From the NCBI GenBank assembly GCA_017399915.1, contig JAFQAS010000040.1, positions 1 through 42,535 of the forward strand: a stretch of 42,535 bases of DNA, written 5' to 3'. This DNA comes from Muribaculaceae bacterium. GTDB taxonomy: Bacteria > Bacteroidota > Bacteroidia > Bacteroidales > Muribaculaceae. The position numbers and the translations under genes are program-made. Below the pieces are notes generated by a model. It was not told the DNA's origin, ran no database searches, and saw only the letters and a program-made list of their open reading frames with translations. Shown here in pieces: positions 1 through 42,535 of the stretch. Position 1 is the first letter of the stretch, and each line of letters opens with the position of its first letter.

Positions 1-189
1 CATCTTATGTAATCCTCCCTTAGCATTTTGAGAGAACACCACAAATGAACCATCGGGGCTAATTGTTGCTTGGTTCACCGATACGCCTTCGGGAAGATCA
101 ATCTTGTCGATTGATTGGATTTCCACTAATTGAGCGAATCCAAGAACGCTTGAACACAACAACATTGCCGAAACGAAAATCTTTTTCAT
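1..189 (-). CDS. Secreted beta-propeller-like (PD40/TolB-type) protein, 5' part only
   Basis: The gene starts at an ATG complementary to 187-189 and runs off the left edge, so only 63 residues are visible. Residues 1-19 (MKKIFVSAMLLCSSVLGFA) form a Sec signal peptide, probably cut before QLVEI. The piece ATISPDGSFVVFSQN has the pattern of a WD40-like/PD40 blade (xxSPDGxxxxFxS), as found in periplasmic TolB-like propellers. I infer a periplasmic or secreted propeller protein. No function can be given from one blade. It is transcribed leftward, away from the gene at 606. Confidence 0.7.
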   Translation of the reverse strand, partial: MKKIFVSAMLLCSSVLGFAQLVEIQSIDKIDLPEGVSVNQATISPDGSFVVFSQNAKGGLHKM

Positions 190-274
190 AAACAGGTAAT
201 TTTTGTTAGTGTATAAAAAATTGTGTTTTAGCTATTTAATTGCATACACGCATATATATGCACTATATGCGATG

Positions 275-282
275 CAAAGGTA
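275..282 (-). promoter_or_regulatory. -7 promoter element for the leftward propeller gene
   Basis: On the minus strand this reads TACCTTTG, which fits the Bacteroidota -7 consensus TAnnTTTG. It lies 85 nt upstream of the start codon. No clear -33 TTTG was found at the usual distance. Confidence 0.5.
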
Positions 283-534
283 GTACTTTTAATGCAAAAA
301 AGTGCTTAAATATACACAAAACATGCCTACGTATTCACCTTTTTTAACCCTACCATAATTCATCGAAAAACATAGCCAAATAGACCTAAAATAAGGGGTG
401 ATTAACATAAGTATAAGTTTTATAAATTTACGATTTTCACAGACCCTACTCCCTTTTTCCCAAATATCTGCGATTCAAAATAAAAACTCAATCGTTAATT
501 AAAATTCAAACAAATCTATGTCGCAAAAAAATAT

Positions 535-542
535 TAACTTTG
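535..542 (+). promoter_or_regulatory. -7 promoter element for the GLUG-repeat gene
   Basis: TAACTTTG followed by C is a perfect Bacteroidota -7 element. It would place the transcript start near 549 and give a leader of about 57 nt. The leader lacks a strong Shine-Dalgarno sequence, as is usual in this phylum. Confidence 0.6.
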
Positions 543-605
543 CAAAATATTAGAGATTATAAATCAACTATCTACAAGAAAATTATTCACTTTAAATAAA
601 TTTCA

Positions 606-3600
606 ATGAAAAAATCATTACTCAGTATTGCAAGCGTAGCGATAGCATTGACAATCAGCACCAATGCATCGGCATCGAATGGCAAAATCGCCACATTCGA
701 CAACAACGCATTTAAAACAGTGCTTGGCGAAGACCACCAATGGAAAAGTGGCAAATTCGTTAAGCCTGCCCACACAAAGGTTGAAGCCAATGGGTTGACT
801 CTCGGCCCTGCCGATGGTTATAGCTTTGTGCAAGGCCCCGATAACACTCAATGGTATGCTATCCAAACATTTGAGGAAAGCAACTATTATTACACTGCCT
901 CAACTATCAAGCTCTACAACAGCAAAGGGGAAGAACAAGGCACAATCAACATCTCTATCCCCGACGGACAAAAGGTAAACCAAATATTGGCTGGCGAGGC
1001 TGTTACACCTGCCCTTTTTGACCGCGACAAAAACTCTTATGAAATCCCTGTTGTTGTTCACCAAATTCTCAACGCCGGAGTAACAAGCAACACAACATAT
1101 GTGTATGATGTGGCAAGTGGCGAATTGAAATATACCTACAACGGTTTTATGTCGCTTGTTGACTACAACACCGGTTATAGCACCGAATGGGTGGGCGTGG
1201 TGAGCAACGATACAGTTGTAAACGACACTGCTTCGGTGAAATACGACATTTACAACAAAGCTACATGGTCATCAAACGGCGCTGCCCTCAAGAAAACTTT
1301 TATCGTGCCAAAATCATTGGCCGAATATCAAGTAGGAAGTGCGTTTAATGCCTTTGAGGTTGACAACAACATGTATTATGTTGTTTCGGCTTACGAAAAA
1401 CCATTCCTCGATCCTGCTTCATATGAAGAACCTTGGGACATGATTCCTACTGCCGACAATAATTTTGTTGCTACAATCTACAACAAAAACTTTGTAGAAG
1501 TGGGCAAAGTTACAATCCCTGTAACCTCAACTTCAAAATATCTCGTGCAATATGGCATAGGATTATTTGGTTTTGAAGATCTCAGCAACAATTATTGGGA
1601 CGAATCGGGTGCATTGCGCTTGGTGGTTGCCACAACAGGATTTGACGTTACTTCTGAATCAGAAGCAATAAGCTTTGATGTTTATGACTTGGAAAGCAAC
1701 AAGGTGAAATCAATTGCCGGCAACGTGAGCAACTGGATGAAAATGTATAACGTACCCGGACAATCAGACCAAATGGCATTCCTTAACACCGATGGTGTAA
1801 CCCTATCAATGGTTGATGTTCCTTCGTGTGAAACAGCCGTTACATTTGGTTCGGAAGTAGATGGCGAGCCTATCTCTACTAATATCGACCGTTATCCCGT
1901 GGGCGATTCTTATCAATATGTAATAGGTCTACCTTCACCCGAAACCGATAGCGAAAACAATTATTACCACCGCTTTGCATGGATTACCAAAGAAGCAAAA
2001 ATTGACCGCATCGTTAAATTCAACCTTGGCCAAAGCAATGCAAGCTGGGTTCCATTGGTAATGGGAGAAACTCTCAATCCATACCTCTTCGACACCGACG
2101 ACCAACATGAATATGTGTTTATCGCCAACCAATATGCATCGGGCACATCAGGCACTATGCACGATGAACTCCGCATCATGAAGGAAGACGGAACCGAATT
2201 GAAATCATATAAAGAAGACGGAACAAACGGCGACCTCGGCACTTGTGACATCTTGGGCTTGAATTCCGACAATCCGTCATTGATTATTCCATTCCTCAAC
2301 TCAAGCACCGACCAAATCACATTGCAAGTTGATTTCCTTCCATTCGCAATGTTCTCAAAAGGTGGTGACGGTAGTGCCGAAAATCCTTATCTTATCTCAA
2401 GCGCAGGCGACATGGCTATGATTGCCCGCGACCCTGCCGCTAACTACAAAGTGGTTAATGACTTCAGCGCAGCCGGTTATGGCATGTGGAATCCTATCGC
2501 ATCTTTTACCGGAACACTCGATGGTGGTAACTTCACTATCAGCGACCTCACTCTCGCCGGTAACAATTTCGAAGCCGCAATATTTGCAGCAACCGAAAAT
2601 GCCACAATCAAAGACCTCAAATTTGAAAATGTGAACTTAGAAGTGAGTACAGCAACATCAGCCGGTATCGTGGTGGGCGAAGCCAACACTACTACTATCA
2701 GCAATGTTCACATCAACAATGCAACTATCACAGCTACTGCCGATGCATCGGCCACTATCGGTGTAATCGCAAGTGGCGCATCGCTTGAAACTAAAATCTC
2801 GGAATGTTCGGCTACAAATCTCACTATCGATGCTCCAGGCTGCTCAACAGTAGGTGGTATCATTGGTGCATCACGCACAAGCTCTACAATCGCAGCATGC
2901 GCCGTTAGCGGTACAATCTCTGCCGACAACACTATCGGCGGTATCGCAGGTAGTGCCTCAACCGGTTGTAGTGTAATCAACTGTCACGTTGATGCCGACA
3001 TCGTAGGTAAAAACACTATCGGTGGCGTTGTAGGCTCGGCCGATCGTGGTGGCATTCACCTTTGCCATGTTGAAGGCTCTCTCACAGCTACCGAAGGAAA
3101 CTGGTCGGGCAATTATAGTGTAGGTGGTATCGCAGGTTCACTCTCTACCGATTGGGTAGCAACAGGCGAAGACAATCCCGAAGATGCATGGAACGGCAAA
3201 GTTATCTCTAACAATGTGATAGCTCTTTCTGAAATCAAATCTGAAGCAGGTGCCGCTCACCGCGTAGTGGGTTACACTCGTTGGGACGAAGATATTGAAG
3301 CATCACAATGGGATACTTCAATCGTACCAATGGCCGAACCTTGCCTTGACAAAAACTATGTAGTATCAAGCCTTGCTGTGATTGACAACACCGTTGAAGC
3401 GGCTGCCAACACTACCGAAGGTGCTAATGTTGAAGCTTCGGCTCTCAATAAGCAATATTTCACCGACCTCGGATTTGCATTCGGCTCATCGGTTGATGCT
3501 CCTTGGGCTGAAAAAGAAGGAAATGGTGCTGTTCTCTATTTCGAAACAAAAGCAGTTAACGGTGTGGAAAGCATCATCAACGAAAAGGTTGAAATCAACT

Positions 3601-3782
3601 ATAACGGAAGTGTTATCAACGCCAGTGAAGCTGTTGAAATCGAAGTTTACAACATTAACGGTGCGAAAGTTGCCTCAGGAGCCTCTACAATCGACGCAAG
3701 CAACCTCCAAAAGGGGATTTACGTTGTAGTAGCTACCGACGCAACTGGCACTAAGAAAACAGCTAAAATCGCAGTGAAATAA
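606..3782 (+). CDS. Large secreted GLUG-repeat protein with type IX secretion C-terminal tail
   Basis: 1058 residues. Residues 1-23 are a signal peptide ending ISTNASA. Residues 24-580 are rich in Tyr, Asn and Asp without a recognised domain, and look like a beta-rich extracellular module. From about 583 (GGDGSAENPYLISSAGDM) to 860 there are GLUG-type beta-helix repeats: 'ENPYLIS', 'FTGTLDGGNFTISDLTL' and repeated GGI(I/A)G(A/S) turns. Residues about 985-1058, ending GIYVVVATDATGTKKTAKIAVK, match a type A Por/type IX sorting domain (IEVYNINGAKV ... LQKGIYVV). I infer export through the inner membrane by Sec and through the outer membrane by the type IX system, then surface attachment or release. 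The GLUG motif is common in adhesin-like proteins, but no binding partner can be read here. It is monocistronic, with its own promoter and terminator. Confidence 0.85.
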   Translation: MKKSLLSIASVAIALTISTNASASNGKIATFDNNAFKTVLGEDHQWKSGKFVKPAHTKVEANGLTLGPADGYSFVQGPDNTQWYAIQTFEESNYYYTASTIKLYNSKGEEQGTINISIPDGQKVNQILAGEAVTPALFDRDKNSYEIPVVVHQILNAGVTSNTTYVYDVASGELKYTYNGFMSLVDYNTGYSTEWVGVVSNDTVVNDTASVKYDIYNKATWSSNGAALKKTFIVPKSLAEYQVGSAFNAFEVDNNMYYVVSAYEKPFLDPASYEEPWDMIPTADNNFVATIYNKNFVEVGKVTIPVTSTSKYLVQYGIGLFGFEDLSNNYWDESGALRLVVATTGFDVTSESEAISFDVYDLESNKVKSIAGNVSNWMKMYNVPGQSDQMAFLNTDGVTLSMVDVPSCETAVTFGSEVDGEPISTNIDRYPVGDSYQYVIGLPSPETDSENNYYHRFAWITKEAKIDRIVKFNLGQSNASWVPLVMGETLNPYLFDTDDQHEYVFIANQYASGTSGTMHDELRIMKEDGTELKSYKEDGTNGDLGTCDILGLNSDNPSLIIPFLNSSTDQITLQVDFLPFAMFSKGGDGSAENPYLISSAGDMAMIARDPAANYKVVNDFSAAGYGMWNPIASFTGTLDGGNFTISDLTLAGNNFEAAIFAATENATIKDLKFENVNLEVSTATSAGIVVGEANTTTISNVHINNATITATADASATIGVIASGASLETKISECSATNLTIDAPGCSTVGGIIGASRTSSTIAACAVSGTISADNTIGGIAGSASTGCSVINCHVDADIVGKNTIGGVVGSADRGGIHLCHVEGSLTATEGNWSGNYSVGGIAGSLSTDWVATGEDNPEDAWNGKVISNNVIALSEIKSEAGAAHRVVGYTRWDEDIEASQWDTSIVPMAEPCLDKNYVVSSLAVIDNTVEAAANTTEGANVEASALNKQYFTDLGFAFGSSVDAPWAEKEGNGAVLYFETKAVNGVESIINEKVEINYNGSVINASEAVEIEVYNINGAKVASGASTIDASNLQKGIYVVVATDATGTKKTAKIAVK

Positions 3783-3828
3783 TAAGCGACTAATATAGGG
3801 TAAACATTCAACCCATATCTCAAATAGA

Positions 3829-3864
3829 AAATGCGGTGTATTGACTAATGAATACACCGCATTT
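3829..3864. terminator. Bidirectional intrinsic terminator
   Basis: A perfect 12-bp stem (AAATGCGGTGTA at 3829-3840, TACACCGCATTT at 3853-3864) is followed by T-rich sequence on the plus strand and preceded by A-rich sequence. It lies between the convergent genes ending at 3782 and 3887 and can serve both. Confidence 0.85.
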
Positions 3865-3886
3865 TTATTTCAATTAAATACATTCG

Positions 3887-4684
3887 TTATTTAAGACCTC
3901 GCCATGTACCTACGATTTGTTGACATTGTACATATGTAGAAGGACAACTAAACACCTTATACACACCTGATCCTGTAGGCTTTAGAATTTCTACTTGACG
4001 TTGAGCATAAACAAATCCACCAGTACTCCATCCTTTACACAATATGTAAATATAATAAACCACACCCAACGAAGATTCTTTAGGGCTATTTACCGACGCA
4101 CACATGTCAACAGAATAAGGTTCTTCTGGACAATATGCATTTTGAGGAGTTGCACCACGAAGCAATGCAGCAGGTATATAACGTTGTACATAAGAATCAT
4201 TCTCTCCTCCATATTCATTGGTTTTGAATCGCTCCTTTAAAACACTAATAACCTCATTTGCCGATGTTTCTCCATGACACAATAATCGTAAACAACGCTC
4301 TCCGGTCGCATTATCACGTGCATATATTTCCATCGCCATAGGAATCATTGCAGCCACACCATGAGCTGACTTACCCAACAATCCATTATAAACAGCACTA
4401 AACTCTTTATATCCCGATGGTATATTTGAAAAAGAGACATAAGCAGTAGGATCATCAAAACGACCTGCCATTATTTCTTTATCAATAACTCCTTCTACAC
4501 TATATTCATGAGTGCCATACTTGAGAGTATTACCCTCAAGTATTGTTTCATACTCTTTTTCATTTACTAAATGATTCCATTGATCCTCCTCTATTCCCAA
4601 CAATTCTTCCACTTCATCACATCCTGCAAACATAAATGAAAATGCAGTTATTGTTGCAATCATTATTCCTTTAAAAACATTCAT
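3887..4684 (-). CDS. Lipoprotein of unknown function, paralogue of the one at 11170-11967
   Basis: 265 residues. The N-terminus is a lipoprotein signal with lipobox FAGC (Cys22), followed by acidic residues (DEVEE) of the kind that favour surface display in Bacteroidota. The body begins WNHLVNEKEYETILEGNTLKYG and has the core VYNGLLGKSAHGVAAMIPMAMEIYARD, then DSYVQRY(I)PAALLRGATPQNAY. The second lipoprotein at 11170-11967 has the same length and aligns end to end, so the two are clear paralogues. They also share the C-terminal SCPSTYxxCQxIxGxWxGLK with paired Cys. I do not recognise the family. It has its own promoter upstream and is the last gene of the minus-strand cluster. Confidence 0.75.
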   Translation of the reverse strand: MNVFKGIMIATITAFSFMFAGCDEVEELLGIEEDQWNHLVNEKEYETILEGNTLKYGTHEYSVEGVIDKEIMAGRFDDPTAYVSFSNIPSGYKEFSAVYNGLLGKSAHGVAAMIPMAMEIYARDNATGERCLRLLCHGETSANEVISVLKERFKTNEYGGENDSYVQRYIPAALLRGATPQNAYCPEEPYSVDMCASVNSPKESSLGVVYYIYILCKGWSTGGFVYAQRQVEILKPTGSGVYKVFSCPSTYVQCQQIVGTWRGLK

Positions 4685-4773
4685 AATTTACGTAAATTTA
4701 AATGATTTAATAATTTGTTTAGGTTAAAATATAGTTGTTGACTAAATTATGACAGTATATTCTCTAGATTTCA

Positions 4774-4802
4774 CAAAGTTATGAATTTATCTGAAAAACA
4801 AA
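4774..4802 (-). promoter_or_regulatory. Promoter of the lipoprotein gene 3887-4684
   Basis: The minus strand has TAACTTTG (complement of 4774-4781) with TTTG (complement of 4799-4802) 17 nt further upstream. This matches the Bacteroidota -7/-33 pair. The leader would be about 80 nt. No TGCA-type box is present, so this gene seems outside the cluster's putative regulon. Confidence 0.6.
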
Positions 4803-4919
4803 ATATCTCAAAACAAAATAATAGGTTTTTATAATTATTTATTAAACTATCATCAATATGTGGATAGGTTAGCATTTTATTATTTTTGTATAATGTATCA
4901 TTGTTCCCCTCCGAATCTA

Positions 4920-5465
4920 TTACTCAACGATTGTCATATCAATCACTCCGGTTGATTCTTCAAGTCTATTGGTTGCGTTATTTATCAATGGAATCCATAT
5001 AAGCACATTACCATTGTCCCCTACGACATTAACATGAATAGAACCTGGTGCTAGGGCTGAAAACCTAACGACTAATGGTTCCGCATCTTCAGAACGATAA
5101 TAAACCTGCCCCACGCCATCGTCAGTGAGTTGATTAATTGCTATCGTAGAGCCGGGCAAACATTGAAATAACCACAAATCGCCTTCTTGTGTGTCAACCG
5201 ACAATTCATTAATAGAAGCAAGCATGGGATAGTTTTCACACAAAGCAGCATACGAGTCGCTTTCTTTAAGTTCTTGCATTGATGAATATTTTCCCAAATG
5301 TGCTACCGAAAGTAAACATTCATCAGTTTGAGCATTGGTAGCCACTATCGCTTCTATTGAATTATGTTCCACCAATGAATTTTCATCCATTGTCAACAAA
5401 TTAGCCGAATAAGCACTACTCGTCAAAAATAACATTGTGCCAAATAATAATCCTATCGCTTTCAT
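4920..5465 (-). CDS. Small secreted protein, translationally coupled to the lipoprotein upstream
   Basis: 181 residues from the chosen start MKAIGLLFGTMLFL. A longer frame back to 5498 exists but would put 11 residues before the signal peptide and overlap the upstream gene. The chosen ATG lies one base after the upstream stop (TGA-T-ATG), a classic stop-start coupling. Signal peptide residues 1-20 (TSSAYSA) are followed by a mainly beta-rich, acidic protein with no recognised domain. It is probably exported with, and may partner, the 434-residue lipoprotein encoded just upstream. Confidence 0.7.
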   Translation of the reverse strand: MKAIGLLFGTMLFLTSSAYSANLLTMDENSLVEHNSIEAIVATNAQTDECLLSVAHLGKYSSMQELKESDSYAALCENYPMLASINELSVDTQEGDLWLFQCLPGSTIAINQLTDDGVGQVYYRSEDAEPLVVRFSALAPGSIHVNVVGDNGNVLIWIPLINNATNRLEESTGVIDMTIVE

Positions 5466-5466
5466 A

Positions 5467-6771
5467 TCAATCAAATAATGGATATACATTAATTTCATAT
5501 TTTTTTCCTACACCCCATTTTAGCGGGTCTTTATCCCCTATAACAATATATTGATTACCTTCATCGCCATAGCGAAATGATCCATTTATGGTGTTTCCTA
5601 CACCTTGATAATCAGATAGTATAAAATCAAAGAATCTCTTTTTGCCTACATATCTTTCCTTGAATGTACCTGCAAAACCATCAATATGAATATTCCATGT
5701 TGATGACATTTCTATATAATGCTCGGTGCCGTTGACCATCAAGGAGAATTGAAAGGGTATATTTGTTGCAAATTTAACTTCGGCTTCCTCTCCCGATGCT
5801 CCATTTAAAAATATCTTATAGATATTCCTCTCTTTTCTTGAGGATAATCCTATAGGCGAAAAAGGTGACTTATCATCACGAGGAGACAATCCCAAGTCAA
5901 GCCCTTCAGGCGCAACACAAGCCACTACCTCTTGCAGACTCATTACATATACATCTTCGGATTGAGTAATAAACACAAGTCCGATATTATTCATATCTGA
6001 ATCGCCATATTGAGCCACAAGAACATGTTGAGCCGGGTCGTTACTATAATTACCATAGGCAATATATTCTTCTCCATCGTTAATTCTGAAAAAGTCGGCA
6101 ATATTACCCCCTTTGACCCATTTTGACTTATCGACCGAGTATATCACCCTCCCGACATTATCAATCCAGGCCTTCACCCCAAATCGGTCTAACTTTGAGA
6201 CACGATTTGCATCAATAGGCTCTATTTCTTCCCTTATCCGCACCAATTTATTTCCATTAAATTGATATGTGCAAATGGTAAATTCATTTGCGTCACTGCG
6301 ATACATGCTTGTTATACGCTTAAACTCCGCATCAACCTGAGGATTTGCAATTTCGGTAAAACCTACAACCTGTTCAAAGCAGTGTTTCTCATCATCCCAC
6401 ACATAAGCATCAAAAAATTCCGACACACGCCCCACGGCGTTTGTGCCGATATAAATCATAAGATCGGGTATTCCATCAAAGTTAATATCCTCCTCCCCTA
6501 TCCAATTCACATCAGCAAGATCACTCGCCTCATATTCTTGAATGAGTTCGCATCGACATTGAAAATGACTCTTAGTGCCATTATAAATGAGCCCTTCAAC
6601 ATTAACAGCCGAGACTAATCCTTTTTCATTTTTCACAAGTGATGTTGTAAACGAATAATCACTTCGCTCTATGTAGCCTCTCACCGACGAGTTATTGGAA
6701 TCTTTGTTTGAAGCCGCACATCCATAGGCTACAACACTACACAAGAATATCAAAATATATTTCTTCATCAT
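5467..6771 (-). CDS. Lipoprotein with XAC2610-like / FG-GAP-type calcium-binding segment
   Basis: 434 residues. Lipobox VAYGC gives Cys18. Around residues 88-110 lies NWIGEEDINFDGIPDLMIYIG, a D-x-N-x-D-G-x-x-D loop as in FG-GAP and XAC2610-type proteins, followed by a Tyr/Trp/Phe-rich strand region (FFDAYVWDDEKHCFEQV). The C-terminal half (about 230-434) is beta-rich and ends in LKWGVGKKYEINVYPLFD. The Ca-loop reading is visible in the sequence; the family assignment is from memory. The gene is followed at once by the coupled small secreted gene. The preceding intergenic region has a hairpin and no clear promoter, so it may be read from upstream. Confidence 0.7.
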   Translation of the reverse strand: MMKKYILIFLCSVVAYGCAASNKDSNNSSVRGYIERSDYSFTTSLVKNEKGLVSAVNVEGLIYNGTKSHFQCRCELIQEYEASDLADVNWIGEEDINFDGIPDLMIYIGTNAVGRVSEFFDAYVWDDEKHCFEQVVGFTEIANPQVDAEFKRITSMYRSDANEFTICTYQFNGNKLVRIREEIEPIDANRVSKLDRFGVKAWIDNVGRVIYSVDKSKWVKGGNIADFFRINDGEEYIAYGNYSNDPAQHVLVAQYGDSDMNNIGLVFITQSEDVYVMSLQEVVACVAPEGLDLGLSPRDDKSPFSPIGLSSRKERNIYKIFLNGASGEEAEVKFATNIPFQFSLMVNGTEHYIEMSSTWNIHIDGFAGTFKERYVGKKRFFDFILSDYQGVGNTINGSFRYGDEGNQYIVIGDKDPLKWGVGKKYEINVYPLFD

Positions 6772-6812
6772 AAAAAGTCACTAAATCATAAAATACCCCC
6801 AATAAAACAATA

Positions 6813-6853
6813 ATGGAGATGCATCAAAATGAGTAATATTGACACATCTCCAT
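6813..6853 (-). terminator. Intercistronic hairpin after gene 6878-7282
   Basis: Nine-base arms ATGGAGATG (6813-6821) and CATCTCCAT (6845-6853) are separated by 23 nt, about 25 nt past the stop of the small lipoprotein gene. The minus strand then reads TATTGTTTTATT. It is a weak terminator or an mRNA 3'-end stabiliser. A similar GGAGAT-stem hairpin follows the gene at 9867-11147. Confidence 0.45.
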
Positions 6854-6877
6854 CGAACTATAATTAACTAACTATTA

Positions 6878-7282
6878 CTACATAACTTCCTTCACCATCT
6901 CGAGCGACAATTTTTCAAATTCGGCTTGGAATTTTTCAAGAAGAGCGGGATCAATTTTACTACCTGCTTCTTCATTGTCTTTTTGCCATTGCTCGATTTG
7001 TGCTTCGGCTTTAGTCATGATAGCGGTTTTTTCTTCTTTAGTTTTAGCCGCCTTGATTTCAGCAACAAATTTGCTAACAGTTTCTAATTGAGCATCAAGA
7101 AGTTCATTGCCTGTTTTTTCAAAAGCCACAGCGGGAGCAGCAGGTGCATCGGGAGCAGCAGGAGTTTCCACTTTTTCAGCAGCAGCCGCAGTTGTGTCTT
7201 GAGCCTTATCGCCCGCTTCGCTTGCGCCACCGCAACTCATCATCATTGTAGCAACAGCTACAGCACATAAAAATTTTTTCAT
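6878..7282 (-). CDS. Small Ala/Pro-rich lipoprotein
   Basis: 134 residues. Lipobox MMSC gives Cys17, followed by GGASEAGDKAQD. Residues 28-53 are a low-complexity Ala/Pro/Asp linker (AAPDAPAAPAVA). The rest (about 55-134) is Lys/Glu-rich and predicted helical, with a coiled-coil appearance (VSKFVAEIKAAKTKEEKTAI). This looks like a flexible tether carrying a small helical domain. Function is unknown. It sits among several small lipoproteins in the cluster. Confidence 0.75.
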   Translation of the reverse strand: MKKFLCAVAVATMMMSCGGASEAGDKAQDTTAAAAEKVETPAAPDAPAAPAVAFEKTGNELLDAQLETVSKFVAEIKAAKTKEEKTAIMTKAEAQIEQWQKDNEEAGSKIDPALLEKFQAEFEKLSLEMVKEVM

Positions 7283-7558
7283 GATTTATTTTTACTATCA
7301 ATAAATTATTTTAGGGAAACATAACCATATTGGCACATAATTAGTTTTACCACCTCCCCCCGTTGGGGTACTCCTCCTAAAATTTTTACAAAATTTCAAG
7401 AGGAGAGTTCCTTATATCATGGATTCAATCGTCAGCCAAACTATCATTTGTTTGCACCTAATAATATAGGGGACGAGAATTGGGATGCAGTTCGGAGAGG
7501 TAAGTTGTAAATATTAATTAAATATCCCAACGGCAGTGCCAACAAGTATCTGACTTTC
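7283..7558. other. Intergenic region (276 bp) with an imperfect hairpin
   Basis: Between the two small lipoprotein genes. The part 7350-7410 has C-rich sequence with CCCC-GTT-GGGG, then an imperfect inverted repeat (separate entry). The rest (7410-7500) is not coding in any frame of useful length. I see no regulator box and no convincing promoter for the gene starting at 7282. Confidence 0.4.
7370..7408. repeat. Imperfect inverted repeat, possible dispersed intergenic element
   Basis: Left arm ACTCCTCCTAAAATTTT (7370-7386) pairs with 7390-7408 with a few mismatches around a loop of about 3 nt. GC-rich blocks flank it. The composition differs from the surrounding AT-rich spacers. It could be an intergenic repeat or the terminator of the gene ending at 7559. 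Confidence 0.35.
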
Positions 7559-8113
7559 TTATTTAATAACTTCAAGTTTCAAAGAATCAAGCACTTGTAC
7601 GATTTCAGGAGATTCCAATACAGTGCCTAAATCATCAAATTTTTCGGTTGTAGGATAAATTTCGGCAACGAAATATCCGCCTTCACCAACTTCAGGAGCC
7701 TCTACATAATATTCATAACCCACAAGTGTAGGTTGATCATTGATTCTTTCGCTAATGTTTTTGCGGAAACCTTTACGACCTGCAATATTAATATCTTTAT
7801 AACCTTCTGAATCTTTATAATTTGCTGCCCAAGTGGCAAAAGTTTGGTCATAAACTTCACCCTTTGTGAAACCTATTGCAATTTTATCACCTGCGAGATA
7901 GAGTGGTTTTGAGATACTTGCTGCTTCTTGAATTGCAGCAGGAATTGCAGCAGGGAGAGTGTCGTTTAATTTATAAACACCTTTAGGCACAACTGCCGAT
8001 ACTTTCCAACTGTTGTTGTAATCTTTACTCAATGTTTCATACTCAACACTTGATCCACATGATGTTACAAACATCGCTACTGCTGCCAATGCAGCAAAAA
8101 ACATTTTTCTCAT
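7559..8113 (-). CDS. Lipoprotein of unknown function, under a TGCA-box promoter
   Basis: 184 residues. Lipobox VTSC gives Cys19, then GSSVEYETLSKDYNNSWKVSAVVPKG. The mature part resembles a compact alpha/beta module with alternating strands and an amphipathic helix (LPAAIPAAIQEAASI). It ends VQVLDSLKLEVIK. No family is recognised. It has its own promoter with a candidate activator box at 8195-8208, so I place it in the putative regulon of the AraC-type regulators at 15-17 kb. Confidence 0.75.
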   Translation of the reverse strand: MRKMFFAALAAVAMFVTSCGSSVEYETLSKDYNNSWKVSAVVPKGVYKLNDTLPAAIPAAIQEAASISKPLYLAGDKIAIGFTKGEVYDQTFATWAANYKDSEGYKDINIAGRKGFRKNISERINDQPTLVGYEYYVEAPEVGEGGYFVAEIYPTTEKFDDLGTVLESPEIVQVLDSLKLEVIK

Positions 8114-8163
8114 AATTTAAATCTCCTATTATTTAATTAGTATTAAAGATTGTGTTATTTATA

Positions 8164-8208
8164 CAAAGTTAAATATTCTAACGAGACGATTATATGCAAA
8201 ATCGTGCA
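8164..8208 (-). promoter_or_regulatory. Promoter with TGCA-N6-TGCA activator box, for lipoprotein 7559-8113
   Basis: The -7 element (minus strand TAACTTTG) is the complement of 8164-8171. The palindromic box TGCAAAATCGTGCA occupies 8195-8208, leaving 23 nt between them. A further half-site TGCA lies at 8226-8229, 31 nt from the box start. The transcript would start near 8157 and the box centre would be near -44, a class II activator position abutting where -33 should be. Confidence 0.65.
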
Positions 8209-8246
8209 TAGTTTTGTCTTTATGATGCAATAATGAGTTTATCTGT

Positions 8247-9788
8247 TTATTTGATTAACGTTTTCTTGCCTTTTTGAATCACGATGCCGCGATAGTTATC
8301 ATTGACGGGTTGACCTTGTAGGTTATAGCGTGGGGCGTTTTCCTCAGTATCATCAACTTCTATGCCTTTTATGCCACTACCTTCACCATTATAAAACTTT
8401 CCATCGGTATATTCTAAAGACCAAAATTTGTTGTTAGCAACCACTATCTCCTCGGTGTAAAGAGAATTATTGTCGGGTTCGGTGGCATGCTTAAATACAA
8501 TTGTTGCTGAACCTGAAATATATTTGCTCAAATCGGGAAGATTGTTGACAAAATATGTTCCATTTTTAGTGTTTGTACTATTGAAAATTTGATTTTTATA
8601 GCATGCTATTGTTCTCAATTTGATATTTTTTGAAAGATTTAATTGAGAAATTAAGTTATTACTGCAATCTATATTAACCAATTTTGAATTATTCTCCACA
8701 TTCAATGCAGTTAATTGATTATTAGCGACATTGAGATTTGTTAATGCGGTGTTTTTTGACAAATCAATAGATTTCAAACTGTTGTTACTGCAATTCAATT
8801 CTTTAAGGTCGGTTAAAAATTCTATGCCTTGCAATGAAATGAGATTTTTGTTTGACACATCGAGCGAAGTCCATAGGTCAACTTTTCCGGCATATAAACC
8901 ATTAGGCAACAGCAGCACCTTGTTATAGATTGTTTTTGTGGCTGCCATTTTGGTCAATAGCGTGCCAAAATCATCATTAAAATATTCTGTATCATTATAA
9001 AAAACATGTTTAGTTATATATAATGCATTATCGTCGCCAAATAAATCTTTATTGTGAGTGATAGCTTTGTTGGTCGATGAATATTCGCCATTTACCACTC
9101 CCATATAATTTCCTCCATATGAGAATGTTTTAATGTTGCGAGAGTGAACGGCTCCGGCACCATTGTTATTCAATTTTAAGAAAGAGTTTTCAACTCTTAA
9201 CCAGCCGAGATCCCTTATAGATGCTTCAGATGAAGATGACGCATATGTGTAAGTTTCAACCATTGCTCCACCATTAATAATAACAGTTTCTGATCCTTCG
9301 TCGCCTATAATACATGTTGAATTTAAGGCATTTGCTTGCAAATAAATATTATCGATAATCAATTTTTTGCCATTCCCAATGGTAAGAGCATCCTCTTCTT
9401 CGCCCCAAAATCTAACTCTTTCACTATCTTGTGCAGTGATTGTGGTATTATTGTTTAATCTCACAGGTGAAGCATCTTTTGCTGCCAAATAGGCTCCTCC
9501 TATAAATACAATTGTTAATCCGTCAACATCGTCGTTCAAGATTGCACGATTGTAGCTGCCGGAGCGCTCAATCTTAATATTTTTAAGAGTGAGGGTTTTG
9601 GTGTTAGGGTCATATTTTACAAAATGTTCGCTACCGGCATTGTATGCTACAATATTACTACCTGTTACATTTGAGCAATTGTCGGAGGTAATACTTACGC
9701 CCCCAACTTTCAAACCATAGTTTGTCGCTCCCCAAAGTGTGGTCGAAACCAAAGCTAATGTCGCTAATAAGGTGTAAAATTTTCTCAT
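8247..9788 (-). CDS. Secreted leucine-rich-repeat protein with Bacteroidales C-terminal tail (paralogue of 12035-13795)
   Basis: 513 residues. Signal peptide 1-20 (ending TTLWG). Residues 21-260 form a beta-rich N-terminal module (YGLKVGGVSITSDNCSNVTG, LTLKNIKIERSGSYNRAIL) nearly repeated in the 586-residue protein at 12035-13795. Leucine-rich repeats follow at about 305-400 (LKELNCSNNSLKSIDLSKNTALTNLNVANNQL). The C-terminus, APRYNLQGQPVNDNYRGIVI and then QKGKKTLIK, is a tail common on exported proteins of this group and probably a sorting or anchoring signal. LRRs suggest protein binding at the cell surface; no ligand can be named. A hairpin upstream separates it from the gene at 9867-11147, but no promoter is seen, so it likely belongs to the operon starting at 13795. 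Confidence 0.8.
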   Translation of the reverse strand: MRKFYTLLATLALVSTTLWGATNYGLKVGGVSITSDNCSNVTGSNIVAYNAGSEHFVKYDPNTKTLTLKNIKIERSGSYNRAILNDDVDGLTIVFIGGAYLAAKDASPVRLNNNTTITAQDSERVRFWGEEEDALTIGNGKKLIIDNIYLQANALNSTCIIGDEGSETVIINGGAMVETYTYASSSSEASIRDLGWLRVENSFLKLNNNGAGAVHSRNIKTFSYGGNYMGVVNGEYSSTNKAITHNKDLFGDDNALYITKHVFYNDTEYFNDDFGTLLTKMAATKTIYNKVLLLPNGLYAGKVDLWTSLDVSNKNLISLQGIEFLTDLKELNCSNNSLKSIDLSKNTALTNLNVANNQLTALNVENNSKLVNIDCSNNLISQLNLSKNIKLRTIACYKNQIFNSTNTKNGTYFVNNLPDLSKYISGSATIVFKHATEPDNNSLYTEEIVVANNKFWSLEYTDGKFYNGEGSGIKGIEVDDTEENAPRYNLQGQPVNDNYRGIVIQKGKKTLIK

Positions 9789-9818
9789 AAATATCTATTT
9801 TATTGTTGTTAAAATCAA

Positions 9819-9851
9819 GGAGATTAGACTCAAATTTTAGAGCTAATCTCC
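9819..9851 (-). terminator. Intercistronic hairpin after gene 9867-11147
   Basis: Arms GGAGATTAG (9819-9827) and CTAATCTCC (9843-9851) form a 9-bp stem with a 15-nt loop, about 15 nt past the stop codon. The minus strand continues TTGATTTTAAC, a poor T-run, so it may be a partial terminator or attenuator. Confidence 0.45.
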
Positions 9852-9866
9852 ATGAATAATAATTAA

Positions 9867-11147
9867 TTATTTATAATTAACTTTTTGCTTTACGATTACT
9901 CCCATTGCTGCTTGAATGCGATATGAGTTTTCAGGCTTGCCTCCCGAATAGTTTTGTAATAAGCACCAACGATTAATAAAATAAGTTCCTTTTTCTTTGG
10001 TAATCACCGCAATGTCACAACTTCGATGAGTGATAGGGTAGGGCCATTCTTTTGATTGGAAATCTTTCCATCCACTTGTAATCAATACTTTTACGAATTT
10101 GTCGCCAAATTTATCTTTAGCGGCTCTTTCGGCACCGGCTTTTGTTGTTGCATCGACACTAACTGCCGTAGGCATATCGGCAACCGGAAAATCTTCGCTT
10201 GCCACATCATCGGCATACTCTTTTGTTTGCTCTTTAAGTTCTTTATATAAATCAACTACGGCTGTATAATCGGCGTTGTGTGGATTTTTTGGATGTTTAT
10301 CCATATGTTCCATAATCATATCAAGTTCACGCATCCATGTTACTGCTCCTTTTTTATTGCCGTTGTCAATAAATTCTTGAATTTGATTGATAGTTCCTAC
10401 TGCTGCAGAGCCTACGGTTTCGTATGCTGTACATTTGTCATATATTTCGCTTGCTTCACCGGTGGCTTTTGACCAACGTTGGAAACGATTATATTCAGTT
10501 TCATATAAGTTGATGGTTTCCCCTTTGCTATTCTTTGTTTTAAGGGAGTTTTGGTCACCACGCACTACCACTACTCGTCCCCAACGAAATGCTTCATGGA
10601 TGATATTGGCTCTCACATAGTAGCGATATGTTGCAGGATTGTTTGGGTCAAGCATAAATGCCGATAGATAGGCTGTCATAGGATATTCAACAATGGGAAC
10701 ATATACATTTCCTCGACTTGATTTATATCCCACAAATTCAGGAAGTGCATATCCGTCTCTTCGTGTTACAAAGCTATAATCGGCACAAGTTAATGCTCCG
10801 CAAAAATCAGAATACCCTTTTTTTACAACATTAGCTTTTGTGTCATAAAAATATGTGTTATCACCCTCTCCATAGGGTTGATATGGGAATAATTCGGGGT
10901 TGAGATCGGCAAGAGTTTTGGGATGTGCTGCATTTGTCGTTGATTCAATAGTTCCTCCTGTGGATTCTTCAACAACGCTATTTACAGTTTCTTTTGCACT
11001 TGATTTAATCTCCTTTTCTACTTTTTCTTTTGCTTTTTTTCCTAACCCTTTAGCTATTTTGCTAAATTGAGCATTTGCGCAGATAGGGTTAACGAATACC
11101 ATGGCAATAGCCAAAAACAAACATGTGATAAATCTGTTCTTTTTCAT
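9867..11147 (-). CDS. Secreted protein of unknown function
   Basis: 426 residues. Signal peptide 1-26 (ending ICANA) is followed by a Lys/Glu-rich amphipathic helix (FSKIAKGLGKKAKEKVEKEI), then a mixed domain beginning LADLNPELFPYQPYGEGDNTYFYD. The C-terminal third contains an all-beta region (DIAVITKEKGTYFINRWCLLQ). The initial helix followed by a folded body resembles periplasmic proteins of Bacteroidales that I cannot name. It lies 22 nt downstream of the paralogous lipoprotein gene at 11170-11967 and is co-transcribed with it. Confidence 0.7.
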   Translation of the reverse strand: MKKNRFITCLFLAIAMVFVNPICANAQFSKIAKGLGKKAKEKVEKEIKSSAKETVNSVVEESTGGTIESTTNAAHPKTLADLNPELFPYQPYGEGDNTYFYDTKANVVKKGYSDFCGALTCADYSFVTRRDGYALPEFVGYKSSRGNVYVPIVEYPMTAYLSAFMLDPNNPATYRYYVRANIIHEAFRWGRVVVVRGDQNSLKTKNSKGETINLYETEYNRFQRWSKATGEASEIYDKCTAYETVGSAAVGTINQIQEFIDNGNKKGAVTWMRELDMIMEHMDKHPKNPHNADYTAVVDLYKELKEQTKEYADDVASEDFPVADMPTAVSVDATTKAGAERAAKDKFGDKFVKVLITSGWKDFQSKEWPYPITHRSCDIAVITKEKGTYFINRWCLLQNYSGGKPENSYRIQAAMGVIVKQKVNYK

Positions 11148-11169
11148 CGTTAATATATTTTATATGTTA

Positions 11170-11967
11170 CTATTTTAATCCTTTCCAATCACCTATAATA
11201 TCCTGACAATGAGTATATGTTGACGGGCAATTATAAACTTTGTAAAGATTAGAGCCGTTTGCTTGAAATATTTCAACTTGTCGTTGCGCATATTCATAAA
11301 TATCGGTATCCCAACCTTTACAAAGGATATATACAAAAGTGTCGGTTCCACCTGTCACTTTTTGCGGTTTATTTGCCGAAGCACACATCTCAACAGTATA
11401 TGGTTCATAAGGGGTGTATGCATTTTGTGGGGTAGCATCTTTGAGTAGGGCAGCGGCCATATATCGTTGGACATACGAATCATCGGCACCCGATTCTTCA
11501 CGAGGAGTAATACGGTCTTTCAATATTCGCAATATACCATCAACGGTTGATTGACTATTACATAATAGTTTAAAACATTCTTCGCCGGTTGCGGCATCAC
11601 GCGCATATATTTCTATGGCCATGGGAATCATCGCAGCCGTGCCTTGAATTGATTTACCCAATAATCCGTTATATACATCCTTAAACTCAGCATATCCCGA
11701 AGGTATGTTTGTGAAAGTAACCCATGCAGTGGGAGTATCTCTACGTCCTGCCACCACTTCATCTGTTATTTCACCATTAACAGTATAAAAATGAGAGCCA
11801 TACGAGATTGCATTTCCTTCAATCACCGGTTCGTAATGGGTTTCATTGACGAGAGAAGCCCATTTATCCTTTTTAGAGTCACTCAAGTGATCTTCACAAC
11901 TTGATATGAAGCAAATGCCAACAATGCATAGCAACAAGTAAGATGTATTTAAAAATACTTTTCTCAT
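11170..11967 (-). CDS. Lipoprotein, paralogue of the one at 3887-4684
   Basis: 265 residues. Lipobox ISSC gives Cys24 (EDHLSDSKKD follows). It aligns over its whole length with the lipoprotein at 3887-4684: shared blocks WxxLVNExxYExxxEGNxxxYG, VYNGLLGKS, AAMIPMAxEIYARDxATGE, DSYVQRYxxAALLxxATPQNAY and the Cys-containing C-terminus CPSTYxxCQ. It lies between the large LRR gene (67 nt upstream) and the 426-residue secreted protein (22 nt downstream). Whatever its role, two copies have been kept in one cluster, one inside the AraC-box operon and one with an ordinary promoter. Confidence 0.75.
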   Translation of the reverse strand: MRKVFLNTSYLLLCIVGICFISSCEDHLSDSKKDKWASLVNETHYEPVIEGNAISYGSHFYTVNGEITDEVVAGRRDTPTAWVTFTNIPSGYAEFKDVYNGLLGKSIQGTAAMIPMAIEIYARDAATGEECFKLLCNSQSTVDGILRILKDRITPREESGADDSYVQRYMAAALLKDATPQNAYTPYEPYTVEMCASANKPQKVTGGTDTFVYILCKGWDTDIYEYAQRQVEIFQANGSNLYKVYNCPSTYTHCQDIIGDWKGLK

Positions 11968-12034
11968 ATTCTTTTATTTTTATATTCCTTTCAATTCAAA
12001 ATCTCCTTTAATTATAGAGAAGGGAGCATTTTTA

Positions 12035-13795
12035 TTATTTTACTAATATTTTCTTCCCTTTTTGAATCACTATGCCGCGATAATTATCATCGACCGGTTG
12101 ACCATTGAGGTTGTAGCGAGGAGCATTGTCGTCGATAGGGTCAACTTCAACACCTTCAACACCGGCTTCACCAAGATAAATATTTCCGTTGGTGTGTTTC
12201 AATGTCCAATTCTTACCCATAACAGTAATGGCTTGCTCTTGTGACATTGAGTTTTTCTCGGTATCGGACGATGACTTGAACACAAGTTCAGCATTATTAC
12301 TTGCTGATGGTGTGGGCAATTTATCCACAAACTGCTGTACATTCGCGCCATTTATTGCATTGTCGGAACAATTTAAATATTTAAAATTAGCACCACTATA
12401 TGCGTCGAATTTAAGACCTGTTAAATTGTTATTTGAACAATTCAATCTCGCTATGTTACCTACACTAATCTCAGTGAGTTTATTATTTTGACAATTAACT
12501 TCTTTCATATAATCAGCGTATGAAAGATCAAGGGTATTAAGTTTATTATCATTTATATCTAAGTATTTCAACATCCAATTTGCGCCTAGGTTAATCCCTG
12601 TCAATAAATTATTATTTACATAAAGATATTCTAAACTACTATTGTTTATAATATCTAACGACTCAAGTTTATTATTTCGGAGAGCTAAAGTATTTAACTC
12701 CTTGTTTTTAGACAAATCAATTGTTGAAAGAGAATTATTAGATAAATTTAATGTCGAAAGGTTTACATTTTTAGTTAAATCAACACTAGTCAGTTGATTG
12801 TCGTTGCAAATCAATGTTTGCAGATTGTAAAAATGTTCAATTCCTTTTAGATTTGCAATTGATTTCCCTGCCAAATCCATTTTTCTCCATTCTTTAATAT
12901 AGCCTGTATAGGCTCCGACCGGATAGGTATAATAGTTATATGGAAGTCCTTCAACAATGCCCGAACTTGGATTTTTTGCAAATTCATAAAGAGCCTGCCT
13001 GAAGTTGGCGTCAGGAAATACTGTTTCATCAGTTCTACAAACACCTACCGCTATTTGCGTTTGAAATGCACCAAATCTTTTTTTCTCGGCATTATAAACA
13101 GCTCCCATTACTATCGGGTAAGCACCTTCATGGGTAAATGAGCCAAGTTTTTCAATAGCGTAAGCATAACCAACTACATTAAAATAAGAGTCAGAGACCG
13201 TGAGAGAGGCAAAATCATATACTCCATTGTGGTTTTCGCTTTGGGCAAAAGCTATTACACAAGAATTATTCCTAACAATAAGGTTCTCTTTTCCGGTAGC
13301 ACCTTCAATGGCATTGGAATTGCTGGTAGAAACAGAACAATCATATACATTATCAAAAATCAAGGTCTTGCCATTTCCAACGGTAATACCATCTTCATCT
13401 CCACCATGCACATCAAGTTCACCACCTTCGGGGACAGTGATTGTGGTATTATTATTTAATCTCACGGGTGAAGAATCTTCGGCTGAGAGTTCATTTTTCC
13501 CAAGAAACACAATTTTCAATCCATCTACATCTTCATTCAAGATGGCACGGTTGTAACTACCGGTGCGTTCAATCAGGATATTCTTGAAAGTAAGAGTTTT
13601 TGTCGCCGGATCATACTTTATATAGTATTCATCGTCGGTAGCACTTGAATGTTTCTCAATATGTTCGCCCGTAATATTTGAGCAATTATCGGAAGTAACA
13701 TCAACACCACCCACGGTCAAACCATAGTCGGTGGCACCAAACGCGCTGACAGCAGTCAACGTGAAAATTGCAAAAAATGAGTAAAGTTTTTTCAT
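12035..13795 (-). CDS. Secreted leucine-rich-repeat protein, first gene of a TGCA-box operon
   Basis: 586 residues. Signal peptide 1-20 (ending VSAFG), then the same N-terminal beta module as the 513-residue protein (YGLTVGGVDVTSDNCSNITG, LTFKNILIERTGSYNRAIL). The LRR array is longer here, about residues 310-500, with repeats such as LQTLICNDNQLTSVDLTKNV and LEYLYVNNNLLTGINLG. The tail APRYNLNGQPVDDNYRGIVI then QKGKKILVK is nearly identical to its paralogue. I infer a surface LRR protein. Its promoter carries the activator box at 13853-13866. The genes downstream as far as 8247 have short spacers and no promoters, so they may be one operon with internal attenuating hairpins. Confidence 0.8.
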   Translation of the reverse strand: MKKLYSFFAIFTLTAVSAFGATDYGLTVGGVDVTSDNCSNITGEHIEKHSSATDDEYYIKYDPATKTLTFKNILIERTGSYNRAILNEDVDGLKIVFLGKNELSAEDSSPVRLNNNTTITVPEGGELDVHGGDEDGITVGNGKTLIFDNVYDCSVSTSNSNAIEGATGKENLIVRNNSCVIAFAQSENHNGVYDFASLTVSDSYFNVVGYAYAIEKLGSFTHEGAYPIVMGAVYNAEKKRFGAFQTQIAVGVCRTDETVFPDANFRQALYEFAKNPSSGIVEGLPYNYYTYPVGAYTGYIKEWRKMDLAGKSIANLKGIEHFYNLQTLICNDNQLTSVDLTKNVNLSTLNLSNNSLSTIDLSKNKELNTLALRNNKLESLDIINNSSLEYLYVNNNLLTGINLGANWMLKYLDINDNKLNTLDLSYADYMKEVNCQNNKLTEISVGNIARLNCSNNNLTGLKFDAYSGANFKYLNCSDNAINGANVQQFVDKLPTPSASNNAELVFKSSSDTEKNSMSQEQAITVMGKNWTLKHTNGNIYLGEAGVEGVEVDPIDDNAPRYNLNGQPVDDNYRGIVIQKGKKILVK

Positions 13796-13821
13796 AAATA
13801 TTTGTTTTTAATATTATTTGG

Positions 13822-13898
13822 TAAAATTAGATATTAGGAATCAAAAAGGCCATGCACAATCGTGCATGGCCTTTGCATTATCGTGCAAATTGCACAAT
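13822..13898 (-). promoter_or_regulatory. Promoter with tandem TGCA boxes, for the LRR operon
   Basis: A weak -7 element (minus TAATTTTA, complement of 13822-13829) is followed, 23 nt upstream, by TGCACAATCGTGCA (13853-13866). A second full box TGCATTATCGTGCA lies at 13874-13887, and a half-site TGCACAAT at 13891-13898. The weak -7 and missing -33 fit an activator-dependent promoter. Confidence 0.65.
13845..13874 (-). terminator. Terminator hairpin whose apex is the TGCA box
   Basis: AAAGGCCATGCA (13845-13856) and TGCATGGCCTTT (13863-13874) pair perfectly around the loop CAATCG. On the minus strand the stem ends in CCTTTTTGA. This can terminate the transcript of the lipoprotein gene ending at 13928, while the same DNA is the putative operator of the next promoter. 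Confidence 0.7.
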
Positions 13899-13927
13899 AA
13901 GAGACGTTTTTGGAGCAAAAAATATTA

Positions 13928-14464
13928 TTATTTCTTCATTGATTTGATGATAGGTTCGAGGTATGCATTATATACCGATGCACTATCAGTAGGGAATGTA
14001 AATTGAGCATTGAGGCATTTTGTACCACCTTGATGAACCAAGAAGCAGATTTTTTCAACGCCTTCGCAGTTAGAGCGAACAATTACTACATTGTCTTTCA
14101 CTTCTGAAGATGTAACAGTTTCTTGAAGCGCTCTCAACATTGCTTCATAGTTGGTTTTAGATTCTTCCAATTGGCTTTCAGTGGGACCATCTTCGTTGAA
14201 AGTAACAGCCAATTTACAGCTACCATCTTCGTTGTCGATATTTACATTTTTCACACCTTCTGACATTTCAAAGCCAACGTGCATTTTGTCGGGATAGATA
14301 AACGACATGCCATTGTTTTCATACTTAGCAAAACCTGCAGGGATTTCAGTTGCAGCAGATCCTTCAGCTCCTTCTTGAGCTTTTTCGTTACTTGCAGTGC
14401 TACTGCTACATGCTGTAAAAATCATTGCTACGGCAGCAAATGCCATCAAAATTGTTTTTTTCAT
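13928..14464 (-). CDS. Lipoprotein, third gene of the small AraC operon
   Basis: 178 residues. Lipobox FTAC gives Cys19, followed by a Ser/Ala/Glu-rich linker (SSSTASNEKAQEGAEGSAAT). The mature domain starts GFAKYENNGMSFIYPDKMHVGF and ends VYNAYLEPIIKSMKK. This strand-helix pattern resembles small periplasmic alpha/beta folds (PsbP/DcrB-like shape), but that is only an impression. It begins 14 nt after the YARHG gene's stop and is probably co-transcribed with it and the small AraC gene. Confidence 0.7.
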   Translation of the reverse strand: MKKTILMAFAAVAMIFTACSSSTASNEKAQEGAEGSAATEIPAGFAKYENNGMSFIYPDKMHVGFEMSEGVKNVNIDNEDGSCKLAVTFNEDGPTESQLEESKTNYEAMLRALQETVTSSEVKDNVVIVRSNCEGVEKICFLVHQGGTKCLNAQFTFPTDSASVYNAYLEPIIKSMKK

Positions 14465-14478
14465 CGTTTATAAGTTTA

Positions 14479-15216
14479 TTAATAGTTAGTACCAAACATA
14501 AAGTCTTCGATTGAATATTCGGGCATATATTGACCCAGGTTCTTGCGCAAGTCATCGGGCATAGCCTCCTCAGCCATGATGAGTGCAAGATTAGTTTTCT
14601 CGATAATGCTTAGTTTTATCTTTTTATTATCGTTATTAGGCTTATACCATTCCATCGACGAGAACAATGCTTGCATATCTTCCGACTCAAAACGGTGGCC
14701 ATGTCGGGCATATATCATATTACGCATTATTCTTAATTCGGACTTTGGAAATCGGCTCAAATAGGGGCGATTGAGCAAACTTGTAGTAACCGAACACACA
14801 CGATTGCCCACGAGTGACGGATAGGCCGACAGGCAATAATCAACATCATCGGGGGTTAACAAAAGTACCCATTCCAACGTTTTATTTTTATTCAACACCT
14901 CAAGGAAATACATTCCGTCTTTACGGATATATTTCACAGTGCAGCCAAATGTTACATTAAATGGAGCGTCTTCGGCTTGATAACTGGGTTGAAGTGTGTA
15001 TTCATTTTTTGATTTATGTTTTAATGTCAATTCACGCCAATCGCCGTTGTAATCAACACCAGTAAAATAAACGATTTTGCCCATACGAATCTCCTGGCAA
15101 GTGTAAAGACATTCTCCATCAAAGAATTTATCGCCAACCGCAATCCTTTGTCCATACACGCAATTACATAGAATAATCGCTAAAAACAATATCAATATTT
15201 TGCCTTGCGATTTCAT
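14479..15216 (-). CDS. Secreted YARHG-domain protein
   Basis: 245 residues from the chosen ATG at 15216, the first residue of a clear signal peptide (MKSQGKILILFLAIILCNCVYG). The open frame extends back to 15387, but that would overlap the AraC gene. Near residues 175-200 it reads LRIMRNMIYARHGHRFESED, followed by AxFSSMEWYKPN. This is the YARHG domain, an extracellular domain of unknown function named after that motif, with the usual F..M.WYKP end. It starts 13 nt after the small AraC gene ends. The pairing suggests an envelope function controlled by that regulator. Confidence 0.8.
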   Translation of the reverse strand: MKSQGKILILFLAIILCNCVYGQRIAVGDKFFDGECLYTCQEIRMGKIVYFTGVDYNGDWRELTLKHKSKNEYTLQPSYQAEDAPFNVTFGCTVKYIRKDGMYFLEVLNKNKTLEWVLLLTPDDVDYCLSAYPSLVGNRVCSVTTSLLNRPYLSRFPKSELRIMRNMIYARHGHRFESEDMQALFSSMEWYKPNNDNKKIKLSIIEKTNLALIMAEEAMPDDLRKNLGQYMPEYSIEDFMFGTNY

Positions 15217-15229
15217 GGTGAATAAGTTT

Positions 15230-15595
15230 TTAATTATTGACAGCATTTCCGCCCCGATATTGCGAAGGCGACATGCCATGAAAACGACGAAATGCGCGAG
15301 AAAAACTTGTAGCATCTTCAAATCCGCATCTGAAAGCCACTTCCGATATTGCCATATCGGTGTTGTCACGCAATAAATTACATGCATGAGTAAGGCGTAT
15401 TTTCATAGCATATTGTTGGGTTGTCATTCCGGTAATTGCCTTTACTCGGCGAGTCAACTGCCCACGAGTGATATACATCTCCGAAGCAATCGATTCTAAC
15501 GACATTCTACCCAAAGCCATCTCTGCTTTTATGTGAGAGGATAATCGTTCGAGGAAATTTTCGTTTTGTTTGTTATTTTCTTTCTTCTTTTCCAT
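15230..15595 (-). CDS. Stand-alone AraC-type DNA-binding protein
   Basis: 121 residues, essentially only the double helix-turn-helix of AraC/XylS proteins with a charged N-terminal tail (MEKKKENNKQNENF). HTH1 is SLESIASEMYITRGQLTRRV; HTH2 is AISEVAFRCGFEDATSFSRAF, ending SPSQYR. It has no sensor or dimerisation domain. By hand count it shares about 63 of 105 aligned positions with the DNA-binding end of the TPR regulator at 15730-17364, and the second recognition helix is identical (DATSFSRAFRR). So both should read the same DNA. It could relay, boost or compete with the membrane regulator. It heads an operon with the YARHG and lipoprotein genes and carries the box in its own promoter. Confidence 0.85.
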   Translation of the reverse strand: MEKKKENNKQNENFLERLSSHIKAEMALGRMSLESIASEMYITRGQLTRRVKAITGMTTQQYAMKIRLTHACNLLRDNTDMAISEVAFRCGFEDATSFSRAFRRFHGMSPSQYRGGNAVNN

Positions 15596-15625
15596 TGATT
15601 TTTTTTGCCATAATATTTAGCGATG

Positions 15626-15698
15626 TAAAGGTATATATAACAATAATGCCAAGACCTTGCACAATCGTGCAAGGTCTTGGCATTATGATGCAAAATCG
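15626..15698 (-). promoter_or_regulatory. Promoter with TGCA box, for the small AraC operon
   Basis: The -7 element (minus TACCTTTA) is the complement of 15626-15633. The box TGCACAATCGTGCA is at 15658-15671, 24 nt away. A partial copy, TGCAAAATCG, is at 15689-15698, starting 31 nt beyond the first. The leader would be about 24 nt. Confidence 0.65.
15643..15686 (-). terminator. Long terminator hairpin with the TGCA box at its apex
   Basis: A perfect 19-bp stem (15643-15661 with 15668-15686) closes on the loop CAATCG. The minus strand then continues TTGTTATATATACC. It follows the TPR-AraC gene by about 45 nt. Its outer arms (CCAAGACC/GGTCTTGG) differ from those at 13845-13874, but the inner 14 bases are identical. 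Confidence 0.65.
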
Positions 15699-15729
15699 CT
15701 ATAAATGGACATTTTATGCGTTTTTTTCG

Positions 15730-17364
15730 CTATTCATTGCGATATTGTGATGGCGATTTATCGAATATGCGACGAAATGCCCGAGAGAAACTTGTGGCAT
15801 CTTCAAAACCACATTTAAGTGCCACTTCCGAAATAGGAGTTTCTTTGTTTTCTATCAACAACAATCGAGCGTGTTCAAGACGTATTCGCAACACATATTG
15901 TTGGGTGGTGACCCCTGTAATTGATTTTATGCGACGATTTAATTGCCCGCGAGTGATACATAGATTAGAGGCAATAGACTCTATCGACACATCGCCTTGT
16001 TTCATGCTGTTTTTCACTTCGGCAACCAATCGTGAAAGAAGCTCTTGGTCTGAAGCACTCAATTCTTCTTGCTCGTTTACCGGTTCTTGCTCGTTTTGAG
16101 GCTGTAATTCTTTGATTATCGTTTGCAATGCCGATTCACGCAATCGCATCTTTCGTTTCATAAAAAACCACACTCCACCAACTAATAGCACTAATAAAAT
16201 GCTACCCCAAATGATTATCTTCTGTATTTTAGCTTTTTGTAATTCATTTTCGTGTTGCAACCAATCGGTGCCAAACTCGGCATTATATCGTGCAAGACTC
16301 TCGGCCGAGGTGAGATTATATAACGAATCCTTCAAGTCGTTAAAGCGATTTAGTTCGATTTTGGCGCTATCGGGATTGCTGCTCCAAAGACTCTCATACA
16401 ATCCTTTGCGAGAATGCATCTCGTTTCCTCTGTCGCCAATAGCCACAAATATATCGGCAGCTTTGCGATAATAATCCACCGCTTCATTGTCGCGGTTTTG
16501 CCCCACCAGTGCCATTCCCATTTTGTTGCAAGAAATAGCAAGCGATTGCTTATTTCCCACCTTTTCTAAATATGGGATTGCCTGTCGGAGCAATTTTTCA
16601 GCTCCTTTATAATCATTTAAGCCTACCAACACCGCCGCTTTTTGCGACAAACGCACCATAATCTTGTGTTCATTCCCTAATTTTTGCTCAATATTACATG
16701 CCTCGTTGATATACTTTAATGCTTCCTTGCCGTTGCCGAGTGCATGATACACCTCCGAAGCCATACCATTTAGCACGGCCATGCGCGCCGGGTTGTTGGC
16801 CTGCTTGGCAAGTTCGATAGCTTTGAGAATGTATTGTTCGGCCTCTTTGGGCTGATTGGCTCCGATATATATGCCGGCGAGGGTGTTGAGCGACGAGCTC
16901 ATCACATCGGGGTCGCCCGATTTTTCGTCAAGTTTATAACATTGCTTGGCATAATTTGCCGCCTGCTCATAATTAGATTGACGGAAATATATCAACGATA
17001 TCAAACTCAAATAATTAGCCCTATCTTCATCATTATTGCATAATGGCAGTGCCTGTAAACCATATTTCAATGCTTGAGGATAGGCCTGATGGGCATAGAA
17101 ATATTCACTCGCCCAGTACCACACTTGTTGGTTTACCGAATCGCGAGGAGCGCTTGCCTCAATCTTTATAGCTTCATCTGTAATCTTTGCTTCATGAAAC
17201 AATTGCATCACATTATTTGCAATGGTAATATATTCATTGCCACTTGAGGCATCATATTCTGAAATTTGTTTCTCAACAGTAGCTATGTCTGTGCTCGCGG
17301 CACAGATTGGAGCAGAAGACAACAAAAGAAATAGTACCGCACAAATAAACGACTTAAATTTCAT
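15730..17364 (-). CDS. Membrane-spanning TPR sensor fused to an AraC-type DNA-binding domain
   Basis: 544 residues. Signal peptide or first membrane segment at 1-22 (FICAVLFLLLSSAPICAA). Residues about 70-330 are tetratricopeptide repeats (ANYLSLISLIYFRQSNYEQA; LNTLAGIYIGANQPKEAEQY; NKMGMALVGQNRDNEAVDYY), expected in the periplasm. One transmembrane helix lies at about 382-402 (IIIWGSILLVLLVGGVWFFM) with Lys/Arg on its inner side (KRKMRLR). A short linker follows, then an AraC double HTH at about 440-543, ending SPSQYRNE. It is a one-component transmembrane regulator, a layout known in Bacteroidota. I infer that it senses an envelope signal and activates the box-bearing promoters, including its own. 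It lies upstream of all its likely targets. Confidence 0.85.
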   Translation of the reverse strand: MKFKSFICAVLFLLLSSAPICAASTDIATVEKQISEYDASSGNEYITIANNVMQLFHEAKITDEAIKIEASAPRDSVNQQVWYWASEYFYAHQAYPQALKYGLQALPLCNNDEDRANYLSLISLIYFRQSNYEQAANYAKQCYKLDEKSGDPDVMSSSLNTLAGIYIGANQPKEAEQYILKAIELAKQANNPARMAVLNGMASEVYHALGNGKEALKYINEACNIEQKLGNEHKIMVRLSQKAAVLVGLNDYKGAEKLLRQAIPYLEKVGNKQSLAISCNKMGMALVGQNRDNEAVDYYRKAADIFVAIGDRGNEMHSRKGLYESLWSSNPDSAKIELNRFNDLKDSLYNLTSAESLARYNAEFGTDWLQHENELQKAKIQKIIIWGSILLVLLVGGVWFFMKRKMRLRESALQTIIKELQPQNEQEPVNEQEELSASDQELLSRLVAEVKNSMKQGDVSIESIASNLCITRGQLNRRIKSITGVTTQQYVLRIRLEHARLLLIENKETPISEVALKCGFEDATSFSRAFRRIFDKSPSQYRNE

Positions 17365-17417
17365 AATGATAGCGTATTAGGGTTTCACACAAAGATAAGA
17401 AAAAATATTAGTTTTCA

Positions 17418-17462
17418 CAAAAATAAAAAACATTTAACACTTCGACCATGCAAAAACGTGCA
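17418..17462 (-). promoter_or_regulatory. Promoter with TGCA box, for the TPR-AraC gene
   Basis: The -7-like element (minus TATTTTTG) is the complement of 17418-17425. The box TGCAAAAACGTGCA is at 17449-17462, again 23 nt away. A better -7 (minus TATCTTTG, complement of 17390-17397) also exists nearer the gene, so a second, box-independent promoter is possible. Autoregulation is inferred from the box. Confidence 0.55.
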
Positions 17463-17736
17463 TTTACCCAAAAATCTACAAAATGAAACTTTTTCAAGAC
17501 GAATCCCTCGACCTCAAGAATACTGGTGTTTCTTTTCTATTTTTGGGGAAGGAAATATAATCGAATCACATCTTTACCGACGCAGAGAGTGTGGGGCTGG
17601 TCGCTATCCGGAAGTTTCGGGCAAAAGCCCTCAACCACGCGGTTACTAATACGCTTTCTCGTGCTCCACACGATTTTCTCACAAATTTTACTAAAATTGC
17701 GACCACATAATTAGCCACAAGTAGTAATTTTTACAC
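17463..17736. other. Unexplained intergenic segment, possibly a structured RNA or dispersed element
   Basis: This part of the 412-bp spacer before uvrC is less AT-rich than other spacers. At 17589-17671 arms GTGTGGGGC and GCTCCACAC could enclose a GGGC-AAAA-GCCC hairpin (17619-17630) and a GCG/CGC hairpin. No protein of credible composition is seen on either strand. It may be a structured RNA, a repeat element or decayed sequence. Confidence 0.35.
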
Positions 17737-17774
17737 ACTTATGGCAAATTATAGTGTTATATTTTGCCATAAGT
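17737..17774 (-). terminator. Terminator of uvrC
   Basis: A 12-bp stem (ACTTATGGCAAA 17737-17748, TTTGCCATAAGT 17763-17774) with a 14-nt loop begins 3 nt after the uvrC stop. On the minus strand it runs into GTGTAAAAATTAC. Confidence 0.65.
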
Positions 17775-17776
17775 CA

Positions 17777-19594
17777 TTATTTTGATTCTTCTGATGTGTG
17801 CAATGCCTCGTAAACTATTTGGGCTTTGGCGGGGTCTATGACGGCAGTGATGTCGGCGAGGGAGGCTTCGCGAATGCGTTTGAGGCTTTTGAAGTGCTGA
17901 AGGAGTGTGGTGCGTGTTTTCTCCCCCACCCCTTTTATTGAGTCGAGAGCTGAGACTACTTGTGATTTGCTGCGGCGATTGCGGTGATGTGTGATGCCAA
18001 ATCGGTGCGCTTCGTCGCGAAGATGTTGGATTACTTTTAATGATTCGGAGTTTTTGTCGATATACAATGGCACACTATCTCCGGGAAAATATATCTCCTC
18101 TAATCGCTCGGCAATACCGATGATTGCTATCTTGCCGCGTAGGCCCAACTCATCAAGAACCTCTACAGCGGCACTTAATTGCCCTTTGCCGCCATCGACA
18201 ACTATGAGTTGAGGCAACCCCTGTCCTTCTTGCAAAAGTCGCGAATAACGGCGTGTTAGCACCTCTTTCATCGATGCGAAGTCGTTGGGGCCTTCCACCG
18301 TTTTGATTAAGAAGTGACGATAATCGCGTTTAGAAGGCTTGGCATTGCGAAATACCACGCAAGCCGATACCGGATTTGAGCCTTGAATATTGGAGTTGTC
18401 GAAACACTCTATATGGCGCGGCAATTCGGTGAGACGGAAATCGGTTTTCATGCGCTCAAGCGTGCGTTCCAATCGCTGTTCGGGATTCTTTTTCTCCATC
18501 TGCTTGAGAGTGTCGATTTTTCGTTGACGCGCATTGCGGGTCGACACATCAAGCAATTTCATCTTGTCGCCACGTTGGGGAATGATAAAATTCACCCCCT
18601 CCATTTCAACTTCGGGCACAACCGGCACGATAACATCTTTATAATCAACCGAAAAACGTTTTGAAATTTCACTCATAGCATAAGCCAACAGTTGCGCCTG
18701 CGACTCTTCAAGACGACGTTTATATTGCAACGTGACACTGCTCACCACCACCCCACGCCGCACATGCATATAATTGATATACACGTCTTTATCATCATCT
18801 TCAAGCCCAAACACATCAATATCTTGAACCGTTTGACTCACAATCACACTCTTGGCATTATACCGCTCAATGAGTTGGTATTTTTCTTTCAACACCTGCG
18901 CCTCCTCAAAACGAAGCTCCATAGCAAGACGCGCCATTTCGTCGCGAAGATACGACATTAGTTCTTGTGTTTCGCCACGAAGAATTTGGCGAATGCGAGT
19001 GATATACGACGCATATTCATCAATCGAAATCAAACCGGTGCAACACCCCTTGCATCGTTTCATATGATACTCCAAGCATAATCGCCCCTTCCCTTTTTCG
19101 ATAAATTCGGGAGTAATCATGTGGCGACAGGTGCGAATGGGATAAAGGTCGTCGATGAGTCGAAGCACCACTCGAGCCACAGATTGGTTGGTGTAAGGCC
19201 CGTAATATTTCGACCCGTCTTTTTTGTAGTTATAGGTGAGAAAAACTCGCGGATAATGTTCGCCTGTGACACAAATCCAAGGGTAGGATTTATCATCTTT
19301 GAGCAACACATTATAGCGAGGTTGATGCTCTTTTATGAGCGAATTTTCAAGGTTGAGGGCATCTTGTTCGGTGGGCACCACAATATAGTTCATATCGTGA
19401 ATGGCACGCACAAGCAATCGAGTGCGCACCACCTCATGCTCCCGATTAAAATACGACGATACACGCCGCTTTAGATTTTTAGCTTTTCCCACATAAATCA
19501 CCTCCCCCTCGGCATTGTAATAGATATATACACCGGGGGTATCGGGAAGAACAGAAATCTTCTCTTGCAATTGTTGTGATTTACTTTTTAGCAT
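17777..19594 (-). CDS. uvrC: Excinuclease ABC subunit C
   Basis: 605 residues, the usual length. UvrC makes both incisions in nucleotide excision repair with UvrA and UvrB. The N-terminal GIY-YIG nuclease is at about 15-95 (LPDTPGVYIYYNAEGEVIYV, GKAKNLKRRVSSYF). A Cys-rich spot (HMKRCKGCCTG) and the UVR helix pair (about 205-240) follow. The RNase H-like C-terminal nuclease shows ECFDNSNIQGSNPVSACVVF, IVVDGGKGQLSAA and RDEAHRFGITHHR, with catalytic Asp and His residues present. The helix-hairpin-helix is at the end (LDSIKGVGEKTRTTLLQHF). It is the last gene of a ybeY-mnmG-apt-uvrC run, 25 nt after apt. Confidence 0.97.
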   Translation of the reverse strand: MLKSKSQQLQEKISVLPDTPGVYIYYNAEGEVIYVGKAKNLKRRVSSYFNREHEVVRTRLLVRAIHDMNYIVVPTEQDALNLENSLIKEHQPRYNVLLKDDKSYPWICVTGEHYPRVFLTYNYKKDGSKYYGPYTNQSVARVVLRLIDDLYPIRTCRHMITPEFIEKGKGRLCLEYHMKRCKGCCTGLISIDEYASYITRIRQILRGETQELMSYLRDEMARLAMELRFEEAQVLKEKYQLIERYNAKSVIVSQTVQDIDVFGLEDDDKDVYINYMHVRRGVVVSSVTLQYKRRLEESQAQLLAYAMSEISKRFSVDYKDVIVPVVPEVEMEGVNFIIPQRGDKMKLLDVSTRNARQRKIDTLKQMEKKNPEQRLERTLERMKTDFRLTELPRHIECFDNSNIQGSNPVSACVVFRNAKPSKRDYRHFLIKTVEGPNDFASMKEVLTRRYSRLLQEGQGLPQLIVVDGGKGQLSAAVEVLDELGLRGKIAIIGIAERLEEIYFPGDSVPLYIDKNSESLKVIQHLRDEAHRFGITHHRNRRSKSQVVSALDSIKGVGEKTRTTLLQHFKSLKRIREASLADITAVIDPAKAQIVYEALHTSEESK

Positions 19595-19619
19595 ATAACT
19601 ATGCTCTCAAAAACGAAGC

Positions 19620-20138
19620 TTAGTAAGAGATCAAAGAGGTAACTTCTATATCTTGAGGAAGAGCCGCGCGACCATTAAGCATGCTCAATTCGATAATAAA
19701 GTTGACATAAATCTTCTTTGGCTTCATGCTTTTGATAAGTTCGATAGCGGCCGCCATTGTGCCACCGGTAGCAAGTACGTCATCGTGAATTACCACAACA
19801 TCATCTTCAGTGATAGCATCGCTATGGATTTCGATAGTATCTGTTCCATACTCTTTTTCATAAGAAGCCTTGATAGTTTCGGCAGGCAATTTTCCGGGCT
19901 TGCGCACAGGAACAAATCCGGCATCTAATTTGAATGCCAAAATCGAACCGGCGATAAATCCACGCGATTCAATGCCCACCACTTTGGTAATTCCTTTATC
20001 TTTATAAAGTTTAGCAAGGTCCCAACTAATAAGATGAAGAGCACGGGGATCCTTAAACACAGTGGTTAGATCTTTAAACACAATTCCCTTTTGAGGGAAG
20101 TCGATAATGTCACGAACTTTTGATTTAACGTATTCCAT
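19620..20138 (-). CDS. apt: Adenine phosphoribosyltransferase
   Basis: 172 residues, typical length. It converts adenine and PRPP to AMP in purine salvage in the cytosol. The N-terminus has the family pattern KVRDIIDFPQKGIVFKDLTT. The PRPP-binding loop is VVVIHDDVLATGGTMAA. The flexible-loop and base-recognition piece ESRGFIAGSILA is also intact. The start at 20138 is the only Met near the family's N-terminus. The spacer before it carries parS. Confidence 0.96.
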   Translation of the reverse strand: MEYVKSKVRDIIDFPQKGIVFKDLTTVFKDPRALHLISWDLAKLYKDKGITKVVGIESRGFIAGSILAFKLDAGFVPVRKPGKLPAETIKASYEKEYGTDTIEIHSDAITEDDVVVIHDDVLATGGTMAAAIELIKSMKPKKIYVNFIIELSMLNGRAALPQDIEVTSLISY

Positions 20139-20179
20139 CGTATTTCGTTTTAAGTTGTTGATATTTCAAAGTTTATAAA

Positions 20180-20195
20180 TGTTCCACGTGAAACA
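20180..20195. promoter_or_regulatory. parS: parS chromosome-segregation (ParB/Spo0J binding) site
   Basis: The 16-mer TGTTCCACGTGAAACA matches the widely conserved parS sequence (TGTTNCACGTGAAACA) at every fixed position and is the exact form well known from Bacillus subtilis. It lies in the 67-bp spacer between mnmG and apt. ParB proteins load on such sites, spread, and recruit SMC. parS sites usually cluster near the replication origin, and mnmG (gidA) is often origin-proximal, so I infer this window is near oriC. Confidence 0.92.
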
Positions 20196-20205
20196 TTTCA
20201 CATAA

Positions 20206-22083
20206 TTATCTACCCAAAAGAAGTAGCAAAATATTTATATCGCTTGGAGAAATCCCCGGTATGCGTGATGCTTGAGCCACCGTCTCGGGGTTGATTTTTG
20301 CGAGTTTTTGACGCGCCTCGGTTGAGAGTGATTTTATCTCCGAATAATTAATTTTACCGGCAAGCTTCACCCCTTCAAGGCGACGAATTTTGTCGGCTAT
20401 TAATTGTTCACGGTCGATATATCCTTGATATTTTATCAATATTTCGGCAGCCTCGATTATCTCCTCACGACGTGCATCCTCAATAGAATTTAAGTGTTCT
20501 TGCAATGCTTTGATATGAGGTGCAAGCATGAGAATAGAAAGTTGCGGACGCAATATCAAGTCATATAATTTCACCCCTTGTTTCAACGGAGTAGTACCTA
20601 ACTCTTCAAGTGCGGCATTTATCAAAGCCGGTTTAATAGAAAATTCACGAGCGAAATTAATCAACGCATCGCGTTGATCACGTTTCGACTGCATCAAATC
20701 ATAACGCTCTTGTGTAACCAATCCTATTTCAAAACCGCGTGGTGTGAGTCGCATATCGGCATCATCTTGGCGCAACAAAATACGATATTCAGCACGCGAA
20801 GTAAACATTCGGTAAGGTTCATCTACGCCTTTTGTCACGAGATCATCAATCAATACGCCGATATATGCCTCATCGCGAGCTAACACAAACGAGGGCTTAC
20901 CATGTGCCGACGCATCGGCATTAATACCGGCAACCAAACCTTGCCCGGCAGCCTCTTCATAACCGGTAGTACCATTTACCTGTCCTGCAAAATATAGACC
21001 TTTCACCAACTTTGTTTCGAGGGTGTGATGAAGCTGTGTTGGGTCAAAAAAGTCATATTCTATAGCATAACCCGGACGATATATCTGCACATCGGCAAGC
21101 GCAGGAACTGTTTTTAGCGCATTTATTTGAATATTCAATGGCAACGATGAAGAGAAACCATTGAGATAAAACTCTTGAGTATCCTCCCCTTCAGGTTCCA
21201 AGAACAATTGATGCTCTTGTTTATCGGCAAAAGTGACGATTTTAGTCTCGATACTAGGGCAATAACGAGGCCCTATACTTTGAATTTGCCCATTATATAA
21301 TGGAGAATCGGGCAATCCGTCACGCAAAATATCGTGAGTTGTGGGATTTGTATATACAGTATAGCAGCTACGTTGCTTTAATTCACGCTTAACATCGGGG
21401 AGATAAGAGAAGCTATGGAAGTCGTTTTCACCCTCTTGAGGAGTGGTTAATTCCCATTTCACACTGCGGCCATCAATACGCACCGGAGTACCTGTTTTCA
21501 TACGCTCGGTAGTAAATCCCATATCGCGCAATTGCTCGGTTATACCATGCGATGCCGGCTCTGAAACACGCCCTCCTTGAAGTTGAACACGCCCTATATG
21601 CATTAATCCATTAAGGAAAGTACCGGCTGTCAACACCACCGATTTCGCTTTGAAATCCACACCTAAAGCAGTGTGAACACCACGAATTTCGTTATCTTCA
21701 ATCAACAAACCGGTAACCGAATCTTGCCACATTGAGAGATTAGGTGTATTTTCAAGTATACGACGCCATTCGGCACTAAACTTCATGCGGTCGCTCTGCG
21801 CACGAGGGCTCCACATTGCAGGACCTTTCGAACGGTTGAGCATGCGGAATTGAATAGCAGTGCGGTCGGTAACAATACCCATTTGACCTCCCAAAGCATC
21901 AATTTCCCTTACAATTTGCCCTTTAGCAATTCCTCCCACTGCAGGATTACAACTCATTTGAGCAATTTTGTTCATATCCATCGTAATGAGGAGGGTTTGC
22001 GATCCTAATCGAGCAGCTGCCGAAGCTGCCTCACAACCGGCATGACCGGCGCCCACTACAATTACATCATATTCAAACTTCAT
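20206..22083 (-). CDS. mnmG: tRNA uridine-5-carboxymethylaminomethyl synthase, FAD subunit
   Basis: 625 residues, normal for MnmG (GidA). With MnmE it builds the cmnm5 group on wobble U34 of certain tRNAs. The FAD-binding Rossmann motif is at the start (VIVVGAGHAGCEAASAAARL). Family signatures include CNPAVGGIAKG, GTPVRIDGRSV and the second nucleotide-binding stretch GLYFAGQVNGTTGYEEAAGQ. The C-terminal tRNA-binding helical domain ends EARQKLAKINPETVAQASRI and then PGISPSDINILLLLLGR. It begins 18 nt after ybeY and is probably co-transcribed with it. Confidence 0.97.
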   Translation of the reverse strand: MKFEYDVIVVGAGHAGCEAASAAARLGSQTLLITMDMNKIAQMSCNPAVGGIAKGQIVREIDALGGQMGIVTDRTAIQFRMLNRSKGPAMWSPRAQSDRMKFSAEWRRILENTPNLSMWQDSVTGLLIEDNEIRGVHTALGVDFKAKSVVLTAGTFLNGLMHIGRVQLQGGRVSEPASHGITEQLRDMGFTTERMKTGTPVRIDGRSVKWELTTPQEGENDFHSFSYLPDVKRELKQRSCYTVYTNPTTHDILRDGLPDSPLYNGQIQSIGPRYCPSIETKIVTFADKQEHQLFLEPEGEDTQEFYLNGFSSSLPLNIQINALKTVPALADVQIYRPGYAIEYDFFDPTQLHHTLETKLVKGLYFAGQVNGTTGYEEAAGQGLVAGINADASAHGKPSFVLARDEAYIGVLIDDLVTKGVDEPYRMFTSRAEYRILLRQDDADMRLTPRGFEIGLVTQERYDLMQSKRDQRDALINFAREFSIKPALINAALEELGTTPLKQGVKLYDLILRPQLSILMLAPHIKALQEHLNSIEDARREEIIEAAEILIKYQGYIDREQLIADKIRRLEGVKLAGKINYSEIKSLSTEARQKLAKINPETVAQASRIPGISPSDINILLLLLGR

Positions 22084-22101
22084 ATTGTAATAGCATTTAA
22101 A

Positions 22102-22536
22102 TCAATCTAACGTTTTAAACAAAGCAAGTGCCTCATTTTCAAAACCTTCCATTATTTCACGTTCACCTTCACCCTTATCATCGATGCCACACAAGTGTAA
22201 CACTCCATGAATTATAACTCTATGAAGCTCAGTATCATAGCTCACACCCAACATCTCAGCATTGCTCGCCACCGTGTCGAGAGAAATAAACATATCGCCA
22301 CTGATACGTTTACCTCGAGAATAATCAAAAGTTATGATATCGGTATAGTAATCATGTTGAAGGAACTGACGATTGACCTCTATGATTTTTTCATCATCAC
22401 AGAAGATATAAGTAAGTGGCCCTACTATTCGGTCATGCGATTTTGCCACCTCCTCAATCCAATTTGCAATTTTAGCCAAATCGATTGAGGGCAGCTCTAC
22501 CCTTTCACATACAATTTGAATTTTGTCAGTCGTCAT
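22102..22536 (-). CDS. ybeY: Endoribonuclease / rRNA maturation factor YbeY
   Basis: 144 residues. YbeY is a zinc-dependent RNase involved in 16S rRNA 3'-end maturation and ribosome quality control. The metal-binding segment reads HRVIIHGVLHLCGIDDKGEG. The two His of HGxLH are present, but the third His of the usual GYDH is Asp here, a variant I believe is common in Bacteroidota rather than a defect. The upstream core (FCDDEKIIEVNRQFLQHDYY, TDIITFDY) is intact. It has a -7 element just upstream and heads the mnmG run. Confidence 0.93.
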   Translation of the reverse strand: MTTDKIQIVCERVELPSIDLAKIANWIEEVAKSHDRIVGPLTYIFCDDEKIIEVNRQFLQHDYYTDIITFDYSRGKRISGDMFISLDTVASNAEMLGVSYDTELHRVIIHGVLHLCGIDDKGEGEREIMEGFENEALALFKTLD

Positions 22537-22560
22537 TTTTCAAAAAAAGTTTTTAACCTA

Positions 22561-22568
22561 CAAATGTA
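22561..22568 (-). promoter_or_regulatory. -7 promoter element for ybeY
   Basis: The minus strand reads TACATTTG, a match to TAnnTTTG, about 25 nt upstream of the ybeY start. No -33 TTTG was found. Confidence 0.5.
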
Positions 22569-22643
22569 ACTATTTTTATTTTTTGATACAATAGCAATTT
22601 TCGACTCATTTTTTCAAAAAATCGTTCTAATGAAAATTTAATG

Positions 22644-22681
22644 CGACAATTTTGCCAAAATTCGCAAAATTGTCGTTTTTT
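22644..22681 (+). terminator. Intrinsic terminator-like hairpin with no upstream plus-strand gene
   Basis: A perfect 12-bp stem (CGACAATTTTGC 22644-22655, GCAAAATTGTCG 22664-22675) with an 8-nt loop is followed by six T. It points rightward, although the nearest gene on its left is on the other strand. Confidence 0.6.
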
Positions 22682-22839
22682 CGAATTTTTCTGACACTTA
22701 TTAGTTAATAGCCAAAAACACCCTTAACCCCCTATAATTAGCCAATTTATCCCCCATTTTAACGCCACGAGAATTCAAAATTTGAATCAAACCCCATGAC
22801 GGGGGCGTAATTTTCGATTCAAAACGGCAAAAAAATCAC

Positions 22840-22847
22840 TACCTTTG
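22840..22847 (+). promoter_or_regulatory. -7 promoter element that decides the start of the AlkD-like gene
   Basis: TACCTTTG matches the -7 consensus. The upstream TTG at 22845 lies inside it and cannot be the start codon, so the ATG at 22863 is chosen. The leader would then be only about 9 nt. Confidence 0.6.
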
Positions 22848-22862
22848 ACAAAAAAATTCAAG

Positions 22863-23567
22863 ATGATAAAAATTTGGCAAGAGGAACTTCGCAAAGCAGC
22901 CAACCCCGAAAAAATAAAAATCTTCATGTCATTTTTCAAAACCGGGAAAGGTGAATATGGCGAAGGGGATAAATTTATAGGATTGTCGGTTCCCGAAAAT
23001 CGTCGAGTGGCAAAAAAATATTTTGATGTAGAAATTTCACTGATCGATGAAATGCTCAAAAGTGAAATTCATGAATTTCGTCTTTCGGGATTTTTGGCAC
23101 TGGTGGAACGATTCAAAAAATGCAAAGACAAAGATGAGCAAAAACGCATCGTCGACTTCTATGTTACACGTGGAACATTCGCAAATAATTGGGATTTAGT
23201 TGACCTCTCGGCACCATATATTTTGGGAACACATATGCTAAACAATCCCAATCCCGCCCTACTCGACCAATTAAGTTTTAGCGACAATCTGTGGCTTCAA
23301 CGCATTGTTATAGTATCAACTATCACTTTAGTGCGTAAAAGCCGATTTGAGGACACTCTACGGCTTTCTGAACGATATTTAACCCACTCTCACCCCTTAA
23401 TACACAAGGCTACCGGGTGGCTTTTACGGGAAATTGGCAAAAAAGATGAACAAATCTTGCTTAATTTTCTCGAAAAATTCTCAACCAAAATGCCGCGCAC
23501 GGCTCTACGTTATGCCATTGAGCGACTTAATCCCGATTTACGTCAACACTTTATGCAAAGAAAATAG
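22863..23567 (+). CDS. DNA alkylation repair protein (AlkD-like HEAT repeat)
   Basis: 234 residues from the ATG at 22863. AlkD-family glycosylases remove bulky or cationic alkylated bases and are built from HEAT-like helical repeats. Visible signatures are FFKTGKGEYGEGDKFIGLSV PE near the start, the 'IDEMLKSEIHEFRLSGFLAL' repeat and TRGTFANNWDLVDLSAPYIL, the family's conserved NWDLVD block. The end, TALRYAIERLNPDLRQHFM, also fits. It is monocistronic with a short leader. The substrate is inferred from the family. Confidence 0.9.
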   Translation: MIKIWQEELRKAANPEKIKIFMSFFKTGKGEYGEGDKFIGLSVPENRRVAKKYFDVEISLIDEMLKSEIHEFRLSGFLALVERFKKCKDKDEQKRIVDFYVTRGTFANNWDLVDLSAPYILGTHMLNNPNPALLDQLSFSDNLWLQRIVIVSTITLVRKSRFEDTLRLSERYLTHSHPLIHKATGWLLREIGKKDEQILLNFLEKFSTKMPRTALRYAIERLNPDLRQHFMQRK

Positions 23568-23613
23568 TCAATAGAAATTCTATTAATTCCCTTTATTTTT
23601 AAGAAAAACTGAT

Positions 23614-23621
23614 TAAATTTG
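23614..23621 (+). promoter_or_regulatory. -7 promoter element for the O-acetylhomoserine sulfhydrylase gene
   Basis: TAAATTTG followed by C, 25 nt upstream of the start codon. The leader would be about 20 nt, too short for a SAM or cobalamin riboswitch. Confidence 0.55.
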
Positions 23622-23646
23622 CACCCAAATTAAACTTAGATACAGT

Positions 23647-24930
23647 ATGTCACAAAAATTCAAACCCGAAACCCTTTGCGTTCAAGCCGGGTGGACTCCT
23701 AAAAAAGGTGAGCCTCGTGTGCTCCCAATCTACCAAAGTACTACATTTAAATACGATACAAGCGAGCAAATGGCACGCCTTTTCGACCTTGAAGATAGCG
23801 GCTATTTCTACACTCGCCTACAAAACCCCACAAACGACGCTGTAGCGGCTAAAATAGCGGCTCTCGAAGGTGGAGTGGCTGCTATGCTCACATCAAGCGG
23901 ACAAGCGGCTAATTTCTACGCTATTTTCAATATTTGCGAGGCCGGTGACCACTTCATCAGCTCTTCTGCTATATATGGCGGCACATTCAATCTTTTCAGC
24001 GTAACACTCAAAAAGCTCGGTATTGAGGTCACTTTTATCAACCCCGACGCGACCGAAGATGAGATTGAAGCTGCCATTCGCCCAAACACCAAAGCTCTCT
24101 TTGGCGAAACCGTGTCAAATCCCTCTCTCGACGTGCTCGATATAGAGAAGTTTGCACGCGTGGCACATCGTAATGGTATGCCTTTGATTATCGACAACAC
24201 ATTCCCTACCCCTATCAACTGCCGCCCATTTGAATGGGGTGCCGACATTGTGATACACTCTACTACTAAATATATGGACGGACACGCTACAAGCGTGGGT
24301 GGTGTAATCGTTGATAGCGGCAATTTCGACTGGGACGCTCATGCCGAAAAATACCCCGGATTATGCACTCCCGACGAGTCTTATCACGGCCTCACCTACA
24401 CCAAAGCATTTGGCAAAATGGCGTTCATCACCAAAGCTACCGCCCAACTTATGCGTGACTTGGGAAGTATTCAATCTCCACAAAACGCGTTCTTGCTCAA
24501 CCTCGGACTCGAAACACTTCACTTGCGCATGCCTCGCCACTGCGAAAACGCGCTCAAAGTGGCTCAATTCCTTGAAAATGAGCCTCGCGTAGCATGGGTT
24601 AACTATTGTGATCTTCCAGGCAATAAATACTATGATTTGGCTAAAAAATATATGCCAAACGGCTCTTGCGGTGTTATCTCATTTGGGCTCAAAGGTGGTC
24701 GAGAAGATTCTATCAAATTTATGGATTCGCTTAAATTTATCGCTATCGTAACTCACGTTGCCGATGCCCGCACATGTGTGCTTCACCCTGCAAGCCACAC
24801 TCACCGCCAATTAAGCGACCAACAATTGGAAGAAGCAGGCGTACGTCCCGACTTGATTCGCCTCTCGGTAGGTATTGAAAACGTCGACGACATAATCAAC
24901 GATATCAAACAAGCTCTCGACGCTCAATAA
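23647..24930 (+). CDS. metY: O-acetylhomoserine (thiol)-lyase, PLP-dependent
   Basis: 427 residues, the usual length for the MetY group of the Cys/Met metabolism PLP family. It makes homocysteine from O-acetylhomoserine and sulfide, in direct-sulfhydrylation methionine synthesis. The PLP-binding Lys is Lys208 in VIHSTTKYMDGHATSVGG. Upstream lie the phosphate-binding TSSGQAANF and the PLP-stacking region SSAIYGGTFNLF. The C-terminal block TCVLHPASHTHRQL, then SVGIENVDDIINDI, is typical. It could also use O-acetylserine. It is a single-gene transcript with a strong terminator. Confidence 0.93.
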   Translation: MSQKFKPETLCVQAGWTPKKGEPRVLPIYQSTTFKYDTSEQMARLFDLEDSGYFYTRLQNPTNDAVAAKIAALEGGVAAMLTSSGQAANFYAIFNICEAGDHFISSSAIYGGTFNLFSVTLKKLGIEVTFINPDATEDEIEAAIRPNTKALFGETVSNPSLDVLDIEKFARVAHRNGMPLIIDNTFPTPINCRPFEWGADIVIHSTTKYMDGHATSVGGVIVDSGNFDWDAHAEKYPGLCTPDESYHGLTYTKAFGKMAFITKATAQLMRDLGSIQSPQNAFLLNLGLETLHLRMPRHCENALKVAQFLENEPRVAWVNYCDLPGNKYYDLAKKYMPNGSCGVISFGLKGGREDSIKFMDSLKFIAIVTHVADARTCVLHPASHTHRQLSDQQLEEAGVRPDLIRLSVGIENVDDIINDIKQALDAQ

Positions 24931-24964
24931 TAAGCCCCACAACGGCTGTTATCATAACATAAAC

Positions 24965-24996
24965 AACCCCGCCAAATAGTGTATTTAGCGGGGTTT
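24965..24996. terminator. Bidirectional terminator between metY and licD
   Basis: Stem AACCCCGC (24965-24972) with GCGGGGTT (24988-24995), plus an inner AAATA/TATTT pairing. TTTAATTTTATC follows on the plus strand. It separates convergent genes. Confidence 0.85.
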
Positions 24997-25012
24997 AATT
25001 TTATCTTTTTGC

Positions 25013-25843
25013 TTATTTATTTTTATCCTCTTTATATTCTCGATAAGGGAGATTTAAATCCATATAATGGAAGTTGTGTTGGTGGCGATTTCCTGCCGGC
25101 GGTGGGGTCATATAGTCGCCAAAAAGCTGTGTGAGATAGGCATGATTATCTTTCATTCCTTTCACCATCTTCCCTTCAAATTCTACCGGAGTGGGATCGC
25201 CAAGCACCTCTACCCTATCCACCATGCTCCCCAAGCCATCATTATGGTTCACAGCTGCCAAGCGACTTGTATTGAAGTCATAAAGCATCATATGGCGCTT
25301 GATTGACTGCTGCAACCCATTCATTGTAAACACTTTGCGAATTAACAATGGAATCCAACACGATGGGCCGTGACCATGACGATAAGGATCACGAAAATGG
25401 AAATAAAGCGCCTTTGTGAGCATCTTATATTTGAATTGATAAAGACGTTGACGCATTTTTCCTTCAGGAGCTCCGTCGATGGGGAAAATATCAACATATA
25501 TACCTCCAAGGTAATATAAGTGAGGACGCTCTATAAGCGTTGTCGAAGCATCTTGAATCTTGCCAAAATGAAGCGGATATTTAGGGTCATTTTCAAAGCA
25601 CACAAACTCATATGGCTCAGGCAACCACTCACGGCTATGCTTTATGAGCAATTCATAATCATCGCGTGGCATAGCTATATCCACATCATCGTCCCACGGA
25701 ATGAATCCCTTTTCTCTCACAGCCCCTATCAATGAACCGTCAACAAGATAATAACGAAGATTATGCTCGGCAAACACCTTGTCGATCGCCACAAGGATGT
25801 CGAGCATACGTAATTGCAATGGACGAATTTCGTAATTTGGCAT
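25013..25843 (-). CDS. LicD-family phosphotransferase
   Basis: 276 residues. LicD proteins transfer phosphocholine or related phospho-groups from CDP-linked donors onto surface glycans. The nucleotidyltransferase-fold signature is clear at about 31-63: LRYYLVDGSLIGAVREKGFI followed by PWDDDVDIAMPRDDYELL, including the metal-binding DDDVD. Later YLGGIYVDIFPIDGAPEGK is also family-typical. It follows the cytidylyltransferase gene by 12 nt, so one operon likely makes and uses a CDP-activated group. The actual group (choline, glycerol, ribitol) cannot be told. Confidence 0.9.
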   Translation of the reverse strand: MPNYEIRPLQLRMLDILVAIDKVFAEHNLRYYLVDGSLIGAVREKGFIPWDDDVDIAMPRDDYELLIKHSREWLPEPYEFVCFENDPKYPLHFGKIQDASTTLIERPHLYYLGGIYVDIFPIDGAPEGKMRQRLYQFKYKMLTKALYFHFRDPYRHGHGPSCWIPLLIRKVFTMNGLQQSIKRHMMLYDFNTSRLAAVNHNDGLGSMVDRVEVLGDPTPVEFEGKMVKGMKDNHAYLTQLFGDYMTPPPAGNRHQHNFHYMDLNLPYREYKEDKNK

Positions 25844-25855
25844 ATCTAATATTGA

Positions 25856-26266
25856 TTATTTCTGCATTGATGCGATAAGTTGTTTCAACTCTGAAGAAGA
25901 AATTCCGTCGGTGCGAGGCAATTCTACAACCTCCTTACCATTAACCTTACAATACTCTACTGCCTTTTGGAATCCATCGTGCGACTGGTCGGGTCCTTTG
26001 ACAAACACATCAAAATCCACCTCCTCAACAATCGAGTCAACACCCTCATATTCAACCACATCGTTTACATAACAAATTGATTTTACCATATAAGAACGTT
26101 CCTCGGTTGAATACACCAAAGAACTCTGAGGTTTATATTTCAGCACACTATCCGACTTTTGCACAGCTACAATCAAATAGTCGCCACAAGCCTTAGCCTT
26201 GCGAAATAGTTCGATATGTCCGATGTGAAGTAGGTCAAAAACCCCTACTGTAAGCACTTTTTTCAT
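25856..26266 (-). CDS. Cytidylyltransferase-like protein (TagD/GCT family)
   Basis: 136 residues, the length of glycerol-3-phosphate or ethanolamine-phosphate cytidylyltransferases. The HxGH nucleotide-binding motif is in VGVFDLLHIGHIELFRKAKA. A second signature is YSTEERSYMVKSICYVNDV, close to the RTxGISST-type end seen here as LPRTDGISSSELK. It should form CDP-X from CTP and a phosphorylated alcohol. Co-location with LicD supports a donor-synthesis role. Substrate unknown. Confidence 0.88.
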   Translation of the reverse strand: MKKVLTVGVFDLLHIGHIELFRKAKACGDYLIVAVQKSDSVLKYKPQSSLVYSTEERSYMVKSICYVNDVVEYEGVDSIVEEVDFDVFVKGPDQSHDGFQKAVEYCKVNGKEVVELPRTDGISSSELKQLIASMQK

Positions 26267-26307
26267 TCGTGATAATGATTATTCATCGCTACAATACAAG
26301 CGTGGTG

Positions 26308-26339
26308 CAAAATTAGCTATTCTTTGCGATACTGACAAA
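26308..26339 (-). promoter_or_regulatory. Promoter for the cytidylyltransferase-licD operon
   Basis: Minus-strand TAATTTTG (complement of 26308-26315) with TTTG (complement of 26336-26339) 20 nt upstream, a good -7/-33 pair. It is back to back with the promoter of the kinase gene. Confidence 0.55.
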
Positions 26340-26364
26340 AAACTATCTTATTATGACCAATATT

Positions 26365-26396
26365 TTTGCGAGTTTGGAACAAACAATCTATCTTTG
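26365..26396 (+). promoter_or_regulatory. Promoter for the InaA/Kdo-kinase-like gene
   Basis: TTTG at 26365-26368 and TATCTTTG at 26389-26396, 20 nt apart. The TTG codon at 26366 lies inside the -33 element, so the start of the gene must be further down, at ATG 26420. Confidence 0.6.
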
Positions 26397-26419
26397 TGGA
26401 AAATGTGACTAATAATATA

Positions 26420-27172
26420 ATGCAACACATCTTTTTTCATAACGAATCCACTCCTCAATTTGCCTCTTTGGTCGAAACAACTACAAAAGAGGGTATTCTC
26501 CCCTCTGCTCAAGTAATATACAAAGGGAGAAATACAGTGTATTCTTTCCCCCACCCCAATGGCAATGTAAACATTAAGGCTTTTCGCCGTCCGGGACTAA
26601 TCAACTCACTGGTTTACACCATGTTTCGCAAAAGCAAGGCGCAACGCTCATTTGAATATGCCTCACGACTCATTGAGATGGGATTCCACTCCCCCGCCCC
26701 CATTGGTTATGGCGAGGAGCGCGACGGAATGAGATTGAAGCGAAGCTATTATTTTTCAGAGCAAATCGAAGCTCAAACATTGCGCGATTGGGAACAAAAG
26801 CCCGATTGCGAACCGTTGCTCAGAGCATTAGCTAAAGAGATTGTAAAGTTGCATCGTGCAGGTGTGTGGCACAAAGATTTTTCCCCGGGCAACATCCTTT
26901 ATACCGGCAACGAAAACGAAGGCTACACGTTTTATTACATCGATTTAAATCGCATGCAATTTAACGTTACAAGTCGCAACAAACTCATGACTATGTTTAA
27001 GGCCATAAACCTTTCACCCGGCGAAACCGAGCGCATTGCTCGTTATTATGCCGAAGAAGCCGGCGAAGACCCCGACAAAACCGCACAAATAGCAGTAAAG
27101 AAGCTCAACCAATATCTCGCCTCAAAACGCCGTCATCGTTGGGTGAAAAAGATTTTTAAACGCAAAAAATAA
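26420..27172 (+). CDS. Lipopolysaccharide kinase-like protein (InaA/WaaP/KdkA family)
   Basis: 250 residues from ATG 26420 (a longer reading from a TTG falls in the promoter). It is a small eukaryotic-like kinase fold. The catalytic loop is HRAGVWHKDFSPGNILY, with HKD and a downstream Asn. The metal-binding Asp is in FYYIDLNRMQF. The Lys of the N-lobe probably lies in GNVNIKAFRRPG. Family members phosphorylate LPS core sugars. With LicD and a cytidylyltransferase on the opposite strand, a role in decorating surface glycans is plausible. The C-terminus is very basic (KRRHRWVKKIFKRKK), suggesting membrane contact. Confidence 0.85.
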   Translation: MQHIFFHNESTPQFASLVETTTKEGILPSAQVIYKGRNTVYSFPHPNGNVNIKAFRRPGLINSLVYTMFRKSKAQRSFEYASRLIEMGFHSPAPIGYGEERDGMRLKRSYYFSEQIEAQTLRDWEQKPDCEPLLRALAKEIVKLHRAGVWHKDFSPGNILYTGNENEGYTFYYIDLNRMQFNVTSRNKLMTMFKAINLSPGETERIARYYAEEAGEDPDKTAQIAVKKLNQYLASKRRHRWVKKIFKRKK

Positions 27173-27195
27173 CTATCTAAAATCACAATACTATT

Positions 27196-28866
27196 ATGAG
27201 CAAGATAATGAAAATCTTCTGTAAAAACATTGGTGAATATATTGAATTTACCGGTGGTGAAACTTTACAAGAAATATATAACCGACTTAGCGATCGTATT
27301 GACATTTCCCCTATTTGCGCTCGCGTAAACAACAAAACCGAAAACTTGGATTATCCGGTTTTTGCGCCTAAACAAGTAGAATTTTTGTCAAAAGAGAGCG
27401 GTTCGGGTCAACGCGTGTATGTGCGCTCTCTCTGCATGATACTATATAAAGCCGTTTGCGACGTTCTCCCGGGCGTTTCGCTCCGAATCGAACATTCTAT
27501 CGCCCGAGGCAACTATTGCCGCCTGATGGGGCTAAATGGCGTCTCTGATGAGATTGTAGAGCAACTACTCAACCGCATGCGCGAAATTGTGGCTCAAAAC
27601 ATTCCTTTTGAACGCAAAGAACGCCTTACCGAAGATGTAATCAAAATATTCGAAAAGCAAGGATTGCACGACAAAGTGGAGTTGCTTAAAACAACCCGTG
27701 AACTATATACCGTATATTACCGATTGGGCGACATATGCGACAGTTATTATGGCAACCTCGCTTCTTCGACCGGACAAATCAATGTATTCGACCTCAAAGC
27801 ATATAAAGACGGATTACTTCTACTCGGCTTTGACCCTAAGAATCCCACGCAACCGGCGCAACCTATCGCTCAAGAAAAAATGTATAAAGCATTTACCGAA
27901 TATACTGATTTCAACCATATTATAGGCATAAAGAATGTGGGCGAACTCAATAACGCCACTTTGCGCGGAAGCACATCGGACCTTATCAATGTGGCCGAGG
28001 CGCTTCACGAAAAGAAGTTAGGTAGAATTTCCGATGAAATCACAAGCCGATATAAAGAGGGTGGGGCACGCATCGTTCTCATTGCCGGTCCTTCTTCTTC
28101 GGGCAAAACAACAACCACTAAGCGACTGGCCATTCAGCTGATGACCAATCTGCTTGTGCCTAAACTTATTTCGCTCGATGACTATTTCATCGACAGAGTA
28201 AATACCCCTCTCGACGAAGATGGTGAATATGATTTTGAATCACTCTATGCCCTCGACCTTGAGCAATTCAATAAAGACCTCAATGCCTTAATCGCAGGCG
28301 AGGAAGTGGAATTGCCTTATTATAATTTCGAAACCGGACAACGCGAATATCGTGGCAACCGCATAAAATTGGGAGAAAACACCATTCTTCTCATCGAAGG
28401 TATTCATGGACTAAACCCTGAACTCACCGCTCACATCGAAGAGAAAATGAAATACAAACTCTATGTGTCGGCGCTTACCACAATCTCTATCGATGACCAC
28501 AACTGGATTCCAACAACCGACAACCGACTATTGCGTCGCATCATTCGCGACTCAAAATATCGCGGTGTATCGGCCGAGTCTACCATTAAACGTTGGCCAA
28601 GTGTGCGTCGCGGCGAAGAAAAATGGATTTTCCCATTCCAAGAAAATGCCGATGCGATGTTTAACTCATCTCTATTGTTTGAGCTCGGTGTGATTAAAGA
28701 ATATGGCGAAGATGTGTTGAAAAACGTGCCTCGCGATGTACCCGAATATGGCGAAGCATACCGTCTACGCTGCTTCCTCAACTATTTCACTTCAATCAGC
28801 GACGACGTTATCCCATCTACAAGCCTCCTCCGCGAATTCCTCGGAGGCAGCTCCTTCCGATATTAA
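27196..28866 (+). CDS. Nucleoside (uridine-type) kinase with N-terminal TGS-like domain
   Basis: 556 residues. It is the long form of uridine kinase seen in Bacteroidota and clostridia: a TGS/ubiquitin-like N-terminal region (about 1-65), a threonyl-tRNA-synthetase-like second-additional-domain region (about 66-220), and a C-terminal phosphoribulokinase/uridine kinase domain. The P-loop is IAGPSSSGKTTTTKR (about 297-310). Other signatures are ISLDDYFIDRVNTP and FETGQREYRG ... ILLIEGIHGLNPEL. It starts 23 nt after the kinase gene and shares its transcript. The exact nucleoside is not proven. Confidence 0.92.
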   Translation: MSKIMKIFCKNIGEYIEFTGGETLQEIYNRLSDRIDISPICARVNNKTENLDYPVFAPKQVEFLSKESGSGQRVYVRSLCMILYKAVCDVLPGVSLRIEHSIARGNYCRLMGLNGVSDEIVEQLLNRMREIVAQNIPFERKERLTEDVIKIFEKQGLHDKVELLKTTRELYTVYYRLGDICDSYYGNLASSTGQINVFDLKAYKDGLLLLGFDPKNPTQPAQPIAQEKMYKAFTEYTDFNHIIGIKNVGELNNATLRGSTSDLINVAEALHEKKLGRISDEITSRYKEGGARIVLIAGPSSSGKTTTTKRLAIQLMTNLLVPKLISLDDYFIDRVNTPLDEDGEYDFESLYALDLEQFNKDLNALIAGEEVELPYYNFETGQREYRGNRIKLGENTILLIEGIHGLNPELTAHIEEKMKYKLYVSALTTISIDDHNWIPTTDNRLLRRIIRDSKYRGVSAESTIKRWPSVRRGEEKWIFPFQENADAMFNSSLLFELGVIKEYGEDVLKNVPRDVPEYGEAYRLRCFLNYFTSISDDVIPSTSLLREFLGGSSFRY

Positions 28867-28898
28867 AGAGTAGGGGAGTTTCCCTTTAAAATCACAAT

Positions 28899-28957
28899 AT
28901 ATCTTAAATAATAAGGGCTACTTGCGGTAATTAAGTAGCCCTTATTATTTAAGATAT
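28899..28957 (+). terminator. Strong terminator after the nucleoside kinase
   Basis: A perfect 25-bp inverted repeat (28899-28923 and 28933-28957), loop 9 nt, with core AAGGGCTACTT/AAGTAGCCCTT and AT-rich outer arms that supply the T-run. Confidence 0.85.
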
Positions 28958-29229
28958 TTATTTGTTTTCTATCTTATCCTTAATTGCTCTAACATCACGA
29001 CACATATCAATAAAAATTGGTCCAATGTTCAAATTTCAGGATGAATTCTTTGTAAGACACTGAAAATGATTACCTTTTAGCATTTAAAAATTTATGAATT
29101 ATTTCTCATTTCTCAAATTTATCTAAAAAATTAGTTATTAGTCAAATAATTTTAATACCTTTGCAAATGATACTATTATATCTCTTATATACCATATTGG
29201 CATTTTATTAATACTATTATATCTCTTAT
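28958..29229. other. Intergenic region upstream of hipBA
   Basis: AT-rich spacer. Up to 29150 I see no gene or motif. From 29156 it carries the hip promoter and the first operator repeat. Confidence 0.5.
29156..29163 (+). promoter_or_regulatory. -7 promoter element of hipBA
   Basis: TACCTTTG followed by C. The transcript would begin near 29170, at the first base of the first operator-like repeat. Confidence 0.6.
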
Positions 29230-29231
29230 AT
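29170..29231 (+). repeat. Two perfect 21-bp direct repeats, likely HipB operators
   Basis: The 21-mer at 29170-29190 (ATACTATTATATCTCTTATA plus T) recurs unchanged at 29211-29231, period 41 (about four helical turns). Each contains a short inverted pair, TATAT-CTCTT-ATATA. The first covers the predicted transcript start and the second runs into the hipB start codon, as expected for autorepression by the antitoxin. Confidence 0.7.
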
Positions 29232-29556
29232 GCTATATACATTCGACATAGAAACACCCGATGAGTTGTGTGCTATCCTTGCCTCAAATGCAAAACGTCG
29301 TCGCCTCGAACGCAATCTTTCACGCAAAGCATTATCTTCAATGAGTGGAGTGCCTACTTCAACTATCACGAAATGGGAACAACACCACACTATATCACTG
29401 CAAGCATTTGTTGCCATAGCCAAGGCTTTAGACTACAGCGAAGATATAAAGAAACTTCTTTCATCTCCTCAATACTCCACAATGGAAGAACTCGAAACAA
29501 TAAATCGTAACAAAAACCGAAAACGCGGAACAAATGAAATCAATCAACGCTCTTAA
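29230..29556 (+). CDS. hipB: HipB-like Xre-family antitoxin
   Basis: 108 residues. The HTH is at about 15-60: LASNAKRRRLERNLSRKALS, then SMSGVPTSTITKWEQHHTIS, a standard Xre helix-turn-helix, followed by a short helical and basic tail (NRNKNRKRG). HipB antitoxins dimerise, bind operators over their own promoter and hold HipA inactive. Its last 23 nt overlap hipA in another frame, giving tight coupling. Confidence 0.85.
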   Translation: MLYTFDIETPDELCAILASNAKRRRLERNLSRKALSSMSGVPTSTITKWEQHHTISLQAFVAIAKALDYSEDIKKLLSSPQYSTMEELETINRNKNRKRGTNEINQRS

Positions 29557-30640
29557 TGTATTGTTTCATAACACCCTTGTAGGACGACTCACAATGACAC
29601 CCGATGGCTTAAGGTGTGCATTTCAGTATGATAAAGATTGGTTGATTAACGGATTTTCAATCTCTCCTCTCGACCTACCTTTAAAACCCGATCTATTCAT
29701 TGCCAAAGAGACTCCATTTTGGGGTAATTTTGGCATATTTGAAGATAGTTTGCCCGATGGTTATGGTCGATACCTTCTCAACAGAATGCTTAAAAAGCAA
29801 AACATCGATGAAACAACATTAAACCCCATTCAACGATTAAGCATTGTAGGAACATCGGGAATGGGAGCTCTATGTTATATTCCCGAGATAATGCCTAATG
29901 AGAAAAAAACACTGCCTTTACTTCATCATTTGCAAGAAATAGCTCTCGACATTTTATCTGATAAAAGTGATAAAGATATAGACATGCTATATTTCAATAG
30001 TGGAAATTCGGGGGGGTGTCGCCCCAAATGCCTCTATCACGACCAAGATGGAGAATGGATAGTTAAATTCCGACACACTTACGACCCTATTAATATGGGA
30101 AATATGGAATTTGAGTATAACATTGCCGCTCGCAATTGCGGAATAACAATACCCGATTTCAAACTATTGGAAAATAAATATTTTGCAACAAAACGATTTG
30201 ACATTGACAACTGCGGCAATAGACTTCATGTCGCCACTGCAGGAGCTCTTCTTAACGAATCGATACATCAGCCTATGCTTGATTATCGCACTTTGCTACA
30301 ACTCACCGGTTATTTAACTCAAGATCCTCTGCAGGTAGAAGAAATGTACCGACGTATGATTTTCAATATATTAACCGAAAATAAAGATGACCACGCCAAA
30401 AATTTCAGTTTCATCTACCACAACAATAAATGGCAACTTGCTCCGGCCTATGACCTTACTCATTGTCCGGCAGGGTGCAATGGCGAACATGCCACATCGG
30501 TAAATATGAATGGAAATCCAACTCTTAACGATGTGATAATAGTAGGACAAAACATCAAAATAAAAAAAGCCCGTTGTTTAGAAATAATTTCACAAGTTAC
30601 AACCGGCTGCGAAAAAATCAAGAAGAAAAACCTTATATAA
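29534..30640 (+). CDS. hipA: HipA-like serine/threonine kinase toxin
   Basis: 368 residues. The N-terminal couple_hipA domain (about 5-105) runs from LNVLFHNTLVGRLTMTPDGL to PIQRLSIVGTSGMGALCY. The kinase core has SGNSGGCRPKCLYHDQDGEW with the ATP-binding Lys in IVKFR, a catalytic loop NILTENKDDHAKNFSF and the metal site LAPAYDLT. All key residues of a working kinase appear present. E. coli HipA phosphorylates glutamyl-tRNA synthetase. The target here is unknown. It is shorter than the E. coli protein but includes both domains in one chain. A strong terminator follows. Confidence 0.88.
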   Translation: MKSINALNVLFHNTLVGRLTMTPDGLRCAFQYDKDWLINGFSISPLDLPLKPDLFIAKETPFWGNFGIFEDSLPDGYGRYLLNRMLKKQNIDETTLNPIQRLSIVGTSGMGALCYIPEIMPNEKKTLPLLHHLQEIALDILSDKSDKDIDMLYFNSGNSGGCRPKCLYHDQDGEWIVKFRHTYDPINMGNMEFEYNIAARNCGITIPDFKLLENKYFATKRFDIDNCGNRLHVATAGALLNESIHQPMLDYRTLLQLTGYLTQDPLQVEEMYRRMIFNILTENKDDHAKNFSFIYHNNKWQLAPAYDLTHCPAGCNGEHATSVNMNGNPTLNDVIIVGQNIKIKKARCLEIISQVTTGCEKIKKKNLI

Positions 30641-30642
30641 GC

Positions 30643-30675
30643 CAACCGGGAGCCTCTCAATGAGGCTCCCGGTTG
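30643..30675. terminator. Bidirectional terminator between hipA and the barrel gene
   Basis: A perfect 14-bp GC-rich stem (CAACCGGGAGCCTC 30643-30656 with 30662-30675), loop TCAAT. Convergent genes flank it. Confidence 0.85.
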
Positions 30676-30698
30676 CTATTCTGTTTATTATATTTCTT

Positions 30699-32063
30699 TT
30701 AGAATGGGATATTGATACCCATGTTTACACTTGCATTTGATGAAAGGGGTAGACCTTGTTTTGTGAGTTTACCCATAAAATGATCCATGCCCACAAACAT
30801 GTTGAAACCGGTGACATTCACATTCATCAACCAGCCAAATGAGCAACCATAAGTGCCCACAGCAAAGTTTGCTCCGGCCGAGAAGGGTTTCACCGGATTG
30901 ATATTTGCCGACAAGCGGAATTCGGTCCACGAATAATCGCCTTGAATGCGAGTAGAGTTGAGCAATCCAAATTTAAGGTTGCGATAAACAGGCAAGGTGA
31001 ATTCTGCACCAAGATTGAGAGTAGCACCAAGTGTTGTTGTGCGAGAGCCGGCATCACCCTCATCTTCAAGCTCATAAAGAGCCGAGAGGTCGTTCATCAT
31101 CATATCAAACTCATCACTGAAATTATTTGGCGCATCTTCATCAACATTGAATGAATAGGTTGATGTGGTAAACGATTTATCACCACCTGTCGATGCCACC
31201 ATATTGTTATTCCAGTTAATAAAACCGAGGTCGAGTAGGGCAGCACTGAACGCCCAATCTTGATTAGGCTTGAACTCAGCACCCAAATCAAATGCCATAC
31301 CAAAGCCATTTAACCCCGTACCGTCTACATCCATTCCACTTACATATTCATGACCTGTTTCCTTGTTTATATCATGCTCATAAGTGAGACCTTTCACACT
31401 TGCTTGCACCTCGGCATTTGTAATTGCACTCCACTCATCTTCGCCAAGTGTCAATTCTGCTTTATTGAATTTGGCATCAATGTTAGCGCCTCCAAGAAGG
31501 AACTTCACGGCACCACCCACGCGCCATTTGTCGCCAAGTTTGTGAGAGTGACCGAGAGCAATTTCGCCATACACATCGGCATGCGCATCAAAGTCGGAAA
31601 TGTCGTAAGTTTTATTTTCCACACCCTCTTTCATGAAAGAGAATATTGTTTTGGGAAGGTGTGTATTAAGATTTCCTCTTACATTAATGCTCACGGTATT
31701 ATACCCGTTAAACGCCTTAAACCCGGCACTCAACAAGTTGATATTCACATCACCTGCCAATCGGCTCACATCGTTTATATCATTCAAAAAAGAAGCGTCA
31801 ACCGCAGGATTCATAAATGTGGTTGTCTTTCCATCAACATTATAGAAGATATTGTCGAGTCCTATCGTTCCGTGAGTTGCGACATTTATGTTACCTACAC
31901 CGGGGATAGAGATGAAATTTTTCTCATTATCAAAAGCCGGATTAAGTTGATAACGATGAGTATAACCCTCGGTAAAATAAGCTGAATTTGTGTTTTGAGC
32001 CACTGCACCAAATGATAATACCGCAGTAGCCGAAATAATCGCTGTTTTAATATATTTATTCAT
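30699..32063 (-). CDS. DUF5723-like outer membrane beta-barrel protein
   Basis: 454 residues. Signal peptide 1-22 (ending SFGAVA). The mature start QNTNSAYFTEGYTHRYQLNP and then AFDNEKNFISIPGVGNINVA is the pattern of the Bacteroidales DUF5723 barrel family. The rest alternates aromatic and polar residues, as in transmembrane strands, and ends in FSAGANFAVGTYGCSFGWLM ... GINIPF with a terminal Phe typical for BAM insertion. It lies 22 nt downstream of the 584-residue lipoprotein, and the two probably work together at the outer membrane. Function unknown. Confidence 0.85.
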   Translation of the reverse strand: MNKYIKTAIISATAVLSFGAVAQNTNSAYFTEGYTHRYQLNPAFDNEKNFISIPGVGNINVATHGTIGLDNIFYNVDGKTTTFMNPAVDASFLNDINDVSRLAGDVNINLLSAGFKAFNGYNTVSINVRGNLNTHLPKTIFSFMKEGVENKTYDISDFDAHADVYGEIALGHSHKLGDKWRVGGAVKFLLGGANIDAKFNKAELTLGEDEWSAITNAEVQASVKGLTYEHDINKETGHEYVSGMDVDGTGLNGFGMAFDLGAEFKPNQDWAFSAALLDLGFINWNNNMVASTGGDKSFTTSTYSFNVDEDAPNNFSDEFDMMMNDLSALYELEDEGDAGSRTTTLGATLNLGAEFTLPVYRNLKFGLLNSTRIQGDYSWTEFRLSANINPVKPFSAGANFAVGTYGCSFGWLMNVNVTGFNMFVGMDHFMGKLTKQGLPLSSNASVNMGINIPF

Positions 32064-32085
32064 GATTAATAGTCAGTTTTACGGT

Positions 32086-33840
32086 TTATAATTCGGTTAT
32101 ATAGTTGCCTGAAATCATCACTTTTATGTTCTTAAGGATAATATGTTCGTTTGGACGAAGCGACTCTTGTTGAGGAGTTGCCTTAGCCTTAGCCACAAAT
32201 GTGATACCATCAAGGTCTTTTATTTCGCCTGTGATTTTTATTTCGAGTGGCTCATCGACCGAACCCGATTTCACTGTCAAACCTTCAATCACTACATCAT
32301 TGATTTGGTTACCATTCACATCGATAGGATATCCGGTTATCTCAATATCAACAGGGAGGTCGTTGGTTATCGATGCATTTACTTGGAGTTTTTTGATAGT
32401 AACCTTTGCCACCTCTTCGTCCCACCATCCCGCTTCGGTGCTTGAATAGATGATTTTTGAGCCATCTTTAAGCTGCAATGGAGCGTAAATAGTGTAACAA
32501 CCTGTCATGCGACCTAAGTTCGTTCCCAATGGGAAGTGACCTATTTTTTGAGCAGGAACACATGGGTTATTAAGCTTAATACCTATTGCATTGGGTAGTC
32601 CGTTACCCGAAAGCACATTAGATAGCGAAGTAAACGGCACATGCTGTGCGTTCACAAATTTACCCCAATAATTGCCTGTCCCCGGGTCGGTTGGTGACAA
32701 GCAGAATTGACAGCCTTGACACCCTTCACAAGCCAATTTGAAATATTCATTATCAATCGAATAAGATTGGTCGGGTTGATTGCGACGCTTAGCGGTAAGT
32801 GTCAATCCTGTTTGAGCATAAAGGCCAAAATTAGTTCCTAATGGATTGCTGAAACAGATATAAACTTGAGGATTCACAAGTGAGATATCTGTCATGTTTT
32901 GACTTAAAATATCGGGAATTCCGGTAAGGGGAATATCAGCGATATTGATACCCTCAATTGAATATTGAACAGTGCCGCCAAACACGTTTACATTTATATC
33001 ACCCATTGTGAATATGATATTGAAATCGGCTACCGAAGGGATATTTGCCACCGAAATTACATCTTCTGCTCCCACGGTTACAAAGCCCGATTTAATTCCG
33101 ATTTCATCACCGAAAGTAAATGAATGGGTAGCGTAATCAAATACCGCTCCGGCTTTCTTCAAATCAACCTCGGTTATTGACATTTTAAAACGAACAGTAC
33201 TTCCTTCCACTTTCAAAGAGCCTATTTCGACAAGCCCTGTTTCGGGATTATATGTACCAATATTTGATTCGCCGGTCAAACCCTTGGGGAATTGCATTTT
33301 GAAATCTTCCAATGTCCACGACTTGATATTATTTTCCAATCCCTCAACAACCAAATCAATCATTATATCAAATTCGGCTCCAATCATATCCATATCGACA
33401 ATGTATTCGGTGACATTGCTTTGTTTATATGTAAAAGAGCTCATTTGCGTACCTATATCAAATCGCATGGGGAATTGAGGTAGAGCCTTCATCGATGATG
33501 GTGTATTATTCTCTACCAACGTAATGTGTGATTTAATAGGAGCCACTGTTGGAGCGGGAATTAGCAACGAGGGGATAATAATCTCATCTGACTTATATGT
33601 GCCCGAATCGAGCACCACATACTCGCCGTTAATCACCTTTACCATTCCGGTATCCTCGATTTGAACAATATTTTCCATTGCAATCTCGTCGATATCCAAT
33701 GGCAATACAAGATCTTTTACTTGAAGTTCGGTCGTTGTATCAATATCCGATAAATCATAATTATCGTCAATACACCCGGTCACGACAATTCCGCCCATAA
33801 GCATAGCCATGGCAGAACGTAATAATGCTTTGGTTCTCAT
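32086..33840 (-). CDS. Large lipoprotein paired with the DUF5723-like barrel
   Basis: 584 residues. Lipobox VVTGC gives Cys23, followed by an acidic stretch (IDDNYDLSDIDTTTE) that suits surface export. The body is a long beta-rich chain without recognised domain. An unusual cluster C-x2-C-x2-C-x2-C occupies residues 371-380 (CEGCQGCQFC). It is first in a two-gene operon. The pair is commonly seen together in Bacteroidales as far as I recall. Confidence 0.75.
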   Translation of the reverse strand: MRTKALLRSAMAMLMGGIVVTGCIDDNYDLSDIDTTTELQVKDLVLPLDIDEIAMENIVQIEDTGMVKVINGEYVVLDSGTYKSDEIIIPSLLIPAPTVAPIKSHITLVENNTPSSMKALPQFPMRFDIGTQMSSFTYKQSNVTEYIVDMDMIGAEFDIMIDLVVEGLENNIKSWTLEDFKMQFPKGLTGESNIGTYNPETGLVEIGSLKVEGSTVRFKMSITEVDLKKAGAVFDYATHSFTFGDEIGIKSGFVTVGAEDVISVANIPSVADFNIIFTMGDINVNVFGGTVQYSIEGINIADIPLTGIPDILSQNMTDISLVNPQVYICFSNPLGTNFGLYAQTGLTLTAKRRNQPDQSYSIDNEYFKLACEGCQGCQFCLSPTDPGTGNYWGKFVNAQHVPFTSLSNVLSGNGLPNAIGIKLNNPCVPAQKIGHFPLGTNLGRMTGCYTIYAPLQLKDGSKIIYSSTEAGWWDEEVAKVTIKKLQVNASITNDLPVDIEITGYPIDVNGNQINDVVIEGLTVKSGSVDEPLEIKITGEIKDLDGITFVAKAKATPQQESLRPNEHIILKNIKVMISGNYITEL

Positions 33841-33887
33841 TTAATTTATTAGGGTTATAATTTGGGTATTAGCTTATATATTTTTTG

Positions 33888-33895
33888 CAAATATA
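33888..33895 (-). promoter_or_regulatory. -7 promoter element of the lipoprotein-barrel operon
   Basis: Minus strand TATATTTG, 48 nt upstream of the start. No TTTG was found at the -33 distance. Confidence 0.5.
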
Positions 33896-33985
33896 ATAAT
33901 TTTTTTGAATTTCATAATACTATACCATGCTTTTGAAACATAAATACACTCTTTTAGCATTAAAATCACTCTAAAAAATATGTTA

Positions 33986-34004
33986 TTCTATGATTTTTCG
34001 TAAC
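33986..34004. repeat. 19-bp direct repeat, left copy, bordering the RHS island
   Basis: TTCTATGATTTTTCGTAAC is identical to 42367-42385, in the same orientation. It overlaps by two bases (AC) the start of the 71-bp RHS core duplicate. Confidence 0.7.
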
Positions 34005-34073
34005 CTCTCCCATCAAGGAGCCGTAGGGGTAATAATGATTAATCTGTTGAACAACTCCGTTTTGATTCAATAC
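34003..34073. repeat. 71-bp perfect duplicate of 35416-35486
   Basis: Identical over 71 bp to the RHS core segment at 35416-35486, 1413 bp apart, same orientation. The homology stops sharply on both sides apart from a few similar codons. Confidence 0.9.
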
Positions 34074-34109
34074 AACGCAATTATGCTTACTTGGCATATA
34101 ACAAAATCT

Positions 34110-34556
34110 TTAGAATAACATTCCAATCATAAATCCCAATCCAAAAGAACAAATGGACCACCCAAACTCATGTAAATACATCACTAGAATTCGCTTTTCT
34201 TTAAATGTTTCCAAAATCTCTGTTAATCTTTCTTTTTCAACATATATATTATATACGATATAGTATATAATAATAGAAAAGACTACCGAAAATATTAACA
34301 ATACATCATCTTCCGTTATATTCAAATTACCTATAGCTATATTCAAATTTTCTATAATCCCTAATTTGCGGAAAACAATCTGCAAATTAATAATATGTGG
34401 AAGTATAATTGTTGTCAAAAAAAACACAACCGACATATTTTCCTCTTGACCTCTAAAATTTCCACTCGCTTTTGTACTTTTATAAACGCAATAAAAAAGA
34501 TAGTCAAATATTCTGACAATACAAGCTCCAACAAAACGAATGCAATCCAATATCAT
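34110..34556 (-). CDS. Four-helix membrane protein, candidate immunity protein for the RHS tip
   Basis: 148 residues, strongly hydrophobic, with about four membrane helices: near 5-27 (GACIVRIFDYLFYCVYKS end), 41-62 (SVVFFLTTIILPHIINLQIV), 83-106 (LLIFSVVFSIIIYYIVYNIY) and 129-148 (GWSICSFGLGFMIGMLF). It starts 3 nt after the RHS stop (TAG-TTT-ATG), so it is translationally linked. The location directly after the variable RHS tip, the small size and the very AT-rich composition are those of an immunity gene. A membrane immunity protein would match a membrane-acting toxin. There is no sequence-family support; this is inference. Confidence 0.6.
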   Translation of the reverse strand: MILDCIRFVGACIVRIFDYLFYCVYKSTKASGNFRGQEENMSVVFFLTTIILPHIINLQIVFRKLGIIENLNIAIGNLNITEDDVLLIFSVVFSIIIYYIVYNIYVEKERLTEILETFKEKRILVMYLHEFGWSICSFGLGFMIGMLF

Positions 34557-34559
34557 AAA

Positions 34560-37500
34560 CTAAAAATCTATATTATCATAAATATATTCATCTCCCCAAT
34601 ATACATCAAACACAGATATCCCAATTGAAACAAATGGTCCGACATATGGAATTCTCGCAGATGCTAGCGAGAATAAAAGCATACCTGTTCTTACTCCTGC
34701 CCGACCACACTTGCCTTGTGATATGTCTTTCCCAATTTGAGTACCAGTTATAATCAGTCCTCCCCAATAACACACTTTTCCGACTTTAGCAGCTTTTGAT
34801 AAAGTTTTTGATGTGGTTTCAATTCCGCCAATTGGAGTCCGTATAGTAATATCTTTATTTATGTGTTTTGGAAATTTCCCTTGGGGATAATATGCTGCCC
34901 GATTTCTCAATATTTCGCTCATTTGCATTCCAAATGAGCTTGTCATAGATAACGACATCTGCAAATGCGCCAAATTATAGTTTGGGGAGTATAGGTTGAT
35001 ACTTCTTCCCTCTACTACAATCCCTCCATCTTCAACATATGCAAACGAATAGTAAAGTTTATGTTTATCAGTGTCAAGATTATATCTTGATTCTTCATAA
35101 TGATTCCAACCAGTCATATCAATATTCGCAAATGACCCATTTGTCATTTGATACTGGTATAAAAAATTCTGTATTAAATAAGGGTCATTTGTACTCCACA
35201 TTTCCATTCCTCTTGGGTCAATATATTTAATTGGGTTGCCGGCACAGTAAAGGTATGGGGAGAGATGTTGGAAGTCTTCACATAGTGGGTCCATGGTGGT
35301 AAATGTGCCACTGGGGGAGTCGAGCCAGCGGGCTCCGAAGTCGCTAAGGTTCAAGCCACCCAATGTGACAAGTTCTTTATCTCCATAACGATAGGGTTGC
35401 GACGAGGTGTTCATTACCTCTCCCATCAAGGAGCCGTAGGGGTAATAATGATTAATCTGTTGAACAACTCCGTTTTGATTCAATACTACACTATTATTCC
35501 CCTGATAGTCTTTCAAGTAATAATATCGCATGCTTCCCGATATATATCCTGCCGGAGTTATTATCATGCTAATGTTGCCATTCTGATAGATATAGTTGCC
35601 ACAATAATCACGGCGACTTATTTGTACCCATAATGAATCATTCGTTTGACTCTCTGCAGTTTCTTCTGTTTCCATCTCGGAAATGGAAGAAGCGATTGAT
35701 TGTGGTCGCAACTCGTATATCTCACTTAATTTCCGTCCTGTGGCATCATAGACTATTCGCACCCGCTCATTACCAAGCAAGTATGATTCAGGAAGATTTA
35801 ATGAGTTATATCTAACGCGTGAGATTCCTCTTTTGGAAAAATAACTAAGATTACCATTTCTATCGTATGCTGTTTGTAATGGCGTCTCTATTATATCCAT
35901 AGAAGATGATAACACAATATCTTCGTCGGCATCATCAATGCGACTCAACTGATTGCCGTTGTAGGTCATCTCCACATTATCAATCTCGCCAAAGGTCCAC
36001 AGTTCGTAGGTGTCGGCGGGTTCTCGGCTCATTAATCCGTTACGTCGCAACGATATGATATTTCCGTTGAGGTCATAAGTGTAAGCAGTGGAATAATCGG
36101 GAGTGTTGGTAGTTTGATATGTAATATCGGAGCGTGGCTCTGATTCCACATATTGTGCTGATGTGAGCCGGTCGAGCCGGTCATAATCATATAGGTATGT
36201 ACGTTGGATTGTTGGTGCTATATTTCCTCCGGTATCTCTGCCATCACTTGCCCAACTCATGGCACACACGTTTCCTGTGAGACTTTCTTCGCCTCCGTAT
36301 GGGTGCGTCTCATAATATAATTGTTGATGGAATTTATTGTTATCTATATGCGTAGTCCACCCTTGAATATTATATTGGTATGTGGTTTCTATCAAGCCCT
36401 CTCCCAATGCTTGCGATGATAACTGACCAAGCGTGTTATATGTGTTTGAAAATTCCAACATTGACTCACTGCCATTATGAGCAAGACTCATCGAGGTCGA
36501 TCGCAATTGAATGTCATAGGAATAGGTATATACATCTACACATGAAGTGTCGGCAGAGGAATGTTCGTGTCGCATCGAAATCGGGTTGCCGACAAATGAT
36601 AAGCGATACAACTTTCGGTCATAGCCTGCCAAATGGTTCTTCTCGCAACTCTGAATGACATTGCCGTCTTTGTCGTAATACCACACCCCGGGGAGCATCA
36701 CTGAATCGCCGAGGACCGAAATCGCCACCCCGGTTTTTTTCCCTAAAACTGAATGGGTGGGGGTTGTTTCATTTTCATATCGCCAATCATAATTCCTAAC
36801 GACCTTATACTCCATCGAATCTTTTTCGGCTGAGTATAAATTTAGAAAATCATAATTATCATAATAGTTAACCAGTGTTATTTCATTTATAGTTCCGGGA
36901 TTAACCACATTGGAATATCCTTTGACTTCTCCAGTCTCTCCGACAAAGTAAGATTTATCTTGTCGCTCTGACATTTGACTCCTTATATTGGGAATAAGGG
37001 TAAGTTCCGGGAATGAGATCTCACATGTATATGCTTGTCTAAATTGGCTGTCATAGGCATATGCTGTCCAAACATTTTTATATCTTTGATTGCCATCTTG
37101 ACTATATCGCAACAAATCACAACCATCGTATATGTAATATATTGACTCTGCTCCGGGAAGTTTCTTTTCTTCAAGGCGATTGCGACTATCATATTTATAA
37201 ATATAACAATAATCTTGAAGTGTTTCGTTATCATCGGTGATTATTCCTGTCGAAGAGACTAGGGCAACCGATGCCATTGGTGGTATCACATACCTAATAT
37301 TCCCTATATTGTCGTATATATAGTACGTGTCGGCATAGTTGTTTTCATCAAGCACTCTGCGATGCAGATATGTACTGTCGTTGAAATCTTTGAAGATTAT
37401 AGTTTCGCGGTTGTCTTCATCAATAACACTTGTCACATGTAATCGTCCTGATGGATAAATGCCTGAGTTATTAAGACTTCCATTATTTCCTCCGTTAAGA

Positions 37501-38075
37501 GTAAATTTAGTACAACTATACTTTCCTGATGTTTTATTTATATGATATTGCGAGGTTGTACCGGCACTCGCGTGCCAATCGTTTCCGGCTTTTTTTGTAA
37601 TGATTGTGCGTGGCGTAACCGATGCATCATATTCGTTTGAAATAAATGCGTTAGTGGCATCTCCGGGATATAACGAGGTGTGGCTTGCTGTTATTTGGTC
37701 AAGCGAAGCATAATTGCCCGAACCTGAGATTGTGCCGGGAAGATATTGTCGCACTACTCGACCTCGATTGTCATATTCATAATAATCGGCAAGGTCTTTC
37801 CCTGAATTATTATTGCGAAGAACGGTCTGTTGCTTTCGACCAAATCCGTCGTAAAACGTAGTACTGATTATTGCTCGTGCAGGAGTTACTGATGTCAGTC
37901 TTTTCACTCCTTGTGTAAACACCGCCTTTGACACATAATTTCGATTTGTCGAACCTGTAATTGTCGGTGGAGGTGTTACTGCTTCGGTTGAATATGTTAT
38001 TGCTGTCGAATCGGCCTGTGCTATTATAAATGGCACTGACAATAGAGCAAATAAGTATGTAAGTATTCGTTTCAT
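34560..38075 (-). CDS. RHS/YD-repeat protein (DUF6443-type N-terminus) with variable toxin-like tip
   Basis: 1171 residues. Signal peptide 1-19 (SVPFIIAQA). The N-terminal region (about 40-115), with SVTPARAIISTTFYDGFGRK, resembles DUF6443 of Bacteroidota RHS proteins. YD-like repeats follow (YYEYDNRGRVVRQYLPG; YIYDNIGNIRYV; AYTYDLNGNIISLRRNG). The RHS-associated core is at about 855-955 (YLKDYQGNNSVVLNQNGVV, YYPYGS, FGARWLDSPSGTFTTMDPLC, YLYCAGNPIKYIDPRG). After PRG, residues about 956-1171 form a different, AT-rich tip with two hydrophobic stretches (KVCYWGGLIITGTQI; TGMLLFSLASARIPYVGPFV) ending WGDEYIYDNIDF. By analogy with RHS polymorphic toxins the shell encloses the C-terminal toxin. 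No toxin family is recognised, and membrane damage is a guess from hydrophobicity. Confidence 0.85.
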   Translation of the reverse strand: MKRILTYLFALLSVPFIIAQADSTAITYSTEAVTPPPTITGSTNRNYVSKAVFTQGVKRLTSVTPARAIISTTFYDGFGRKQQTVLRNNNSGKDLADYYEYDNRGRVVRQYLPGTISGSGNYASLDQITASHTSLYPGDATNAFISNEYDASVTPRTIITKKAGNDWHASAGTTSQYHINKTSGKYSCTKFTLNGGNNGSLNNSGIYPSGRLHVTSVIDEDNRETIIFKDFNDSTYLHRRVLDENNYADTYYIYDNIGNIRYVIPPMASVALVSSTGIITDDNETLQDYCYIYKYDSRNRLEEKKLPGAESIYYIYDGCDLLRYSQDGNQRYKNVWTAYAYDSQFRQAYTCEISFPELTLIPNIRSQMSERQDKSYFVGETGEVKGYSNVVNPGTINEITLVNYYDNYDFLNLYSAEKDSMEYKVVRNYDWRYENETTPTHSVLGKKTGVAISVLGDSVMLPGVWYYDKDGNVIQSCEKNHLAGYDRKLYRLSFVGNPISMRHEHSSADTSCVDVYTYSYDIQLRSTSMSLAHNGSESMLEFSNTYNTLGQLSSQALGEGLIETTYQYNIQGWTTHIDNNKFHQQLYYETHPYGGEESLTGNVCAMSWASDGRDTGGNIAPTIQRTYLYDYDRLDRLTSAQYVESEPRSDITYQTTNTPDYSTAYTYDLNGNIISLRRNGLMSREPADTYELWTFGEIDNVEMTYNGNQLSRIDDADEDIVLSSSMDIIETPLQTAYDRNGNLSYFSKRGISRVRYNSLNLPESYLLGNERVRIVYDATGRKLSEIYELRPQSIASSISEMETEETAESQTNDSLWVQISRRDYCGNYIYQNGNISMIITPAGYISGSMRYYYLKDYQGNNSVVLNQNGVVQQINHYYPYGSLMGEVMNTSSQPYRYGDKELVTLGGLNLSDFGARWLDSPSGTFTTMDPLCEDFQHLSPYLYCAGNPIKYIDPRGMEMWSTNDPYLIQNFLYQYQMTNGSFANIDMTGWNHYEESRYNLDTDKHKLYYSFAYVEDGGIVVEGRSINLYSPNYNLAHLQMSLSMTSSFGMQMSEILRNRAAYYPQGKFPKHINKDITIRTPIGGIETTSKTLSKAAKVGKVCYWGGLIITGTQIGKDISQGKCGRAGVRTGMLLFSLASARIPYVGPFVSIGISVFDVYWGDEYIYDNIDF
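35416..35486. repeat. RHS core segment duplicated at 34003-34073
   Basis: The in-gene copy of the 71-bp repeat. It encodes the VLNQNGVVQQINHYYPYGSL segment upstream of the conserved RHS core end. Confidence 0.9.
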
Positions 38076-38087
38076 AGATTATTAGAT

Positions 38088-41063
38088 TTAGTGTGCGTAA
38101 TTGTAATTATAAACCTCTATATAATTCCCATCTTCATCTTTAATGGCTACCAATCTGCCTAATATGTCATAATGATAAGTCGTACATCTTCCATTAGGAT
38201 TTATTATTTTACTGATTTTGCCAAATGCGTTATAATAATAAGTCGTCATTGTTCCAGTAGTCAAAGATGCTCTTAAATTACTTAATGCTGTCGTATCTGG
38301 AGTATCTGTCATTGTAAAATTAGAATTATTCAACTTCTCAGAAACAACATTATGTGAAAGATCTTTAATTTCTGCTACTGGATACAAGCCTTTATATCCC
38401 CACAAATAAGAGGTTATTGGCGCATTTATGGGATTACTTTCAACCAGATTATAGTATTGGTCATATTTATATGATGCAACCAAGCAATATGCATCATTGC
38501 CATATGCGTAATATGTCGAAGATGGTTTTACCGAATTGTTTTCATATTTATTGTTTTGCTTAAACTCTGTTGTATATGTATAGCCATTAATCGTCTCTAT
38601 CACTTTTTCTACAATAGGGGATATTCTATTGTTTTGAACCATCTGTTCATAATAGGTTCCACTATATGAATTTGGGTATTTTAGAGTTACACGTTGTTTA
38701 TTTGAGTCACTTTGAGTTGTGGTTATTGTCTCAACCAATCCGATATTGTTATATGTATATGAAGTTTCTTTTCTTAACGAATCCACTCCTTCATATATTG
38801 TTTCTATTTGAGTTTTTGGTCGCATTGTATAGGTATAAGCATAATACAATGAGCCTCTCAACCATACTTTATTACCTATTGCGCCATATCGAAATTTATA
38901 TATTGGGACATAGCTGTTTTCTAAATTTCCACTTCGCTCATATTGAAACGATATGGATTTTTGTAATTGTTTAGTATAATTATATTCTTTTGCTGATTTT
39001 AGCAATCCTCGTTCTTGGTCACGAGCATTAGTTGGTTCATATATTGATAGTTGATTAGAGGCTGTAAAAATATTAGGCAAATCGTGATGCCCATCTGAAA
39101 AGTTTGTATATTGATATATCGTAAATGAGTTATCATTATATCGCTCCACCACTTCTGAATATTCAATATGATTATTTGAAATATTTCCTATTGATGGCAA
39201 ATAAGATTGAGAACTATACGAATCTATTATTACTTCTCCAAAAGTTCTACAATCTGGAATTTCTTGTCCAATTTGCGAATATCTATATAGTTGAGTTAAT
39301 ATTCCACTTGATTGATTTGAATCTATGCCATTGGCTATAAAATCTGTTACATAAAAATATTCCTTATCAACATACTCATCTGATGCCAATCCCGATGGGC
39401 TGTTGATGATTTTTTTTATTCTTACTCCTCCTGCATATCTTTTTGTATCCAATTGAACAACTCCTGTCCTTGATTCTGTTACCTTTTGAGCATAATCATG
39501 TGGTTCGTATTCAAATCGGTTATATCCGCCTGTTGGATATGTAATTTTTGTCAACATTCCATACTGAGAAACTGTTATATCTGGTTCTCTAGTTGATTCA
39601 TAACATTCTTGATTAACCCTTGGTGAAATAATACTATTCCCAAATCCCCAGTGATCTGTCTTGTTAGACAGATATTCTGGTAATAATTCTGGTTGATTGT
39701 ATTCAAAACGATATATTGCTTGACTTGATTGGTCTTCATTTATGCCAATGATTACGGAATCTAATGTCAACCGTTGAGAAGATGTGTCGGTATATTCAAA
39801 TTTTATACTTTTTATTTTATTCTCATATCCTGCATAATTAATGTAATTATAAACATCTATGCTTTTAAGTTTTGTAAGTCTCAACGCATCAAGACATCTA
39901 GGATAGTCTCTTGGCATTGAATCATATACACCATTATGTGTCAATATAGGCATAAAAGAACTCCAATCTGGATTATTATAGCTTATTCCTGCATAACGAT
40001 CACATATTTGCCTTATATTATCTTTAAACTTATAATTACAGGTGTCTTTTGTAAATTGTATTGTTGTATAATCTGTTGTTATTTCCTTTAGATATGAAGG
40101 CAAAACTAATTCTCCATTATAATTATCTATAGACACATGAAGAGGTTCCTCATTTGACTCATATCTAACATATTCAAAACAATCGTTAAGATATAATTGC
40201 GCAATAAAATCTCCATGTTCATAGCTAAAAGACACCTCTCGGGTATCAGGATATATGATTTTAGTCAAATGCCATGTTGAAGCAACTATTGGTCTTGTTC
40301 TTTGTTCAAAGAGATTTACCGAAACTTCAATTGCGTCTTCATTATCTCCAAATACATATTTTGTACCATCTTCTCCTATTAATGTAAAGGTTCTAATTTG
40401 ATGAGAACGTGCTACATTAGAATTTGTTCCTTCTATGCTGAATTTTTCTGAAGTTTTTGAATATATTTCCGTATATCCATTTTCAAAATCAAATTCTACT
40501 TTTATTGGTTTATCGCATAATACTTTCCACTCGTTCTCTGGCGTCCAATAAAATACACCAGAATAATTTAAAAAATTAAATTGAAACTTATCTGGAGTAA
40601 CATCTATTGCAGCAGCAATTTTATTTTTTACATTTTCATACCATTCATTATTTTGTGATGCTGATGCAGATTGTTTATGATTAAACAAACTACTATGGTA
40701 AAAATAGCCTTGATATCCTCTATTTTTCGTATAAAATTCATCTGTGTTATCATTTACCACTCTTGATATGCACCCTCCGGCATTTAGAGACCAACTCATT
40801 CCAACCCAACCAGGCAACTGCTCAATCCTTACTCCTCCAGAATGATAATTCAACGTTATTGGGATTTTATGTTCTCCAACTTCTATCTCGTGAATTGGAA
40901 TCGAAATGTTTTGCAGACCAGTATATGGTAATACAGGAATTACTCCATATTCTCCCAATGATGACGCGTTTGGGCTTAATACGTTTTTTGGGGGTATTTG
41001 CATTTGCGATGACACTGATAATGCCAACATAAGAAAAATTGTGATAATAATTGTTTTTTGCAT
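38088..41063 (-). CDS. SpvB/TcaC-like YD-repeat partner protein
   Basis: 991 residues. Signal peptide 1-19. The start PPKNVLSPNASSLGEYGVIP, then VLPYTGLQNISIPIHEIEVG and LPGWVGMSWSLNAGGCISRV, is the usual entry of large Bacteroidota YD proteins. It resembles the beta-propeller/YD partner of RHS shells. The long middle is beta-rich. A single good YD repeat closes the chain (CTTYHYDILGRLVAIKDEDG). It has no toxin tip. It lies 12 nt upstream of the RHS gene in the same operon and may be its shell or delivery partner. Base composition is notably AT-rich, suggesting acquired DNA. Confidence 0.8.
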   Translation of the reverse strand: MQKTIIITIFLMLALSVSSQMQIPPKNVLSPNASSLGEYGVIPVLPYTGLQNISIPIHEIEVGEHKIPITLNYHSGGVRIEQLPGWVGMSWSLNAGGCISRVVNDNTDEFYTKNRGYQGYFYHSSLFNHKQSASASQNNEWYENVKNKIAAAIDVTPDKFQFNFLNYSGVFYWTPENEWKVLCDKPIKVEFDFENGYTEIYSKTSEKFSIEGTNSNVARSHQIRTFTLIGEDGTKYVFGDNEDAIEVSVNLFEQRTRPIVASTWHLTKIIYPDTREVSFSYEHGDFIAQLYLNDCFEYVRYESNEEPLHVSIDNYNGELVLPSYLKEITTDYTTIQFTKDTCNYKFKDNIRQICDRYAGISYNNPDWSSFMPILTHNGVYDSMPRDYPRCLDALRLTKLKSIDVYNYINYAGYENKIKSIKFEYTDTSSQRLTLDSVIIGINEDQSSQAIYRFEYNQPELLPEYLSNKTDHWGFGNSIISPRVNQECYESTREPDITVSQYGMLTKITYPTGGYNRFEYEPHDYAQKVTESRTGVVQLDTKRYAGGVRIKKIINSPSGLASDEYVDKEYFYVTDFIANGIDSNQSSGILTQLYRYSQIGQEIPDCRTFGEVIIDSYSSQSYLPSIGNISNNHIEYSEVVERYNDNSFTIYQYTNFSDGHHDLPNIFTASNQLSIYEPTNARDQERGLLKSAKEYNYTKQLQKSISFQYERSGNLENSYVPIYKFRYGAIGNKVWLRGSLYYAYTYTMRPKTQIETIYEGVDSLRKETSYTYNNIGLVETITTTQSDSNKQRVTLKYPNSYSGTYYEQMVQNNRISPIVEKVIETINGYTYTTEFKQNNKYENNSVKPSSTYYAYGNDAYCLVASYKYDQYYNLVESNPINAPITSYLWGYKGLYPVAEIKDLSHNVVSEKLNNSNFTMTDTPDTTALSNLRASLTTGTMTTYYYNAFGKISKIINPNGRCTTYHYDILGRLVAIKDEDGNYIEVYNYNYAH

Positions 41064-41075
41064 ATCCGAATTGTT

Positions 41076-42209
41076 CTAGTGTTTTAATGGTATTTTTCGT
41101 GTTATTTGCTCTCCGTTATTGTTTATTGATAGGATATAATCTCCTTGGGGCAACTCATTTATCTCTATTTCAGGATTATTCGTATTTCCCGATGCAAAAA
41201 CTCGTCCTAACATATCGCACAACACATAATCAACACCTCCTGCACTAACAATTTGTGTCGAAAATGTTATTTTTAAGGTTTCATCTTTATATGAGATTAC
41301 TATATCATTGTTGGCTAACGGGGACTCTATTGATGGTGCGTTAGAGCCATCTGCATTTGCATTTAATTGATTTGACATTACAATCGTTCCAAATTCATTA
41401 TTACTTTTTATTTGTTGCCTGACTATTTGATTTTCTTTGTCATTGGTTTTGTATGTTTGTTCCGACGGATAGCATATAAACGAGGCTCCTTGCTTGCCGG
41501 TTTCTTTTCCTTTATGAAAGTTGGTATTAATTATTGTTTCCACTATGGGATAACGATAACCTTGTGCATACCAAGTATATCGTTCTTCTATGCGTCGCAT
41601 AGTTGTATCGGCAATATTCATAACTCGAGTGGTATCATCTTCTTTTCGCATAATGTTAATAATGAAATTACATATACGATGAACTCTAATAACATCGGTT
41701 ATAGTATCCCCATCAGGAAGATAAATCACTCCCTCTCCATCACAAAGCACAGTTGAACTTCCGTTGATTCTCACTGCCATTGTACGTGAATATTCCCCAT
41801 GAAAGCAATATGGCTTAGTGGCTTTATCGCCATAACGCATTGGATATATCAATTCTATCGCAGCATTAGAATCTCGCATGAATGTACTACGATTTTCATA
41901 ACCTCGCCATAAAAGAGTATCGCCTCTTAATCGAAAATCATAACGTGTGCCATATTCGGTTGTATTAATCAACGAATCATCAATGACGCTATAAAAAACT
42001 TTTGTATTTCCGTCAACAACCTGTGCCTGAGAAAAATCCCAAACTACATTCTTTCCCGAATCACCAGGAGCGACAAATGATATTCTTGTTTTTGTGAAAT
42101 TGTCCCCATTTTGAGGTAGATTGTGCGTTTTTGTTATCTCATTCCCCATCATTGAACCCACAACGATGGTAAAAAATAAGATAAACATATTTAATCTAAC
42201 TATTTTCAT
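41076..42209 (-). CDS. Secreted protein with type IX secretion sorting domain, first gene of the RHS operon
   Basis: 377 residues. Signal peptide 1-22 (FILFFTIVVGSMMG). The body (about 25-290) is beta-rich with no recognised domain. The C-terminus (about 300-377) is a type A Por sorting domain: ITFSTQIVSAGGVDYVLCDM, LGRVFASG, ELPQGDYILSINNNGEQITR and KIPLKH. It ends 12 nt before the 991-residue YD gene, so the two are co-transcribed. It might be a surface anchor or outer-membrane partner for the RHS shell; this is inference from the operon. Confidence 0.8.
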   Translation of the reverse strand: MKIVRLNMFILFFTIVVGSMMGNEITKTHNLPQNGDNFTKTRISFVAPGDSGKNVVWDFSQAQVVDGNTKVFYSVIDDSLINTTEYGTRYDFRLRGDTLLWRGYENRSTFMRDSNAAIELIYPMRYGDKATKPYCFHGEYSRTMAVRINGSSTVLCDGEGVIYLPDGDTITDVIRVHRICNFIINIMRKEDDTTRVMNIADTTMRRIEERYTWYAQGYRYPIVETIINTNFHKGKETGKQGASFICYPSEQTYKTNDKENQIVRQQIKSNNEFGTIVMSNQLNANADGSNAPSIESPLANNDIVISYKDETLKITFSTQIVSAGGVDYVLCDMLGRVFASGNTNNPEIEINELPQGDYILSINNNGEQITRKIPLKH

Positions 42210-42366
42210 GGTGCTTTTTAGTTTAAGATATTATTACTTTTGATTTTACAAATATCTATAATTTACGTAAAAATTCCAATCAAGGTTGTTCACTTTTTAT
42301 TTTTTTAACAATAGTCTTTATAATTTATGCTATATCAAAATATTAAATGCAATAGATTTGATAAAT

Positions 42367-42385
42367 TTCTATGATTTTTCGTAAC
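42367..42385. repeat. 19-bp direct repeat, right copy
   Basis: TTCTATGATTTTTCGTAAC, identical to 33986-34004. Here it is continuous with a good promoter -7 element (TAACTTTG at 42382-42389). Confidence 0.7.
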
Positions 42386-42409
42386 TTTGTAGCATGAAGT
42401 TACGAAAAA
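42375..42409 (+). promoter_or_regulatory. Promoter with a 13-bp inverted repeat around the transcript start
   Basis: TTTTTCGTAACTT (42375-42387) and AAGTTACGAAAAA (42397-42409) are perfect inverted arms with a 9-nt spacer. The left arm overlaps the -7 element TAACTTTG (42382-42389). This is the geometry of a repressor operator, or else one end of an element. Confidence 0.5.
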
Positions 42410-42426
42410 GGTCTAAATTATTGAGA

Positions 42427-42535
42427 ATGAATAACGACCTTTTGGTTGAATATGTATTGGGTTACGAATTAGCAATATACAGAGTGTTTTGGTCTTCTGC
42501 GTTTTGCATAACTTCAAATAACTCTTTCTGTATCG
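42427..42535 (+). CDS. Unknown protein, 5' end only
   Basis: An open frame runs off the right edge. Its first ATG (42394) lies only 5 nt after the -7 element and so would be upstream of the expected transcript start. I choose the next in-frame ATG at 42427 (MNNDLLVEYVLGYELAIYRV). Only 36 residues are visible and I do not recognise them. The gene diverges from the RHS operon. Confidence 0.35.
   Translation, partial: MNNDLLVEYVLGYELAIYRVFWSSAFCITSNNSFCI

Follow-up and report, generated by a model that had tools for sequence, protein, structure and literature searches.

Tandem boxes as likely operators of a membrane-spanning TPR-AraC regulator in a Muribaculaceae genome

The boxes repeated at four promoters in the analysed stretch of Muribaculaceae DNA (42,535 nucleotides, here called the window) are likely operators of a membrane-spanning TPR-AraC protein, probably also of a small AraC protein without a sensor, and are predicted to serve the activation of the local promoters. 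We hold this sequence-based reading with good confidence: the same box stands at a fixed distance and a tandem of boxes co-occurs with one regulator gene, so that the boxes are likely the switch of that regulator. The preliminary description had proposed a local regulon, and this remains the best explanation, the sites being non-random and conserved in both their spacing and their orthologous places. It overlooked the main structure, a 21-bp tandem at three of the four promoters. Besides this tandem, the present analysis adds the matching of operators to recognition helices and the overlap of boxes with hairpins.

Regulator genes

The regulator genes are located as follows.

15730..17364, minus strand: TPR-AraC regulator gene, 544 aa, driven from P1
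15230..15595, minus strand: P2 unit, first gene, small AraC (121 aa), consisting of a DNA-binding domain only

The TPR-AraC protein is comprised of an N-terminal hydrophobic segment, a TPR superhelix, one predicted membrane segment and an HTH_18 domain. The Pfam HTH_18 matches were above the cut-off in both proteins (4.6e-24 for TPR-AraC, 1.1e-25 for small AraC), and both thus have the DNA-binding domain of AraC/XylS-type regulators, which comprises two helix-turn-helix motifs. No histidine kinase or receiver domain was identified in TPR-AraC, for which Pfam at E ≤ 0.001 gave only TPR-type, HTH and sub-threshold matches. Its DNA-binding domain matches small AraC proteins such as SoxS, and its TPR region weakly matches the SusR family model. 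The segment RGQL[NT]RRVKA was common to all nine small AraC proteins compared. Structure and fold searches returned generic TPR superhelices and AraC domains, with LGN first and Rap from rank 25, at TM-scores (by query length) mostly below 0.5. The signal of the TPR sensor is perhaps a peptide, a suggestion taken solely from these generic superhelix matches.

Boxes and promoters

The boxes and -7 elements of the four promoters, P1 to P4, are listed below.

17449..17462, minus strand: P1 single box TGCACGTTTTTGCA, upstream of the TPR-AraC gene
17418..17425, minus strand: P1 -7 element TATTTTTG, 23 nt from the box
17390..17397, minus strand: P1 alternative -7 element TATCTTTG, perfect, with TTTG 20 nt upstream
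15679..15692, minus strand: P2 distal box TGCATCATAATGCC, 21 bp upstream of the P2 proximal box
15658..15671, minus strand: P2 proximal box TGCACGATTGTGCA
15626..15633, minus strand: P2 -7 element TACCTTTA, 24 nt from the box
13874..13887, minus strand: P3 distal box TGCACGATAATGCA
13853..13866, minus strand: P3 proximal box TGCACGATTGTGCA
13822..13829, minus strand: P3 -7 element TAATTTTA, 23 nt from the box
8216..8229, minus strand: P4 distal box TGCATCATAAAGAC, departing from the tandem pattern at two positions
8195..8208, minus strand: P4 proximal box TGCACGATTTTGCA
8164..8171, minus strand: P4 -7 element TAACTTTG, 23 nt from the box

Five boxes of the form TGCA-NNANCG-TGCA had been reported previously, and their coordinates were correct. 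The exact box TGCANNANCGTGCA was present five times against 0.00 expected (0 in 100 shuffles); all five copies lie at those coordinates and the window holds no sixth. The loose pattern TGCA-N6-TGCA was also found five times, against 1.22 expected, and this count was reached in 1 of 100 shuffles; the plain pattern is thus weak by itself and the signal lies in the inner letters. As the genes are on the minus strand, the working orientation of the box is TGCACGNTNNTGCA. In the genome to which the window belongs (G000, 81% complete), the exact box occurs nine times, and the five copies within the window speak against the random genome-wide occurrence that the preliminary description had named as a refutation. 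Of the four copies outside, three fall within ORFs; the fourth is intergenic and is followed by no same-strand gene of at least 70 aa in the 5 kb covered.

In each of P2, P3 and P4, two 14-bp boxes are directly repeated with a 21-bp offset, and the gap from the end of the proximal box to the -7 element is 23-24 nt; the distal halves at P2 and P4 are weaker. The box at 13874, previously taken as one more copy, is present, but it is the distal half of a tandem with the box at 13853. No partner box was found 21 bp upstream of the P1 box in any of the eight P1 rows. Across 15 tandem rows, 7-9 of 9 positions were matched at 21 bp, a score that is a description and not an independent test, as the tandem pattern was derived from these sites. 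Near-copies (G010, and the P3 and P4 copies of G003 and G008) were left out of the counts.

The gaps between box and -7 element given earlier for the four minus-strand units were reproduced: 23 nt (17449), 24 nt (15658), 23 nt (13853) and 23 nt (8195). The spacing also holds in the relatives, with 20 of 23 collected sites at 23 nt and three at 24 nt (-7 elements with at most one mismatch), although some of these sites had been gathered using a spacing filter.

According to PMC7366714, TAnnTTTG is the -7 consensus of Bacteroidota primary-sigma promoters. The elements at P1 (TATTTTTG) and P4 (TAACTTTG) match it perfectly, and those at P2 (TACCTTTA) and P3 (TAATTTTA) in seven of eight positions. 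A -33 TTTG at 17-23 nt upstream was absent from all four box-spaced -7 elements; the nearest TTTG lies 25 nt upstream at P1, 12 nt at P3 and 25 nt at P4, and none was found within 45 nt at P2. A sigma-70 scan gave 40 sites against 39.7 expected and was uninformative.

Across the P1 rows a -7 element was present at 23 nt in 8/8, and a second one at 50-52 nt in 4/8. In the window, TATCTTTG and its TTTG form a complete ordinary -33/-7 promoter, with the P1 box 51 nt upstream of it. This second, perfect -7 element nearer the gene makes P1 ambiguous: the box either serves the -7 element at 23 nt or stands at a greater distance ahead of an ordinary promoter.

That the boxes might be repressor sites of the same AraC proteins is unlikely in our view. 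The proximal box is near the usual place of the -33 and, at P1 in the window, a complete ordinary promoter follows the single box, both of which would suit repression. However, the lack of a suitably placed TTTG at P2-P4 is expected if an activator is needed, as is the preservation of the imperfect P2 octamer TACCTTTA in all seven species of the genus with the regulator, and the boxes leave the -7 element uncovered.

Target genes

The units downstream of P2, P3 and P4 contain the following genes in addition to small AraC.

14479..15387, minus strand: P2 unit, YARHG-domain gene, ORF as listed
13928..14464, minus strand: P2 unit, last gene, 178-aa predicted lipoprotein
12035..13795, minus strand: P3 unit, first gene, 586-aa LRR protein
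11170..11967, minus strand: P3 unit, 265-aa DUF6935 protein
9867..11147, minus strand: P3 unit, 426-aa protein, no family match
8247..9788, minus strand: P3 unit, 513-aa LRR protein, LRR_4 match below the curated cut-off
7559..8113, minus strand: P4 gene, 184-aa predicted lipoprotein

The true start of the YARHG-domain gene is probably further downstream, at about 15216; the ORF is 245 aa in relatives. Through the boxes, the regulator would likely turn on a local group of genes predicted to encode secreted leucine-rich-repeat proteins and lipoproteins.

Hairpins at P2 and P3

Two of the proximal boxes coincide with hairpins, each box forming the hairpin top.

15643..15686, minus strand: P2 hairpin, 20-pair stem, contains the P2 proximal box, directly after the TPR-AraC gene
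13845..13874, minus strand: P3 hairpin, 13-pair stem, contains the P3 proximal box, after the P2 unit

The hairpins, with energies of -35.7 (P2) and -28.5 kcal/mol (P3), are probably the terminators of their respective upstream units. The terminator scan picked up the P2 hairpin, which has a poor T-run in the window and a T-rich one in relatives; its stem shows two both-side changes in relatives, a number reached by 12 of 500 shuffles. At P3, TTTTTG overlaps and follows the stem, and the hairpin was absent from the scan list.

These stable hairpins right behind upstream genes, the scan listing and the stem changes would also fit a reading in which the boxes have no operator role and simply make up the loops and upper stem parts of intrinsic terminators that separate tandem genes. 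We consider this very unlikely and reject it because boxes are kept without a significant hairpin at P1 (z 0.10), P4 (-1.09), G061 (-0.19) and G012 (-0.42). It would also leave unexplained the 21-bp partner box, the fixed distance to the next -7 element and the tie to the helix class.

Distribution among relatives

A tandem with at most one mismatch was present in 12 of 149 family genomes. All 12 belong to the 26 genomes in which a TPR-AraC homologue was detected at E ≤ 1e-50; the 123 without a close homologue had no such tandem. On this distribution and the genome-wide counts in G000, the reading of the boxes as random repeats was rejected. Tandems at exactly two mismatches were found in seven genomes, two of which (G102 and G148) are among the 26; the one in G073 was rejected as an operator, being inside an ORF. 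Looser tandem matches in G000 were C11:91262, C73:24540 and C50:128715; the first was discounted as it is inside an ORF, and the second as it is in a 77-aa ORF and directed away from a clear gene, with no -7 element evident by eye.

All 13 genomes with the class A recognition helix, LNR[RH][IV]K-x2-[IL][TA]GVTTQQY, have a tandem site, 12 at one mismatch or fewer and G160 at three. The order regulator, tandem, small AraC was found in 11/13, and an LRR homologue lies downstream in 11/13, the contigs of the other two ending first. The sites are kept at orthologous places in four genera, as the preliminary description had required of a genuine regulon. In G126 the one-mismatch tandem is unlinked to the regulator, next to which lies a site with two mismatches. 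The unlinked tandem (G126:C25:66418) lies 24 nt before a -7 element and upstream of a 176-aa lipoprotein gene, and looks like a real target; this lipoprotein showed no significant similarity to those of the window (best E 0.058). Within the genus, the regulator is missing from 5 of 12 genomes; its gene is stop-interrupted in G003 and split in G009, and the sites are conserved in both.

TPR-AraC homologues with other recognition helices have different boxes in the same layout. In a motif-free repeat scan over 18 lags, a lag of 21 was best in 7/7 class B, 7/9 class C and 8/12 class A loci, two of the eight tied with lag 31. The class C repeats are T-rich, with lags 20 and 22 also fairly high. 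The test omitted 5 of 23 homologue loci, which ran to the contig end without closing or had no stop in reach, and, as the genomes and loci are related, p-values overstate independence. An order-wide search (295 genomes, E ≤ 1e-60) found three genomes besides G000, with four new loci: L132, whose box is class-C-like, shows a 32-bp repeat, L133 shows one of 21 bp with no -7 element nearby by eye, and L134 and L135 show neither.

Further AraC-type proteins exist in these genomes, and one of them, neither the linked TPR-AraC nor small AraC, might conceivably read the boxes. We regard this as very improbable, given that the tandem (at most one mismatch) tracks class A TPR-AraC through four genera, is confined to genomes with a close homologue, and is replaced by other boxes where the helix differs.

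Discussion

With the boxes read as activator operators, the periplasmic TPR superhelix would sense a signal, perhaps a peptide, and one membrane helix would relay it to the cytoplasmic AraC domain. Two AraC domains would then sit on one DNA face, spanning roughly -35 to -48 and -56 to -69, and may assist RNA polymerase where the promoter by itself is weak. The regulator's own single-box promoter, P1, would be read differently from the target promoters, while small AraC, made from the tandem promoter P2, would amplify or cap the response. The proximal box would double as the hairpin top at P2 and P3, probably terminating the upstream unit. The absence of a tandem at P1, the ordinary promoter that follows the P1 box and the imperfect -7 elements at P2 and P3 count against the operator reading, as do the five genus genomes that lack the regulator and the conserved sites of G003 and G009, where its gene is broken.

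In E. coli, the araI1 and araI2 half sites of AraC repeat directly at a distance of 21 bp, and the proximal half site is near -35. That AraC is soluble and binds arabinose, whereas the protein described here is predicted to be transmembrane and has a TPR sensor (for the looping and shift of AraC, cf. PMC6018408).

The 21-bp direct repeat is already published for the HTCS regulators of Bacteroides: in PMC3878776 and PMC11253607, their predicted operators are direct repeats with tandem sites 21 bp apart on average, and operator similarity tracks that of the DNA-binding domain. HTCS proteins are, like TPR-AraC, membrane proteins that join a periplasmic sensor to an HTH_18 AraC-type domain, and they share the operator repeat of about 21 bp, found here at P2-P4 and not at P1. 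They differ in that TPR-AraC has a TPR sensor and lacks the histidine kinase and receiver, that a gene for an AraC protein with only the DNA-binding domain adjoins TPR-AraC in 11/13 genomes, and that the downstream genes are LRR and lipoprotein genes, not glycan-use loci. The SusR-like regulators of Bacteroides are likewise membrane-linked with direct-repeat operators, but their tandem spacing is 67 or 77 bp in PMC3878776, against 21 bp here. SoxS (107 residues) is similar in size to small AraC and is also a DNA-binding domain only; unlike SoxS, small AraC is paired with a transmembrane relative and stands behind the same kind of tandem site.

A literature search for TPR-AraC regulators or LRR targets did not find this regulator type with these operators or targets. 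We suggest, tentatively and with less than even confidence, that it represents an undescribed Bacteroidales family of membrane-spanning one-component activators, in which a peptide-binding periplasmic TPR domain would gate a cytoplasmic AraC domain without a phosphorelay, with a 21-bp operator particular to each helix class right after the regulator gene; in class A, a sensor-less AraC twin would share the operator in a two-tier switch of LRR and lipoprotein genes.

For a type of regulator from uncultured Muribaculaceae and Prevotellaceae of the ruminant gut, the analysis puts forward a concrete, testable operator and regulon. The correspondence between recognition helix and operator is readable in three helix classes, and the regulons of other TPR-AraC proteins would thus be predictable from sequence.

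Tandem boxes and promoter spacing

The five TGCANNANCGTGCA boxes of the preliminary description were confirmed at their coordinates; the window contained no further copies, and none occurred in shuffles. The gaps claimed between box and -7 element were also correct: 23 nt at P1 (17449, TPR-AraC gene), 24 nt at P2 (15658, small AraC unit), 23 nt at P3 (13853, LRR-protein unit) and 23 nt at P4 (8195, lipoprotein gene). As the genes concerned lie on the minus strand, the box is best written TGCACGNTNNTGCA. A scan of the source genome (G000; 2.48 Mb, 81% complete) identified nine exact copies, five of these within the window. Three of the other four were within ORFs; the fourth was intergenic, with no same-strand gene downstream when ORFs of at least 70 aa were considered.

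A looser distal box was present at three of the promoters:

Looser distal boxes of the tandem
15679-15692, minus strand: P2 distal box, 21 bp upstream of the proximal box
13874-13887, minus strand: P3 distal box, 21 bp upstream of the proximal box
8216-8229, minus strand: P4 distal box, 21 bp upstream of the proximal box

P1 had no second box 21 bp upstream. When 23 collected TGCA-box sites were scored with a pattern derived from the same sites, the 15 tandem rows matched 7-9 of nine positions at 21 bp, against no more than seven at other distances (12 to 44), and the eight P1 rows matched at most four at 21 bp. The exact -7 element TAnnTTTG (the -33/-7 consensus is that of PMC7366714) lay 23 nt downstream in 12 of the 23 sites and at 24 nt in two, with four further occurrences at 50-52 nt. 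Allowing one mismatch, it was found at 23 nt in 20/23 and at 24 nt in 3/23, with further matches spread over 5 to 52 nt; some sites had been gathered through a spacing filter, which the tandem-pattern search did not use.

The reading of P1 is ambiguous. A -7 element was present at 23 nt in 8/8 P1 rows, and a second, perfect one at 50-52 nt in four (G000, G003, G006, G008). In the window the latter has TTTG 20 nt upstream and thus forms a complete ordinary promoter; the P1 box may therefore work from a more distal position, or may not be an activator site.

Additional arrangements were observed. An unlinked tandem (L112, G126:C25, 6419-6453), 24 nt before TATCTTTG, precedes the gene of a 176-aa lipoprotein, which is likely to belong to the regulon at a distance. 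In L005 (G012:C53), the interval separating the TPR-AraC gene from that of the small AraC holds two opposed tandem sites (442-476 and 501-535), only one of which is directed toward a -7 element and gene. Far from the regulon, a 13/14 repeat 21 bp apart occurs at window position 34294 (minus strand), upstream of the -7-like TATTTTCG.

Hairpins at P2 and P3

The proximal box forms the top of a hairpin at P2 (-35.7 kcal/mol, z -9.1) and P3 (-28.5 kcal/mol, z -5.9); no significant hairpin was found at the boxes of P1, P4, or the G061 and G012 sites. Across seven P2 sequences (six distinct), 97.2% of cells pair. Two pairs outside the box show changes on both sides, a count reached by 12/500 shuffles, and two in-box cells break pairing. 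The terminator scan, with 11 predictions in total versus 7.9 in shuffles, listed the P2 hairpin and not that of P3. Both elements are putatively operator and probable terminator simultaneously.

Conservation and gene neighbourhood

The regulator was present in 7/12 genus genomes, adjoined in each by the small AraC gene; among the five genomes without it, three matched other AraC-type proteins only and two matched nothing. P1 and P2 sites were found in 7/7 regulator-bearing genomes with at most one box mismatch. P3 was seen in G000, G003 and G008, and P4 in G000 and G008. In two assemblies the regulator gene is broken, being stop-interrupted (G003:C26:67099-68727) or split into two frames (G009:C5:277605-279235), with the candidate operator sites intact.

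Among 149 family genomes, 26 had a TPR-AraC homologue (E<=1e-50), and the tandem at up to one mismatch was found in 12, each of them one of the 26 (Fisher p 6e-11, which overstates independence because the genomes are related). Exactly two mismatches added seven genomes, including two (G102, G148) of the 26. A reversed pattern, a lenient control because its words differ, had no matches in 149/149 genomes.

In the recurring order, the regulator is followed by the tandem, often by the small AraC gene, and next by the LRR gene. The small AraC gene adjoins the class A regulator (the window's type) in 11/13 genomes; in the exceptions, G126 and G160, the tandem is immediately upstream of the LRR gene. 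A homologue of the window LRR proteins lies within a few genes downstream in 11/13; in G006 and G012 the contig ended before any was reached. Both window LRR proteins (8247-9788, 12035-13795) share a similar C-terminal segment, APRYNL-GQPV-DNYRGIVIQKGKK, which looks like a sorting tail; it had no family match in the two libraries searched.

Recognition helix and box

Box and recognition helix, through which the regulator would bind, corresponded. The first helix-turn-helix contains LNR[RH][IV]K-x2-[IL][TA]GVTTQQY in all 13 class A regulators; RGQL[NT]RRVKA is carried by the nine small AraC proteins compared, whose role is putative. An F-Q-[FL]-R-Q-[RK]-L type helix occurs in six Prevotellaceae homologues (44-49% identical) and in G061:C23; these lack a TGCA tandem and show ACGAAATGA-like repeats, 21 bp apart, 3' of the stop codon. 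A third helix class ([EQT]FRRR) accompanies TTGTAAG...ACAAG-like repeats.

In a motif-free scan (lags 15-32, upstream of -7-like sites), whose counts are not independent because loci inside each class are related, lag 21 was best in 7/7 class B loci, 7/9 class C loci (of the other two, one peaked at 28 and one had no -7) and 8/12 class A loci (two tied with 31), and in 0/2 loci outside these classes. Three remaining class A loci lacked a pattern -7, and G003 failed because the region was misplaced by the interruption of its gene. Class C sequences are rich in T, and scores for lags 20 and 22 were fairly high as well. As background, 24/620 -7-like sites (17 loci) had a 21-bp repeat of at least 10/14; 13 were sites already discussed, and the other 11 matched the maximum among the remaining lags (11, lag 18). 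An additional class B homologue (G126:C25:135032) showed a 21-bp repeat by eye.

At four Prevotellaceae loci (L127, L128, L129, L131) the distal ACGAAATGA box spans the regulator's own stop codon, so that last codons and putative operator overlap. Downstream of the TPR-AraC gene at L070 (G039:C21) and L132 (G230:C4), 13/14 identical repeats lie 32 bp apart, one helical turn beyond 21 and possibly a variant operator spacing. A 14/14 repeat, 21 bp apart, near 962 of L117 (G039:C21, minus strand), upstream of TAACTTTG and a 305-aa ORF, is perhaps another AraC-type operator.

The regulator and known systems

TPR-AraC comprises an N-terminal hydrophobic segment, a TPR superhelix, a hydrophobic segment (~377-403), basic residues and the AraC domain. 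The predicted membrane segment was present in 12/12 aligned proteins and the N-terminal segment in 6/12, several sequences having been retrieved without their start; the TPR part would be periplasmic. The predicted model (mean pLDDT 84.9, pTM 0.59) matched TPR proteins that bind peptides, LGN and Rap among them, a likeness that hints at a peptide signal.

As a domain search found neither kinase nor receiver domain, TPR-AraC is not an HTCS. The predicted operators in PMC3878776 are direct repeats with a mean separation of 21 bp for Bacteroides HTCS, and of 67 or 77 bp for SusR-like proteins. The present candidate sites, from which TPR-AraC would activate, resemble the Bacteroides HTCS sites in their working.
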